Positions 1 through 64,000 of a DNA stretch of 64,000 nucleotides are shown here, piece after piece (position 1 is the stretch's first letter; every line of letters begins with the position of its first letter). A program made the translations under genes and the position numbers. The stretch lies in assembly GCF_000517125.1 (NCBI RefSeq), contig NZ_KI912155.1:2522696-2586695 (forward strand), read 5' to 3'. The stretch is from Arthrobacter sp. MA-N2 (GTDB lineage: Bacteria; Actinomycetota; Actinomycetes; Actinomycetales; Micrococcaceae). The notes beneath the pieces are model-generated. The model saw only the letters and a program-made list of their open reading frames with translations, was not told the origin of the DNA and made no database searches.

Positions 1-83
1 CGGGTGGACCCGATGGTCGCTCAACAGGAGCAACATGGCTCCTTCGCGCCCCTGAAATCCGCGGGATTCACGACGGGTTGGGG

Positions 84-89
84 TAGCGT
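84..89 (+). promoter_or_regulatory. -10 box for a leaderless ftsK mRNA
   Basis: TAGCGT ends 7 bases before the ATG at 97. The same arrangement recurs before many genes of this window and supports 97 rather than the upstream in-frame GTG at 4 as the start. Confidence 0.55.
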
Positions 90-96
90 GGCCGAT

Positions 97-2970
97 ATGG
101 CGACTCGTACTACCTCCGCGCCTAGAGGCAGCTCCAACAGCAAACCCGCCGGGGCAGGTTCACGTTCGGGCAGCGGCCGGACCCCGGCAAAGACCGGCAG
201 GAGCGGCACCGGCACGGCCCGCGGCAAGCAGGCCGCCGTCGTCGAACCCCAACAGCCATGGATCCTGCGGGCGATTGCCGGCGTCTGGCTGGGAATCGGG
301 CACGTGGTGGGTGCGGGCATTCGCCGGATCGGCTACGACGTCAGCAACCTGGAACCGGCGGACCGCCGGGACGGTGCGGCGCTTTTCAACCTCGCTCTCG
401 GCGTCTTTATCGCAACTTTCGCATGGTGGGGCTTTAAAGGCTGGTTCCCGGACGTTGTCTACGGCATCGTGAACGGCACCTTCGGCTGGGTATCCCTGCT
501 CTTGCCGCTCATGTTGTTCGTGTGCGCTTTCCGGCTCTTCCGGCAGCCGGCGGACAGCCGGGGCAACAATCGCGTAGGCATCGGATTCCTGATCATGGCG
601 TTCGCCGGCACCGGTTTGGCCCACATCCTCGGAGGTCAGCCGACTGTTGCCGATGGCTTTGACGGGCTCCGGCGGGCAGGCGGGATGCTAGGCTTCCTCG
701 CGGCGTCTCCACTTACCGCAATCCATCCCGCGGTGCCGGTGATGGTTTACGGCGGCTTGGCTTTCGTCTCCGTCCTGATCGTGACGGCGACGCCCTTCGG
801 GGCCATTCCGCGGCGTATTCGCGGTGCCTACGAGCACCTCATGGGCGTCGACCTGGTGGATACCGAAGCGCAGCGCGGAGATTCGCATGACCGCAGCTAC
901 CTCTACGAAAACGCGGCAACGGGGGCACCCCCGAAGAAGCGCCGTAAGCGCTTCTTCGGCAAGGATCACGACGACGCCACCCTTGAGGGCTATGTCGGCG
1001 ACGAGGCGTTCGAACACGCAATCGTCGACGACGACGTTCCTCCCGCAAACGGCGCGCCGTCCGTGCCGCCAGGGGTGCGCCGGCCCACTCAGGCCGAAAT
1101 CGCTGTCGAGAAGATCAAAGCCGCGCAGGGGCTGGGAACCCCGAAGGCGGTTGCGGACAACGCGACCGAAGCGATCCCCATGGTTGCGCCGACCGCCGCA
1201 CTATCCCCGGCTGCAGCCCCCGTGATCGTGCCTTCGGCGCCGGTCAGTCCGCCGCCGCCCCCCACGCCGATCCCGCAGCGGACCGAGCAACTGTCTCTCG
1301 CCGGCGACGTCACATACACCCTGCCCTCCTCGGACAACCTGACCCCGGGGTCCATCCCGAAGGAACGTACCGAAGCGAACGACGCCGTCGTAGCCGCCCT
1401 CACAGACACCATGCAGCAATTCAACGTGGACGCCACGGTCACCGGGTTCAGCCGCGGCCCCACCGTGACCCGCTACGAGATCGAACTCGCACCGGGCACC
1501 AAGGTGGAGCGCGTTACGGCTTTGTCGAAGAACATTTCCTATGCCGTGGCGTCGAGCGATGTCCGCATCCTCAGCCCCATCCCGGGCAAGTCCGCCATCG
1601 GTATCGAGATCCCTAATACGGACCGCGAAACCGTGTCCCTCGGCGATGTCCTGCGCAGCCAGAACGCGAGGCGGACAGACCATCCGATGGTGATGGGCGT
1701 CGGCAAGGACGTCGAGGGCGGCTATGTCGTGGCGAACCTCGCCAAGATGCCGCACTTGCTCGTTGCCGGTGCTACGGGTGCGGGTAAGTCATCGTTCGTG
1801 AACTCGATGATTACGTCCATCCTGATGCGGGCCACACCGGACGAAGTGCGCATGGTCATGGTGGACCCCAAGCGCGTGGAACTGACCGCCTATGAAGGTG
1901 TTCCGCACCTCATTACGCCTATCATCACCAATCCCAAGAAAGCCGCGGAAGCTCTCCAGTGGGTGGTCCGCGAAATGGACGCCCGCTACGACGACCTCGC
2001 CAACTACGGCTTCAAGCACATCGACGATTTCAATAAGGCGGTCCGCGCCGGCAAGGTGGTGCCGCCGGTCGACTCCAAGCGCATCATCAAGCCGTACCCG
2101 TATTTGTTGGTGATCGTCGACGAGCTCGCTGACCTCATGATGGTTGCCCCGCGCGACGTCGAAGACTCCATTGTCCGCATCACCCAGCTTGCCCGTGCCG
2201 CAGGTATCCACCTGGTCTTGGCCACCCAGCGTCCATCCGTCGACGTCGTCACTGGCCTCATCAAGGCGAACGTGCCGTCCCGCATGGCCTTTGCCACATC
2301 ATCCGTCACTGACTCCCGCGTGGTCCTGGACCAACCCGGCGCGGAGAAACTCATTGGCCAGGGTGACGCCCTGTTCCTGCCCATGGGTGCCTCGAAGGCC
2401 ATGCGCGTGCAGGGCGCCTGGGTCACGGAGTCCGAAATCCACCGGGTGGTTGAGCACGTCAAGGGCCAACTCAAGGCCGTGTATCGCGACGACGTGGCCC
2501 CCGAGGCGCAGAAGAAGCAGATCGACGATGATATCGGAGACGATCTCGAGGTCTTGCTTCAGGCCACCGAACTCGTGGTCACCACGCAGTTCGGTTCCAC
2601 CTCGATGTTGCAGCGCAAGCTCCGCGTCGGCTTCGCCAAGGCGGGCCGCCTCATGGACCTCCTGGAATCCCGCGGGGTCGTCGGACCGTCCGAAGGCTCC
2701 AAGGCCCGCGATGTCTTGGTCAAACCGGACGACCTCGCTCCCGTGTTGGCGGCCATGAAGGGCCAGGATGCTCCAGCCAGTCCCGATGCCCACACAGCTG
2801 CCTTGAGCGAGAACGCGAACGCGAATATCGCCGTCGGGGGCTACGCAGAGGACCTGGTCGCCACCGATCTTGAGAACCGGAAGCAAGCCAGGGACTACCA
2901 CGACGGAGCAGACGCCTCCGATGACGAAGACGATGCCGGCGAAGACGCCTGGTCCCTGACCGGACGGTAG
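97..2970 (+). CDS. ftsK: FtsK/SpoIIIE family DNA translocase
   Basis: This is the septal double-stranded DNA pump that moves chromosome ends and directs dimer resolution at division. From the ATG at 97 the protein has 957 residues. After a basic Ser/Gly/Lys-rich N-terminus come four membrane segments (about residues 95-235), then a Pro/Ala-rich linker and the motor. Walker A reads GATGAGKSS from residue 558 and a VDELADL Walker B lies near 675. The C-terminal gamma winged helix that reads polar sequences lies at about 820-880 (VTTQFGSTSMLQRKLRVGF). An in-frame GTG at 4 would add 31 residues unlike the family. The stop codon overlaps the -10 box of pgsA. Synteny with Mycobacterium (ftsK-pgsA-clgR) supports orthology. 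Confidence 0.95.
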   Translation: MATRTTSAPRGSSNSKPAGAGSRSGSGRTPAKTGRSGTGTARGKQAAVVEPQQPWILRAIAGVWLGIGHVVGAGIRRIGYDVSNLEPADRRDGAALFNLALGVFIATFAWWGFKGWFPDVVYGIVNGTFGWVSLLLPLMLFVCAFRLFRQPADSRGNNRVGIGFLIMAFAGTGLAHILGGQPTVADGFDGLRRAGGMLGFLAASPLTAIHPAVPVMVYGGLAFVSVLIVTATPFGAIPRRIRGAYEHLMGVDLVDTEAQRGDSHDRSYLYENAATGAPPKKRRKRFFGKDHDDATLEGYVGDEAFEHAIVDDDVPPANGAPSVPPGVRRPTQAEIAVEKIKAAQGLGTPKAVADNATEAIPMVAPTAALSPAAAPVIVPSAPVSPPPPPTPIPQRTEQLSLAGDVTYTLPSSDNLTPGSIPKERTEANDAVVAALTDTMQQFNVDATVTGFSRGPTVTRYEIELAPGTKVERVTALSKNISYAVASSDVRILSPIPGKSAIGIEIPNTDRETVSLGDVLRSQNARRTDHPMVMGVGKDVEGGYVVANLAKMPHLLVAGATGAGKSSFVNSMITSILMRATPDEVRMVMVDPKRVELTAYEGVPHLITPIITNPKKAAEALQWVVREMDARYDDLANYGFKHIDDFNKAVRAGKVVPPVDSKRIIKPYPYLLVIVDELADLMMVAPRDVEDSIVRITQLARAAGIHLVLATQRPSVDVVTGLIKANVPSRMAFATSSVTDSRVVLDQPGAEKLIGQGDALFLPMGASKAMRVQGAWVTESEIHRVVEHVKGQLKAVYRDDVAPEAQKKQIDDDIGDDLEVLLQATELVVTTQFGSTSMLQRKLRVGFAKAGRLMDLLESRGVVGPSEGSKARDVLVKPDDLAPVLAAMKGQDAPASPDAHTAALSENANANIAVGGYAEDLVATDLENRKQARDYHDGADASDDEDDAGEDAWSLTGR

Positions 2971-2973
2971 CCT
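2968..2973 (+). promoter_or_regulatory. -10 box for pgsA
   Basis: TAGCCT, whose first three bases are the ftsK stop codon, ends 6 bases before the GTG of pgsA. This suggests a leaderless internal promoter besides read-through from ftsK. Confidence 0.45.
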
Positions 2974-2979
2974 AGAGGG

Positions 2980-3582
2980 GTGACTACATCCGACGGCAGC
3001 AAAGCCGGTTTCAGCAGCTCCGATATCTGGAACCTGCCCAATCTCCTGACGATGCTTCGGATTGTCCTGGTCCCGTTCTTCGTCTGGTTCCTCCTGGCGG
3101 ACAACGGCCGGCATGGCATCTGGCGCTGGGCAGCCGTGCTCGCCTTCGCCGTCGCCATCTACACTGACAAGCTCGACGGCGACATCGCCCGCAGCCGCAA
3201 CCTCGTCACCAACTTCGGCAAGATCGCGGACCCCATTGCCGACAAATTGCTTATCGGATCGGCACTTGTGCTCTTATCAGTGCTGGGGGAGCTGCCGTGG
3301 TGGATCACCGTCCTCATCCTTGTGCGTGAATGGGGTATCACCGCCTTGCGTTTCTTTGTGATCCGCTATGGCGTCATGCCGGCTTCGCGCGGCGGCAAGC
3401 TCAAGACCGTGATCCAGACTGTCGCAATTTTCCTTTACATCCTGCCGTTGAATTCTTTCGCTCCGTGGCTCGTCAGCGTTGCGTTCTGGGTCATGATCGT
3501 TGCCCTCGCCATCACCCTGTGGACCGGGGTCGAATACGTCATCGAGGCCATCAAGCTCCGCACAGCCGGCAGGCGGCGATGA
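2980..3582 (+). CDS. pgsA: CDP-diacylglycerol-glycerol-3-phosphate 3-phosphatidyltransferase
   Basis: Makes phosphatidylglycerol phosphate from CDP-diacylglycerol and glycerol 3-phosphate at the membrane. The 200-residue protein has about five hydrophobic segments. It carries a CDP-alcohol phosphotransferase signature after the first of them: the D-G-x-x-A-R part is visible as LDGDIARSRN near residue 67, followed by FGKIADPIADK. The GTG start is set by NLPNLLTMLRI, where the family begins, a little downstream. It overlaps cinA by an ATGA junction, so the two are surely co-transcribed. Cardiolipin or phosphatidylinositol-phosphate synthases share the fold, but the sequence and context fit PgsA. 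Confidence 0.92.
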   Translation: MTTSDGSKAGFSSSDIWNLPNLLTMLRIVLVPFFVWFLLADNGRHGIWRWAAVLAFAVAIYTDKLDGDIARSRNLVTNFGKIADPIADKLLIGSALVLLSVLGELPWWITVLILVREWGITALRFFVIRYGVMPASRGGKLKTVIQTVAIFLYILPLNSFAPWLVSVAFWVMIVALAITLWTGVEYVIEAIKLRTAGRRR

Positions 3583-4082
3583 GCCGCGCCGTTGAGGAGG
3601 TGGCCGCGTCCGCCGTCTACGCTGCCATCGAGCGGGGCATCACCGTGGCTACCGCGGAATCCCTGACGGCCGGGCTGGTGGCCGCGACCCTCGCGGACAC
3701 TCCAGGGGCGTCAGGCATGCTCCAAGGCGGGGTGGTCGCCTATCAGAATTCGGTCAAAGCGGGGATCCTTGGTGTGTCCGGACAGTTGCTCTCCGCCGTC
3801 GGATCCGTCGACGCCGAGGTGGCGGCGGCCATGGCCGCCGGCGCCAGGCGCGCGTGCGGGGCCGACGTCGGAGTATCCACCACGGGGGTTGCGGGGCCTT
3901 TGCCGCACGACGGGAAAACCGTGGGTACCGTTTTCATTGGCGTCGCCACGTCGAGCGGAGCCGCGGCGCATTCCTATTCCTTTCGGGGGGATCGTCCGAG
4001 TATCCGTGCGCAGGCAACCGTGGCCGCACTGGAGCGCTTGCTGGAGTGCCTCGTCCGTGCCGACTTACCAGACGTAAAGTAG
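3579..4082 (+). CDS. cinA: CinA-type nicotinamide-nucleotide amidase
   Basis: A 167-residue stand-alone C-terminal CinA domain (PncC type), which deamidates nicotinamide mononucleotide in pyridine nucleotide salvage. Visible family motifs are ATAESLTAGLVAATL near the start, GGVVAYQNSVKAGILGV in the middle and GVSTTGVAGP later. The ATG overlaps the pgsA stop (ATGA). The open frame runs further upstream, but that part is antiparallel to pgsA coding and has no ribosome site. In Gram-positive bacteria CinA is often found near recA, as here (1.7 kb away). The N-terminal molybdopterin-like domain of long CinA proteins is absent. Confidence 0.9.
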   Translation: MSRAVEEVAASAVYAAIERGITVATAESLTAGLVAATLADTPGASGMLQGGVVAYQNSVKAGILGVSGQLLSAVGSVDAEVAAAMAAGARRACGADVGVSTTGVAGPLPHDGKTVGTVFIGVATSSGAAAHSYSFRGDRPSIRAQATVAALERLLECLVRADLPDVK

Positions 4083-4146
4083 CCGGGAACAAAAACAGTG
4101 GCCCAATAGTTGTTACATTGTGTCGCCTCGGAATGGCCGGGGCGCC

Positions 4147-4152
4147 TAGGAT
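4147..4152 (+). promoter_or_regulatory. possible -10 box upstream of clgR
   Basis: TAGGAT lies in the 224-base gap between cinA and clgR. No convincing -35 is seen. It would give a leader of about 150 bases. Confidence 0.3.
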
Positions 4153-4306
4153 GTAGAAAACAACGGTGCACCTGCACGGTGAACCGGACTTACGAGGGAG
4201 CAAGGCGATACAGATGGTTAAGCAGCCCGTATCCGTAAACGGCGTTGTCCGCTGGAAGGATGTGGGCTTGGCCGAGAAGGCACCGAGCGAACAGAAGGAG
4301 CGCAAA

Positions 4307-4666
4307 ATGGTTATTCTGCGTCACGAAATCGGTGATGTCCTGCGCGATGTCCGCCAGCGTCAGGGCCGCACGCTCCGCGAAGTCTCGCACAGCGCCCGCG
4401 TTTCCCTTGGCTACCTGAGCGAAGTTGAGCGTGGCCAGAAGGAAGCATCCTCAGAGCTGCTGTCCTCGATTTGCTCAGCTCTGGACGTTCCATTGTCCGG
4501 CATGCTCCGCGAGGTCAGTGACCGGGTTGCCGTCGCCGAAGGCGTCGCTGTTCCGGACACGGTCCCCCAGGAATTCGCCCAGCGCTATGGCCGCGATCTC
4601 GACCGCGAGCTCAGCGCCGAATTGAACGACGATTTCACCCAGGGCATGCTCTCCGGAGCACGCTAG
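4307..4666 (+). CDS. clgR: ClgR-like XRE-family transcriptional regulator
   Basis: A 119-residue helix-turn-helix activator resembling mycobacterial and corynebacterial ClgR, which controls Clp protease genes and stress functions. The HTH occupies about residues 8-62, with [18 protein letters not shown] and [19 protein letters not shown] matching ClgR closely. The tail is acidic and may carry turnover signals. I chose the ATG at 4307 because AAGGAG lies 6 bases upstream and the length matches ClgR (about 112 residues in M. tuberculosis). An in-frame ATG at 4214 would add 31 residues. Position downstream of pgsA matches Mycobacterium, but the pspA-like gene that follows there is missing; a MarR gene sits convergently instead. 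Confidence 0.85.
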
Positions 4667-4692
4667 ACGGATATCGCCGAATACTTGAAGTA

Positions 4693-4728
4693 AAGAAGGA
4701 GGGCCTCCAGCTGGAGGCCCTCCTTCTT
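4693..4728. terminator. perfect 36-base palindrome, bidirectional terminator
   Basis: The 18 bases at 4693-4710 are the exact reverse complement of 4711-4728. The RNA from either strand forms a GC-rich hairpin with an A-rich entry and a U-rich exit (TTCTT on both strands). It lies between the converging clgR and marR-type genes and can serve both. Confidence 0.85.
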
Positions 4729-4759
4729 GGGTCTTTGTGGCTCGTGCGGATTCGTGGCC

Positions 4760-5257
4760 TCAGTCCTTGCCGGTTCCTTCGCCGTAAGCAGCGTTGAGCC
4801 GCTCAATGTAATCAGCCAGCGTCTGGATTTCTTCCAGCGGCCACTCACCCAGGCGTTCCCGGAAGACTTGCCGGCGTGCGTCCTGGACCTGATGCATCTT
4901 TTCCTCCCCCTTGGGGGTAAGTCGGATCGACTGGGCACGGCCGTCTTGGGGGTCGGCCTCCTTGTAGACCATCCCGATGCTCTCGAGGAACGCGATCTGA
5001 CGGCTCACCGAAGGCTTCCCGACGCCGATGCATGAGGCGAGCTCCGTCAGGCGAATGGGGCCCTCGTTGCGGATGATCGAGAGCAGTCCGTAAGCGGCTG
5101 GTTCCATGTCCGGATGGACCTGGCGAGATAACTGGTGCGATAGTGATCGTGCGCGCCGCCAGAACATGCTCAACTGGTGTTCCACCTGCTGGAGGGCGGC
5201 GTCAACATTGTCGCCTGCATCCAGCATCTCTGGTGCGTCGTCGGGAGTGTTGCTCAT
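4760..5257 (-). CDS. MarR-family transcriptional regulator
   Basis: A 165-residue winged-helix protein. The recognition-helix region is GPIRLTELASCIGVGKPSVS (about residues 68-87), followed by a wing with DPQDGRAQSIRLTPKGEE, the conserved D-x-R-A/D motif of MarR proteins. Helices at both ends would form the dimer interface. Typical members bind short palindromes and release them on ligand or redox signals; the target here is unknown. I chose the ATG at 5257 because a TAGAAT box ends 7 bases before it. The next in-frame ATG three codons upstream would fall inside the spacer. It converges on clgR across the palindromic terminator and diverges from the DUF3046-recA block. Confidence 0.88.
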   Translation of the reverse strand: MSNTPDDAPEMLDAGDNVDAALQQVEHQLSMFWRRARSLSHQLSRQVHPDMEPAAYGLLSIIRNEGPIRLTELASCIGVGKPSVSRQIAFLESIGMVYKEADPQDGRAQSIRLTPKGEEKMHQVQDARRQVFRERLGEWPLEEIQTLADYIERLNAAYGEGTGKD

Positions 5258-5264
5258 GACAACC

Positions 5265-5270
5265 ATTCTA
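5265..5270 (-). promoter_or_regulatory. -10 box for the MarR-family gene
   Basis: On the minus strand TAGAAT ends 7 bases before the ATG at 5257, indicating a leaderless transcript. Confidence 0.55.
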
Positions 5271-5298
5271 GAGTCCGGTCCCGTGAGAGACTCTATTG

Positions 5299-5538
5299 GT
5301 GCGAATCAGTGACTTCTGGCGGCTGATGGACGATGAATTCGGGGCTGGCTACTCCCGGGTCCTCAGCAGCTCTCTTATATTGGCCGGCGTCGGCGGCCGT
5401 ACGGCCGCCGACGCGCTGGCCGCGGGCTATAGCCCCCGCGACGTCTGGCTTGCCCTGTGCGAGGTCCAGGATGTTCCGCCGGAACGACGCCTCGGCAGGG
5501 ACGTCAAGCCTGCCGACAAGGGCCCAGGAACGTTCTGA
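5299..5538 (+). CDS. DUF3046 family protein
   Basis: A 79-residue soluble protein of unknown function that sits directly before recA in many actinobacteria (Rv2738c in M. tuberculosis). The family pattern is visible: an N-terminal FWRLMDDEFG, then GRTAADALAAGYSPRDVWLALCEVQDVP. The GTG at 5299 is preferred; a TTG one codon upstream is also possible. No ribosome site is evident. The constant position next to recA suggests, but does not show, a link to recombination. Confidence 0.8.
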   Translation: MRISDFWRLMDDEFGAGYSRVLSSSLILAGVGGRTAADALAAGYSPRDVWLALCEVQDVPPERRLGRDVKPADKGPGTF

Positions 5539-5572
5539 CTTCCAGTGCCCAGGGACACGCCAACAAATTTGT

Positions 5573-5588
5573 TCGAATATCTGTTCGG
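5573..5588 (+). promoter_or_regulatory. LexA operator (SOS box) of recA
   Basis: TCGAATATCTGTTCGG matches the actinobacterial/Gram-positive SOS box TCGAAC(N4)GTTCGA at 8 of 10 defined outer positions and in spacing. A TATGCT -10 box follows at 5596-5601, 17 bases after a weak -35 inside the box, so LexA binding would occlude the polymerase. Confidence 0.85.
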
Positions 5589-5595
5589 ATGAGGC

Positions 5596-5601
5596 TATGC
5601 T
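5596..5601 (+). promoter_or_regulatory. -10 box of the recA promoter
   Basis: TATGCT just downstream of the SOS box. The leader to the recA ATG is about 170 bases. Confidence 0.5.
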
Positions 5602-5777
5602 CCTTTCAGAGGAAAATTGACCCTAGCGGACCGGTTTTCGGCTCATTCGAAGCCCGTGGTTATCCACATAGACGAAGTCGCACGCAAAATTGTCAGCGGC
5701 CCGTACTAGCGTCGGATAAGACAGGAAAGCGGCCGTTCAGGCCAGTCCACAGCGAGAAAGCATCAGAGGTGTGAACC

Positions 5778-6824
5778 ATGGCGGCAAATCAGGATCGCGA
5801 GAAGGCGCTCGAGGCAGCGCTTGCCCAGATTGACAAGCAATTCGGCAAGGGTTCGGTCATGCGTCTGGGGGACGAAGTCCGGGCGCCTATCGAGGTCATT
5901 CCCACCGGTTCCATCGCCCTGGATGTCGCTCTTGGCATTGGTGGGCTGCCGCGCGGTCGTGTGGTGGAGATTTACGGCCCGGAATCCTCGGGTAAGACCA
6001 CTGTGGCACTGCATGCCGTGGCCAACGCCCAGCGTCAGGGCGGCATTGCAGCCTTCATCGACGCCGAGCACGCCCTCGATCCCGAATACGCCGCGAAACT
6101 GGGCGTTGACACCGACGCGCTGCTGGTTTCCCAGCCGGATACCGGTGAGCAGGCGCTCGAGATCATGGACATGCTGATCGGTTCGGGCTCCTTGGACGTC
6201 ATCGTGATCGACTCCGTCGCCGCCTTGGTTCCCCGCGCTGAAATCGAAGGCGAAATGGGCGACTCCCACGTCGGCCTCCAAGCCCGTCTGATGAGCCAGG
6301 CCCTCCGTAAGATCACCGGCCGGCTGAGCCAGACCAAGACCACCGCCATCTTCATCAACCAGCTCCGTGAAAAGATCGGCGTTTTCTTCGGTTCTCCTGA
6401 GACCACTACCGGTGGTAAGGCCCTGAAGTTCTATGCCTCCATCCGCATCGACGTCCGCCGCATCCAGACGCTGAAGGAAGGCTCGGATTCGGTAGGTAAC
6501 CGCACCAAGGCCAAGATCGTTAAAAACAAGATGGCTCCGCCCTTCAAGATCGCCGAGTTCGACATCATCTACGGCCAGGGCATTTCCCGTGAGGGCGGCA
6601 TTATCGATATGGGTGTCGAGCACGGCATCATCAAAAAGTCCGGTTCATGGTTCACCTATGACGGAGACCAGCTCGGGCAGGGTATGGAGAACTCCCGCCG
6701 CTTCCTGCGCGACAACCCGGAGTTGGCCGCGGACCTCGAGCGGCTCATCAAGGAAAAGCTTGGTGTCGGAGTCAAGCCTGCCGAAACCGAAACATCGCCG
6801 AAGTTGAAGGCCGTTGACGGCTAA
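5778..6824 (+). CDS. recA: recombinase RecA
   Basis: Strand-exchange ATPase and co-protease for LexA. The 348-residue length is normal. Walker A GPESSGKT lies at residues 67-74, Walker B in [12 protein letters not shown], and the L2 DNA-binding loop around [17 protein letters not shown] Lys/Ala/Glu-rich tail ends the protein. No intein is present, unlike M. tuberculosis RecA. The ATG follows an AGAGGTG ribosome site. Its last codons overlap the recX start, and an SOS box lies about 190 bases upstream, so recA-recX is expected to be induced by damage. Confidence 0.98.
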
Positions 6825-7440
6825 GCGCCAAGGCAAGTCTCAGTCCTCAAGGTCCTGTAGTCCGTCCGCGGATTCCTCCGTGGCATCAGACCCTGAAGCC
6901 AATCCGGAAGCGGTTGCACGGGCTATCGTCCTCCGTCAACTGACCAACTCGCCCAAAAGCAGGCTTCAGCTTGCGCGCAAACTGGCTGAGCGGAAGGTGC
7001 CGGAAGATGTGGCTGAAGCCGTGTTGGACCGTTTCGAGGAAGTCCGGCTCATCGATGACGCTGACTTCGCCGAGATGTGGGTCCGCAGCCGTTCCCAGTC
7101 GAGGAAACTCGCCCGGGGTGCCTTAAGACGCGAATTGGCGGACAAAGGCATCGACGCGGAAACAGCGGAGCAGGCGCTGGGCCAAGTGAGCGATGACGAC
7201 GAGCGAAATGCGGCAAGGGACTTGGTTGCCCGCCGGTTGAGGGCAGGCATCGACCTTTCCGACAGGACCGCGCGCGACAAGCAGACACGGCGGCTCGCGT
7301 CGATGCTTGCCCGCAAGGGCTACCAACCGTCAGCGGCGTTCCGGATTGTTGGCGAGGTCTTGGACGAAGCTTTGGCAGGGGAGGCCGAGTCCCGCCGCGC
7401 CGGTGGACCTAGTGGTCACGAGGCGCCCCGCATCAGCTAA
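6814..7440 (+). CDS. recX: RecX recombination regulator
   Basis: A 208-residue all-helical RecX protein that binds inside RecA filaments and limits their extension. The three-helix repeats are visible: [20 protein letters not shown], then a [13 protein letters not shown] block, then [11 protein letters not shown] at the end. The TTG at 6814 overlaps the recA stop by 11 bases and is preceded by GAAGG. A GTG at 6881 is an alternative that would remove a low-complexity N-terminus. Translational coupling to recA is typical for the pair. Confidence 0.9.
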
Positions 7441-7523
7441 ACCGGGTTGCTCTGGAAACTGAGAGCTGCCTGTGAGTATGGTCCCGGGCGGCGGGGTTAG
7501 CTGGGTTATTGACGGCTTTCGGC

Positions 7524-7529
7524 TAGGGT
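7524..7529 (+). promoter_or_regulatory. -10 box upstream of the lysozyme-like gene
   Basis: TAGGGT ends 7 bases before an in-frame GTG at 7537. Either the mRNA is leaderless from that GTG or it has a 33-base leader to the ATG at 7570. Confidence 0.45.
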
Positions 7530-7569
7530 TCTGGACGTGTGTTCCGGGTCGGGAAGCAGGTCAGATCCA

Positions 7570-8811
7570 ATGAAACCGTTGTCGTTACGGCTTTCGGCAA
7601 TCATTGTGCCCTTGCTTGTCGCGTCGCTTCTCCAAGCAGGCCCGGCCTCCGCGGACGACGATGCTCCGCCGTCGGGCTATCCCAGTTGGGCCGAGGTACA
7701 ACAGGCCCAAGGAAATGAAGCAGCGGCAAGCGCCGAAGTAGATCGTATCAACCAGTTACTGGTTGGCCTCCAGCAGAAGTCCGGTGAACTCGGTGCGGCA
7801 GCCATCAAGGCGGGAACCGAGTACGCGAAGGCCCACGACGCTCTGCAACATCAGGAGGCCGTGACGCAGAAACTTGCTGAGGCTTCCCAGCAAGCCAAGG
7901 CAAAATCGGACTCGCTGAAGAAGGCCACGTCTTCCCTCGTGGTGAAGGCATACGAGTCCGGTGGCTTCGATCCCGGTCCCTGGTCCCTTGCGAATGCCGC
8001 CATCGAACCAGACAACCTCCAGAGTTTCGCCTTGTTGAACAGGGTTCTGGATCGCACGGCTCAGCTGCACGATGATGCACTGAGCGCATCCCGGGCATCT
8101 GCGGCTGCAACTGCCCAGGAGCAGGCCGCCCGGGATGTTTTGGCCCAGTTGGACAGCGACGCCGCGGCAAAGGCCCAAGCCGCAGAGTCTGCCCGGCGCG
8201 CCGCCGAGGACAGCGTCGCCGCCACGGACGGCCAGCGACAGACCCTCGTTTCACAGCTCGCTTCCTTGACATCCACATCTGCCGCAGTTGCACAGAAATA
8301 CCAAGAGGGCCAGGCGGCGCTTGCCGCCTATCAGGCGGCCCAGGAAGCCAAAAGGGAGGCAGCGCAGCGCCAGGCGGAAGCCGACGCCGCGGCCGCAGCC
8401 AATAGGCAAGCCCAGCAGCCCCAGGCCCCCGTAGTCCCGATCAGCAGCGGAGGAGGCGGCGCGGGTCCCGGAGGCGGAGGAGGCAGCGGCGGAGGCGTGG
8501 CCAACGACCCTGCAGGTGCGCGGCAATATGCCTCCTCCCGGCTCGGTGCCTACGGTTGGGGTCAGGACCAAATGCAGTGCCTGTCCCAGCTGTGGACCCA
8601 GGAATCAAGCTGGATGACGGATGCCACCAACCCCAGCAGCGGTGCCTACGGCATCGCGCAGGCACTGCCACCGGACAAGTACTATTCGGCCGGCAGCGAC
8701 TGGCTCAGCAACTACCGGACCCAGATCGATTGGGGACTCGGTTATATCCGGGACCGCTACGGTTCTCCCTGCAACGCGTGGCAGCATGAGATGGGCTTCA
8801 ACTGGTACTAG
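7570..8811 (+). CDS. secreted coiled-coil protein with lysozyme-like C-terminal domain
   Basis: A 413-residue exported protein. A signal peptide (MKPLSLRLS, a hydrophobic core, cleavage near PASA-DD) is followed by about 240 residues of Ala/Gln/Glu-rich coiled coil. Then come a Gly/Pro linker and a C-terminal lytic-transglycosylase-like domain of about 90 residues. In that domain [12 protein letters not shown] carries the likely catalytic Glu and [10 protein letters not shown] is the usual substrate-side motif. The layout resembles actinobacterial peptidoglycan hydrolases whose coiled coil controls access to the wall. An upstream in-frame GTG at 7537 with a well placed -10 box may be the true start, adding 11 residues. 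It stands alone between recX and miaB. Confidence 0.8.
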
Positions 8812-8821
8812 CTTGAGGGGC

Positions 8822-8827
8822 TACCCT
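8822..8827 (+). promoter_or_regulatory. -10 box for miaB
   Basis: TACCCT ends 6 bases before the GTG at 8834, pointing to a leaderless mRNA and fixing the miaB start. Confidence 0.5.
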
Positions 8828-8833
8828 AGATGG

Positions 8834-10414
8834 GTGAGTTCCCCTTCCGTAGCACCTGCACCAGCATCCCTTCAGCAACCCATCCAGGCCCCTGGGGGCG
8901 ACTTGGCACCCGAGCACGGGGCGAAACGCACGTACCAGGTCCGCACCTTCGGTTGCCAGATGAATGTCCATGATTCCGAACGGATGGCCGGTCTCCTGGA
9001 GGACGCAGGTTACGTGCCCGTCGACGGCGGCGTAGCCGACGTCGTGGTTTTCAACACCTGCGCCGTCCGCGAGAACGCCGACAACAAGCTGTACGGCAAC
9101 CTCGGGGAACTCAAGCAGGTCAAGGCCGCTCATCCCGGCATGCAGATTGCCGTGGGAGGATGCCTGGCGCAGAAGGACCGCGAAACCATCGTCCGGAAGG
9201 CTCCTTGGGTGGATGCCGTTTTCGGCACCCACAATGTGGGGGCACTACCGGCGTTGCTTGACAGGGCCCGCCACAACAACGAGGCGCAGCTCGAAATCCT
9301 GGAATCCTTGGACGTCTTCCCGTCCACCCTGCCCACGAAGCGTGATTCCGTGTACTCGGGTTGGGTTTCCATCTCCGTAGGCTGCAACAACACCTGCACG
9401 TTCTGCATTGTGCCTTCTCTCCGCGGCAAGGAGAAGGACCGCCGTCCCGGCGAGATCCTGGCCGAAATCCAGGCATTGGTCGACGACGGCGCAGTCGAGG
9501 TCACCCTGCTCGGCCAGAACGTGAACTCCTATGGGGTGGAATTCGGCGACCGCCTGGCGTTCTCCAAACTGCTCCGCGCTTGCGGTGACATCGAAGGCCT
9601 AGAGCGTGTCCGCTTCACGAGCCCGCACCCGGCTGCGTTCACGGACGACGTCATCGACGCGATGGCCGAGACCCCCAATGTCATGCCGCAGCTGCACATG
9701 CCCCTCCAGTCCGGCTCGGACAAAGTGCTCAAGGACATGCGCCGCTCCTACCGCTCCACGAAGTTCCTGGGCATCCTCGACAAGGTCCGCGACAAGATCC
9801 CCCACGCCGCGATCACCACCGACATCATCGTGGGCTTCCCCGGCGAGACGGAAGAAGACTTCCAAGCCACGCTCGACGTCGTCGAGAAGTCACGCTTCGC
9901 CTCAGCCTTCACGTTCCAGTACTCCAAACGCCCGGGCACGCCGGCCGCGGACCTTCCGGAGCAGCTGCCCAAGGCAGTTGTCCAGGAGCGCTACGAGCGG
10001 CTGACAGCTCTCCAGGACCGCATCGCGGCTGAGGAGAACGCTCAGCAGTTGGGACGGCGGGTCGAGCTTCTCGTCACGGCACAGTCTGGTCGCAAGGCCG
10101 AGGAAACCCACCGTTTGTCCGGCCGGTCCCGGGACCAGAGACTGGTGCATTTCTCCGTTCCGGAAGGCGCCGATACTCCACGGCCCGGCGACTTCGTCAC
10201 GGTGACCATTACCGAAGCGGCAGCCTTCCACCTTGTCTCCGACCCGGCCACGGCGGCGGATTACAGCCTCCGGCGCTCCCGCGCAGGGGACGCATGGGAC
10301 CGCTCGCAGGCGGATTCATGCGGCGTTCCGGCGCCGAGTGCGCCAGGCGCAGAGTCTTCAGGTTCAAAGGGCGTCTCCCTCGGCATGCCTTCTCTTCCCG
10401 TTCGACGGGGATAG
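8834..10414 (+). CDS. miaB: tRNA-2-methylthio-N6-dimethylallyladenosine synthase MiaB
   Basis: Radical SAM methylthiotransferase that adds the 2-methylthio group to i6A37 of tRNAs, acting after MiaA, whose gene follows. The 526-residue protein has the N-terminal MTTase domain starting at [11 protein letters not shown] (Cys 41 is the first auxiliary-cluster ligand). The radical SAM CxxxCxxC follows in [15 protein letters not shown], and there is a C-terminal TRAM domain. The tail after the TRAM is about 45 residues longer than usual and low in complexity. The open frame extends upstream inside the preceding gene, but the GTG at 8834 has a leaderless-type promoter. Confidence 0.95.
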
Positions 10415-10421
10415 CTTGGGC

Positions 10422-11363
10422 GTGCCCACAGCACCGGGCGGATCGGCCGATCCGACGCCTTCCGTGATCGCCGTCGTCGGGCCCACTGGCTCCGGCAAAT
10501 CCGATCTCGGCGTAAACCTCGCCCTCGCGCTGGACGGCGAGGTCATCAACGCCGATGCCATGCAGTTCTATCGCGGCATGGATATCGGCACGGCCAAGAT
10601 CGACGTCGCGGAACGCAGGGGAGTGCCCCACCATCTCCTGGACACGATGGACGTCACCCAGGAAGCCAGCGTCTCTGCTTTCCAGACCGAGTGCCGTGCG
10701 GTTATACGGGACATCCATGGCCGCGGCAAGCGGGCCATCCTGGTCGGCGGCTCCGGCCTCTACGTCCGGGCGGCCCTGGACGTGTTGGAATTTCCCGGCA
10801 CGGATCCTGCCGTCAGGCAACGGCTGGAGCAAGAGTGGGAATCATCCGGTCTCCACGCCCTCCAGGAACGCCTGCAACGCGTCGACCCCGTTTCCGCGGG
10901 CAGGCTCGGCGACGCGCGCCGCGTCATCCGGGCCCTGGAAGTCTTCGAGCTCACCGGGCGCCCTTTCAGTTCCTTCATGCCGCAGCGAGAGTACTTCCAG
11001 CCAGCCGTGCAGATAGGGCTCGACGTCGACCGCACGGTACTGCGCGAACGTTTGGCCGAGCGCGTGCACCGGATGGTCGGCGCCGGGCTTCTCGATGAGG
11101 TTGAGCGGCTGGACGCCGCCGGGCTGCGACAAGGCAAGACGGCTTCCCGGGCGCTGGGATATGCCCAGTTCCTCAGGGTTCTCGACGGCGAGACGGACAC
11201 CGCAATGGCTGCCGAGGAAACCATCGTGGCCACCCGACAATTCGCCCGCCGCCAACTCACGTGGTTCCGCGCCGACCCCCGGATCCACTGGCTTGACTGG
11301 CAGGACCCGGATTTGGTGGCCAAGGCGGCAGGAATCTCCGCAAAGCGGGCGTCCGTGATTTAG
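10422..11363 (+). CDS. miaA: tRNA dimethylallyltransferase MiaA
   Basis: Transfers a dimethylallyl group to A37 of tRNAs reading UNN codons and supplies the substrate for MiaB. It has 313 residues. The P-loop GPTGSGKS lies near residue 20, followed by [18 protein letters not shown], the substrate-binding signature, and later GGSGLYVRA. The GTG at 10422 sits 7 bases after the miaB stop. A TTG two codons earlier is also in frame. The open frame upstream overlaps the miaB tail and is not family-like. Confidence 0.95.
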
Positions 11364-11382
11364 GCGCAACCGCCAGTACAGG

Positions 11383-11388
11383 TAGCCT
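11383..11388 (+). promoter_or_regulatory. -10 box for dapF
   Basis: TAGCCT ends 6 bases before the ATG of dapF, so dapF can be expressed as a leaderless mRNA independently of miaA. Confidence 0.55.
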
Positions 11389-11394
11389 TGAGCC

Positions 11395-12363
11395 ATGGAT
11401 GAAACCCTTGCTTTTTCCGCCCCGCAGCCTTCTGCTGCCGGCGGTGCCGTACCCGCCTCCGGTCTTCACGGACTTGCCTTCTCCAAGGGACATGGTACGG
11501 GCAACGACTTCGTCCTGATCGCGGACCCCGAGGACGCGCATCAGATCTCTCCGGAGCAGGTCGCGGCGCTTTGCGACCGCCACTTGGGGATTGGCGGGGA
11601 CGGGCTCATCCGCGCTGTCCCGTCACGATTCCTGCCCGAAGGCCGCCAGCTTCTCGAAGCAGACTCAAGTGCCGAGTGGTTCATGGACTACCGCAATGGT
11701 GACGGCTCGCTGTCCGAAATGTGCGGCAACGGCGTCCGGGTCTTCGTCCATTTCCTCATCGAACAGGGCCTTGTCACGCTCAATCCGGGTGAATCGCTCA
11801 CTATCGGGACCCGCGGCGGCATCAAGAAGATCGTCCGGACCGCTGACGGCTACGCGGTGGACATGGGCCCTTGGGAGTTCATTTTCCCCCAGGATGCTAC
11901 TAGCAAGGCCATGGACTCCCTCGTCAGTGCCGACGGACTGGAGGTGGCCCGCCCGGCACTATCTGTGAGCATGGGCAACCCCCACACCGTGGTGGCATTG
12001 GCCGAGCTTTCAGAGCTCGCATCCACCCAGCTATTCAAGGCGCCCGTCGTGGATCCCAAACCGGTCAACGGCACCAACGTCGAATTCGTGGTTCCCGCGG
12101 AGCCACTCGTGCATGACGGCATGGGCAACATCACAATGCGCGTCCACGAACGGGGCGTCGGGGAAACCCAATCGTGCGGCACCGGTGCCTGCGCGGCCGC
12201 CGTCGCGATCCGTCATTGGGCCGGGGAAGGCGCTCCCGACACGTGGCGCGTCAAGGTGCCGGGCGGCGTCGTAGGCGTGCGGTTCTTCCCGGGAGCAAGC
12301 GGGCGCGAACACGTGGAGCTCAGCGGACCCGCCGTGATTGTTGCTACTGGCTCTCTTTCCTGA
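11395..12363 (+). CDS. dapF: diaminopimelate epimerase
   Basis: Interconverts LL- and meso-diaminopimelate for lysine and cell-wall synthesis. The 322 residues form the usual two-fold DapF. The two catalytic cysteines are visible, in [10 protein letters not shown] and in [23 protein letters not shown] marks the N-terminal core. An extra stretch of about 25 residues precedes the core. The 3' end overlaps the oppositely directed methyltransferase gene by 20 bases. Confidence 0.95.
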
Positions 12364-12958
12364 TTCGCAAGACGCGAAAGGATTTCGAGGTGCTCTCCCG
12401 GGAGACCGAGAATGATCCGTCGAGCGTCTCGGCGAGCCAGCGCTGAAGTGAATCCGCGCCGAGGTTCTTCTGCACCACGAGCCAGGCGTTTCCGCCAGGG
12501 GCCAGCCGGGGCAACCATGTCAGCAACAGTTCGTGGAGTCCATCCTTGCCGATACGGATGGGTGGGTTGGACCAGATGGTGTCGAACGTCAGTGCGGGGT
12601 CGACGTCGTCGGGCAAGCACGCGGTGACATTGCCAAGATCCAGCAAGGCGGCGTTCTCGTTGGTCAAGGTGACGCAGCGCTCGTTGACATCAACCGCGTG
12701 GACGCGTGCGTGGGGAGCCATGAGACCCATCGTCAGCGCAATGGGTCCCCAGCCGCAGCCGATATCCAGCAGGTTTCCTTGCGGGGCTGGCGGAGGCACC
12801 TCCGCGAGCAGGATCGCAGTTCCCTTGTCGATACTGTCGGGGCTGAAGATGCCGCTCGATGTCTGGAGCCGGCGGGTCGCGCCGGCCAGTTCCACCGTGA
12901 GGGGCTTGCGGGTGAACGGCCCCGCGGGCTGTGCGCTGAAATAGTGAGCAGACTCCAT
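12344..12958 (-). CDS. RsmC/RlmG-like class I methyltransferase
   Basis: A 204-residue SAM-dependent methyltransferase of the MTS family, which modifies guanines of rRNA in characterised members. The SAM-binding motif is [16 protein letters not shown]. An acidic AVDVNERC follows, and the catalytic signature is SNPPIRIGK, typical of base N-methyltransferases. The family is often found as a single domain in actinobacteria. The true target is not known here. On its own strand a TAATCT box ends 8 bases before the ATG. Confidence 0.85.
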
Positions 12959-12966
12959 AGCTTGTC

Positions 12967-12972
12967 AGATTA
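12967..12972 (-). promoter_or_regulatory. -10 box for the small methyltransferase gene
   Basis: TAATCT on the minus strand ends 8 bases before the ATG at 12958. Confidence 0.4.
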
Positions 12973-13082
12973 GTGGCCAGCAGCGGGCAAGGGAAACCGC
13001 GCGTCGTGCATACCGGCCCGGCCAGCAGTGCAGGCCGGGCTTGACGACGGCTGGTAATGTGGTGGGCATGTTCTTGATCTTT

Positions 13083-13118
13083 GAGTAGCCGGCTGAGTAA
13101 CCGGCTGAGTAGTCGGCA
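13083..13118 (+). repeat. three tandem 12-base repeats
   Basis: The unit GAGTARYCGGCT occurs three times in a row with two variable positions. In the frame of the MFLIFE mini-ORF each copy contributes a stop codon (TAG, TAA, TAG). Confidence 0.8.
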
Positions 13119-13356
13119 TCGCCCGCGACGCAGGCCTGCTTCATGTGCAGCGCCATTCCGCCTTGGTATGTCCGTTCCAGATGCCTTTTCGACGTCTGGA
13201 CACTCTGCAGATCGTCCCGTGTTTTCCTGTGTCTAACCGTGTTTCCCCGCACGCAATCCGCGCGCCGAAACCCGGATGGAGATCTCCGACCATCGGCAAA
13301 GCCCTGCCAGGCATCAGCCCTGCGCGAATTCCGCGCCACAAGACCCGAATCGGCAC

Positions 13357-13362
13357 TATTCT
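13357..13362 (+). promoter_or_regulatory. possible -10 box for hflX
   Basis: TATTCT about 27 bases before the hflX ATG. This allows a short leader that carries the AAGGAG ribosome site. Confidence 0.4.
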
Positions 13363-13389
13363 GGAAATGCCGAACCCCTAAAGGAGACC

Positions 13390-14952
13390 ATGACCACGCA
13401 GAAGAACACCGGACCCGATTCCGACGCCCAGGACCTGAGTCCTGAAGAAATCCAGGCTGTCATCGACCGGATTCTCTCCAAGGACGCACCTGCCGTATCG
13501 CAGGAAGGCGACGAACCGAAGGGCGTGTTTGGCAAGGCCCAGGCGATTTCCCGCTTGGACGACGAACACAGCATCTACGACGGTGACCAGGAAGATCTGG
13601 CCGAACGCCGGGCCTTGCGCCGCACCGCGGGCCTGTCCACGGAACTTGAAGACGTCACTGAAGTTGAGTATCGGCAGCTGCGCCTTGAGCGCGTCGTGCT
13701 GGCCGGCCTCTGGAGCGAAGGTACCCTAGCTGACGCCGAGAACTCCCTGAGGGAACTTGCCGCGCTGGCTGAGACTGCCGGCTCGGAAGTCCTGGACGGA
13801 ATCGTCCAGCGCCGCATGAAGCCGGACCCCGGAACGTTCCTTGGCTCAGGCAAAGCCATGGAGCTCAAGGACATCGTCTTGTCCACCGGGGCAGACACCG
13901 TGGTGGTGGACGCCGAACTGGCACCATCCCAACGGCGCGGCCTCGAGGACATCGTCAAGGTCAAGGTAGTGGACCGCACCACCTTGATCCTGGATATCTT
14001 CGCGCAGCACGCGAAGAGCCGCGAGGGCAAGGCACAGGTTGAGCTGGCGCAGCTGGAATACCTGTTGCCGCGCTTGCGTGGTTGGGGCGATTCCATGTCC
14101 CGTCAGGCTGGTGGCCAGGTGGGTGGAGCCGGCGCCGGCATGGGTTCCCGCGGTCCTGGTGAGACCAAGATCGAACTGGACCGTCGCCGGATCCGCACCC
14201 GAATGGCAAAGCTTCGGCGTGAAATCGCCGCGATGAAGCCGGCCCGCGAGACTAAACGGGCCAACCGCCGTCGGAATGCGGTTCCTTCGGTCGCCATCGC
14301 CGGTTACACGAACGCCGGTAAGTCATCGCTGCTCAATCGCCTGACGGATGCCGGCGTGCTCGTGGAGAACGCGCTGTTTGCCACGCTCGATCCCACCGTC
14401 CGCAAGGCTCAGACGCCGGACGGGATTGGCTACACACTCTCGGACACGGTCGGTTTTGTGCGCTCACTGCCCACCCAGCTCATAGAGGCTTTCCGCTCCA
14501 CGCTGGAAGAAGTGGCCGACGCCGATCTGATCCTCCACGTTGTGGACGTTTCGCATCCGGACCCCGAAGGCCAGATAGCGGCTGTCCGTACAGTGTTCAG
14601 CGAAGTCGATGCCCGGAAGATCCCGGAAATCATCGTCCTGAACAAGGCGGACGTCGCGGATCCATTTGTCGTTGAGCGGCTCAAGCAGAAAGAGCCCCGC
14701 CATGTGGTCGTGTCTACGCGCACGGGGCAGGGCATCGCCGAACTCCTTGGGGCCATCAGCGAAGCCATTCCGCGTCCCGGCGTGCGCCTTGAGGTGCTGA
14801 TTCCTTACAACCGCGGTGAGCTCATCAACAAGCTCCACAACACTGACGCCGAAATCCTCAGCCTTGAGCATGAGGAGGAAGGCACCCGCGTGGTGGCCAT
14901 GGTCCATGAGAACCTCGCCGCCGAACTGGAGTCGTTCGTCAGCAATGGTTGA
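13390..14952 (+). CDS. hflX: ribosome-associated GTPase HflX
   Basis: GTPase that binds the 50S subunit and splits stalled or hibernating ribosomes. It has 520 residues. An N-terminal HflX domain (LERVVLAGLWSEG ... VDAELAPSQRRGLEDIVKV) is followed by the glycine-rich GPGETKIELDRRRIRTR helix region. The G domain carries GYTNAGKSS, DTVGF and NKAD. An acidic extension of about 70 residues precedes the core, as in other Micrococcaceae. The ATG at 13390 follows AAGGAG at good spacing. Its last codons overlap the start of the helicase gene. Confidence 0.95.
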   Translation: MTTQKNTGPDSDAQDLSPEEIQAVIDRILSKDAPAVSQEGDEPKGVFGKAQAISRLDDEHSIYDGDQEDLAERRALRRTAGLSTELEDVTEVEYRQLRLERVVLAGLWSEGTLADAENSLRELAALAETAGSEVLDGIVQRRMKPDPGTFLGSGKAMELKDIVLSTGADTVVVDAELAPSQRRGLEDIVKVKVVDRTTLILDIFAQHAKSREGKAQVELAQLEYLLPRLRGWGDSMSRQAGGQVGGAGAGMGSRGPGETKIELDRRRIRTRMAKLRREIAAMKPARETKRANRRRNAVPSVAIAGYTNAGKSSLLNRLTDAGVLVENALFATLDPTVRKAQTPDGIGYTLSDTVGFVRSLPTQLIEAFRSTLEEVADADLILHVVDVSHPDPEGQIAAVRTVFSEVDARKIPEIIVLNKADVADPFVVERLKQKEPRHVVVSTRTGQGIAELLGAISEAIPRPGVRLEVLIPYNRGELINKLHNTDAEILSLEHEEEGTRVVAMVHENLAAELESFVSNG

Positions 14953-17008
14953 TCCGGAAGCAGGGGAGCGCGGGGAAACCCGGGGAGAGCGGACCGCGCT
15001 CCAACTCCTGGACAAGGCCGTTGCCGGTATGGGCGGCCAAAACCGCGTGGGCCAGCACCAGATGGCCAAGCAGGTGGCACGGGCGATAGAGACCGGCGAA
15101 CACCTGTTGGTCCAGGCGGGTACGGGCACGGGTAAATCCCTCGCCTACTTGATTCCGTTGATTGCCCACGCGATGGTAAGCAACAAGCCCGCACTCGTGT
15201 CCACGGCAACCCTCGCCCTCCAGACACAGATCGTGGGCCGGGATCTGCCACGGCTTCTGGAGACCATCAACCCAGAGCTCGAACGCCCGGTCACTATCGC
15301 TCTCGTCAAAGGCCGCGCCAACTATGTATGCCGGCACAAGCTGGAGGGCGGATTCCCCAGCGAGGAGCCTGCCGAGGGGCAGTTGTTCTCCCTCGGCGAG
15401 GACACCAGCGTTCCGCACCTCGCCGCAGCCATCGGTGGACCGGCCTCGCAGCTTGGCAAGGAAGTACTGCGGCTGCGTGAATGGGCCGGGAGGACCATGA
15501 CGGGGGACCGGGACGAGCTCATGCCCGGCGTGACGGACCGGGCCTGGCGTCAGGTATCCGTCACGTCCATGGAGTGCCTCGGGGCGCAAAAATGTCCCAT
15601 GGCGGAGGAATGCTTCAGTGAACTGGCCCGCCACCGCGCCGCAGAGTCCGACGTCGTGGTCACCAATCACGCGATGCTCGCCGTCAGCGCCTTCGAAGGG
15701 CTGGCCGTGCTGCCCGAGTACGACGTTGTGGTGGTGGACGAAGCCCATGAGCTCCAGGACCGCGTAACCGGTGCCGTGTCCGGGCAACTGTCCGTCGCAA
15801 TGATCCACGCCGCTGCCTCGAGCGCACGCAAACACACAGCCATCACCGTGGACGCGCTGAACGCCGCCGCGGACCGCTTGGACCTCGCGATGATCGGCGC
15901 GGCCTCCGGGCTCCTGCCCCATGGGCTCAACGACGAACAACTTGATTGCGTGGACCAGCTCCGGGAAGCCTGCCGTGCGGCGCTGTCCGATTCGAAGGGG
16001 GATTCGTCCAACGCGGTCGACGGCGGCCGCCAACTTGCGCGGTCACGGCTAATGCTGATCCTGGAACTGTGTGAACGGCTGCTCTCGGCCCGGGAAAACC
16101 AGGAAGTCGTGTGGCTCTCCCGGAACAGTACCTATGATCCGCAGCAGGGCTACACGGCGCCTGACGAGGATTCGCCCGTCCTCATCAACATTGCTCCGCT
16201 CAGCGTGGCCGGACGGCTGCGGGAAGGGCTCTTCACGGGACATACAGTGGTGTTGACCTCCGCAACCCTGGCCATCGGCTCCGCGTTCGAGGCCACGGCA
16301 GGAGGGCTCGGACTGACGGGCCAGGGCGCTCCGAGTTGGACCGGCGTAGATGTGGGCTCGCCTTTCGACTACCCCAAACAGGGCATGCTGTACGTCGCCC
16401 GGCACCTGCCCAAGCCCGGGCGTGGCACTTCGCCTGAAGCACTCGACGAACTCGAGGAGCTCATCAAGGCGTCCCATGGTGGAGCCTTGTGCCTCTTTTC
16501 TTCAAGACGGGCGGCAGAAGACGCCGCGGAAGCGATGCGGTCACGGTTGGACGTTAAGATCCTGTGCCAGGGTGAATCGACCATGGCCGCCCTGGTCAGG
16601 CAATTCGCCGAGGAGGAGGACACCTGCCTCTTCGGCACGATGTCGCTTTGGCAGGGCGTTGATGTGCCCGGCGGTTCATGCCGCCTGGTCGTCATCGACC
16701 GGATCCCGTTTCCCCGCCCGGACGATCCCCTGATGACAGCACGGTCCCGCGCGGTAGCGCAGGCCGGCGGCAACGGTTTCATGGCAGTTTCCGCCACCCA
16801 CGCGGCCATCCGGCTCGCCCAGGGGGCTGGTAGGCTCATCCGTTCGACAGGTGACAAAGGCGTCGTGGCAGTGCTGGATTCCAGGCTCTCGACCGAACGC
16901 TACGGCAACTTCCTCCGGGCGGCATTGCCGCCCTTCTGGGCAACCACGGACCGTTCAGTGGTCCACGGTGCGCTCGAACGGCTGTATGCCGACTCGGCCA
17001 AGGCCTAG
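14945..17008 (+). CDS. DinG-type ATP-dependent DNA helicase
   Basis: A 687-residue superfamily 2 helicase of the DinG/XPD class, expected to unwind 5'-3' and to act on R-loops or damaged forks. Walker A is AGTGTGKS near residue 58 and the DEAH box is in VVVDEAHELQD. Between them lie cysteines fitting an iron-sulfur cluster (YVCRHKL, then ECLGAQKCPMAEEC). C-terminal motifs include LTSATL and QGAGRLIRS. The ATG overlaps the hflX stop by 8 bases, so translation is probably coupled. It converges on lexA with a gap of 57 bases. I see no LexA box of its own. Confidence 0.9.
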   Translation: MVDPEAGERGETRGERTALQLLDKAVAGMGGQNRVGQHQMAKQVARAIETGEHLLVQAGTGTGKSLAYLIPLIAHAMVSNKPALVSTATLALQTQIVGRDLPRLLETINPELERPVTIALVKGRANYVCRHKLEGGFPSEEPAEGQLFSLGEDTSVPHLAAAIGGPASQLGKEVLRLREWAGRTMTGDRDELMPGVTDRAWRQVSVTSMECLGAQKCPMAEECFSELARHRAAESDVVVTNHAMLAVSAFEGLAVLPEYDVVVVDEAHELQDRVTGAVSGQLSVAMIHAAASSARKHTAITVDALNAAADRLDLAMIGAASGLLPHGLNDEQLDCVDQLREACRAALSDSKGDSSNAVDGGRQLARSRLMLILELCERLLSARENQEVVWLSRNSTYDPQQGYTAPDEDSPVLINIAPLSVAGRLREGLFTGHTVVLTSATLAIGSAFEATAGGLGLTGQGAPSWTGVDVGSPFDYPKQGMLYVARHLPKPGRGTSPEALDELEELIKASHGGALCLFSSRRAAEDAAEAMRSRLDVKILCQGESTMAALVRQFAEEEDTCLFGTMSLWQGVDVPGGSCRLVVIDRIPFPRPDDPLMTARSRAVAQAGGNGFMAVSATHAAIRLAQGAGRLIRSTGDKGVVAVLDSRLSTERYGNFLRAALPPFWATTDRSVVHGALERLYADSAKA

Positions 17009-17065
17009 CGATTTCCCCCCGGGCAACGGCTGAGGGCGACGGTCTCCCAGAGCTAGCGCAGGGGC

Positions 17066-17815
17066 CTAGAGCGAGCGCAGGACCGAAACGACCTTGCCCA
17101 TGATGGTTGCCTGGTCGCCCAGAATGGGCTCGTACTGCGTGTTCTGGGGGAGCAGCCATGTGTGGCCGTCGCGCTGACGGAAGGTCTTGACGGTGGCTTC
17201 GTCGTCGAGGAGGGCTGCCACGATGTCGCCGTTGATGGCATCGTTTTGGCGCCGCACCACCACCCAGTCTCCATCGCAGATAGCTGCGTCGATCATGGAA
17301 TCACCGGCCACCTTCAGCATGAACAGCTCGCCATGGCCTACCAACTGACGGGGCAGCGGCAGGACATCTTCAACGGTCTGGTCTGCCAAGATGGGCCCAC
17401 CGGCGGCAATGCGGCCCACGAGGGGCACCATGGCCGTGTCGCTGGCACTCGCGAGCTCCGTGACGGCCAGGCCACCAGCGCTGCGGAGCTTCGCCGGCGC
17501 TTCAACCCCGGGGATGTTGGAACCGCCATCCAAGGTCAACGGCATGAGGACTTCCATGGCGCGCGGACGCTTGGGATCGCGACGAAGGTAGCCGAGCTTT
17601 TCGAGCTGTGACAACTGGTGCGTGACGCTGGACAAGCTGGCCAAGCCAACGGTGTCTCCGATTTCGCGCATCGACGGCGGATAGCCGTGATCGTTGACGG
17701 AGCGCTGGATGGTCTCCAGGATCTTCTTCTGGCGGACGGTAAGGCTCTTGGGGGCCTTTTGCGGCTGCTGGCTCCGTGGTGATGCGGACCCACTACCAGT
17801 GGCTTTCGCTGCCAT
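17066..17815 (-). CDS. lexA: LexA repressor
   Basis: SOS master repressor of 249 residues. An N-terminal winged helix ([20 protein letters not shown] to the RRDPKRPRA wing) binds the SOS box. The Ala-Gly self-cleavage site lies in GRIAAGGPI. The catalytic Ser is in [11 protein letters not shown] and the Lys in EATVKTFRQ. The ATG at 17815 is preferred; a TTG three codons upstream is also in frame. RecA, encoded 11 kb away, is the co-protease. Its upstream region holds two SOS boxes shared with a divergent gene, so it is autoregulated. Confidence 0.96.
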
Positions 17816-17952
17816 GTTCGCCAACGCCCTTCCGTTCCGCCCGTTCCGCGCTAGGCGCTTGCCGGGACTGCGGCCTGAAATGTCAGACCCTCCTGTTGCA
17901 CTGATTCAGTGCTGGTTTCTTCACTCAAACGTAGGGCAGGCACAGGCGTTTA

Positions 17953-17968
17953 TCAAACATTTGTTCTA
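17953..17968 (-). promoter_or_regulatory. LexA box proximal to lexA
   Basis: TCAAACATTTGTTCTA keeps the AAC(N4)GTT core of the SOS box with two outer mismatches. Confidence 0.75.
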
Positions 17969-18019
17969 GCGAGTCTCGACACCGTTCGTTGATAAGTGCT
18001 AAAAATGTCATAGCAAGGT

Positions 18020-18035
18020 TCGAATATGTGTTCTA
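18020..18035 (+). promoter_or_regulatory. LexA box proximal to the LysM gene
   Basis: TCGAATATGTGTTCTA matches the SOS box in length and symmetry. It is nearly identical to the boxes before recA and the radical SAM gene. Confidence 0.8.
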
Positions 18036-18181
18036 ACAAGTGTGGCGGGATCCGGTTCTTGGTTCGAATCGTTCGAAAACATCGACGAGGAACAGCCCCG
18101 CAAACACTGACTGAAGGCAAGAATTGGCAGCCGCACTCCAGGGATTTCCGGGATTCGGCATTGTTCAGGAGGGCTCAGCTC

Positions 18182-18541
18182 ATGTCCGCAATCATTACCA
18201 CCCACCCGTCGGGTCACGGCACGGCGCCTGCTCGGCTTCGTTTGACACGCCGGGGCCGTATGGTCTTCTTCGGTGTGCCGGCAATGCTTTTGGCAGCCGT
18301 GCTGCTTAGCTTGGCGGGATTCTTGAATTCGCCGGCCAAGGCCGCTGATTCGGCGAACCAGCTGCAGCGCACCGCAAGTACGAGTGTCACAGTGCAAACC
18401 GGCCAGTCGCTGTGGGGGATTGCCGGAACTGCTGCACCTTCCAGGGATCCGCGCGACGTCGTTGCGGAGATCATCCAGCTCAACAACCTCCAGGACGGCC
18501 GCATCCTACCGGGACAGCAGCTGTTCGTTCCGGCCGCTTAG
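18182..18541 (+). CDS. LysM membrane protein, probable SOS-induced division inhibitor
   Basis: A 119-residue protein with a basic N-terminus, one membrane segment (about residues 30-50, MVFFGVPAMLLAAVLLSL) and an extracytoplasmic LysM domain (SVTVQTGQSLWGIA ... GRILPGQQLFVP). LysM binds peptidoglycan. Small LysM proteins divergent from lexA are SOS-induced cell-division suppressors in other Gram-positives: YneA in Bacillus, DivS in Corynebacterium, Rv2719c in Mycobacterium. Position, topology and the LexA boxes agree with that role; the function is inferred. The ATG at 18182 follows AGGAGGG. The open frame upstream, starting near 18026, crosses the operator region and is not used. Confidence 0.82.
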   Translation: MSAIITTHPSGHGTAPARLRLTRRGRMVFFGVPAMLLAAVLLSLAGFLNSPAKAADSANQLQRTASTSVTVQTGQSLWGIAGTAAPSRDPRDVVAEIIQLNNLQDGRILPGQQLFVPAA

Positions 18542-18552
18542 CAGCACCGGGA

Positions 18553-18589
18553 GCGGATGCCAGGGGCGTCACAGTTTCGGGGCATCCGC
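18553..18589 (+). terminator. hairpin after the LysM gene
   Basis: GCGGATGCC at 18553-18561 pairs with GGCATCCGC at 18581-18589 around a 19-base loop. There is no T-run after it, so termination is uncertain. Confidence 0.45.
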
Positions 18590-18599
18590 CGCGGCACCT

Positions 18600-18605
18600 T
18601 AAACT
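18600..18605 (+). promoter_or_regulatory. -10 box for the his operon
   Basis: TAAACT ends 6 bases before the GTG at 18612 (and only 3 before the ATG at 18609). This favours the GTG as a leaderless start for hisC. Confidence 0.55.
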
Positions 18606-18611
18606 GTCATG

Positions 18612-19730
18612 GTGAGTGATCAGCTTGAGCGACTAGACAGACTTCCCCTCCGGACCAACCTTCGCGGGCTGAGCCCTTATGGCGCGCCGCAGCTTGATGT
18701 TCCGATCTTGCTCAACGTCAATGAAAACACCCATGGCGTACCTGCCGATGTCCAGGCGGCCATCACCGAGGCCGTTGCGGCAGCCGCCACTGGACTGAAC
18801 CGCTACCCTGACCGCGAGTTCACTGAACTGCGTGAGGCGCTTGCCGAATACCTCGGCCACGAGCTGAAGGCCGAGAACATTTGGGCAGCCAACGGCTCCA
18901 ACGAGGTATTGCAGCAGATCCTCCAGGCCTTCGGTGGCCCGGGCCGGAGCGCTCTCGGTTTCCCGCCCACGTATTCGATGTACCCCTTGCTCGCCAGTGG
19001 AACCGATACTGCGTACATCGCGGGAGCCCGTGCTGAGGACTATGGACTCGATGCGGCCTCGGCCGCAGCACAGGTCCGTGAGCTCCAGCCAAACGTGGTG
19101 TTCCTCTGCTCCCCGAACAACCCGACCGGCACGGGACTTGGCCTGGATGTTGTCGAAGCCGTTTACGAGGCCGGCGAGGCGAGCCGGACGGTGGTGATCG
19201 TGGACGAGGCTTACCACGAGTTCGCCCACGACAACACGCCCAGTGCGTTGACGCTCCTCCCTGGCCGGGAGCGCCTTATTGTCTCCCGGACCATGAGCAA
19301 GGCCTTCGCCCTCGCCGGGGCGCGCATCGGTTATATGGCGGCTGCCCCCGAGGTCGCCGATGCCATCCGCTTGGTCCGCCTTCCATATCACCTCTCCGCC
19401 ATCACCCAGGCAACCGCGCTGGCCGCACTCCGGCACCGCGAGGCCCTCATGGCCGACGTTGAAGACATCAAGATCCAACGCGATCGCATTGTCAGCGAGT
19501 TGACCCGCATGGGATTCAAGCCAGCGGCCTCCGATTCGAACTACGTGTTCTTCGGTGGCATCGAAAACCCCCATGCCCTGTGGCAGGGACTGCTGGACCG
19601 TGGAGTCCTCATCCGCGACGTCGGCATACCGGGCCACCTCCGGGTCACTGCCGGTACCGAGCCGGAAACCACGGCCTTCCTTGAGGCACTTGAAGCCTTG
19701 CGGGACGGCCAAGTCTCCGCACCGGCCTAG
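18612..19730 (+). CDS. hisC: histidinol-phosphate aminotransferase
   Basis: PLP enzyme converting imidazole-acetol phosphate to histidinol phosphate. It has 372 residues with the class I/II aminotransferase fold. The PLP lysine is in SRTMSKAFALAG, and further motifs are CSPNNPTGTG and VDEAYHEFA. First gene of the operon hisC-hisB-hisH-small protein-priA-sseB. The start is GTG 18612 from the promoter spacing; an ATG one codon earlier exists. Confidence 0.95.
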   Translation: MSDQLERLDRLPLRTNLRGLSPYGAPQLDVPILLNVNENTHGVPADVQAAITEAVAAAATGLNRYPDREFTELREALAEYLGHELKAENIWAANGSNEVLQQILQAFGGPGRSALGFPPTYSMYPLLASGTDTAYIAGARAEDYGLDAASAAAQVRELQPNVVFLCSPNNPTGTGLGLDVVEAVYEAGEASRTVVIVDEAYHEFAHDNTPSALTLLPGRERLIVSRTMSKAFALAGARIGYMAAAPEVADAIRLVRLPYHLSAITQATALAALRHREALMADVEDIKIQRDRIVSELTRMGFKPAASDSNYVFFGGIENPHALWQGLLDRGVLIRDVGIPGHLRVTAGTEPETTAFLEALEALRDGQVSAPA

Positions 19731-19771
19731 ACTTGAACCAGACCCACCCCTTCCTCCTCTAAGGACCAACA

Positions 19772-20398
19772 ATGAGCGAAAACGGCGCCAGCACGGCGGC
19801 CGCCCGGACAGCACGCATGGAACGCACCACCAGCGAGTCCTCCGTTCTGGTTGAAATCAACCTCGACGGCACGGGGGTCTCGGATATCAGCACTTCGGTG
19901 CCGTTCTATGACCACATGCTGACGGCGCTGTGCAAGCATTCGCTCATCGACATGACGGTCAAAGCCACCGGAGATACCCACATCGATGCCCACCACACCG
20001 TGGAGGACGTTGCCATCACCTTCGGTGAAGTCCTCCGCACCGCCTTGGGCAACAAGGCCGGCATCCGGCGCTTCGGCGAGGCCACCATCCCGCTGGATGA
20101 AGCGTTGGCGCACGCCGTAGTGGACGTCTCCGGCCGCCCGTACCTGGTCCACGGCGGGGAGCCCGCCGGCCAGGAATACCACCTGATCGGTGGACACTTC
20201 ACCGGTTCGCTGACCCGCCACGTCTTTGAGGCAATCACTCTGCACGCAGGCATCTGCCTCCACATGAACGTCTTGGCCGGGCGGGATCCGCACCACATTG
20301 TGGAGGCCCAGTTCAAGGCCTTCGCACGTGCGCTCCGTTCCGCAGTCGAGTCCGACCCCCGCGTCGAAGGCATTCCGTCCACCAAGGGTGCCTTGTGA
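19772..20398 (+). CDS. hisB: imidazoleglycerol-phosphate dehydratase
   Basis: Manganese enzyme of histidine synthesis, step six. The 208 residues carry the metal-binding repeats [14 protein letters not shown] and [19 protein letters not shown], and [14 protein letters not shown]. It is monofunctional; the histidinol-phosphatase domain of enterobacterial HisB is absent. It overlaps hisH by a GTGA junction. Confidence 0.96.
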
Positions 20399-21150
20399 GC
20401 AGGCACATCCTCAAGGATGGTGCCGTTGTGGATCCCAAGGCTGCCGCCCGCATTGTCTCGCCTGAAGGAAAGCCGACCGTTACCGTCTTGGATTACGGAT
20501 CGGGCAATGTCCGATCGGCTGTCCGGGCGTTGGAACGGGCCGGTGCGGCAGTCACGTTGAGCGCCAAGCCTGAAGACGTCCTGAATGCGGACGGCCTCCT
20601 GGTCCCCGGCGTCGGTGCCTTCGAAACGGTCATGCGTGAGCTCAAGGCAGTCGATGCCATCCGGATGATCGGCCGCCGTGTTGCAGGCGGCCGGCCTGTC
20701 CTCGGTATCTGCGTCGGACTCCAGGTGTTGTTCGAGGCCGGAGTGGAACACGGAACCGAAGCCGAGGGCATGGGTGAGTGGCCGGGCAAGGTGGAACTTC
20801 TCCCCGCACCCGTCGTGCCGCACATGGGTTGGAACACGGTGGACGTGCCGGAAGGATCAAAGCTGTTCGCCGGCGTCGAGCATGAACGCTTCTACTTTGT
20901 GCACTCATACGGCGTGCAGAAGTGGGAATTCGATGTCGCCCAGCCTCGCATGGCACCGCCTAAGGTGACGTGGTCCGAGCACGGTGCCCGGTTCATCGCC
21001 GCCGTGGAGAACGGTGTGCTGTGCGCTACGCAGTTCCATCCCGAGAAATCGGGCGACGCCGGAGCCCGCCTCCTGCGCAACTGGGTTGAGAGCCTGCGTC
21101 CGCCGGCATTGCCGCAGGCCGAAGCATCAGAGGCCGGGGGCGCTGCCTAA
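20395..21150 (+). CDS. hisH: imidazole glycerol phosphate synthase glutaminase subunit
   Basis: Class I glutamine amidotransferase that feeds ammonia to HisF, which is not in this window. The catalytic Cys lies in GICVGLQ and the His/Glu in QFHPEKS. The N-terminal DYGSGNVRS fits HisH. With 251 residues it is about 40 longer than usual, split between an N-terminal leader of about 27 residues and an Ala/Glu/Pro tail. The GTG overlaps the hisB stop. Confidence 0.93.
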
Positions 21151-21151
21151 G

Positions 21152-21310
21152 ATGTGGTCTGTTATCTTCATGGGCGCGGCCGGCTTGTTGGTTGGCGGAG
21201 GCATTTCCTTCCACCAGCAGAAACGTCCCGCCTGGGTCTCCATTTCGTTCTACGTACTGGCCGGCTTGGCGTTGCTGGCCGCGTATCTCTTCACCCTGCC
21301 TGGCAAATGA
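21152..21310 (+). CDS. small two-helix membrane protein in the his operon
   Basis: A 52-residue protein between hisH and priA. Two hydrophobic segments (about residues 4-19 and 29-48) are separated by a short polar loop with HQQKRP. It begins one base after the hisH stop, so it is almost certainly translated as part of the operon. I do not recognise a family; its function in or beside histidine synthesis is unknown. Confidence 0.65.
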   Translation: MWSVIFMGAAGLLVGGGISFHQQKRPAWVSISFYVLAGLALLAAYLFTLPGK

Positions 21311-21373
21311 CCTTGCCTGCCAAATAGCTTGCCGGGCGCCTGATGCCCGTCCCCCACAACACCGAGGACCTCA

Positions 21374-22120
21374 ATGACCACCGCCTCCGAACTGCCCGTT
21401 CTGGAACTCCTGCCCGCCGTCGATATTGTAGACGGCCAGGCCGTTCGTCTCCTCCAAGGAGAAGCCGGCTCCGAGACCAGTTACGGCACCCCGCTGGAAG
21501 CCGCACTGAACTGGCAGGACGCCGGGGCCGAATGGGTGCACATGGTTGACCTGGACGCCGCCTTCGGCCGTGGCAACAATGCCCGGCTCATCAGCGAGGT
21601 CGTCTCGCAACTGAACCTCAAGGTGGAGCTCTCCGGCGGACTGCGCGACGACGAATCCCTTGAGCGGGCGCTCGATCTCGGCGTCGCCCGTGTGAACCTC
21701 GGCACAGCCGCGTTGGAGAACCCGGAATGGACCCGCCGGGCCATTGACCGCTTTGGGGACAAGATCGCCGTCGGGCTCGACGTCCGCGGCACAACGCTCG
21801 CGGGCCGCGGCTGGACCAAGGAAGGCGGGGATCTCTGGGAGGTGCTCGCCCGCCTGGAGGATGCTGGCTGCTCCCGTTACGTTGTCACCGACGTCACGAA
21901 GGACGGAACGCTGCAGGGTCCCAATGTCGAACTACTGCGCCAGATGGTGGAGAAGACCGGCAAGCCGGTGGTTGCGTCCGGGGGAATCTCCAGCTTGGAA
22001 GACCTTCGCGTGCTGCGGGAGCTTGTGCCGCTCGGTGTTGAAGGGGCGATCGTCGGCAAGGCGTTATACGCCGGCGCCTTCACGCTCCCGCAAGCCCTGG
22101 ACGTCGCCGGCCGCCGCTGA
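21374..22120 (+). CDS. priA: bifunctional HisA/TrpF isomerase PriA
   Basis: A (beta-alpha)8 isomerase of 248 residues. HisA acts on ProFAR. In actinobacteria lacking trpF the same protein (PriA) also isomerises phosphoribosyl anthranilate. The start [15 protein letters not shown], the catalytic Asp near the N-terminus, the second Asp in [15 protein letters not shown] and the phosphate motif in VASGGISS are visible. Bifunctionality is inferred from the lineage. The stop overlaps the next ATG (TGATG). Confidence 0.93.
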
Positions 22121-23016
22121 TGTCCCGCGACTCAAACCAGCCCGCTGAGGCCGCGGGCGCCGCTCCCCGCGCGTTGCCAGGCCACATCGCGGCGGCCCTT
22201 GCAGGCGCCGGGGGAGCGGGAGACTCTGCCGGCCAGCCTTGGGCGGGCAGGAACCTGAGCGGAGACGCGGCCAGAATCCACAATTTCGAGGACGACGACG
22301 GAGGGGCCGACGCCGGGTACGTCGCCGCCGTCGCAGCCCTGCTGGCCGGCACCGGAACCGAAGCAGGGGTCGTGGCTTCCTTGGCTACGGCGAGGGTCTT
22401 TGTCCCGGTGGTGGCCCAGCTCGCCGAGGAGTCCGAGGGCGTGGAGGGTCTCCACGTCGACAAGCAGGCAGACATGGCCCTCGTGACGCTCAAGGCTCCG
22501 GACGGCCGGACGGCGATGCCGGTCTTCACTTCGGCTGCCGCCTTGGAAGCCTGGCATCCTCAGGCCCGTCCTGTCGCCGTCTATGCGGCCCGGGCTGCCC
22601 TGTCCGCCGTCTCCGAAGGCGCGCAGCTGTTAGTGGTGGATCCGGGCTCGGAAGTCACCTTCGTGGTGCGCCGTCCGGCCATGTGGTCACTGGCACAGCA
22701 GCGCGACTGGACGCCGTCTTACCTTGATGGTGAACTGGAGTCTGCTCTCAATTCCTTGGCGGGGACACATCCTGCGGTGCGGCGGCTTGAGGTCCGGCCA
22801 GGCTCCGGTGTGGCTTCCCGCGTCGCCGACGGGTCTACCATGTCTGGCGGCGGACCAGGACCCGAGCTTCGAGTGGTGCTGTACCTCGAAGACGGGCTGG
22901 ACGCCGCAGCCATCCAGGATCTCGTCTCCGGGCTGAATGGACGTTGGGCGCAGAATGAATTGTTCGCCGAGCGGGTCGACTCCATCGAAGTCAGCCTGCA
23001 GCGGGCGGCGCAGTAG
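22120..23016 (+). CDS. SseB-like protein
   Basis: A 298-residue protein with an SseB N-terminal-type domain (about residues 60-190, with TARVFVPVVAQL, MALVTLKAPDGRTAMPVFTS and GAQLLVVDPG). A second, less conserved domain makes up the rest. SseB proteins are known as helpers of serine metabolism or secretion in enterobacteria, but the role in actinobacteria is unknown. Here it is coupled to priA by a TGATG junction. Confidence 0.75.
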   Translation: MSRDSNQPAEAAGAAPRALPGHIAAALAGAGGAGDSAGQPWAGRNLSGDAARIHNFEDDDGGADAGYVAAVAALLAGTGTEAGVVASLATARVFVPVVAQLAEESEGVEGLHVDKQADMALVTLKAPDGRTAMPVFTSAAALEAWHPQARPVAVYAARAALSAVSEGAQLLVVDPGSEVTFVVRRPAMWSLAQQRDWTPSYLDGELESALNSLAGTHPAVRRLEVRPGSGVASRVADGSTMSGGGPGPELRVVLYLEDGLDAAAIQDLVSGLNGRWAQNELFAERVDSIEVSLQRAAQ

Positions 23017-23074
23017 CCGAAGGCGCAAGGGGAACGTCCTTGTCCTGCCTGCGGCAGAACAGAGGATGTAGCTC

Positions 23075-24409
23075 GTGAATTTCGCTCTCTACCGCCAGAT
23101 GCTGTCCATCGTGTCCGTGCGGCGCCTCTTGCTCGTCGGTATGGTTGCCCGGATACCGCACTCCGCTGCGGGCGTCCTGCTCACGCTGCACATTGTGCTG
23201 ACCCTGAACAAGGGATACGCTGCCGCCGGCGCGGCTGCCGCGGTCTTCACGATAGGCATCGCTATCGGCGCTCCATGGCGGGGACGCCGCGTGGACACGG
23301 TCGGCCTGCGCAAGGCACTGATCCCTTCGGTGGTCTCGGAGCTGGTCATTTGGTCGATCGTGCCGCATGTCAGTTACGAATGGATCTTGCCGCTCGTCTT
23401 CGTCGGGGGCCTCCTGGCCCTTCCGATCTTCAGCGTCATCCGTCAGTCCCTTGGCGTCCTCGTGGATGGCGAGCAACGGCGCTCTGCGTACGCCTTGGAT
23501 TCGATTGCCACCGAAGTGGTCTTCATGATCGGCCCCGCGGCCGGAGCTGTCGTCGCCACGAGCGGTTTCACTGTCCTGGGACTGACCGTCGTCGGTGTGT
23601 GCACCTCGGCCGCGGGGCTCTTCCTTCTGTGGTTCAACCCGCCAACCCGCAGCGATCATGTCCTTAATGCAAGCCAGGCTGCTGATCGGGATGCTGATGA
23701 GCTCCATGCGGCCGAAGCGGCGGTGGTTGCGTCGGCCCCGGCCCATCTGCAGGAAGCGGCGTCGGAGATGGCGCCGACGGTTTCCCATTCTTCCGGGCTG
23801 CGGGGAAAGATGGCCAGGAACTTCACCTGGTTCACGGCGGCGGTGGCCGCCGTGTTTGCCGTTGCCGCAGGATCCGGCATGGTCCTGAGCGGTACCGACG
23901 TCGGAATCGTCGCGGTGTTGCAGCGCGGCGGGCACGAGAGCGAGATCGGAATTGTCTTCTTCTTCTGGTGCGCCGCCTCGGTGGTCGGGGGACTCATCTA
24001 CGGAGCGATGCACCGGCCCGTCTCGCCGATTCTGCTCCTCCTGGGCATGGCGGCCCTGACCATTCCTATGGGCTTCGCCACTGACACCTGGACCCTTGCC
24101 TTGGTGTCCTTGCTGCCCGGTCTGCTGTGTGCGCCGGTGCTGTCCGCGGCCTCCGAGAAGGTCGCCGACATCGTGGAGGAGGACCGCCGTGGCGAAGCAA
24201 TGGGCTGGTACGGCTCGGCTCTGACGGCGGGCGTGGCCTTTGGCTCGCCTTTCGCCGGGATCTTCATCGACGGGGTCGGGCCGTGGGCTGGATTCGTGGC
24301 CGTCGGAACAGCGGGAGTGGTGCTGTGCCTCGCGGGGCTCTTTCTCCAGTTGCGTCGGCGCCGGATCATGACCATCACCCAGGCCGGCCCGAAGGATCCA
24401 GCGAACTGA
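23075..24409 (+). CDS. MFS transporter
   Basis: A 444-residue major facilitator protein with about 12 membrane segments and a long acidic cytosolic loop (about residues 195-245) between the halves. Loop 2-3 carries GRRVDTVGLRKAL, a variant of the MFS GxxxDRxGRR motif. Substrate unknown. The GTG start has only a weak ribosome site (GAGGATG). It lies 58 bases after the SseB gene and ends before a strong hairpin. Confidence 0.85.
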   Translation: MNFALYRQMLSIVSVRRLLLVGMVARIPHSAAGVLLTLHIVLTLNKGYAAAGAAAAVFTIGIAIGAPWRGRRVDTVGLRKALIPSVVSELVIWSIVPHVSYEWILPLVFVGGLLALPIFSVIRQSLGVLVDGEQRRSAYALDSIATEVVFMIGPAAGAVVATSGFTVLGLTVVGVCTSAAGLFLLWFNPPTRSDHVLNASQAADRDADELHAAEAAVVASAPAHLQEAASEMAPTVSHSSGLRGKMARNFTWFTAAVAAVFAVAAGSGMVLSGTDVGIVAVLQRGGHESEIGIVFFFWCAASVVGGLIYGAMHRPVSPILLLLGMAALTIPMGFATDTWTLALVSLLPGLLCAPVLSAASEKVADIVEEDRRGEAMGWYGSALTAGVAFGSPFAGIFIDGVGPWAGFVAVGTAGVVLCLAGLFLQLRRRRIMTITQAGPKDPAN

Positions 24410-24426
24410 GCTGGCAGGCAGACGAC

Positions 24427-24460
24427 GACGGCGGGCCGGCCAGAAGGCCAGCCCGCCGTC
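24427..24460 (+). terminator. GC-rich hairpin between converging genes
   Basis: GACGGCGGGC pairs with GCCCGCCGTC. One mismatch follows, then GGCC pairs with GGCC around AGAA. It lies between the MFS gene and the converging DUF1844 gene. There is no T-run. Confidence 0.65.
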
Positions 24461-24483
24461 GCGGCCTAACAGGAGAGTCGGGG

Positions 24484-24870
24484 TCAGTTGACCGGGCCCG
24501 TGAACTTTTCGCCCGGGCCCTTTCCTGGCTCGTCCGGGATCAGTGAGGCTTCGCGGAACGCCAGCTGGAGGGAGCGCAGGCCATCGCGCAAGGGGCCGGC
24601 GTGCTGTGAACCGATTTCCGGGGCTGCGGCTGTGACCAGCCCGGCCAAAGCGGTAATCAATTTGCGGGCTTCGTCAAGGTCTTTGAGATCCTCGGCATGG
24701 GGGTCGTCGGCCAACCCCACCTTGACGGCTGCTGCGCTCATGAGGTGAACGGCACCGGTGGTGATGACCTCAACAGCCGGAACTTCCGAAATGTCGCGGA
24801 TCTGCTGGGCTACTCCGGCACCAGCACCGGTGGGCTCGTGGTCGGGGGAATTGCTGTCTGAAGTGCTCAT
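24484..24870 (-). CDS. DUF1844 domain protein
   Basis: A 128-residue soluble protein of the DUF1844 family, which sits next to infC in many actinobacteria. The core runs from VPAVEVITTGAVHLMSAAAVKVGL to ARKLITALAGLV and is rich in helices; both ends are charged. Function unknown. It is divergent from infC. Confidence 0.8.
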   Translation of the reverse strand: MSTSDSNSPDHEPTGAGAGVAQQIRDISEVPAVEVITTGAVHLMSAAAVKVGLADDPHAEDLKDLDEARKLITALAGLVTAAAPEIGSQHAGPLRDGLRSLQLAFREASLIPDEPGKGPGEKFTGPVN

Positions 24871-24972
24871 GCTGGTAAGCTTGTCACAGACCGACTGGAA
24901 GTCGCCATTTCGTTATGGCTCACGCAGTGTTCTGCTACCTACCGTTAATGTGCGGTTAGCCGCCGATCTCTG

Positions 24973-24978
24973 TAGAAT
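24973..24978 (+). promoter_or_regulatory. -10 box of the infC-rpmI-rplT promoter
   Basis: TAGAAT directly preceded by TG. No good -35 is apparent at 17 bases. This is the best candidate upstream of the structured leader. Confidence 0.5.
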
Positions 24979-25064
24979 TGATTTTCAGTTTGCAAGCGGA
25001 GTTCTCTCCCACCCGCGTCAGCCGTTTCCCTTCGGGGATGTAAGTTGCCGGGTACCTGGTCGGA

Positions 25065-25092
25065 CATCATTCAAGGTCACCCTTGGATGATG
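25065..25092 (+). other. hairpin in the infC leader
   Basis: CATCATTCAAGG and CCTTGGATGATG form a 12-bp stem with a single G-U pair around the loop TCAC. No T-run follows, so it is more likely a protein-binding or folding element than a terminator. Confidence 0.6.
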
Positions 25093-25207
25093 CGAACGCC
25101 TCCATTGAGGGGCCGTTTCCGATCTTCGAGGCCTTCGATTGCGCCAGCAATTGGGGGCCTTCTCTATTTGCCGGTGGAATACTCATCACAACAACAGGAG
25201 CTTTGAC

Positions 25208-26293
25208 ATTAGCGAGCCAAGAATCAATGAGCGTATCCGCGTCCCCGAGGTGCGTTTGGTCGGCCCCGCCGGCGAACAGGTAGGAATCGTCCGTATTGAG
25301 GACGCCCTGCGTCTTGCTGCCGAGGCTGATCTGGATCTCGTTGAAGTTGCACCGCAGGCGAAGCCTCCGGTGTGCAAGCTGATGGACTTCGGCAAGTACA
25401 AGTACGAAGCCGCTGTTAAAGCCCGTGAGGCCCGCAAGAACCAGACCAACACGGTTCTGAAGGAAATCCGCTTCCGCCTGAAGATCGATACCCATGACTA
25501 CGAGACCAAGCGCGGCCATGCGCTTCGCTTCTTGGGTGCTGGTGACAAGGTCAAGGCCATGATCCAGTTCCGTGGACGTGAGCAGCAGCGCCCCGAAATG
25601 GGCATCCGCCTGTTGCAGCGCTTCGCTGAGGACGTTGCCGAAGTTGGCGTGATCGAGTCCAGCCCGCGCATCGATGGCCGCAACATGGTCATGGTGATCG
25701 GCCCCCTGAAGAACAAGGCTGAGGCCAAGGCCGAGGCTCGTCGCGCCGCACAGCGCGCAGAAGCCAAGGCCCAGAATGAAGCCAAGGCCGCAGGCCGGAT
25801 TGACGTGTCGGGCGAGGATGCTCCCTTGACCCAGTCACTCGCTGACCTGCTTCCGGCGGAACTTCTGGCCCAGGCCGAAGGAACCCGGAGCGAAGCAACC
25901 CCGGCTGAGGAAACCGCACCGGAATCCGTTGAGGCAGAAGCTGTCGAAACTGAGGTAGCTCCGGCCGCCGAGGAAACGATTGCTGTTGAAGAGACTCCGG
26001 TGGTTGAAGCAGCCCCTGTGGTTGAAGCAGCCCCTGTGGTTGAAGCAGCCCCTGTGGTTGAAGCAGCCCCTGTAGTTGAAGAGGCTCCGGCCGTGGAAGC
26101 AGCGCCGGTCGCCGCGCCGGCACCGGCCAAGGCTCCTGAGCAGGCCGCTCCTAAGCCTGTGGTGCCGGCTGCCCCCAAGCCTGCTGCTACACCAGTACCG
26201 AAGCCGATGGCAAAGCCCGCGGTTCCGAAGCCTGCAGCTCGGCCGGCAGCCCCCAAGGCCGCTCCGAAGCCAGCGGCACGCAAGACCAACTAG
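25208..26293 (+). CDS. infC: translation initiation factor IF-3, AUU start, long tail
   Basis: IF-3 keeps 30S subunits free and checks initiator tRNA and start codon. The family N-terminus [20 protein letters not shown] begins exactly at an ATT codon, 7 bases after AGGAG. IF-3 genes are known to start with AUU, which IF-3 itself discriminates against, giving autoregulation. The normal N domain, basic linker helix ([14 protein letters not shown]) and C domain fill about residues 1-185. The remaining 175 residues are an Ala/Pro/Glu/Val tail with tandem repeats ending in a basic Pro/Ala/Lys segment. The usual length is 170-200, so the tail doubles the protein. First gene of infC-rpmI-rplT. Confidence 0.93.
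26000..26071 (+). repeat. four perfect 18-base tandem repeats inside infC
   Basis: The unit GTGGTTGAAGCAGCCCCT is repeated four times without a mismatch and encodes VVEAAP each time. Degenerate copies flank it on both sides (for example GTAGTTGAAGAGGCTCCG from 26072). Confidence 0.97.
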
Positions 26294-26331
26294 TCAGCCG
26301 CAGGAGGCCAGCCTCCGCCCGGCAAGAAGCA

Positions 26332-26357
26332 GCAGCCATCCCCTACGGGATGGCTGC
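26332..26357 (+). other. hairpin between infC and rpmI
   Basis: GCAGCCATCCC pairs perfectly with GGGATGGCTGC around CTAC. Smaller stems flank it (GGAGG/CCTCC at 26313-26326). No T-run follows. It may tune relative expression of IF-3 and the ribosomal proteins. Confidence 0.6.
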
Positions 26358-26406
26358 ACGAAAGAACTGCAGACCAGTCTGCGGACACGTAAGGAGATCG
26401 GTTCCC

Positions 26407-26601
26407 ATGCCGAAGATGAAGACCCACAGTGGTGCTAAGAAGCGCTTCAAGCTGACCGGTACCGGCAAGCTGAAGCGTCAGCAGGCCAACCGTCGCCACT
26501 ACCTGGAGCACAAGTCCTCCACCCTGACCCGTCGCCTCGCCGGCGACAGGATCGTCTTCAAGGGCGATGCCAAGGTCATCAAGAAGATGCTCGGCGTCTA
26601 A
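26407..26601 (+). CDS. rpmI: 50S ribosomal protein L35
   Basis: 64-residue basic ribosomal protein. [20 protein letters not shown] is the typical N-terminus, and the C-terminal VIKKMLGV also fits. It follows AAGGAG. Second gene of the IF-3 operon. Confidence 0.97.
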
Positions 26602-26718
26602 GTTCCAAGTTTTCTGGTTGCTGCCATCCGGTGGCTGCCGACTACACCAAAGCCTTCTCAGGCCGGCCGGGTTTCCGGCAGTAGCAGCTTGGGATAAGAA
26701 TTTTGAAGGAGTACGCAC

Positions 26719-27375
26719 GTGGCACGTGTGAAGCGGGCGGTAAACGCCCACAAGAAGCGTCGGGTTGTCCTCGAACGGGCCAAGGGTTACCGCGGTCAGC
26801 GGTCTCGCCTGTACCGCAAGGCCAAAGAGCAGCTGCTGCACTCGTTTGTGTACAGCTACGGCGACCGCCGCAAGAAGAAGGGTGACTTCCGTCGCCTCTG
26901 GATCCAGCGCATCAACGCGGCATCCCGCGCCAACGGCCTGACCTACAACCGTTTGATCCAGGGCCTGAAGGCTGCTGAGGTCGAGGTTGACCGCCGCATG
27001 CTCGCAGAGCTGGCCGTCTCTGACGCCAATGCTTTCGCCGCGCTGGTCAAGGTCGCCAAGGACTCCCTGCCCGCCGACACTTCCGCTCCGGCTGCCAAGG
27101 CAGAGGCTGCTCCGGCCGCCAAGACCGCTCCTGCCGTCAAGGCAGCGGTTTCCGAGAAGCCGGCCATTGAAGGCGCAGTTGTTGCCGTTGAAGGCGAAGC
27201 CGCACCGGAAGGCCACGCCATCAAGGGCAACGCCGAGTCCAACAAGTACCACGTTCCGGGTTCCACCTGGTACGACGTGACGGTTGCCGAGTACTGGTTC
27301 TCCACCGTTGAAGCTGCAAAGGCTGCAGGCTTCGAGCCTGCCGGCGGCGAAGCCCGCCAGCAGATCAAGAACTAG
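26719..27375 (+). CDS. rplT: 50S ribosomal protein L20 with C-terminal extension
   Basis: L20 is an early 23S rRNA-binding assembly protein. Residues 1-120 are a standard L20 ([40 protein letters not shown]). About 98 residues follow: an Ala/Lys/Pro linker, then a compact segment with [18 protein letters not shown] and a WF-containing C-terminus. Similar IKGN/YHVPG modules end other actinobacterial proteins (I recall the name sunset domain, not verified here). GAAGGAG precedes the GTG start. The extension doubles the usual length of about 120. Confidence 0.95.
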
Positions 27376-27388
27376 TCGCAACAGCCAC

Positions 27389-27394
27389 TAAAGT
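27389..27394 (+). promoter_or_regulatory. -10 box for the SpoU methyltransferase gene
   Basis: TAAAGT ends 7 bases before the ATG at 27402, so this gene can be transcribed apart from rplT. Confidence 0.5.
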
Positions 27395-27401
27395 TCTGTA
27401 T

Positions 27402-28298
27402 ATGAACGAAACCGGGCGCCCGCAAGAACTTCCGATGTCCAATCCCCGAGCCGATCGGGTCAGGGATGTCGCGAAGCTTGCAGGGCGCCCGGCCCGTTTA
27501 AAGCGGGGCAGGTTTCTGGCAGAAGGCCCGCAGGCAGTGCGGGAAGCGCTGGTCCTGCACCGGGAACGGACCAAGGCGGGGGAGCCCGGCGTCGTGCACG
27601 AAGTCTACGCAAGCGAAAGCTGTCTGGACCGGCTCCCGGAACTTGCCGAGCTCGCCGACGGAGTCACCTTGCGGCTCGCAAATGATGAGGTCCTTGCCGC
27701 CATGGCGGACACCGTCAATCCTCAAGGCATTGTTGCTGTCTGCAGTTTTGTGGATGTGAGCCTTGATTCAGTGCTCGACGCCGGACCGCGCCTGATCGCG
27801 GTCATGTGCCAGGTGCGGGACCCCGGCAACGCTGGAACCGTGCTTCGAGCAGCCGATGCGGCAGGGGCGGATGCGGTAGTCCTGACGGCCTCCAGCGTTG
27901 ATATCTACAACCCGAAGGCCGTGCGGTCCACAGCCGGTTCCCTCTTCCACCTGCCGGTTGTCCTGGGCGCGGACGTCGAGGAGCTCGTGGCGCTGTGCAA
28001 GGATCGTGGCATGGGAATCCTCGCCGCGGACGGTTACGGCACCCTCAATCTGGACAAGCTCCAGGACGAGAACGCTGCTCGCCGCCTGGGCGCCTCGGCA
28101 GCTCGCTCCGACTATGCCCTTGAGGGCCCGACAGCTTGGTTGTTCGGCAACGAAGCCCAAGGACTTTCGGAGTCCGAGCTGGCTCTCGCGGACCATCGTG
28201 TTGCAGTGCCGGTTTACGGTTCGGCGGAAAGCCTGAACCTCGGGACAGCAGCTACGGTTTGCCTTTACGCCAGCGCGCGCTCCCAGCAGGCTTCCTGA
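27402..28298 (+). CDS. TrmH/SpoU-family RNA 2'-O-methyltransferase
   Basis: A 298-residue knotted methyltransferase acting on ribose of rRNA or tRNA. An N-terminal RNA-binding substrate domain (GRFLAEGPQAVREALVLH) precedes the SPOUT domain. Its motifs 1-3 are visible: QVRDPGNAGTVLRAADAAG, then LFGNEAQGLS and VPVYGSAESLNLGTAA. Such genes often follow rplT in Gram-positives. The exact target base is not known. An ATG 11 codons further in is an alternative. Confidence 0.88.
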   Translation: MNETGRPQELPMSNPRADRVRDVAKLAGRPARLKRGRFLAEGPQAVREALVLHRERTKAGEPGVVHEVYASESCLDRLPELAELADGVTLRLANDEVLAAMADTVNPQGIVAVCSFVDVSLDSVLDAGPRLIAVMCQVRDPGNAGTVLRAADAAGADAVVLTASSVDIYNPKAVRSTAGSLFHLPVVLGADVEELVALCKDRGMGILAADGYGTLNLDKLQDENAARRLGASAARSDYALEGPTAWLFGNEAQGLSESELALADHRVAVPVYGSAESLNLGTAATVCLYASARSQQAS

Positions 28299-28376
28299 CT
28301 TTTTCCGGGCACATGCCCCGGTCCGTTCCTGCCCATCCCTCACATCCTCCGAATCCGAAGAAGAAGGCGAGCTTCC

Positions 28377-29294
28377 GTGGCTGCAAATGGCGGTACCAAG
28401 GCGATCGTGGCAGCGCTGGCTGCCAACCTGGCGATTGCCGTACTCAAGTTCGTCGCATTCGTGCTCACGATGTCGTCCTCCATGTTGGCGGAAGCGATCC
28501 ACTCGGTTGCCGACTCCGGCAATCAGTTGCTCCTGCTGCTTGGTGGGAAGCGCTCGCGACGTGCGGCAAGCTCCGAACATCCGTTTGGGTATGGCCGTGA
28601 ACGTTACATTTACGCGTTTATCGTCTCGATCGTGCTGTTCAGCGTTGGTGGCCTCTTTGCACTGTACGAATCCTGGCAGAAATTCCAGCACCCCCACGCG
28701 ATTGAAGGTGGTTTCTGGTGGGTGCCCCTGGTGGTGCTGCTGGGGGCCGTTGTTGCGGAGTCGTTCTCCTTCCGGACGGCCATCCGCGAGTCCAATCCAT
28801 TGCGCGGTAACCAGAGCTGGATCAAGTTCATCCGGAACGCCAAGCAGCCGGAGCTGCCCGTGATCCTCCTGGAGGATTTCGGAGCCCTCTTGGGGCTCGT
28901 TTTCGCGCTCTTCGGCGTCAGCCTGACTCTCCTCACCGGGAATGGCGTGTGGGACGCGGCAGGAACGGGAATGATCGGCCTGCTGCTTGTGTCCATCGCA
29001 GTGGTACTTGCGGTGGAAACCAAATCCTTGCTCCTCGGCGAATCAGCCACCAAAGAGGATAACGCACGCATCACCGCAGCCATTGAGTCCGGTGGCACCC
29101 GCATCATCCACCTGAAGACCATGCACCTGGGACCCGAAGAGTTGCTGGTGGCGGCGAAAATCAGTGTGGGAGCGGCAGACACCGGACAGGCCATTGCCAA
29201 GGCGATCGACGACGCCGAACTCAGGATCCGCTCCGCAGTGCCGACCGCCCGGGTCATCTACCTTGAACCGGACGTCGAGCGCGTCCAGATCTGA
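28377..29294 (+). CDS. cation diffusion facilitator transporter
   Basis: A 305-residue CDF antiporter exporting zinc or related divalent metals. It has six membrane segments. The metal site residues lie in EAIHSVADSGNQ (segment 2) and in LLEDFGALLG (segment 5). A soluble C-terminal domain follows. GTG start with GAAGG upstream. It lies 78 bases after the methyltransferase gene and ends in an intrinsic terminator. Confidence 0.9.
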   Translation: MAANGGTKAIVAALAANLAIAVLKFVAFVLTMSSSMLAEAIHSVADSGNQLLLLLGGKRSRRAASSEHPFGYGRERYIYAFIVSIVLFSVGGLFALYESWQKFQHPHAIEGGFWWVPLVVLLGAVVAESFSFRTAIRESNPLRGNQSWIKFIRNAKQPELPVILLEDFGALLGLVFALFGVSLTLLTGNGVWDAAGTGMIGLLLVSIAVVLAVETKSLLLGESATKEDNARITAAIESGGTRIIHLKTMHLGPEELLVAAKISVGAADTGQAIAKAIDDAELRIRSAVPTARVIYLEPDVERVQI

Positions 29295-29326
29295 GCCGAC
29301 GAGGCACCGACACACGAGCCGCTGGT

Positions 29327-29366
29327 TGCGGGTCCTGGGAAGGGTTACGCAGCCAGCGGCTTTTTG
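29327..29366 (+). terminator. intrinsic terminator of the cation transporter gene
   Basis: AGCCGCTGG at 29327-29335 pairs with CCAGCGGCT at 29353-29361 and is followed by TTTT. The right arm lies inside the last codons of the converging MFS gene. Confidence 0.75.
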
Positions 29367-30553
29367 CGTTCCAGCCAGCCACTGATGCCTGCGACGCCGA
29401 GCCCCAGGAGGGCCAGTGCGGCGCCGACGAGGGCGGGGGCCACGTAGCCCCAACCCCAAGCGATGACCACCCCGCCGAGGAATGCGCCCAGGGCGTTGGC
29501 GATGTTGAGGGCGGAATGGTTTAACGAGGAAGCCAACGACGGCGCGTCCGGCGAAGCGTCGAGGAGCCGCGTCTGCAAGGGCGGAACCAGCATGGAGCCG
29601 ATCCCGCCCACGATGAAGACCATGATGAACGCGGACCACGCCCAGTGAGCCGCAACGGCGTAAGCCACCAAGGCCAGCGCGATCGCGGGAAGGACCCGGT
29701 AGATGGTTCCCATGACAGACTTGTCGGCGATCCGGCCGCCCAGGATATTGCCCGCCACCATGCCGAGTCCGTAAAGGGCAACTACCAGCGGCAGGAGATT
29801 CTGGGGGATTCCGGCTACCGAAGTCATCGTGTGCGAGATGTAGGTGTAGGTGGCGAAGAATCCGCCAAAACCGATGATTCCGATCAGCAGCGCCAGCCAT
29901 ACCTGGATGCGCTTGAGCGCACCAAGCTCCCTGCGGATGCTTGCGTCGGGGTGGGCGGCTTCAAAGGGAACAAACTTCCATAGCAGCACGCTGGTTGCCA
30001 GGCCGATGACGCCGACCACCACGAACAGGAGCCGCCACCCATAGCTTTGGCCAAGCCAGGTGGCTGCGGGCACGCCGATGACGTTGGCGATGGTGAGGCC
30101 GCCCATGACCATGGAAATCGCCCAGCCGCGCTTCGTGGGAGCAACCAGGCTCGCTGCGATGACTGCCGCTATCCCGAAGAAAGCGCCGTGGGGCAATCCA
30201 GAGGCAAACCTGGTGATCAGCATGGTTCCGTAGTCCGGCGCAACGTAGGACGTCAGGTTGGCCACGGACAGGAACAGCATGAGACCCAAGGCAAGTTGCT
30301 TGCGGGGGAGCCGTGCACCAAGAGCCGCGAAGACGGGCGCACCCACAACCACCCCGAGCGCGTAGGCGGAAATAAGGTTCCCTGCCTCCGGTGTGCTGAT
30401 GTTGAGTCCCTGTTCGATCTCCTTGAGCAAACCCATCATGGTGAATTCCGTGGTGCCGATGGCAAATCCACCCATGGCGAGGGCGAAGATCGCCAACGTC
30501 ACGTGACGGCTTCCGTACTTTTTGGAGGTGTTACTGACTGCAGTAGTGGTCAT
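29345..30553 (-). CDS. MFS efflux transporter, DHA1 type
   Basis: A 402-residue major facilitator protein with 12 predicted membrane segments. The first segment MGGFAIGTTEFTMMGLL, with the acidic residue in TEF, is typical of DHA1 drug/sugar exporters of the AraJ/YdhP type. The first loop reads GARLPRKQLALG. Substrate not known. The ATG at 30553 follows ACAGGA. The open frame extends upstream across the NUDIX gene on the other strand and is rejected. Confidence 0.88.
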   Translation of the reverse strand: MTTTAVSNTSKKYGSRHVTLAIFALAMGGFAIGTTEFTMMGLLKEIEQGLNISTPEAGNLISAYALGVVVGAPVFAALGARLPRKQLALGLMLFLSVANLTSYVAPDYGTMLITRFASGLPHGAFFGIAAVIAASLVAPTKRGWAISMVMGGLTIANVIGVPAATWLGQSYGWRLLFVVVGVIGLATSVLLWKFVPFEAAHPDASIRRELGALKRIQVWLALLIGIIGFGGFFATYTYISHTMTSVAGIPQNLLPLVVALYGLGMVAGNILGGRIADKSVMGTIYRVLPAIALALVAYAVAAHWAWSAFIMVFIVGGIGSMLVPPLQTRLLDASPDAPSLASSLNHSALNIANALGAFLGGVVIAWGWGYVAPALVGAALALLGLGVAGISGWLERKKPLAA

Positions 30554-30686
30554 CGTCCTGTTTCTTGGGGCTGAGCTGGAGGCGCTCGAACGGGAATAAA
30601 TCCGATTTTCAAGCTTAGTGCGAGACTCCAGGGAATGTCCCGCCATGTGGCGACTTCCATAGGAGGGTCCGTGACCTGACGGCCAA

Positions 30687-30692
30687 TAGACT
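30687..30692 (+). promoter_or_regulatory. -10 box for the NUDIX gene
   Basis: TAGACT ends 6 bases before the GTG at 30699, a leaderless arrangement. Confidence 0.55.
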
Positions 30693-30698
30693 GTTCCG

Positions 30699-31139
30699 GT
30701 GACTGGACTGATAAGCGTAGCGGGCGCCGCCGTCGTCGATTCCCTGGAGAACCCGAAGCGGCTGTTGGTCGCCCGGCGCAGCGCCCCACCGCAATTCGCC
30801 GGGATGTGGGAGTTCCCCGGCGGAAAGCTCGAGGCCGGGGAATCCTTCGAAGAAGCGTTGCACCGCGAACTGCTCGAGGAACTTGGAATCGCCGTCCGGC
30901 TCGGGAGCGAAGTGGAGCCCGACAACGGTTCCACTTGGCCTTTGAATGAACGGGCCGCCATGCGGGTTTGGTTCGCGGAGCTGCTCGACGGTGAGCCACG
31001 TCCGCTGCAGGACCACGATGAACTCCGTTGGATCCCGCTCGGCAACCCCGAAGAAGCGTTCGCGCTGCCATGGATTCCCGCCGACCTGCCGATTGTCCAT
31101 GCGTTGCTGGAACGGGTGGCTTCAGGGCTGCTTGGCTAG
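30699..31139 (+). CDS. MutT-like NUDIX hydrolase
   Basis: A 146-residue NUDIX protein. The 23-residue box is intact, beginning GGKLEAGESFEEALHRE and continuing LLEELGI, with the metal-binding glutamates. Arg/Ala-rich strands before it (LLVARRSAPPQFAGMWEFPGG) resemble MutT and CTP pyrophosphohydrolases, which clean oxidised or unwanted nucleotides. It converges with the radical SAM gene, the ends being only 8 bases apart. Confidence 0.9.
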   Translation: MTGLISVAGAAVVDSLENPKRLLVARRSAPPQFAGMWEFPGGKLEAGESFEEALHRELLEELGIAVRLGSEVEPDNGSTWPLNERAAMRVWFAELLDGEPRPLQDHDELRWIPLGNPEEAFALPWIPADLPIVHALLERVASGLLG

Positions 31140-31147
31140 AGGCCGGG

Positions 31148-32242
31148 CTAGAAAAGGGTGGATTGGCCCGTTGCTGGAAAGGACGTACGCGGAAGGGACC
31201 CTGCCGGTTCCTTTCCTGCGGCCGCATTCCTGTGGCTGAAGCCGCTGCTTCCGGAAAAGCCGTGGCGGGCTTTGAAGTGGCTGATGCGGCCACTCAACCA
31301 GGTCTTGTATTCCTTTGAAACGTACGAGCCTTGGCCATAAAGACCCCGGTACTTTCCGACGAGGCCAGGGTGATTGGCCGCGAGCCACTGCATGAACCAC
31401 TCGCGGGTGCCCGGTTTCAAGTACAACGCCCCGGCCGTCACACCCGTGGCACCGGCCTCGGACAGCGCAGTGAAGAGCGACTCCAAGGCATCGTCGCTGT
31501 CCGTGAGCCAAGGCAGGATAGGCATGGCCATCACTCCGCAGGGGAGCCCGGCCTCGCGCAGCCGGCGGATGAGTTTGAGCCTTACGCGGGGCGCCGGCGT
31601 GCCCGGTTCGACAAGCGAGGCGAGGGCTTCGTCCGTCATGGCCAGCGAGATGCCCAGATCCACGGACACCTGGCTGGAGGCCTGCTTCAGCAGGGGAATG
31701 TCGCGGCCCAGGAGGGTTCCCTTGGTAAGGATGGAGAAGGGCGTGCCGGAATCGGCGAGGGCACTGATGATTCCGGGCATCAGCTGGTAGCGCCCCTCCG
31801 CCCGCTGGTACGGATCCGTGTTGGTGCCCAAGGCCACGTGATGGTGGCCCCACGAGGGTTTGGACAGTTCCTTGCGCAGGACCTCTGCGGCGTTGATCTT
31901 CACGATCACCTGGGAATCGAAATCGTGGCCGGCGTCGAATTCAAGATACGTGTGGCTCTTGCGCGCGAAGCAGTAAACGCAGGCGTGGCTGCATCCGCGG
32001 TAGGGGTTGACGGTCCATTCGAAAGGCATCCGGGAACCGGACGCCACCTTATTGAGCACCGATTTGGCGGTGACCTCATGAAAGGTGACTCCGGAGAACT
32101 CGGGGGTTGAGACGGAACGCACAAGCCCGGCCAGCGGCAGCAGTGCATCCGGAGCTGGGGCGGCTCCGGATGCACTGCTGTTGCTGTTGTCTCCCGTTAC
32201 CGGACCACGTTGTGGCGAAAGTGCCTGTGCGTCCCATCTCAT
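31148..32242 (-). CDS. Rv2578c-type radical SAM protein
   Basis: A 364-residue radical SAM protein. The cluster motif is CSHACVYCFA (CxxxCxxC) near residue 65. Strong resemblance to the Rv2578c family is seen throughout (MRWDAQAL start, ALGTNTDPYQRAEGRY, a GWFM-like EWFMQWLA, and QSTLF at the end). The family looks like a spore-photoproduct-lyase relative, and Rv2578c belongs to the mycobacterial SOS regulon; its chemistry is not established. The ATG at 32242 is chosen because MRW begins the family. An upstream ATG at 32251 is 3 bases from the -10 box and unlikely. An SOS box covers the promoter. Confidence 0.88.
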   Translation of the reverse strand: MRWDAQALSPQRGPVTGDNSNSSASGAAPAPDALLPLAGLVRSVSTPEFSGVTFHEVTAKSVLNKVASGSRMPFEWTVNPYRGCSHACVYCFARKSHTYLEFDAGHDFDSQVIVKINAAEVLRKELSKPSWGHHHVALGTNTDPYQRAEGRYQLMPGIISALADSGTPFSILTKGTLLGRDIPLLKQASSQVSVDLGISLAMTDEALASLVEPGTPAPRVRLKLIRRLREAGLPCGVMAMPILPWLTDSDDALESLFTALSEAGATGVTAGALYLKPGTREWFMQWLAANHPGLVGKYRGLYGQGSYVSKEYKTWLSGRISHFKARHGFSGSSGFSHRNAAAGKEPAGSLPRTSFPATGQSTLF

Positions 32243-32251
32243 GACCTCCAT

Positions 32252-32267
32252 TCGAATATATGTTCTA
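32252..32267 (-). promoter_or_regulatory. LexA box overlapping the -10 of the radical SAM gene
   Basis: TCGAATATATGTTCTA (plus strand) fits the SOS box in spacing and symmetry. On the gene strand it contains TATATT at 32260-32255, a good -10 that gives a leader of only a few bases. Repression by LexA would be direct. Confidence 0.8.
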
Positions 32268-32342
32268 ACTATTGTCAAGGCCCGCTGAAGGAACGGCCGC
32301 CGGAAGTCCGCAACGGGCTCCCGGAACGCGCTCGGCTGTTGT

Positions 32343-32348
32343 TAGGGT
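32343..32348 (+). promoter_or_regulatory. -10 box for pcp
   Basis: TAGGGT ends 6 bases before the ATG at 32355. Confidence 0.55.
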
Positions 32349-32354
32349 GGGTCC

Positions 32355-33005
32355 ATGATTCTGCTGACGGGGTTCGAGCCTTTTGGCGGCGATCCCAGCA
32401 ATCCCTCGTGGACTTCCGCCCTCCTGGCGCAGGAGATTTTGCGTGCCGAAGGACGCGAAGTGGAGGTAGTCGAGCTACCGTGCGTTTTCGGTGAATCCGC
32501 TGTGGTCCTTCGCGAAGCGTTGGTGCAGCTGCGCCCGGAGCTGGTCATCTGCCTCGGGCTCGCCGGTGGCCGGGACCGGCTTTCCCTCGAGCGCGTGGCC
32601 ATCAACGTCGATGACGCCAGGATTCCGGACAATGCGGGAAACCGACCCATCGACGAACCGGTGGTTCCCGCAGCTCCGGCGGCGTACTTCAGTACCCTTC
32701 CGGTTAAGTCCGCGCTGAGGGCATTGCAGATCGCCGGAATCCGGGCAGAGGTCTCCCAAACAGCCGGGACGTATGTGTGCAACCACGTGTTCTATTCCCT
32801 GATGCATGAACTCTCGAAGGAGGCCGTTGCCGCACGAACGAGGGGTGGGTTCATCCACGTTCCCTATGACGAATCCATGCTGCCGCAAGGGAGCACCACA
32901 CCCGCCATGGCCGCGCGGGACATGGGCGAGGGCATCGCCGTCGTCGTACGTACTGCACTTGAAACTGCAGCGGACGCGAAGCTCCCTGCGGGAGCTCTTC
33001 ACTAG
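32355..33005 (+). CDS. pcp: pyroglutamyl-peptidase I
   Basis: Cytosolic cysteine peptidase (C15) that removes N-terminal pyroglutamate. It has 216 residues, the usual length. The start MILLTGFEPFGGDPSNPSW is diagnostic. The catalytic Glu lies in the LERVAIN region, the Cys in TAGTYVCNHVFY and the His in GFIHVPY. Single gene, with its end facing the SIMPL gene. Confidence 0.95.
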   Translation: MILLTGFEPFGGDPSNPSWTSALLAQEILRAEGREVEVVELPCVFGESAVVLREALVQLRPELVICLGLAGGRDRLSLERVAINVDDARIPDNAGNRPIDEPVVPAAPAAYFSTLPVKSALRALQIAGIRAEVSQTAGTYVCNHVFYSLMHELSKEAVAARTRGGFIHVPYDESMLPQGSTTPAMAARDMGEGIAVVVRTALETAADAKLPAGALH

Positions 33006-33033
33006 GCTGGCACCTCCCACTAGCACTTCCGGA

Positions 33034-33690
33034 TCAGCCGGCACGGCTTTCCGGCGAGGCCAGCTCCCACTGCACCACTACACTCGCGGAAACCGCCACG
33101 GACCCCGCTTCGATGGCGAGGCCTTCGCTGGCAAACGCGCGCTTCATGTCGCCCATCAACGGAATCGGCGACTCCTGCTCCGGCCGCTGCTCGATGGACA
33201 GCACTTGCCCCAACCGGGAGCCGGCAAGGGCCGCAAATCGAGCGGCCTTCGCTTCGGCCTCCCGCCAGGCGGCTTCCTGTGCCAGCGCCGCAACGGCGGA
33301 GGAATCGGTGAATCCTTGTTCGATCCCGTTGATGCGCAGGCTGTCACCGCCTGCAGCGACTGCGGCAGAGATGGCCGAGGGAGCCGCTGACGGCGGGCTG
33401 ACACGGGCAACCAAGGTGGTTGAAGCAACATAACCCGTGAGCTTTTGCCCTTGGTTTTCGGCCCAGACCAGTTCAGCCCGCAAGTTGAGGCCGCTGGTCC
33501 GCAAGTCAAGACCGGCCACACCGTGCTCCCGCAGGACGTCCGTCACCGCAGCGGCAAGCTGTCCGGCGTCGTCATAAGCCGCCCCGGCGGCGTCGCGCCT
33601 GACCTCGACGGCGAGCGTGAGCGTGAGAAGGTCGGGAACGGCTTCGGCGGAACCCTCTCCGGAGACGGTAACGGTGCGCCGCGGTGTCAT
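33034..33690 (-). CDS. SIMPL domain (DUF541) protein
   Basis: A 218-residue protein of the SIMPL/DUF541 family. VTVSGEGSAEAVPDLLTLTLAVE opens the domain, and GVAGLDLRTSGLNLRAEL follows. Family members such as BP26 are periplasmic and oligomeric. No signal peptide is seen here, so it may stay in the cytosol. Function unknown. A TAGCAT box lies 6 bases before the ATG. Confidence 0.82.
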   Translation of the reverse strand: MTPRRTVTVSGEGSAEAVPDLLTLTLAVEVRRDAAGAAYDDAGQLAAAVTDVLREHGVAGLDLRTSGLNLRAELVWAENQGQKLTGYVASTTLVARVSPPSAAPSAISAAVAAGGDSLRINGIEQGFTDSSAVAALAQEAAWREAEAKAARFAALAGSRLGQVLSIEQRPEQESPIPLMGDMKRAFASEGLAIEAGSVAVSASVVVQWELASPESRAG

Positions 33691-33696
33691 GATGCC

Positions 33697-33702
33697 ATGC
33701 TA
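33697..33702 (-). promoter_or_regulatory. -10 box for the SIMPL gene
   Basis: TAGCAT on the minus strand ends 6 bases before the ATG at 33690. Confidence 0.5.
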
Positions 33703-33761
33703 GCTGTATCGCCAGGGGCCTGGACGGTGTCACGGGTTAAATCCCGGCCGGAGCCTTCTAC

Positions 33762-33767
33762 TAGACT
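33762..33767 (+). promoter_or_regulatory. -10 box for pheST
   Basis: TAGACT with a weak TTAAAT -35 at 33737. It gives a leader of about 95 bases. I see no T-box features in it. Confidence 0.45.
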
Positions 33768-33867
33768 GGGGTTAGTGCCGCCGGACCCCTCTGGCGAGCA
33801 TTGCTCCTGCTTTCGCCATGGCTCCGCCTGGTGAAGACCAATTCCGACTCGTAGCTAAGAACAGTAG

Positions 33868-34929
33868 ATGACTGACACTTTGCCGGGCGCTGCCATCCCG
33901 AACCCTTTGGATGAAGCCGCCATCACCGCTGCCGTTGAGGAAGCCGTCGCCGCGATTGCCGCCGCATCCTCCCTCGAAGAACTCAAGGCCGTCCGCTTGG
34001 CGCACACCGGCGAGAAGTCGCCCTTGAGCCTTGCCAACCGGGAAATCGGTAGTTTGGCCAAAGAACAAAAGGCCGCCGCAGGCAAGCTCATGGGTTCTTC
34101 CCGTGGCCGCGTCAACCAGGCGCTCGCAGCCCGTACCGCTGTGCTCGAAGCCGAGAACGACGCCCGTATCCTTGTGGAGGAAACCGTCGACGTCACGGCA
34201 GCGCCGCGGCGCCGCCGTGCCGGCGCCCGCCACCCGCTGTCCACGCTACAGGATCGCGTTGCGGACATCTTCGTCGGCATGGGCTGGGAAATCGCCGAAG
34301 GGCCGGAAGTCGAATCCGAGTGGTTCAACTTCGACGCCCTTAACTTCAAGCCTGACCACCCGGCACGCGAAATGCAGGACACGTTCTTCGTGGAACCTCC
34401 CGAGGCGCACCTGCTCATGCGCACTCACACCTCCCCAGTACAGGTCCGCTCCATGTTGGAGCGTGAAGTTCCCATCTACGTGTTGTGCCCGGGCAAGGTT
34501 TTCCGCACCGATGAACTGGATGCCACCCACACGCCCGTGTTCCACCAGTTCGAAGGCCTGGCCATCGACAAGAAGCTGAGCATGGCCGACCTGCGTGGCA
34601 CCCTGGAACACTTCGCACGGCAGATGTTCGGTGACGAGGCACAGATCCGACTTCGTCCCAACTACTTCCCGTTCACTGAGCCCTCCGCAGAACTGGACAT
34701 TTGGCACCCGGGTGCCAAGGGAGGTCCCCGCTGGATCGAATGGGGCGGCTGCGGCATGGTCAATCCCAACGTCCTGCGCGCCGCCGGCATCGATCCGGAC
34801 GAATATTCAGGCTTTGCCTTCGGCATGGGCATCGAGCGCACGCTCATGTTCCGCAACGAGGTCGGCGACATGCGCGACATGATCGAGGGCGATGTACGTT
34901 TCAGCGAGCACTTCGGGATGGAGATCTAA
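33868..34929 (+). CDS. pheS: phenylalanyl-tRNA synthetase alpha subunit
   Basis: Catalytic subunit of the class II synthetase. Its 353 residues begin with the coiled-coil arm that contacts tRNA (residues 1-90). Motif 2 (KVFRTDELDATHTPVFHQFE) and motif 3 (GFAFGMGIERTLMFR) of class II enzymes are intact. Two bases separate it from pheT, with which it forms the heterotetramer. Confidence 0.97.
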   Translation: MTDTLPGAAIPNPLDEAAITAAVEEAVAAIAAASSLEELKAVRLAHTGEKSPLSLANREIGSLAKEQKAAAGKLMGSSRGRVNQALAARTAVLEAENDARILVEETVDVTAAPRRRRAGARHPLSTLQDRVADIFVGMGWEIAEGPEVESEWFNFDALNFKPDHPAREMQDTFFVEPPEAHLLMRTHTSPVQVRSMLEREVPIYVLCPGKVFRTDELDATHTPVFHQFEGLAIDKKLSMADLRGTLEHFARQMFGDEAQIRLRPNYFPFTEPSAELDIWHPGAKGGPRWIEWGGCGMVNPNVLRAAGIDPDEYSGFAFGMGIERTLMFRNEVGDMRDMIEGDVRFSEHFGMEI

Positions 34930-34931
34930 CA

Positions 34932-37481
34932 GTGCGTATTCCACTTTCCTGGCTGCGTGAATTCGCGCAGGTTCCGGCCGACGCCACGGCTGAAGAGGTC
35001 ATGGCGGAACTCGTCAAGGTCGGTTTTGAAGAAGAAGCCGTCCACCGCCCGACGGATGCCCTCAAGGGTCCCATTGTGGTGGGTCAAGTCCTGAGCCTCG
35101 TCAAGGAGCCGCAGTCCAACGGCAAGACCATTAACTGGTGCCAGGTCCGCGTTGTTCCTGAAGGGCAAGAGCAGACCCTGACCGGCGAGGGCATCGACCC
35201 CTCCGGTGTGCAGGGCATCATTTGCGGTGCCCACAACTTCGTCGAGGGGGACAAAGTCGTGGTGACTCTCCCGGGAGCAGTGCTGCCGGGCGACTTCCAC
35301 ATCTCGGCTCGCAAAACCTACGGTCATTTGTCCGCAGGCATGATCGCCTCGGTACGTGAACTTGGCATCGGTGAGGACCACGACGGCATCCTGGTGCTCT
35401 CCCGCATCGGCCTGGATCCAGAGATCGGCACCGACGCCATGGCGCTGCTTGGCCTCTACGATGAAGCAGCCGAAATCAACGTCACTCCGGACCGTGGTTA
35501 CGCGTTCTCGATCCGTGGCGTCGCCCGCGAATATGCCCACGCCACCGGAACTGTCTTCACGGACCCAGCCGCCCGGGTCAACGCCCCGGCGGCACTCTCC
35601 GGTGGTTATGGCGTCAAGCTCAACGACGACGCCCCCATCTACGGCAATCCCGGGTGCGACCGCTTCGTGGCCCGCACGGTCCGCGGCGTGGACGCTACCC
35701 GCCCCACCCCGCCATGGATGGTTTCGCGACTGCGCTTGGCCGGCATCCGCTCGATTTCGCTCCCCGTGGACATCTCCAACTATGTGATGCTCGAACTCGG
35801 CCAGCCGAACCACTGCTACGATCTCGACAAGCTCTCGGGCGACATCGTGGTCCGCCGCGCCGTGGCCGGGGAGAAGATCACCACCCTCGACGGCAAAGTG
35901 CGTGCGCTCGACGTCGAAGATCTCCTGATTACCGACGGTTCCGGTGCCATCGGCATCGCTGGCGTGATGGGCGGGGCCAACACCGAGGTCTCCGCTTCGA
36001 CCACCAACGTCCTGGTCGAGGCTGCGCACTTCGATGAGGTTTCGATCGCCCGGTCCCGTCGCCGGCACAAGCTGCCGTCGGAGGCGTCCAAGCGTTTTGA
36101 GCGCGGCGTCGATTGGCAGGTTGCCCACATTGCGGCGCAGCGCGTCGTCGACCTCCTGGTTGAACTGGCGGGTGGAACGGCTGACGAAGCCGGGACCGAT
36201 GTCGGCACCGCCCCCGACGCACTGACCATCGAACTGCCGGCCGGCTACCCGGCCGCCCGGATCGGGATCGACTTCACGGAAGACCAGATCACGGGTTCCC
36301 TGAGGGACCTCGGTGCCATCGTGCTGAAGGACGAGGTGGGCGGCGCCTACGTGGTCACCGCACCGAGCTGGCGCAATGACCTGGAAACCAAGGAAGACCT
36401 CGCCGAGGAAATCGCAAGGCTGGTTGGCTACGACAACATCCCGGCCACGCTGCCCGTGGCACCTCCCGGCCGCGGCCTGACCCGGACCCAACAGCAGAAA
36501 CGCCGTGTGGTCCAGGCCCTGGCTGACGCAGGGCTGACCGAAGTCCTCTCCTATCCGTTCGTCTCCAAGTCAGCCAATGATGTTTTCGGTGTGGCCGAGG
36601 AAGGCGCGGCACGTACCGCCCTCAAACTGGCCAACCCGATCAGCGAGGAACACGGGTTCCTCCGCACTTCGGTGCTTCCTGGCCTGATAGAGGTTGCCCG
36701 CCGCAACCACTCCCGCGGTTTCCGCGACCTCGCCCTCTTCGAGGCAGGATCGGTGTTCCTTCCCGACGGTCAACTGGGCACTGCCTCCATCCCGCCGCTG
36801 GGTGTCAAGCCTTCCGCCGAGGTACTCGATGGACTGTACGACGGCGTCCCGGACCAGCCGCTGTACATCGCCGCCGTTTTGACCGGCCATGATTCCCCGG
36901 CTGCCGCGGAACACAAACCGCGCGCTTGGGACTGGGCCGACGCCCTTGATGTTGCCCGGCTCATCGGCGACGTCCTCGGCGTCGAGCTCGTGGTGAGCCA
37001 AGGCAGCCACCAGGCGTTCCACCCGGGCCGCGCCGCCCAGCTCGCGCTCCGTTCGGGTGACGTGGTGGGCTACGCCGGCGAATTGCACCCCAAACTGCTC
37101 GCCGCCCATGACATGCCGGCGCGTTCAGTGGCACTTGAGCTCAACGTGGACGCGATCTTCGACGCCGCCCCGGACGTCATTGTTGCCAAGCACATCTCCG
37201 GTTTCCCGGTGGCGACGCAGGACGTTGCCCTGGTGGTGCCGCAGGAGATCCCAGCGGACGCCGTACTGGCTGCCCTCCGGGAAGGCGCGGGCGAACTTCT
37301 CGAAGACGTCGCCTTGTTCGATGTCTACGCGGGCCAAGGTATCGAGGAGGGCAAGAAGTCGCTTGCTTTCGGGCTGCGCTTCCGTGCCATGGACCGCACC
37401 CTGACGGCCGATGAAGCGTCGGAGGCCCGCGAGGCCGCTGTCGCAGTCGCCGCGGAGCGATTCGGAGCAGTCCAGCGCTGA
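34932..37481 (+). CDS. pheT: phenylalanyl-tRNA synthetase beta subunit
   Basis: 849 residues, full length. The GTG start is followed directly by RIPLSWLREFAQV, the family N-terminus. Next come the EMAP/OB-like tRNA-binding domain (about 40-150), B3/B4 with the editing site (region of RSRRRHKLPSEASKRFERG), the B5 domain, the inactive synthetase core and the FDX-ACB anticodon domain at the end (FPVATQDVALVVP). The stop may overlap the start of the PPTase gene. Confidence 0.97.
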   Translation: MRIPLSWLREFAQVPADATAEEVMAELVKVGFEEEAVHRPTDALKGPIVVGQVLSLVKEPQSNGKTINWCQVRVVPEGQEQTLTGEGIDPSGVQGIICGAHNFVEGDKVVVTLPGAVLPGDFHISARKTYGHLSAGMIASVRELGIGEDHDGILVLSRIGLDPEIGTDAMALLGLYDEAAEINVTPDRGYAFSIRGVAREYAHATGTVFTDPAARVNAPAALSGGYGVKLNDDAPIYGNPGCDRFVARTVRGVDATRPTPPWMVSRLRLAGIRSISLPVDISNYVMLELGQPNHCYDLDKLSGDIVVRRAVAGEKITTLDGKVRALDVEDLLITDGSGAIGIAGVMGGANTEVSASTTNVLVEAAHFDEVSIARSRRRHKLPSEASKRFERGVDWQVAHIAAQRVVDLLVELAGGTADEAGTDVGTAPDALTIELPAGYPAARIGIDFTEDQITGSLRDLGAIVLKDEVGGAYVVTAPSWRNDLETKEDLAEEIARLVGYDNIPATLPVAPPGRGLTRTQQQKRRVVQALADAGLTEVLSYPFVSKSANDVFGVAEEGAARTALKLANPISEEHGFLRTSVLPGLIEVARRNHSRGFRDLALFEAGSVFLPDGQLGTASIPPLGVKPSAEVLDGLYDGVPDQPLYIAAVLTGHDSPAAAEHKPRAWDWADALDVARLIGDVLGVELVVSQGSHQAFHPGRAAQLALRSGDVVGYAGELHPKLLAAHDMPARSVALELNVDAIFDAAPDVIVAKHISGFPVATQDVALVVPQEIPADAVLAALREGAGELLEDVALFDVYAGQGIEEGKKSLAFGLRFRAMDRTLTADEASEAREAAVAVAAERFGAVQR

Positions 37482-37573
37482 CCAGTACCAACACCGGGAT
37501 CCAGGGGCTGGCTGTTCGCATCCAGTCCCTGGATCCTGCTGATTCCGCCGCCATCGAGCAGATCGCGGCGGAA

Positions 37574-38173
37574 TTGCTGTCTCCGGCCGAGACCCTTCGG
37601 GGCGACGCCATGTCCCCGGTCCTACGGCGGGAATTCCTGGCGTCCAGGGTGGCCCAGCAGAACTTTGCCGCAACGCTCCTGACGGTTCCCGCTTCGAAGC
37701 TCCACGCCGCCTATGAGTGCCCGGAGTGTGGCGCTGGTCCGGATATTGCTCATGGCCGGCCAGGATACCTGCTCGACGGCGGCCCCGCACCATTGCTGCT
37801 CAGCGCCTCGCGGGCGTCGGGCTGGGTGCTGTTTGCCGCCGTCGTGCATCCGGAACCCGGGCTCAGGCTGGGAGTTGATATGGAAAATGCTGCGGGCACC
37901 GAATTTGCCGGCTTCGACGACGTCGCCCTGACCGCACGCGAGCATCGCCATGTCGACGCGGTGGAACCGGGTCGCCGGGCGCACGAACGCGCTCGTTTGT
38001 GGGCGCGCAAGGAAGCTTGGTTGAAGATGACAGGCGAAGGGCTCCGGGTGAGCCCTGATTCTTTCGACGTGCTGGAAAGGCCGGGGCTGTGGGATCTTGA
38101 ACTCCCTGCCAGGGCTGACGGTCGGGATCTTCCGGCCGGACTGCTTGCCGCCCTCGCAGCAACCTCCCATTAG
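37574..38173 (+). CDS. Sfp-type 4'-phosphopantetheinyl transferase
   Basis: Transfers the phosphopantetheine arm from CoA to a serine of carrier proteins. From the TTG at 37574 it has 199 residues. The magnesium ligands are in GVDMEN (about residues 100-105, Asp 102 and Glu 104) and the W-x-x-K-E-A signature in RLWARKEAWLK (Glu 147). The frame is open and coding-like back to 37478, with no ATG, GTG or TTG. A CTG at 37478 overlapping the pheT stop may be the real start and would add 32 residues. The nearest carrier domain is in the Pls-type synthetase 1.5 kb away on the other strand, an obvious substrate. Confidence 0.82.
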   Translation: MLSPAETLRGDAMSPVLRREFLASRVAQQNFAATLLTVPASKLHAAYECPECGAGPDIAHGRPGYLLDGGPAPLLLSASRASGWVLFAAVVHPEPGLRLGVDMENAAGTEFAGFDDVALTAREHRHVDAVEPGRRAHERARLWARKEAWLKMTGEGLRVSPDSFDVLERPGLWDLELPARADGRDLPAGLLAALAATSH

Positions 38174-38203
38174 CTGAACTGCCTTGTACCAGCTGAAGGC
38201 TGA

Positions 38204-39628
38204 TCAGCTGAAAGCCGGGAGCCTCGCCCGATAAAGCCACGGCTCCAGTACACGTGCGGCGTCGAGTCCCGGAACGAAGGCGTTGGCCGTGGCGATGAAT
38301 TCAGCCGTGGACACCGAACTGTGGCGCTTGGTCTCGGTCCAATGCCGCAACAAGCCAAAGAACATGGCGTCACCGCACGCAAGCCGCACAGCGTGGAGGG
38401 CCAGTGCGCCGCGCTTGTAGACACGGTCATCGAACATCCGCTCCGGTCCGGGGTCGCCGATCACCAGGTCCTGGGCGCCGGCGTCGAGCTTGCGCCAGGC
38501 GGCCCTCGCACGGGTGGCGAGGGACATGACTCCGGTCTCTTCGGACCAGATCCATTCCGCATAGCAGGCGAAGCCCTCGTGCAGCCAGATATCACGCCAA
38601 CTGCTCACGGTCAGCGAATTGCCGAACCACTGGTGGGACAATTCGTGGGCGATGAGGCGTTGCGCCTCCCACGACTGTTCCATGTGGTTCCGGCCAAAGA
38701 TGGAGAGGGTCTGGGCCTCGAGGGGGATTTCCAGTTCGTCCTCGGTGACGACGGCGGTGTACTCCGCAAAAGGATACGGACCGAAACAGTCTTCGAAGGT
38801 GCGCATCATGTCGGCTTGCCGAGCCAGTCCTTCCCGGGCCTCGGTCAACAAGCCGGGCGCCACGGCGACGAATTGGGGCACCGGACTGTGCCGCGGGACC
38901 TCGGCATGATGTGCTGTTCCAAGGCCGGCCCGGGCGACGGAAGGGCTGAGCTGGTGGAGCTTGTATCGTCCGATCTGCACTGTGGCGAGATAGCTCGCCA
39001 TCGGCTCGGCCTGTTCATAGACCCAGGTCTCACGGCTCGATTTCTTGCTGTGCGATACGAGGCGGCCATTGCAGATGGCGCGGTAGTTGTCATCAGTGGT
39101 GATGCTGATCAAGTAGCTGGACTTGTACTGTGGGTGGTCGTTGCAGGGGAACCAGGACGCAGCGCCGTTCGGCTGCCCGGCAACCAGGACGCCGTCGTCG
39201 AGCTCTTCCCAGCCTACTTCGCCCCAGAGGCCCCTGCGCGGCTTGGGATTACCGTCGTAACGGAGTTCGACGGTGAATGATTGGCCTGCTGCCAGCGGTT
39301 CCTTGACGGTTATCACGAGGTGCTCGCCGCGCGGGCTGAACTTCGGGACCTTCTTGCCATCCACCAGGATCTTGGAAGCCTTCAGGCCCACCAGGTCCAG
39401 GATCAGCGAGTCCGTGTCCTCGAGTGCCACACAGCGAAGCACTGCGCGGCCGTTGAGCCGATTGCTACCCAGACTGTAGTCCAGGTCCAATTCATACCGC
39501 AACACCTGGAATGCCATGCTTCCGTGATGCAGGGCATAGGCATCGGCGGCAATTTTGGTTATTCCTGGTTCGCTAGGGCTCATATGCGCTGGCTGCCTCC
39601 GTGTAACTGGTTGTACTGGTGTGGTCAT
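38204..39628 (-). CDS. M1-family zinc aminopeptidase
   Basis: A 474-residue metallopeptidase. The zinc site is HELSH at residues 328-332 with the third ligand Glu 351, exactly HEXXH-X18-E. The N-terminal saddle and the catalytic domain are present, but the large C-terminal helical domain of PepN is missing. The usual GAMEN is replaced by an LEAQT-like stretch near 303. No signal peptide is seen, so it is cytosolic. It lies 34 bases downstream of the Pls-type synthetase on the same strand. M1 aminopeptidases that degrade epsilon-polylysine are reported from Streptomyces producers (recalled), which makes the pairing meaningful. It also has its own -10 box. Confidence 0.9.
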   Translation of the reverse strand: MTTPVQPVTRRQPAHMSPSEPGITKIAADAYALHHGSMAFQVLRYELDLDYSLGSNRLNGRAVLRCVALEDTDSLILDLVGLKASKILVDGKKVPKFSPRGEHLVITVKEPLAAGQSFTVELRYDGNPKPRRGLWGEVGWEELDDGVLVAGQPNGAASWFPCNDHPQYKSSYLISITTDDNYRAICNGRLVSHSKKSSRETWVYEQAEPMASYLATVQIGRYKLHQLSPSVARAGLGTAHHAEVPRHSPVPQFVAVAPGLLTEAREGLARQADMMRTFEDCFGPYPFAEYTAVVTEDELEIPLEAQTLSIFGRNHMEQSWEAQRLIAHELSHQWFGNSLTVSSWRDIWLHEGFACYAEWIWSEETGVMSLATRARAAWRKLDAGAQDLVIGDPGPERMFDDRVYKRGALALHAVRLACGDAMFFGLLRHWTETKRHSSVSTAEFIATANAFVPGLDAARVLEPWLYRARLPAFS

Positions 39629-39634
39629 GGCTGG

Positions 39635-39640
39635 TATTTA
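39635..39640 (-). promoter_or_regulatory. -10 box for the M1 aminopeptidase gene
   Basis: TAAATA on the minus strand ends 6 bases before the ATG; the overlapping TATAAA ends 8 bases before it. This lets the peptidase be made separately from the synthetase. Confidence 0.5.
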
Positions 39641-39662
39641 TAAGCCCGCTTGCTAATCTACG

Positions 39663-42600
39663 CTACGGTCCGGACCATGGGCTGACGGGGTTGCCCATCC
39701 AGTACGTACCGGCGGGAACAGTTTCACCTCGCATGACGAGCGACGCCGGCCCTACCGTTCCGCCTGCTCCGATGCTGGCGCGCGGCAGGATGACCCCGTG
39801 CGGTCCCATAGTGGCGCCGTCTCCGAGAACCACGGTATCGATGCTCATGATGCGGTCGTGGAAGAGGTGCGTCTGGACCACGCAGCCACGGTTGACCGTG
39901 GAACTTTCGCCAAGGGTGACGAGGTCGGCTTCGGGCAGCCAGTAGCTTTCGCACCAGGTACCCCGGCCGATTTTTGCGCCAAGCGCCCGGAGCCACCACA
40001 CCAACGCCGGTGTACCGGAAGCTGAACGCGCGAACCACGGGGCGCTGACCATCTCGATGAAGGTGTCCACCACCTCATTCCGCCAGATGAACGAGCTCCA
40101 CAGGGGGTGCTCGCCCGCCTTGATGCGGCCCACAAGGATCCATTTCGCGGCGACCGAACTAGCCGCGGCCAGGGCACCCGCGGCGAGGATAACGACGCCG
40201 CCCAGGACTGCCGCGAGCCAGTAGGAGGATTCCGAAGCAATCCAGTCAAGGACCCACATGATGCCGACGGCGATCGCCACCGTGAGGATGACCGGTACCA
40301 AGCGGCACAATTCCCACAGGGCCCGTTTGGTCTTGAGGGCCAGCGGCGGGTTGAAGGTGAGGCTCTGGTCGGCATCGACGACTGTCCGGCGCAGCCTGAC
40401 GGGCGGACTGCCCAGCCATGAGGTGCCGGATTTTGCCTTGGCAGGCGTTGCAGACAGCACCGCGACCAGTGAGTTCTTGGGGACGCTCCGGCCCGCGGCC
40501 GTCATGCCCGAATTACCGAGGAAGGAGCGTTTGCCGATCTTGGCGGGCCCGATCTTCATCCAACCACCGCCGAGCTCGTAGGAGGCCACCATGGTGTCGT
40601 CCGCGAGGAAGGCGCCTTCGCCGATTGTTGTCATGCGCGGCAGTAGAAGCACGGTGGAGGCTTCCACGTTGCGGCCGACTTTAGCCCCGAGGAGGCGCAG
40701 CCAAACAGGCGTGAACAGGCTGGCATAGATGGGGAAGAGCAGGTCCCGGGCCAGGTCCAGGACGCGTTCAGTTGCCCAGACCTGCCAACCCACCCGGCTG
40801 CGAACGCGGTAATACCCTTCCTTGAGGCCGATGCCGAGCATCCGCGTAGTGCCCAGGATGAGCAGGAGATTGCACAGGAACCAGGCGAGTGCGGCCAAAG
40901 GGATGGCGAGCAAGAGCTCCGGAAAGGCGTCCTGCAAGGAGTTCCTGCCCTGGATAAAGGCCACGACTACGCTGGCGCCGGCAAGTGCCGAGACGTAGGG
41001 GATCAGAGCCAGCAATGCCGAGGCCGTCGCGAACGCCGCGAACCAGAGCCGGCCAATCAGGTGGTGCGACGACGGCGTCTCCGGCCAATCATTCTTGGCT
41101 TTGCCACGGCGTTGGGCGGGGGACCCGGCAACGAGGTGTCCGGCTTTGACCTTGCCCAGGACGGCGGAACCAGGCTCCACCCGGGCACCGGCGCCAATGC
41201 TGGTTCCGGGCATGAGCGTACTGCGGGAGCCCACCGTTGCACCGGCACCCACATGGATGGCACCGATGTGGACGTAGTCGCCGTCGATCCACCAGGCGGA
41301 GAGATCCACTTCGGGTTCGATGTTGCAGCCGCTTCCCAGGGAAAGCAGCCCCGTGACCGGGGGCAAAGAGTGCAATTGGACGTTGTTCCCGATCTTCGCA
41401 CCCAGTGCCTTGGCGTAGTAGGGAACCCACGGCGCGCTGGCCAGGCTGATGGCACCCGAGAGGTCCTGGATCTGCTCGGCCAGCCACAACTTCAAGTGCA
41501 CTTTGCCCGAACGCGGGTAGGTACCGGCGTGGACACCACGCAGCAGAATGCGCGCAGCCAGAATCGATATGGCCATGCGGCCCGGCGGGCTGACGAACAC
41601 CAGCCAGGACGCCAGGATCCACCACCAGGACACCACCGGAGCCGCAGAGAATCCGGCGTAGTCCGCGAGCAGGCGATTGGCGGCCATGAGGTAGGTGAGC
41701 CAACGCATGCCCACCAGAATGTTGAGGAAGATGCCCATGAGGGTCTGGAAGATTTGAGATTTCCGGGAGGTCGGGCGAACGGTGCGTTCTGCCGGTGGAC
41801 CTTGGATACCGCCTTCGGGCAACGACTGCCGCGCTGCGTCGATCAGGGCACCCACCCGAGGGGTGGCGTAGACCTCCGCCACCGTGACGGTGGGGTAGCG
41901 CACGCGCAGGGCCGAGACGAGCTGGGCCGCAGCGAGGGAGCCGCCGCCATAGGCGAAGAAATCGGCGTCGAGCGAGGTGACGCTGGAGCCGAGGACGCTC
42001 TCCCATTGTTCAACCACCCATTGGGCGTCTTCGGGCAGGTTGAGCGGTGCCTTCTCCGCATCGGCGGCTCCTGCACCCGCCAACGGCCAGGGGAGGGAAT
42101 GCCTGTCAACTTTTCCACTGGTCTTTGTCGGGAGGGAATCGACCACCGTCAACAGGGGAATCAGCGCCGCCGGAAGGCTCTCGGTCAGTAGCACGCGCGA
42201 AGCCGTGAGGTCGATATCCTCGGGCCCGGCGGGCGCCAGGTAACCGACAAGCAGCTGGTTCCCGGCCGCCGTCGTACGGACTGCCGCGGCGGCCCCTGCG
42301 ACGCCCGGCAAGGCCTGCAGCGCGGCGTCGATCTCACCGAGTTCGATCCTCCGGCCGCCGAGCTTGACCTGCTCGTCCGCGCGGCCTTGGAAGATGAGGC
42401 CTGCTTTCTCGTAGCGGACCAGATCGCCGGAGCGGTACGCCCGTTCCCAGCCCAGGGATGGCATCGGGGCATACTTTTCGGCATCCTTGGCCGGATCGAG
42501 GTAGCGGGCCAGTCCGACGCCGCCAATGATCAGCTCGCCCGTCTCGCCTTCCGGGACGGGAACCCCGGCGGCGTCGACGACGGCGAGGTCCCAGCCGTCC

Positions 42601-43595
42601 AGGGGCAAGCCGATCCGGACGGGGCCGTCACCGCCGAGAGGGGCCGCGCAAGCGACCACCGTTGCTTCGGTGGGCCCATAGGTGTTCCACACTTCGCGGC
42701 CGTCCACCGCGAGTCGTTCGGCGAGCTCGGGCGGGCAGGCTTCGCCCCCGAAGATGAGCAGGCGCACGTTTTCAAGCGATTCTGCGGGCCACAAGGCTGC
42801 GAGCGTGGGAACGGTGGACACTACCGTGATGCCGTGGTTGATCAGCCACGGACCAAGGTCCATGCCGGAGCGCACCAGGGCACGCGGAGCGGGTACGAGG
42901 CAGGCGCCGTGCCGCCATGCCAGCCACATCTCTTCGCATGAGGCGTCGAAGGCTACCGAAAGGCCGGCCAAGACCCGGTCCTGTGGTCCGATGGGATCTT
43001 CCTGCAGGAAGAGCCGGGCTTCGGCGTCGACAAACGCGGCCGACGAGCGGTGCTGAACAGCGACGCCCTTGGGCGTGCCTGTGGAGCCGGAGGTGAAAAT
43101 GATCCAGGAATCGTCATCCAGGCCGGGTGCGCGGGGGGCAGGGTGCGGCGTGGGACGCTCCCCGGAAAGCTCAATCTTGCGGCCTTTTGTGATGACCGCA
43201 GTCACCTTGGCTTCCTTGAAAACGAGCCGTGCCCGCTCCTCGGGATCGTCTGCGTCTACAGGTACATAGGCGGCCGCGATCGAAAGGATTGCCAGGATGG
43301 CGATGTAGAGATCGTTGCTGCCGGACGGAATCCGCACGCCGATCGTGTCTCCGGGGCCAAGTCCCGCTGCATTGAGCGTGGCGGCAAAACCGCGCACCTG
43401 CGCCATGAGCTCGGAGTAACTGAGTGACTTGTGGCCGTCGTCGAGGGCAGATGCTTCCGGATAAGACCGTGCCGTGTCATCGATGATTTCGACGAGCGTC
43501 CGCGCGGGCGGCACGGCTGACGCGCCCTGCAGTTGAGGCAGGTGCACCGCTTGGAGTTCCAGGCGATCCGCCGGGATGTCATGTTCCTGGGTCAC
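39663..43595 (-). CDS. Pls/PosA-type nonribosomal peptide synthetase
   Basis: A 1310-residue membrane synthetase with the layout of epsilon-poly-L-lysine synthetase (1319 residues in Streptomyces albulus). Adenylation domain: about 30-500, with IIFTSGSTGTPKGV, NTYGPTE, YRSGDLVRY and TSGKVDR. Carrier domain: about 515-590, arm serine 553 in FAYGGGSL. Then three pairs of membrane segments (about 615-670, 845-915 and 1098-1150), each followed by a left-handed beta-helix domain with hexapeptide repeats. No condensation or thioesterase domain is present. Aligned to GrsA, the pocket reads D-A-E-S-I-G-T-V-V-K, close to the lysine code of bacitracin synthetase as I recall it. The GTG at 43595 is chosen; a TTG ten codons upstream is possible. 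Product inferred, not shown. Confidence 0.9.
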   Translation of the reverse strand: MTQEHDIPADRLELQAVHLPQLQGASAVPPARTLVEIIDDTARSYPEASALDDGHKSLSYSELMAQVRGFAATLNAAGLGPGDTIGVRIPSGSNDLYIAILAILSIAAAYVPVDADDPEERARLVFKEAKVTAVITKGRKIELSGERPTPHPAPRAPGLDDDSWIIFTSGSTGTPKGVAVQHRSSAAFVDAEARLFLQEDPIGPQDRVLAGLSVAFDASCEEMWLAWRHGACLVPAPRALVRSGMDLGPWLINHGITVVSTVPTLAALWPAESLENVRLLIFGGEACPPELAERLAVDGREVWNTYGPTEATVVACAAPLGGDGPVRIGLPLDGWDLAVVDAAGVPVPEGETGELIIGGVGLARYLDPAKDAEKYAPMPSLGWERAYRSGDLVRYEKAGLIFQGRADEQVKLGGRRIELGEIDAALQALPGVAGAAAAVRTTAAGNQLLVGYLAPAGPEDIDLTASRVLLTESLPAALIPLLTVVDSLPTKTSGKVDRHSLPWPLAGAGAADAEKAPLNLPEDAQWVVEQWESVLGSSVTSLDADFFAYGGGSLAAAQLVSALRVRYPTVTVAEVYATPRVGALIDAARQSLPEGGIQGPPAERTVRPTSRKSQIFQTLMGIFLNILVGMRWLTYLMAANRLLADYAGFSAAPVVSWWWILASWLVFVSPPGRMAISILAARILLRGVHAGTYPRSGKVHLKLWLAEQIQDLSGAISLASAPWVPYYAKALGAKIGNNVQLHSLPPVTGLLSLGSGCNIEPEVDLSAWWIDGDYVHIGAIHVGAGATVGSRSTLMPGTSIGAGARVEPGSAVLGKVKAGHLVAGSPAQRRGKAKNDWPETPSSHHLIGRLWFAAFATASALLALIPYVSALAGASVVVAFIQGRNSLQDAFPELLLAIPLAALAWFLCNLLLILGTTRMLGIGLKEGYYRVRSRVGWQVWATERVLDLARDLLFPIYASLFTPVWLRLLGAKVGRNVEASTVLLLPRMTTIGEGAFLADDTMVASYELGGGWMKIGPAKIGKRSFLGNSGMTAAGRSVPKNSLVAVLSATPAKAKSGTSWLGSPPVRLRRTVVDADQSLTFNPPLALKTKRALWELCRLVPVILTVAIAVGIMWVLDWIASESSYWLAAVLGGVVILAAGALAAASSVAAKWILVGRIKAGEHPLWSSFIWRNEVVDTFIEMVSAPWFARSASGTPALVWWLRALGAKIGRGTWCESYWLPEADLVTLGESSTVNRGCVVQTHLFHDRIMSIDTVVLGDGATMGPHGVILPRASIGAGGTVGPASLVMRGETVPAGTYWMGNPVSPWSGP

Positions 43596-43658
43596 GTTCG
43601 AAGCTTCTCGGATTGAGGTGAACAAAAAGTGTCAGCGGTCCCGTGGCCGTTGCTCCGA

Positions 43659-44624
43659 CTACGGGATCAACAGTAGCTTGCCCGTCGTCTGGCGGCCTTC
43701 GAGGTCGCGGTGGGCCTGCGCGGCTTCGGCGAGCGGGTAGGTTCCGCCAATCCGGACTTTGAGCGCGCCGCTGGCTGCAGCGCCGAAGACTTCGGCCGAA
43801 CGCCAGCGCCGCTCCTGCGGGTTCTGCAGGAAGTGGGCGAGGGTGGGGCGGGTGAGGGACAACGATCCGCCGGCGTTCAGCCGCTGGGGATCGAAGGGAG
43901 GCACAGGCCCGGAGGCCGCCCCGAAAAGGACGAGCGAGCCACGGATGCGCAGGCTAGCAAGCGAATCGTCGAAAGTGTCCTTGCCGACACCGTCGTACAC
44001 GACGTGGACCCCTTCGCCGTTGGTCAGTTCACGGACTTTGTCGGCGAATCCGGCGTAACGCAGGACCTCATCCGCGCCGGCCTGCCGAGCCAGGACTTCC
44101 TTCTGGTCCGAAGAGACAGTGGTGATGACACGGGCGCCGCGCTCCTTGAGCAATTGGGTCAGGATGAGACCCACCCCGCCAGCACCGGCGTGGGTCAGGA
44201 CAGTGTGTCCCGGCTCCACCCGGAACGAGGAATTGATCAGGTAGTGGGCGGTCATTCCCTGCAGCGGAAGGGCGGCTGCAGTGTGGTCGTCGACGCCGTC
44301 CGGAACCGGAAGGGCCTTGTCCGCATCAACCAGGGTGTAACCCGCATAGCTGCGGGATCCTTCAGCGGTAGCGACCCTGTCCCCGACGGCGAAGTCCTCA
44401 ACGCCTGCACCGATGGCCTCCACGGTGCCTGCCGCCTCGGAGCCCGGGGTGAGCGGATACTCAACCTTGTAGATGCCGCTGCGTTGGTAGGTGTCAATGA
44501 AGTTCACTCCCGCGGCTGCAACTTTGACGAGGAGCTGGCGCGGACCAGGGGCCGGAACCTCTGCTTCGGTGAGTTCGAGGACTTCGGGTCCTCCGGCTTG
44601 CCGGGCAATGATCGCACGCGTCAT
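43659..44624 (-). CDS. NADPH:quinone oxidoreductase, zeta-crystallin type
   Basis: A 321-residue medium-chain dehydrogenase/reductase without zinc ligands. VAAAGVNFIDTYQRSGIY is the quinone reductase signature. The NADPH-binding loop is THAGAGGVGLILTQL, and the C-terminus TTGKLLLIP is typical. It reduces quinones by one electron or acts on enones. The ATG at 44624 follows AAGGAG. It is 63 bases upstream of the synthetase gene on the same strand and could be co-transcribed with it. Confidence 0.9.
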   Translation of the reverse strand: MTRAIIARQAGGPEVLELTEAEVPAPGPRQLLVKVAAAGVNFIDTYQRSGIYKVEYPLTPGSEAAGTVEAIGAGVEDFAVGDRVATAEGSRSYAGYTLVDADKALPVPDGVDDHTAAALPLQGMTAHYLINSSFRVEPGHTVLTHAGAGGVGLILTQLLKERGARVITTVSSDQKEVLARQAGADEVLRYAGFADKVRELTNGEGVHVVYDGVGKDTFDDSLASLRIRGSLVLFGAASGPVPPFDPQRLNAGGSLSLTRPTLAHFLQNPQERRWRSAEVFGAAASGALKVRIGGTYPLAEAAQAHRDLEGRQTTGKLLLIP

Positions 44625-44759
44625 GGTTCTCCTTCTCCGTCGAGGCACTTTCGTGCCCGCATTCACACAACCATCCTAGGGAACGGAGTCCGCCGAGTGT
44701 CCAGTCAGCGGCTGAGGGCCGTGGTTCGCCGTGATGTGCCCGGTGGTCTTCGGTGCGTG

Positions 44760-45848
44760 TCAGCCTCTACCGTGCGCGGAAGCAACAGGGCAGTCAAAGC
44801 CGCGGCCGGCGGCGAGTCCTACCTCATTGAGGTAGCGCACGACGATTGCGTACGACTGCATCAACGTGGTTTCGGTGTAGGCAATGGAGTGCTTTTCGCA
44901 GTAGCTTCGAACGATCTCCGAGGCGCGGCGCAAATGGGGGCGTGCCATGTCGGGGAAAAGGTGGTGTTCCGCCTGGTGGTTGAGGCCGCCCAGGAGGATA
45001 TTCATGAAGGGGCCGCCGGAGATGTTCCTGGCAGTCAGAACCTGGCGACGCAGGAAATCGACGCGCGAGTCGGTCGGCAGGACCGGCATGCCCTTGTGGT
45101 TCGGGGCGAAGGAAGCCCCCATGTAGAAGCCGAACACCATGATCTGGACGCCCAGGAAGGCAAATGCCATGCCAAGCGGCAGGAAGGTGAAGGCGAGGAC
45201 CGGCAGCGCGAGAAGGCGCGCCAGGAGGATGGGGGTCTCTACCCAGCGGTGCTTGATGGCTCCGGGCCGCAGGATGTACATCAAGGACTCCCACTGCAGG
45301 CTGATGCCCAGCAGCATCAGGAGCGGGAAGAAGAACCAGCCCTGCCTACGGGTGAGGAACGCGAAGCGTCCGTTCCTTCCGGCAGCGGCTTCAACGTGGA
45401 ACGCCAGGGCTCCGGTCTTGATGTCCGGGTCCTTGGAAATCACGTTCGGGTTGTTGTGGTGTGCGCCGTGCTTCTGTTCCCACCAGGAGTAACTGATGCC
45501 GGCAACCGAAGTGGCCAGGATGCGCGCAGACCAGTCATTGGCCCGGCGGGAGGCAAAAATCTGGCGGTGGCCGGCCTCGTGGGCCAGGAAGCTCAATTGG
45601 GTGCAGAGAATGCCGAGGGCCGCTGCGATGAGGAGTTGGTACCAGCTGTGCCCGATGAGGGCGAAGCCGAACCAAGTGCCGGTCAACAAGAGGACCAATG
45701 CCGCGAAGACGCTGACGTAAAAGCCGACGCGACGCTTCAAGAGCCCTTCCGCGCGGACTGTCTTAAGGAGTTCGGAATAGCTCAGCACGACGGCGTTGGG
45801 TTGCCGGACGCTCTTGGCGGGAAGTTCCGTGGTGGACGTCGGTGACAT
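44760..45848 (-). CDS. acyl-lipid fatty acid desaturase
   Basis: A 362-residue membrane di-iron desaturase. All three histidine boxes are present: HEAGH, HGAHH and HQAEHH, the last of the front-end/delta-type form. Four or more membrane segments surround them. Such enzymes adjust membrane fluidity, often in the cold. The ATG at 45848 is chosen because the upstream extension is basic and unlike the family. It is divergent from the arg operon. The 135-base gap to the oxidoreductase gene shows nothing notable. Confidence 0.9.
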   Translation of the reverse strand: MSPTSTTELPAKSVRQPNAVVLSYSELLKTVRAEGLLKRRVGFYVSVFAALVLLLTGTWFGFALIGHSWYQLLIAAALGILCTQLSFLAHEAGHRQIFASRRANDWSARILATSVAGISYSWWEQKHGAHHNNPNVISKDPDIKTGALAFHVEAAAGRNGRFAFLTRRQGWFFFPLLMLLGISLQWESLMYILRPGAIKHRWVETPILLARLLALPVLAFTFLPLGMAFAFLGVQIMVFGFYMGASFAPNHKGMPVLPTDSRVDFLRRQVLTARNISGGPFMNILLGGLNHQAEHHLFPDMARPHLRRASEIVRSYCEKHSIAYTETTLMQSYAIVVRYLNEVGLAAGRGFDCPVASAHGRG

Positions 45849-45974
45849 ATGCAGTTGCCCCGTAATGATTAACGGGCAACGCTGCAACCGACGATCGGCT
45901 GCACGGTCTAGATCACCCTCTATCCAGCATACGCCCGGATCGACCGTGCCCGGCGCGCCCTTGCCGGAAAGACG

Positions 45975-48218
<2,244 letters not shown>

Positions 48219-48230
48219 CCGGAGATGACC

Positions 48231-49190
48231 ATGACTGCGCACACCCGCGAAAATGCGTCCAGCGGCCCCGATTCGGAAAAATCGGCCCAGGACAAAGCCG
48301 CGACGCTGATCGAGGCGTTGCCATGGATCCAGCGTTTCGCCGGCACCACCATGGTGATCAAGTACGGCGGCAACGCCATGGTCAACGAGGAACTGCGCCG
48401 CGCCTTCGCCGAGGACGTCGTTTTCCTCCACCACGTGGGAATCCACCCTGTCGTGGTGCACGGAGGCGGCCCGCAGATCAACTCGATGCTTGGCAGGCTC
48501 GGTATCGAATCCGAATTCAAGGGCGGTTTGCGCGTCACCACCCCCGAGGCCATGGACGTGGTCCGCATGGTGCTCACCGGCCAGGTGGGTCGCGAACTCG
48601 TGGGTCTCATCAACTCCCACGGACCCTACGCGGTGGGCATGTCCGGTGAAGACGGCGGCCTCCTGCGTGCCGTGCGCACCGGCACCGTCGTGGACGGGGA
48701 GGACGTAGACCTAGGCCTGGTAGGCGAGGTGGTGGGTGTCGATCCCACAGGTATCGAGGACATCCTTGCCGCCGGCCGGATTCCCGTGATTTCGACCGTC
48801 GCCCCCGAAATCCTTGATGCAGGGGACGGCACCGGCTCCACCACGGGGCAGGTCCTCAACGTCAATGCGGATACGGCCGCAGCCGCCGTTGCCTCGGCGC
48901 TGGGTGCGTCGAAGCTTGTCATATTGACCGACGTCGAGGGACTGTACGCCAACTGGCCGGACCGGTCCTCGCTCATCTCCTCGCTGACGGCTTCGGAGCT
49001 GCGGGCGATGCTGCCGCGTCTCGAGTCCGGCATGATCCCGAAGATGGCGGCCTGCCTCAAGGCCATTGACGAAGGAGTGGAGCGGGCGCACATCGTGGAC
49101 GGCCGATTGCCGCACTCCATGCTCCTGGAAACCTTTACGACCGCGGGCATCGGAACCCAGGTTGTCCCCGACGAGGAAGTGAACCCATGA
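48231..49190 (+). CDS. argB: acetylglutamate kinase
   Basis: Second step of arginine synthesis and the usual feedback target. 319 residues of the amino-acid kinase family: [20 protein letters not shown] and an [15 protein letters not shown] nucleotide region. An N-terminal extension of about 25 residues agrees with arginine-sensitive hexameric forms. The ATG at 48231 is placed 6 bases after GGAG; an ATG two codons earlier touches the ribosome site. It overlaps argD by ATGA. Confidence 0.97.
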
Positions 49191-50485
49191 CCGCGAACGA
49201 CGCAGAACTGGCCGAAACGCCATCCAACACCATGACAGGAACGAGTAGCGGAGCCGATTGGCTGTCCCGCTACTCCTCCTCCCTCATGGGCGTCTTCGGC
49301 ACACCGCAGCGGGTTTTGGTCCGTGGTGCCGGCGCCCTCGTGTGGGACGCGGACGGCAAGGAATACCTGGACCTCCTGGGTGGCATCGCAGTCAACGCCC
49401 TGGGCCATGCCCACCCGTTCGTCACCTCGGTGATCGCAAGCCAGCTCGCCACCTTGGGCCACGTTTCGAACTTCTTCACGAGCCCCACGCAGATCGCATT
49501 GGCCGAGAAGCTCCTCGCCATCACCAAGGCTCCGGCTGGCTCCAAGGTCTTTTTCGCCAACTCCGGCACCGAAGCCAACGAGGCCGCGTTCAAGCTCGCG
49601 CGCCGCAACGCGGATGTTCCGGGCGGCGCAAAAGGGGCTAAGCGCACCAAGATCATCGCCCTCGAAGGTGCTTTCCACGGCCGGACCATGGGCGCCCTCG
49701 CCCTGACAGCCAAAGAAGCGTACCGGGCCCCGTTCGAGCCCCTACCGGGTGGAGTGGTCCATGTCCCCTTCGGCGACATCGAGGCCCTCCGTGCCGCCGT
49801 CGACGAAACCACCGCAGCGGTCTTTTTGGAGCCCATCCAAGGCGAGGCCGGCGTTCGCCCGCTCAGCGTCGAGTACCTGCAGGCGGCCCGCGAGGCCACC
49901 AGCAAGGCCGGTGCCTTGCTGATCCTGGACGAGGTCCAGACCGGCATCGGCAGAACCGGAAAATGGTTGGCCAGCGAAGACGCCGGCATCGTCCCTGACG
50001 CGGTGACGCTCGCGAAAGGCCTGGGCGGCGGATTCCCGGTAGGCGCGCTCATCACCTTCGGCGAGCCGACGTCCTCGCTTCTGACGGCAGGCCAGCACGG
50101 CACCACGTTCGGCGGAAACCCGGTAGCCACCGCTGCAGCCCTCGCCACCCTGCACGCCATCGAAAGCCAGGGCGTGCTGGAGAACGTGCTCACCGTCGGC
50201 GCACGGCTGCGGGACCGCCTGTCCGCCGTCGACGGCGTCACCGAAGTCCGCGGCGAAGGCCTCCTGATCGGTTTCGACCTGGACGCCGACATCGCCCCCG
50301 CTATGGTGACCGCCGCGCTCGACGCGGGCTTCATCATCAACAGCCCCGGCCCGCGCACTATCCGGCTGGCGCCGCCGCTCATCCTGACTATCGAGCAAGC
50401 CGACCGTTTCCTGGACGCGCTGCCCGGCATCATCGAGGTGGCAGCCGAGGCCGCTGCACCCCTGACCGCTAAGGACGCACAGTGA
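49187..50485 (+). CDS. argD: acetylornithine aminotransferase
   Basis: PLP class III aminotransferase of 432 residues. [18 protein letters not shown] binds the cofactor phosphate, [12 protein letters not shown] holds the Asp contacting the ring nitrogen, and the PLP Lys is in [13 protein letters not shown]. It may also serve as succinyldiaminopimelate aminotransferase, as in other bacteria. The GTGA overlap with argF suggests coupling. Confidence 0.96.
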
Positions 50486-51501
50486 ATACCACCCGTCACT
50501 TCCTCAAGGACACGGACCTCACTCCGGCCGAGCAAGCCGAAGTGCTCGATCTCGCCGTTCGAATGAAGGCCGCCCCGTACAGTGTCCAACCGTTCGCAGC
50601 TGAAGGCAACGGGCGCAAGACCGTCGCTGTCATCTTCGACAAGACCTCCACCCGTACCCGCGTGTCTTTCGCCACCGGCATCGCCGACATGGGCGGCAAC
50701 GCGCTCATCATCAACCCCGGCGAGGCACAGATCGGTCACAAGGAATCCGTGGAGGACACTGCCAAGGTCCTTGAGCGGATGGTCTCCACCATCGTGTGGC
50801 GTACCGGCGCGCACGCCGGCCTCGTGGCCATGGCCGAGAACTCCAAGGTCCCCGTCATCAACGCGCTGTGCGATGACTACCACCCATGCCAGTTGCTGGC
50901 GGACTTGCTGGCGGTCAAGGAACACAAAGGCGAGCTCAAAGGGCTGACCATGGCGTACCTTGGCGATGCCGCGAACAACATGGCCAACTCCTACCTGCTG
51001 GCGGGCGTGACCGCGGGCATGCATGTGCGCATCTCCGGCCCGGAAGGCTACCTGCCGGGCGCTGACATCGTTGCCGCAGCCGAACGGCGAGCCGCGGAGA
51101 CCGGTGGTTCCGTGCTGATCACCACCGACGCCGCAGAGGCCCTCCACGGTGCCGATGTTGTCGCCACCGATACCTGGGTGTCCATGGGGCAGGAAGCCGA
51201 AAAAGAAGCCCGGATGCAGCTCTTCCGCGCCTATTCCGTGGATGAGGCGGCCATGGCACAGGCCGCCCCGGACGCCGTCGTGCTCCACTGCCTGCCCGCC
51301 TACCGCGGCTACGAGATCTCCGCCGCAGTCATCGACGGGCCGCAGTCCATCGTCTGGGACGAAGCGGAGAACCGGCTGCACGCGCAGAAAGCGCTCATGG
51401 CGTGGCTCATGCACCGCTCCGGACTCGCCGTCGTCGACGGTCTTTCGCCCGTTGCAGGCGCCGTTCCTGCGGGAAAAAGCGCTGGGGAGAGCACGTCCTA
51501 G
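50482..51501 (+). CDS. argF: ornithine carbamoyltransferase
   Basis: Makes citrulline from ornithine and carbamoyl phosphate. 339 residues. The carbamoyl-phosphate site is [10 protein letters not shown], the ornithine site includes [10 protein letters not shown], and [15 protein letters not shown] is conserved. The C-terminus carries an extra Ala/Gly/Ser tail of about 25 residues. The stop shares one base with the argR start (TAGTG). Confidence 0.97.
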
Positions 51502-52037
51502 TGTCCACCCATTCGGCGTCGCAAGGGGCCAGCCCGGCCACCAAGACTGCCCGGCAGGCGCGGATCACCGCAATCCTGACGGGTCAGTCCGTGCGCTCGC
51601 AGGCGGAGCTCGCGGCCCTGCTGGCCGACGACGGCGTCCAGGTCACCCAAGCGACCCTCTCCAGGGACCTGGTGGAACTGGGGGCCGTGCGCGTTCGCGG
51701 CAAGGACGGCGCGCTGGTCTACGCTGTGCCCGGCGAGGGGGGTGACCGCAACGCCAAGAGCGGGGTCACCCAGGAAATCCTCGATGCACGCCTTTCGCGG
51801 CTTTGCGGGGAACTGCTGGTCACCGCGGAAGCTTCGGCCAACATCGCGGTGCTGCGGACGCCTCCCGGGGCGGCCAACTTCCTCGCTCTGGCCATCGACC
51901 ACTCGGTGATGCCGTCGGTATTGGGTACGATCGCAGGCGACGACACCTTGCTTTTGGTCGCCAGGGATCCCGACGGCGGAGCCGAACTGGCGGCCCGATT
52001 CCTCCAATTGGCCCAGGAAGCCGGACCGGGCAACTAG
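51501..52037 (+). CDS. argR: arginine repressor ArgR
   Basis: Arginine-sensing regulator of 178 residues. The N-terminal winged helix contains [20 protein letters not shown] and [14 protein letters not shown]. The C-terminal core binds arginine and forms hexamers ([15 protein letters not shown]). Being inside the operon whose promoter carries ARG-like boxes, it closes an autoregulatory loop. The GTG at 51501 overlaps the argF stop; the upstream open frame is a basic shadow of argF. Confidence 0.95.
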
Positions 52038-52099
52038 TCCTTCGGCCCGGTCCCGAAAATTGACTCAAAAGAACCAAGCAACAACAAAGGAGCACTCTC

Positions 52100-54792
<2,693 letters not shown>

Positions 54793-54799
54793 CGACCCG

Positions 54800-54895
54800 A
54801 ACGCTCCTTCACCTTTGGTGTCCTTTCGGCCGACCCTCCTTCAGCAAGATCTGCAGGAGGGTCGGTCGATTTTATGCCAAAGGTGAAGGAGCGTT
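54800..54895. repeat. nested inverted repeat after the arg operon
   Basis: A perfect 19-bp inverted repeat (54800-54818 with 54877-54895, outer sequence AACGCTCCTTCACCTTTGG) encloses an inner 10-bp hairpin (CGACCCTCCT at 54831-54840, AGGAGGGTCG at 54855-54864) followed by GTCGATTTT. It can terminate argH transcription. The shape also fits a small palindromic mobile element. Confidence 0.85.
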
Positions 54896-54901
54896 GTCCG
54901 T

Positions 54902-54907
54902 TACTAT
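54902..54907 (+). promoter_or_regulatory. -10 box for the mycothiol-dependent-type gene
   Basis: TACTAT ends 6 bases before the ATG at 54914 and lies just outside the nested repeat. Confidence 0.55.
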
Positions 54908-54913
54908 GGCGCT

Positions 54914-55651
54914 ATGACCGAGATCACTACCTCCGCGCTTCTTGCCGAGCTCCACAAAGCAGCCGGCATTGTCACCGACGTTGTCGCGAAACTTGACGAC
55001 GCGCAGGTCACGGCACCCTCCGAGCTGCCCGGATGGACCCGAGGCCACGTGCTGGCGCACATTGCCGGCATTTCCAACGCGATAGCCCGCCAGCTGGAGT
55101 ACGCCGCCCGCGGCGAGACCGTCGATATCTATGACGGCGGCTATGAGGCCCGCACCAAGGCCATTGAGCTGGCGGCGAGCCATAGCCTCGCCGAACACCG
55201 TGCCGCCACCGAAGCCGCCCTCGCCAGGGCCCTGCGGGCCTTCGACGGACTCGTCGAGTCCGGCTGGAACACCCGGATCAGATTCCGGGACGGAACAGTG
55301 CTCGACGGCGGCCTGGCGCTTTGGCGCGAACTGGTCATCCACGTGACGGATCTGGGAATGGGTCGCGGCCCGGAGACCTGGAGCCGGGAATTCTGCGAGC
55401 ATCTCTTCGATTTCCTTTCGGCCCGTGTTCCCGTAGAGCAGAAATTCGTGCTCCAGCCGCTGGGCCTACCGCAGACTGTCATCGGCTCGGGGCGGCAGTC
55501 CGTTGCCATCAACGGCATGATCACGGATATCGCGGCGTGGCTCGCCGGTCGGACGCCTACGCTGGGGAGCCTACGGGCCTCTGCCGACGCGGACGGTGTG
55601 GACTTGCCCGAGCTGCTGCCATGGCCATCGAGCGTTCCGGCGGCGCATTGA
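54914..55651 (+). CDS. maleylpyruvate isomerase-family mycothiol-dependent enzyme
   Basis: A 245-residue protein of the MDMPI/DinB-like fold, a four-helix bundle with a metal site. [20 protein letters not shown] supplies the first histidines and [11 protein letters not shown] the last. A C-terminal MDMPI domain includes [20 protein letters not shown]. Characterised relatives use mycothiol as cofactor. The true substrate is unknown. Its 3' end overlaps the opposed alkA-type gene by 95 bases. Confidence 0.85.
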
Positions 55652-57134
55652 CGCTGCGGCGTTTGCTGGCGGCCGCCCTCCAGAGGTGCATCGTGGCGTA
55701 GGAGCGCCACGGGCTCACATTGCGGAAGTCGGCCGGCAGTTCCTCAGCGGCCTCGAGATTCTTGAGTCCGTTTCGGACCGCTGCATCGTTGGCCAGAAAA
55801 ACATCCGGATCCCCGATGACCCTCATCGCCACATAGCCCACGGTCCAGGGCCCGACGCCGGGCAGCGGCAGAAGCTTGTCGGCAAGCGTTTGGGGCTCGT
55901 CACCATAGTCGAAGTCGAGTTCCCCGCTGGCCATCGCAGCCGCTGCGGCGAGCACGGAATCTATGCGGCGCTGGGGTCCCCTCAGCAATTCCCGGCCCGA
56001 GCGGGCGATTTCCCCGGCTGTGGGGAACAGCCGATCCAGTCCCGGTGCATGTCCGGCGTGTCCTTCCGGCAGGCGTGTTCCGGCACCGGAAAGTTGGGTC
56101 AAGGCGGTCCGGGCCGCAGCCACGGTGATTTGTTGGCCGATCATCGCTCGGATCAGAAGTTCCTGGGGATCCACCGCGCCCGGAACCCTCATTCCGGGCG
56201 TCTCACGGACTGATGGGCCGATCCTGGCATCGGAGGCAAGGGCTTCGTCCACTGCTACCGGATCGGCGTCAAGATCGAACAACCGCCGCACGCGGCTCAG
56301 AAGGACCGGGAGATCGTGGAGATCCAAGGAGCTGACCGCGAGGGTCAGCGCACCGCCGCGAGCCCCGGCGTCGTACTCCACGGTGAACGCGGCATTGCCG
56401 CGAGGCAAGCGGAGGGTTCGCGCATAACTGTATGCAGAACCATTCCCGCCCGCCAGCTCGATCCCGGGAACCGCGCGGGCGGCGAGGAAGTCGAAAATCC
56501 CCGTATCAAAAGGCTTCCGATAGGGCAGGTTGAGGGTCAGGGCGGTGGCCTCGCCCGGCTTGCCCTGATGGTCTAACGGTTTCGCGGTGGCCCGCAGTCC
56601 CGTCGGGGTCAGGGCGAAGACCTCGTTGATGGTGTCGTTGAACTGGCGGACACTGTTGAACCCGGCGGCGAACGCGACGTCGGAGAGCTTCATCGAGGTG
56701 GATACCAGGAGCGTCCTGGCCGTTTGGGCCCGGCTGGCCCGGGCCAAAGACAGTGGCCCGGCGCCAAGTTCATGGCTGAGGATCCTGTTGAGCTGGCGGG
56801 AAGAGTAGCCCAAACGGGTGGCGAGTCCTTCGACACCCACCCGGGATATCGCGCCATCGTTGATCAGCCGCATCGCCCGGCCGGCAACATCCGAGCGGAG
56901 GTTCCACGCGGGCGTGCCTGGAACCGCCTCGGGGAGGCAGCGTTTGCACGCCCTGTACCCGGCGTCGTGCGCAGCGGCTGAGGTTTCGTAGAACGTCACG
57001 TTTTCGGCTTTGGGCGTCCGGGCCGGGCATGAGGGCCGGCAATAGATGCCCGTCGTGCGGACGGCCGTGAAGAATTGGCCGTCGAAGCGGGGATCCCGCG
57101 CGTCGATGGCGCGGTAGCGTTGCCAAAAGTCCAT
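55557..57134 (-). CDS. Ada-AlkA fusion: alkylation-response regulator and DNA-3-methyladenine glycosylase
   Basis: A 525-residue fusion. Residues 1-75 form the Ada zinc domain with four cysteines ([13 protein letters not shown] and RACKRCLP), which takes methyl groups from phosphotriesters. An AraC-type HTH follows (about 80-185). Then come the AlkA N-terminal domain and the HhH-GPD glycosylase ([18 protein letters not shown], catalytic Asp in ANDAAVRNG). The ATG at 57134 begins [11 protein letters not shown], the family start. The basic C-terminal 30 residues are read from DNA antisense to the preceding gene and are unlike AlkA. An mpg gene is divergent from it, which makes an alkylation-repair pair. 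Confidence 0.92.
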
Positions 57135-57216
57135 GACTTCATCCTTGCAGCCCCGGCGCACTGTTCCTAGCGGAAATCGGACATCGCCGGCGGTGATTCT
57201 GCCCAGCGGATTTTGT

Positions 57217-57222
57217 TAGGGT
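57217..57222 (+). promoter_or_regulatory. -10 box for the mpg-type gene
   Basis: TAGGGT ends 6 bases before the ATG at 57229. Confidence 0.55.
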
Positions 57223-57228
57223 CTGGGC

Positions 57229-57879
57229 ATGACAACGCAGGGTTCATCCCCGGAGGCCATCCGGGCCGTTCTTTCCGGAGATCCGCGGGACGTGGCCCCT
57301 TTGCTCCTCGGCGCCGTGCTGAGCCACCGGACACCGGAAGGCACGGTGTCCGTGCGGCTGAGCGAGGTGGAGGCCTATCTGGGCCCAAAGCACTCGGATC
57401 AGCCCGATCCGGGATCGCACACCTACGGCGGCCCCACCGCCCGGAACGCCCCGATGTTCGGTCCCGCCGGCCACCTTTACGTCTACTTCACCTACGGTAT
57501 GCATTATTGCGCCAACATTGTCTGCGGTCCCGATGGCGTTGCGTCGGCGCTGCTGCTGCGCGCCGGTGAGGTGGTGGCCGGGCAGGCCTTGGCACAGTCC
57601 CGCCGTCGGGCGTCCAGATCGCCGACGGACTTGGCCAGCGGACCGGCACGGCTTGCTTCCGCTTTGGGGCTGACGACGGCGGACAGTGGCCGGGACGCCT
57701 TGGCCGAGCCCTTCGGCCTCGAACTTCCGGGCACTTCGGCGGCCCGATCGGCCGTGGCCAGCGGTCCCCGCGTAGGAGTGGCCGGCGACGGCGGCTCGGC
57801 CGACTACCCGTGGCGGTTTTGGCTCTCCGGGGATCCGACGGTGTCCAGGTACAAGGCGGCCCGCGGTCGGACCGTCTAG
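57229..57879 (+). CDS. mpg: DNA-3-methyladenine glycosylase, AAG/MPG type
   Basis: A 216-residue glycosylase of the mammalian AAG fold, unrelated to AlkA, removing alkylated and deaminated purines. The catalytic Glu lies in VRLSEVEAYLGP. Family motifs are RNAPMFGPAGHLYVYFTYGMH and the C-terminal PWRFWLSGDPTVS. It is divergent from the Ada-AlkA fusion. No Ada-type operator is obvious between them. Confidence 0.93.
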   Translation: MTTQGSSPEAIRAVLSGDPRDVAPLLLGAVLSHRTPEGTVSVRLSEVEAYLGPKHSDQPDPGSHTYGGPTARNAPMFGPAGHLYVYFTYGMHYCANIVCGPDGVASALLLRAGEVVAGQALAQSRRRASRSPTDLASGPARLASALGLTTADSGRDALAEPFGLELPGTSAARSAVASGPRVGVAGDGGSADYPWRFWLSGDPTVSRYKAARGRTV

Positions 57880-57901
57880 GAGCCCCCGGGGAAGGCGTGC
57901 C

Positions 57902-58537
57902 TTAGGCTGCGTGTTCGGGCTGTACTGGCTCAGCGATGTACGCGCACCGGTTGTCGCTCATTTCGAAGGGGGCCAGCCGACGAAGCAAGGCCTCCCGCAC
58001 CCGAGGCCACTCCTCGTGCAGGATCGAGAAAACGGCGGTGTCGCAGCGGGTGCCGTCGGGAGCGAAGCGATGCCCGCGCAGGGTGCCCTCGTAGCTGGCC
58101 CCCAGTCGCTGAATGGCGGAGGCGCTGCGCGTGTTGCGGGCATCGCAGCGGAATGCGACCCGGTGGACGGCCAGCTCATCGAAGGAGTAGGCCAGCAGCA
58201 GTTGTTTCGCGGCCGGATTGACGTGGCTGCCCCAGAACGGGCGCCCGTAAAAAGTGCCGCCGATCTCCAGACGCTGCTGGCGGGGACTGTACTCGTACAG
58301 GGAAGTGGTGCCGAGCAGTGCCCCCGTCCGCTGCTCGACGACGGCGAAGGGGATGGTGTCAGGATCCGCCAGGCGGGCTGCGAAGAGTTCCGCCAGCTCC
58401 GAGGCGCTCAAAGGTTGCTCGGCTGCCATGCCGGACCACAAGCCGGGATCCACGAAGTCGAACAGCGGACCGGCATGGTCTGGGGAGAGAGGGACAAGGC
58501 TGATGCCGTGTCGGGTGAGGGCAAGGTCGTGCTGCAT
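57902..58537 (-). CDS. GNAT-family N-acetyltransferase
   Basis: A 211-residue acetyltransferase of the RimJ/RimL-like group. LEIGGTFYGRPFWGSHVNPAAK includes the acetyl-CoA-binding region, and VAFRCDARNTRSASAIQRLG is the typical last motif. Targets may be a protein N-terminus or a small molecule. The ATG at 58537 starts the domain; longer in-frame starts at 58600 and 58645 are possible. It converges with mpg. Confidence 0.82.
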   Translation of the reverse strand: MQHDLALTRHGISLVPLSPDHAGPLFDFVDPGLWSGMAAEQPLSASELAELFAARLADPDTIPFAVVEQRTGALLGTTSLYEYSPRQQRLEIGGTFYGRPFWGSHVNPAAKQLLLAYSFDELAVHRVAFRCDARNTRSASAIQRLGASYEGTLRGHRFAPDGTRCDTAVFSILHEEWPRVREALLRRLAPFEMSDNRCAYIAEPVQPEHAA

Positions 58538-58653
58538 TGCAGCATTGAAGCATCGCCGGGCATGGCGGAAAACCTCTGAAGGTAAGCATGGGGTGAACAT
58601 TGTGTGACGCACCGCCTTGCGGGCAGTTTCACGCGCGTCAAGCAAAACCGCTG

Positions 58654-58659
58654 TAGAAT
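58654..58659 (+). promoter_or_regulatory. -10 box for the helD-type gene
   Basis: TAGAAT preceded by TG. The leader of about 30 bases contains GGACGGTCCGTC and AGGGGAAC before the ATG. I see no copy of the rifamycin-associated element. Confidence 0.5.
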
Positions 58660-58694
58660 GGACGGTCCGTCTTTTTCGATAGGGGAACGTTTCG

Positions 58695-60923
58695 ATGCAC
58701 GACGCTGATTTGCTCCACGAACGCGAGTACGTGGCCGGTCTCTACTCGCGTCTGGATGAGCTGCGGGAGGAGAAGCGCCAACAGCTGGCGCAAGTCCGGC
58801 GCGCCGGAGCGGTGGGCACCATGCAGAACGTCTCCGAACGGGACGCCTTCGCCGCGCTGTACGAGGACCGCCTCGCGCAGCTCGACGCCGTCGACGACCG
58901 CCTCGTGTTCGGGCGCCTCGACCTGGACTCCGGTGAGGCCCAATACATTGGCCGCATCGGACTGTCCACGGCCGACCTCCAGCGGCTCATGGTGGACTGG
59001 CGCGCCCCCGAAGCCGGCCACTTCTACCAGGCCACCGCCTTCGACCGGCAGGGCGTCCGCCGTCGTCGTCACCTGATCCTGCAAGGCCGCGAGGTCAAGG
59101 CAATCGAAGACGACGTGCTGGATGCCAGCATGCTGGCGGACAACGCTTCCCTCCAAGGCGAGGGGGCCCTTCTCGCAGCCCTCAATTCGAAGCGAACCGG
59201 CCGCATGTCCGACATCGTCGGCACCATCCAGTCCGAGCAGGACCGCATCATCCGGTCCTCCATTTCGGGTGCCTTGGTGGTCCAGGGCGGTCCCGGTACC
59301 GGCAAGACCGCCGTCGCGCTCCACCGCGCCGCCTACCTGTTGTATACCCACCGGGACCGGCTGAAGTCCGCGGGCGTGCTGCTCGTTGGGCCTTCGTCGT
59401 CGTTTATGCACTACATCGAGCGGGTCCTGCCTTCGCTTGGCGAGACCGGCGTCGTCATGGCGAGCCTGGGCCGCCTCATGCCCGGCATCCATGCCGTGCC
59501 CGAAACGGATCCCGACGTCGCCGCGCTCAAGGGCAAGCTCAACATGGCCGACGTTATTGCCAATGCCGTGGCCAACCGCCAGAGGACTCCCGCCGAGGAC
59601 CGCATTCTCGAGGTCGATTCCCGCAAGCTCACCCTCACGGTACGGCAAGTGCGCCGCGCCCGCGACCGTGCACGCGCCACCGGCAAGCCGCACAACGAAG
59701 CACGCGTGACGTTCGTGAAGATCCTGCTGCGCGAACTCACGGAGCAGCTGACGGAGATCGTCGAGGAATCGAATGTCGGCAACAACGCCGACCGCTCCTA
59801 CCTCGCCGAGGACGTCCGCTCGGCACGCGATGTCAGGATCGTCCTGAACCTGTGCTGGATGCCCATGACGCCCGAGAAGCTCGTGTCCGAGCTCTTCAGC
59901 AAGCCTGCCATTTTGGAGGCGTGCACTCCGCACCTCACGCCGGCACAGCGTGCCCTCTTGCTTCGCCCCGCGGATTCTCCGTGGACGGAAGCCGATGTCC
60001 CGCTACTCGACGAGGCCGCTGAGCTTCTGGGTGAACTGGATCCTGCCGCCGGCAGGGGACTGGCCCAGCAAGAGCACGACCGTGCCCGCGACATCGCGAA
60101 CGCCAAGCAGACCCTGGTCAACATGGAGGCCATGGGCGTCGATGTGTTGATGACGGCCGAGGAGCTGGCAGACCAGAACCAGGAGCGTGAAACGCGCCTG
60201 ACGGCGGCCGAACGGGCCACGAGCGACCGTTCCTGGGCGTTCGGACACATTGTGGTGGACGAAGCCCAGGAGCTCTCGCCCATGCAGTGGCGGCTGTTGG
60301 TCCGCCGCTGCCCGTTGAAGTCCTTCACGATTGTCGGCGACATCGCACAGACGAGTTCCTCTGCCGGTGCGAACTCCTGGCAAAGTGCCCTCGCGCCGTC
60401 GTTCGGGGACCGCTGGCAGCTCGAAGAACTTACCGTCAACTACCGGACCCCCTCGCAGATCGCCGAAGCTGCGGTCCGCATGGCGAACCGCGCAGGGCTG
60501 GTTGTCTCGGCCCCCAAGGCCGTCCGCGAAGGCAAATGGTCGCCCATCGTGGACCGCGTGGAGGGAGCGGGGATGATAGACCGCCTCGTTGAGGTCCTCC
60601 CGGAGGAACTGGAAGCGATCGACGGCGGCCTCCTCGCCGTGATTGCCGACGGCGCCCTGCTGCCGCAAGCCGCTGCCGCCCTCCGGAGAGTCTATGGCCA
60701 CCGCGTCGGCACAGGAGCGGGCAGCTACTCCCAGGACATCGTGGTCATCAACCCCAAGGAAGCCAAGGGCCTTGAATTCGACGGCGTCGTAGTTCTGGAG
60801 CCCGCTGCCATGCTCAACCACGAACATGGCAAGGTGGGCGATCTCTACGTTGCGATGACGCGTCCGACGCAGCGACTGCGGCTTATCGCGGCGGCTCCAC
60901 TGCCGGCGGGGATTGAGCGCTGA
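58695..60923 (+). CDS. helD: HelD-type RNA polymerase-recycling ATPase
   Basis: A 742-residue UvrD-like superfamily 1 ATPase. An N-terminal antiparallel coiled coil (residues 1-70) is followed by the 1A domain with Walker A GGPGTGKT (about residue 200). A long actinobacterial insertion comes next, then DEAQELSP (Walker B) and the C-terminal motif KGLEFDGVVV. HelD removes RNA polymerase stalled or parked on DNA, using arms that reach the active-site channels. Some actinobacterial homologues confer rifamycin tolerance. The missing DNA-processing modules set it apart from UvrD/PcrA. Confidence 0.88.
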   Translation: MHDADLLHEREYVAGLYSRLDELREEKRQQLAQVRRAGAVGTMQNVSERDAFAALYEDRLAQLDAVDDRLVFGRLDLDSGEAQYIGRIGLSTADLQRLMVDWRAPEAGHFYQATAFDRQGVRRRRHLILQGREVKAIEDDVLDASMLADNASLQGEGALLAALNSKRTGRMSDIVGTIQSEQDRIIRSSISGALVVQGGPGTGKTAVALHRAAYLLYTHRDRLKSAGVLLVGPSSSFMHYIERVLPSLGETGVVMASLGRLMPGIHAVPETDPDVAALKGKLNMADVIANAVANRQRTPAEDRILEVDSRKLTLTVRQVRRARDRARATGKPHNEARVTFVKILLRELTEQLTEIVEESNVGNNADRSYLAEDVRSARDVRIVLNLCWMPMTPEKLVSELFSKPAILEACTPHLTPAQRALLLRPADSPWTEADVPLLDEAAELLGELDPAAGRGLAQQEHDRARDIANAKQTLVNMEAMGVDVLMTAEELADQNQERETRLTAAERATSDRSWAFGHIVVDEAQELSPMQWRLLVRRCPLKSFTIVGDIAQTSSSAGANSWQSALAPSFGDRWQLEELTVNYRTPSQIAEAAVRMANRAGLVVSAPKAVREGKWSPIVDRVEGAGMIDRLVEVLPEELEAIDGGLLAVIADGALLPQAAAALRRVYGHRVGTGAGSYSQDIVVINPKEAKGLEFDGVVVLEPAAMLNHEHGKVGDLYVAMTRPTQRLRLIAAAPLPAGIER

Positions 60924-60943
60924 AGCCCAGCGGCAAATCCTGC

Positions 60944-60949
60944 TAACTT
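60944..60949 (+). promoter_or_regulatory. -10 box for tyrS
   Basis: TAACTT ends 7 bases before the GTG at 60957. Confidence 0.5.
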
Positions 60950-60956
60950 AGAACTC

Positions 60957-62267
60957 GTGTCACACGTAAACAACCTCGAGTCCCAGCACAACGACCCGGG
61001 CTTTGCCAATATTTGGCAAGAGCTCACATGGCGCGGCCTGATTCACGTTTCCACCGACGAAACGGAATTGGAAAAACTGCTCGCCGGGGACCCGATCACG
61101 TATTACTGCGGCTTCGACCCGACGGCGCCGTCTCTGCATCTGGGCAACTTGGTGCAGCTCTTGCTCATGCGCCGCTTGCAGTTGGCCGGTCACAAGCCGC
61201 TTGGCCTCGTGGGCGGCTCTACCGGGCTGATCGGCGACCCGCGGCCGACGGCGGAACGCACCTTGAACACCAAGGACACGGTCTCGGAGTGGGTCGGCTA
61301 CCTCCAGGCGCAGGTCCGCCGCTTCCTCAGCTTCGAGGGGGACAATGCCGCACGCATGGTGAACAACCTTGACTGGACCGCGCCGCTCAGTGCCATCGAC
61401 TTCCTGCGTGAAATCGGCAAGCACTTCCGCGTGGGCACCATGCTTCGCAAGGATGCCGTTGCGTCCCGTCTCAGCTCCGATGAGGGCATCAGTTACACGG
61501 AGTTCAGTTACCAGATCCTGCAAGGCATGGATTACCTGCAGTTGAACCGCGATTACGGCTGCGTGTTGCAAACCGGTGGCTCGGATCAGTGGGGCAACCT
61601 CACGAGCGGGACGGAGTTGATCCGCAAAGTCGATGCGAAGAGTGTCCATGCCCTCGGTACCCCGTTGATCACCAACTCGGATGGCACCAAGTTCGGTAAG
61701 AGCGAAGGCAATGCGATTTGGCTCGATGCCCACATGTGCAGCCCGTACGCCTTCTACCAGTTCTGGCTCAATACCGCTGATGCCGACGTCGTTGATCGGC
61801 TTAAGGTCTTCACCTTCCTTAGCCGGGCCGAGATCGAGGAACTCGGAGCAGCAGTTGCCGAGCGTCCGTTCGCACGTGAGGGCCAGCGCAGGCTAGCCTA
61901 CGAAGTCACCTCGCTGGTGCACGGGGTGGATGCTACGGAAAAGGTGATCGCGGCATCCGCGGCTTTGTTCGGCAATGGTGATCTGTCGGTTCTGGACGAG
62001 GTGACCCTGGCATCCGCAACGGCCGAGTTGCCGTCTGCCTCGATTAGCGCCGATGGCCTGGGCATCGTTGATCTTTTGGTTGCGTCGGGATTGTCCGAGA
62101 GTAAATCTGCTGCTCGACGCACTGTGGGGGAGGGCGGCGCCTACGTGAACAACAGCAAAGTGACCGACCCCGACGCCGTGATCGACCGGGCCGAGCTGCT
62201 CCACGGCCGCTACCTGTTGCTGCGCCGTGGGAAGAAGAATCTGGCGACTGTCGAAGTGACTGTCTGA
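60957..62267 (+). CDS. tyrS: tyrosyl-tRNA synthetase
   Basis: Class I synthetase of 436 residues. The HIGH-type motif is in PSLHLGNLVQ and the KMSKS-type motif is KFGKSEG. Tyrosine-binding residues lie in YTEFSYQILQGMDYL and GSDQWGNLTSG. An S4 RNA-binding domain ends the protein (SKSAARRTVGEGGAYVNN). No T-box leader is present; the GTG has a leaderless-type promoter. It immediately precedes the rRNA operon. Confidence 0.97.
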   Translation: MSHVNNLESQHNDPGFANIWQELTWRGLIHVSTDETELEKLLAGDPITYYCGFDPTAPSLHLGNLVQLLLMRRLQLAGHKPLGLVGGSTGLIGDPRPTAERTLNTKDTVSEWVGYLQAQVRRFLSFEGDNAARMVNNLDWTAPLSAIDFLREIGKHFRVGTMLRKDAVASRLSSDEGISYTEFSYQILQGMDYLQLNRDYGCVLQTGGSDQWGNLTSGTELIRKVDAKSVHALGTPLITNSDGTKFGKSEGNAIWLDAHMCSPYAFYQFWLNTADADVVDRLKVFTFLSRAEIEELGAAVAERPFAREGQRRLAYEVTSLVHGVDATEKVIAASAALFGNGDLSVLDEVTLASATAELPSASISADGLGIVDLLVASGLSESKSAARRTVGEGGAYVNNSKVTDPDAVIDRAELLHGRYLLLRRGKKNLATVEVTV

Positions 62268-62776
62268 CAGGTCTTTGACTCCCTGCACGTTCCCCCGAGG
62301 CTGACTTGCGTGGCCTCCGGGCAGCGTGTATTGTTTTCTGAGTCGCTGCCGCTGATGCGGACAAATTGCGACAAAATCCCTACAAGCGTGAATTATCCGA
62401 TTCCAATGAAAGTCTGGAAGCCGGAAAAATTGCGGACTCTGCGGGGCGATTCGGTTCACTTATGTGAATTCAGGGAAAATATCCCGGATTTGCAAAGTGA
62501 ATATGAATCAAATACAGTATAAATATCGCAGCGAAGAAATGCGGAACATTGAAATTCAATTGAATTTGTTTCGAGAAGTATTCGGATTGTGTCTGTTGTT
62601 TGAGAACTCAATAGTGTGCCAAGTTTGTTGATACCGATTTTTTATTGAATTGGTTGATTTTGCCGGGCCTTGTCTGTTTTTGTGGGTGGGGTCTGGTTTT
62701 CAGCTGGTTTCAAATTTTGTGCAGCCCTGTCGCCGTTGTTTCCGGTGGTGGTGGTTGTGTCTGTTTTTGTTTTACT
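62268..62776 (+). other. rRNA operon promoter and leader region
   Basis: About 510 AT-rich bases without a coding gene, unlike the GC-rich surroundings. It carries -35-like TTGCGA (62366), TTGCGG (62430) and TTGCAA (62490) about 60 bases apart. Downstream, TTTGAGAACTCAATAGTGTG at 62599-62618 is a sequence typical of actinobacterial rrn leaders (boxA/antitermination and processing region). A G/T-rich leader then runs to the mature 16S. Confidence 0.75.
62490..62518 (+). promoter_or_regulatory. principal rRNA promoter
   Basis: TTGCAA and TACAGT are separated by exactly 17 bases, followed by an AT-rich start region. This is the best sigma70-type promoter in the window, about 260 bases before 16S. 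Confidence 0.75.

Positions 62777-64000
<1,224 letters not shown>

What the first reader, a model, noticed from the sequence alone, without database searches (positions are those of the whole stretch)
37478..43595. Candidate polyamine-peptide system: Pls-type synthetase, M1 aminopeptidase and Sfp-type transferase
Sequence: a 1310-residue A-T-(2TM-beta helix)x3 synthetase, an M1 zinc aminopeptidase 34 bases downstream on the same strand, and a phosphopantetheinyl transferase gene facing them. Knowledge: this layout is that of epsilon-poly-L-lysine synthetase, which polymerises one amino acid without condensation or thioesterase domains. Inference: a synthesis, activation and trimming cassette for a homopolymer in a genus not noted for it. 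The peptidase could limit chain length or protect the host.
Basis: partly seen in the sequence, partly recalled or inferred. Interest (0 to 1): 0.75.

Follow-up and report, generated by a model that had tools for sequence, protein, structure and literature searches.

The report
Epsilon-polylysine synthetase operon in Arthrobacter-like genome
This bacterium carries an intact, known kind of gene set for making the antimicrobial polymer epsilon-polylysine, with the usual neighbouring peptidase and an adjacent activating enzyme; what is added here is that in its family the set usually sits at one fixed place in the chromosome.

Summary
In detail: a 1310-residue A-T-(2TM + beta-helix)x3 synthetase, an M1 peptidase 34 bases downstream, and a phosphopantetheinyl transferase (PPTase) facing them. 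The synthetase is a lysine-type Pls: its A domain matches the solved epsilon-polylysine synthase A domain, with the same ten-residue code (DAESIGTVVK). The M1 gene is the known pls-pldII partner, and Pls homologues in Arthrobacter are already in print (PMC8117764), so "a genus not noted for it" is outdated. Added here: of 149 family genomes, 69 have this Pls clade; all 69 have the M1 gene next to it, and 65 lie between pheT and argC. Of 14 sites read in genomes without it, ten show no trace, three keep the PPTase and one a broken pls remnant: an old trait with repeated losses. A PPTase lay near pls in 35 of 41 family loci profiled, but in 2 of 73 named loci from other families. The M1 protein lacks the RR leader seen in 6 of 11 Streptomyces copies and is read as cytosolic. 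The same genome carries a second synthetase cluster, of poly-diaminobutyrate layout. Production is untested.

The parts
39663..43595 (-). pls: epsilon-poly-L-lysine synthetase of Pls type, 1310 aa, GTG start
42075..43520 (-). adenylation domain, residues 26-507, specificity code DAESIGTVVK
   Evidence: alignment to 7wew (E 4e-194); code (positions placed from recall)
41835..42023 (-). thiolation (carrier) domain, residues 525-587, with the phosphopantetheine serine in GGGS
   Evidence: PF00550; serine in 137 of 138 aligned proteins, 1 gap
39666..41786 (-). C-terminal half, residues 604-1310: three units of two transmembrane helices plus left-handed beta-helix
   Evidence: TIGR02353; hydropathy; AlphaFold model; Foldseek to hexapeptide acyltransferases
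38204..39628 (-). M1 zinc peptidase, positional and sequence counterpart of PldII, 474 aa, no leader peptide seen
37478..38173 (+). Sfp-type phosphopantetheinyl transferase facing the operon; start codon unresolved (CTG 37478, TTG 37574 or another between)
43659..44666 (-). quinone oxidoreductase-like gene 63 bases upstream on the same strand; also at the pheT-argC site where pls is absent, so context rather than part

Best explanation
The locus is a complete Pls/PldII-type module for epsilon-poly-L-lysine. The PPTase loads phosphopantetheine onto the T domain. The A domain activates L-lysine as the adenylate and loads it on the T domain. The membrane-embedded triple beta-helix half joins the lysine carboxyl to the epsilon-amino group of the next and lets the chain go without condensation or thioesterase domains. 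The M1 peptidase hydrolyses polymer that is in the wrong place; as no leader is seen, it most likely acts in the cytosol as self-protection and recycling. Shown here: domain make-up, code, operon, family-wide linkage, synteny, no leader by hydropathy. From the literature on Streptomyces and Corynebacterium Pls: the reaction. Inferred: that this strain makes the polymer, that this PPTase is the activator, and what the peptidase is for.
For: A domain to 7wew epsilon-poly-L-lysine synthase E 4e-194 over 482 residues. Code DAESIGTVVK in 121 of 138 aligned Pls-type proteins, window and Streptomyces Pls among them; 12 more differ only at the ninth position (V to I); the second synthetase of the same genome, beside a diaminobutyrate transaminase, has DFECLSVVTK. 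In a tree of 134 the window lies in the group of 130 (support 0.971) apart from L150, L151, L152 and L154. M1 same strand downstream in 69 of 69 clade I family genomes (68 within 400 bases; the 69th, broken G144, counts 444 only because I took the larger of its two pls pieces) and in 69 of the 76 named loci with room for it (80 loci, 4 end too early). The M1 subfamily is in 75 of 79 family genomes with a Pls of either clade and in 0 of 70 without. The Corynebacterium homologue made epsilon-polylysine in Streptomyces coelicolor (PMC8117764).
Against: No product has been shown; C. variabile made none in its own host (PMC8117764), so this gene may be silent too. The window Pls is only 50-53% identical to the S. 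albulus-like group L037-L045, and a similar diamine cannot be excluded by the code alone. Seven of the 76 named loci with room lack the M1 gene: four Kitasatospora loci, Kocuria polaris and two Streptomyces. The M1 enzyme is 41-44% identical to its S. albulus-like counterparts and lacks the RR leader of six of them, so its place of action may differ. A PPTase hit within 15 kb was found in only 53 of 69 clade I genomes; a profile found one in 35 of 41 fetched loci.
Confidence: 0.88

Rival explanations
1. A Pls-type synthetase for another cationic amino acid (diaminobutyrate, diaminopropionate or ornithine).
For: The Pls/PosA model also rings for the second synthetase of this genome, which sits beside a diaminobutyrate transaminase and an aspartate kinase.
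Against: Code identical to Pls and different from the second synthetase; peptidase context instead of dat/ask; A domain nearest to epsilon-polylysine synthase.
Confidence: 0.07
2. The M1 peptidase is a housekeeping aminopeptidase that is next to pls only because the site is inherited as a block.
For: Much of the linkage in the family is at one inherited site; M1 and PheT distances correlate at 0.81 in 30 loci.
Against: The pair is together in Streptomyces, Nocardia, Mycobacterium, Rhodococcus and Amycolatopsis loci without pheT or argC in the stretch fetched (up to 10 kb each side); in G079 and G099 the cassette is away from the pheT-argC site with its order kept; M1 of this subfamily is in 0 of 70 family genomes without a Pls of either clade.
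Confidence: 0.05
3. The PPTase is a general activator that merely lies at this site and has no special tie to pls.
For: It is the only PF01648 gene of Sfp size and the genome has another carrier-bearing synthetase elsewhere. PPTase alone stays at the site in G122, G007 and G109, which have no pls or M1 there. PPTase hits also occur in 16 of 70 genomes without pls, against 59 of 79 with it.
Against: PPTase stays beside pls when the cassette is elsewhere (G079, G099) or lies on the other side of pls (G022, G050, G074, G126), and is beside pls in Humibacillus and Brachybacterium. It can be both: activator of Pls and of the others.
Confidence: 0.3

Closest known systems
Streptomyces albulus pls-pldII operon (epsilon-polylysine synthetase and degrading enzyme II)
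   Same: domain order, code, M1 peptidase directly downstream on the same strand (PMC4361855 passage: 4-base overlap, one operon)
   Different: 34-base gap instead of overlap; M1 without the RR leader of the S. albulus-like L037 copy; PPTase in cis; 52% identity to the L037 Pls
Corynebacterium variabile pls-peptidase operon and coryneform Pls homologues incl. Arthrobacter (Jiang et al. 2021, PMC8117764)
   Same: same kind, same operon, related actinobacterial hosts; the C. variabile Pls made epsilon-polylysine in Streptomyces coelicolor
   Different: the half of the paper read here and a term search of its main text show no PPTase neighbour, and I saw no chromosomal synteny in what I read; the C. 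variabile sequence itself was not compared here
gamma-poly-diaminobutanoate synthetase cluster (pldA, dat, ask, named in the legend of PMC8117764 Fig. 1)
   Same: same Pls/PosA architecture; this layout is present elsewhere in the same genome
   Different: that second synthetase has a different code (DFECLSVVTK) and precursor genes instead of a peptidase
Zinc metalloprotease 6a8z / 6iff (closest solved M1 relative; source organism Deinococcus radiodurans from recall)
   Same: same two-domain length, E 1e-47
   Different: no link to a polymer synthetase was looked for

Membership tests
epsilon-poly-L-lysine synthetase (Pls) | A-T followed by three tandem (2TM + acyltransferase-like beta-helix) units, no condensation or thioesterase domain | tested here: met
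   no condensation or thioesterase family among the three Pfam hits
epsilon-poly-L-lysine synthetase (Pls) | A domain nearest to Pls and same ten-residue pocket | tested here: met
   7wew, 649 bits; the only hit at E 1e-105 or better; code identical
epsilon-poly-L-lysine synthetase (Pls) | groups with Pls and not with the diaminobutyrate/diaminopropionate synthetases | tested here: met
   134 proteins; the outgroup L150, L151, L152, L154 was assigned by code (L152 also by gene context), not from proven synthetases
epsilon-poly-L-lysine synthetase (Pls) | makes a 25-35 residue lysine isopeptide | not testable with these tools
   needs expression and mass spectrometry
[quoted passage not shown]
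[quoted passage not shown]
   no leader or hydrophobic N-terminus in the window protein; RR leader found by rule in 5 of 114 M1 proteins, all Streptomyces, and by eye in L037. Hydropathy only, no trained predictor. So the counterpart claim rests on position and homology; I do not file it as a proven PldII
[quoted passage not shown]
   needs enzyme assay
Sfp-type phosphopantetheinyl transferase | PF01648 domain at Sfp size with the transferase motifs | tested here: met
   PF01648 43.4 bits over 25; GVDME and WARKEAWLK read in the sequence (that these are the motifs is recalled); TIGR00556 below its cut-off
gamma-poly-diaminobutanoate cluster (second locus L152) | Pls/PosA synthetase with diaminobutyrate transaminase and aspartate kinase | tested here: met
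   (dat family 429 bits over 401.6; aspartate kinase 362 bits over 208.7); substrate not tested

The most novel reading that the evidence does not exclude
In Micrococcaceae the epsilon-polylysine module is an old family trait fixed between pheT and argC. It usually carries its own PPTase and a cytosolic antidote peptidase, where part of Streptomyces uses an exported one; and in this strain the one PPTase also serves a second, poly-diaminobutyrate-type cluster, so one cell could make two polycations.
Probability: 0.55. Interest if true: 0.42.

Novelty: new member of a known kind. Interest (0 to 1): 0.3.

Why it matters
The biological role of these polycations is described as unclear (PMC9606270, passage of the abstract). 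A gene set kept at one site through much of a family of bacteria, with relatives that have the same site without it, gives natural comparisons for testing what the polymer does. The leader difference gives a testable split between an exported and a cytosolic peptidase. For production, it points to many non-filamentous hosts, most with a likely activator gene beside pls.

Tried and rejected
The idea that the layout is new to the genus was rejected on PMC8117764 and PMC11078813. Recent horizontal arrival in the family was rejected: same site in 65 of 69; Pls distances correlate with PheT at 0.89 (30 loci) and with ArgC at 0.76 (34 loci), 0 of 999 permutations as high in either; GC of pls 0.658 against 0.647 for pheST. 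Permutation ignores relatedness within genera, so it shows shared history, not its cause. A look by eye at the alignment around the M1 exopeptidase motif gave nothing I could tie to isopeptides. The fold search on the C-terminal half gave generic hexapeptide acyltransferases at low whole-chain TM, 0.16 at best among the 50 rows shown. Clade II (18 matches, 45-55% identity) was followed only in part: codes were read for 14 of the 18 (DAESIGTVVK in 3, DAESIGTVIK in 11), only G036 has an adjacent M1, and in the tree G036 (L135) lies outside the other clade II loci.

Rows dropped or merged: the clade counts use near-full-length matches, the partial gene G067 at a contig edge included; short matches over 59% identity in G001 (72%), G055 (62%) and the second piece in G144 (86%) were left out, as were all matches under 45%. 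M1 matches in two pieces were merged (G034, G067, G082, G102, G119, G133, G144 and the distant ones), and second pieces of some PPTase matches were merged or left out. The tree left out L042, L067, L084 and L091; the code count kept all 138, of which L042 is a gap. In one search the script missed the M1 gene of L081, which one search shows. The rule missed the RR leader of L037, seen; of the other five Streptomyces copies not flagged I looked by eye at two, L041 not among the printed-as-clear ones being left undecided: in fact one search printed only L061 of them, with no such leader. For codes, PPTase profile and distances I used 41 loci: the window and 39 further clade I loci of 69 genomes, plus L135 (G036).
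Full report
What is there. The synthetase (39663-43595, minus) has 1310 residues with an adenylation and a carrier domain followed by the TIGR02353 'Pls/PosA' region; that model scores 702 bits against a cut-off of 423. Hydropathy of the C-terminal half shows three pairs of hydrophobic segments (about residues 615-668, 847-913, 1099-1145) and one weak extra one at 952-970. An AlphaFold model of residues 604-1310 from an alignment of 36 sequences is confident (pLDDT 88.7, pTM 0.89) and shows long helices followed by a beta-helix three times. Its best solved matches are hexapeptide acyltransferases. The M1 gene starts 34 bases after the synthetase stop. The PPTase faces them, ending 30 bases from the end of the M1 gene; its start codon is unresolved.

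Substrate. Against solved structures the A domain has one outstanding match, 7wew, the epsilon-poly-L-lysine synthase A domain, 649 bits over 482 residues. The ten-residue pocket, placed by me from recalled positions, reads DAESIGTVVK in the window and in 121 of 138 aligned Pls-type proteins, the Streptomyces group around L037 among them (L037 is 93% identical to 7wew in the A domain). Twelve have DAESIGTVIK, three DFECLSVVTK, one DGESVSVVNK and one is a gap. In a tree of 134 the window falls in a clade of 46 loci (support 0.979): the 40 fetched clade I loci and six named Arthrobacter, Pseudarthrobacter and Micrococcus loci. A group of 130 that holds this clade, the Streptomyces Pls and clade II stands apart (0.971) from L150, L151, L152 and L154.

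The peptidase. In the family search, 88 of 149 genomes match the synthetase at E 1e-50 or better; that count includes ordinary NRPS genes. Taking near-full-length matches of 59% identity or more (one partial gene at a contig edge included), 69 genomes have this clade, and all 69 have the M1 gene downstream on the same strand: 68 within 400 bases, and the broken copy in G144 at 444, a figure that comes from using the larger of its two pls pieces. A second clade of 18 (45-55% identity) has it adjacent once and at 3.4-4 kb four times. Counting both clades, the M1 subfamily is in 75 of 79 genomes with a Pls and in 0 of 70 without; in G005 the two are on different contigs. Among 80 named loci, 69 show the M1 gene after pls, four end too soon to tell, and seven lack it, four of them Kitasatospora. 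This is the known pls-pldII operon (PMC8117764, half of the text read; PMC9223678 and PMC4361855, passages). HEXXH and the distal glutamate are in the consensus of 114 aligned M1 proteins. An RR leader was found by rule in five Streptomyces copies and by eye in L037, so in 6 of the 11 Streptomyces loci that have the M1 gene; by that rule it is in no other of the 114, the window included. I read the window enzyme as cytosolic. This rests on hydropathy, not on a trained predictor.

The PPTase. It is one of two PF01648 genes found in the genome; the other is a 118-residue open frame, of AcpS size. A hit within 15 kb of pls occurs in 53 of 69 clade I genomes, 49 of them facing the operon from downstream. 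With a profile built from family members it is found in 35 of 41 fetched family loci, and in 7 of 80 named loci: five of the seven Micrococcaceae ones, and Humibacillus and Brachybacterium out of the other 73 (family membership of named loci from recall). Diverged PPTases, or ones beyond the fetched stretch, could be missed. In genus g31 (G079, G099) the cassette lies away from pheT-argC with its order kept, and in four genomes of genus g22 the PPTase is on the other side of pls yet next to it. Against an exclusive tie, the PPTase stays alone at the site in G122, G007 and G109, and PPTase hits occur in 16 of 70 genomes without pls against 59 of 79 with it.

The site. In 65 of 69 genomes pls lies between pheT and argC, as in the window; two are elsewhere in the genome and two cannot be placed because of contig breaks or a missing argC. 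Of 80 genomes without the clade, 74 have pheT and argC on one contig; the gap is 1-3 kb in 49, under 100 bases in 2 and 3.1-21.7 kb in 23, and most of these larger gaps were not read. Fifteen sites chosen by me were read, one of them (G099) the vacated site of a cassette that lies elsewhere: fourteen show pheT, the quinone oxidoreductase and argC, one (G132) lacks the oxidoreductase; three keep the PPTase, and G001 keeps a broken pls remnant. Together with the distance correlations (Pls with PheT 0.89 in 30 loci, with ArgC 0.76 in 34) this points to old presence and repeated loss. In the wider class, 63 of 296 genomes have a match at E 1e-200 or better, so the kind is common among actinobacteria.

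Same genome. About 0.95 Mb away lies a second Pls/PosA synthetase (1375 residues, TIGR02353 687 bits) preceded on the same strand by a diaminobutyrate transaminase and an aspartate kinase, the genes named for the gamma-poly-diaminobutanoate clusters in the Fig. 1 legend of PMC8117764. The genome may thus encode two polycations served by one PPTase.

Known or new. Pls homologues in Arthrobacter and the operon are in print (PMC8117764), and NAPAA clusters in Micrococcaceae too (PMC11078813, passages). In six searches of the paper library I saw no report of the cis PPTase or of the pheT-argC site. Most of their hits I saw only as listings. One search, the one that named the PPTase, listed four papers, of which I looked at passages in PMC4361855 and PMC8949500. 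Most subscription papers are not held. I therefore file it as a new member of a known kind, with modest added interest for the fixed site, the cis activator, the missing leader and the second cluster.

Noticed in passing
L152 7519-14675 (own genome G000:C1, about 3.515-3.523 Mb, outside the window): Second Pls/PosA synthetase (1375 aa, code DFECLSVVTK) with diaminobutyrate transaminase and aspartate kinase upstream on the same strand: layout of a gamma-poly-diaminobutanoate cluster.
   Followed up: partly
L186 3263-4011 (G001): Broken pls remnant (49% and 72% identity pieces) between QOR/argC and pheT, evidence of loss at the site.
   Followed up: partly
G144:C1:641988-647322: pls match with two stops and the M1 match in two pieces at the usual site: a decaying copy.
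   Followed up: no
G122, G007, G109 (L183, L184, L185): PPTase present at the pheT-argC site without pls or M1.
   Followed up: partly
18 family matches, 13 of them in L137-L149: A second Pls clade (45-55% identity) with the lysine code or one change from it where read, in 8 genomes together with the first clade, mostly without an adjacent M1; distant M1 frames of 722 and 736 residues lie about 9 kb away in G085 and G136.
   Followed up: partly
window 44760-45845 (-): Fatty acid desaturase gene between the quinone oxidoreductase and argC; matched in five loci of the same genus (L117, L118, L157, L158, L159) and in L109, in no other fetched locus listed.
   Followed up: no
L046, L047, L049, L062 (Kitasatospora): pls loci of a genus named as a producer in PMC8117764, yet with no M1 match downstream in the stretch fetched.
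   Followed up: no
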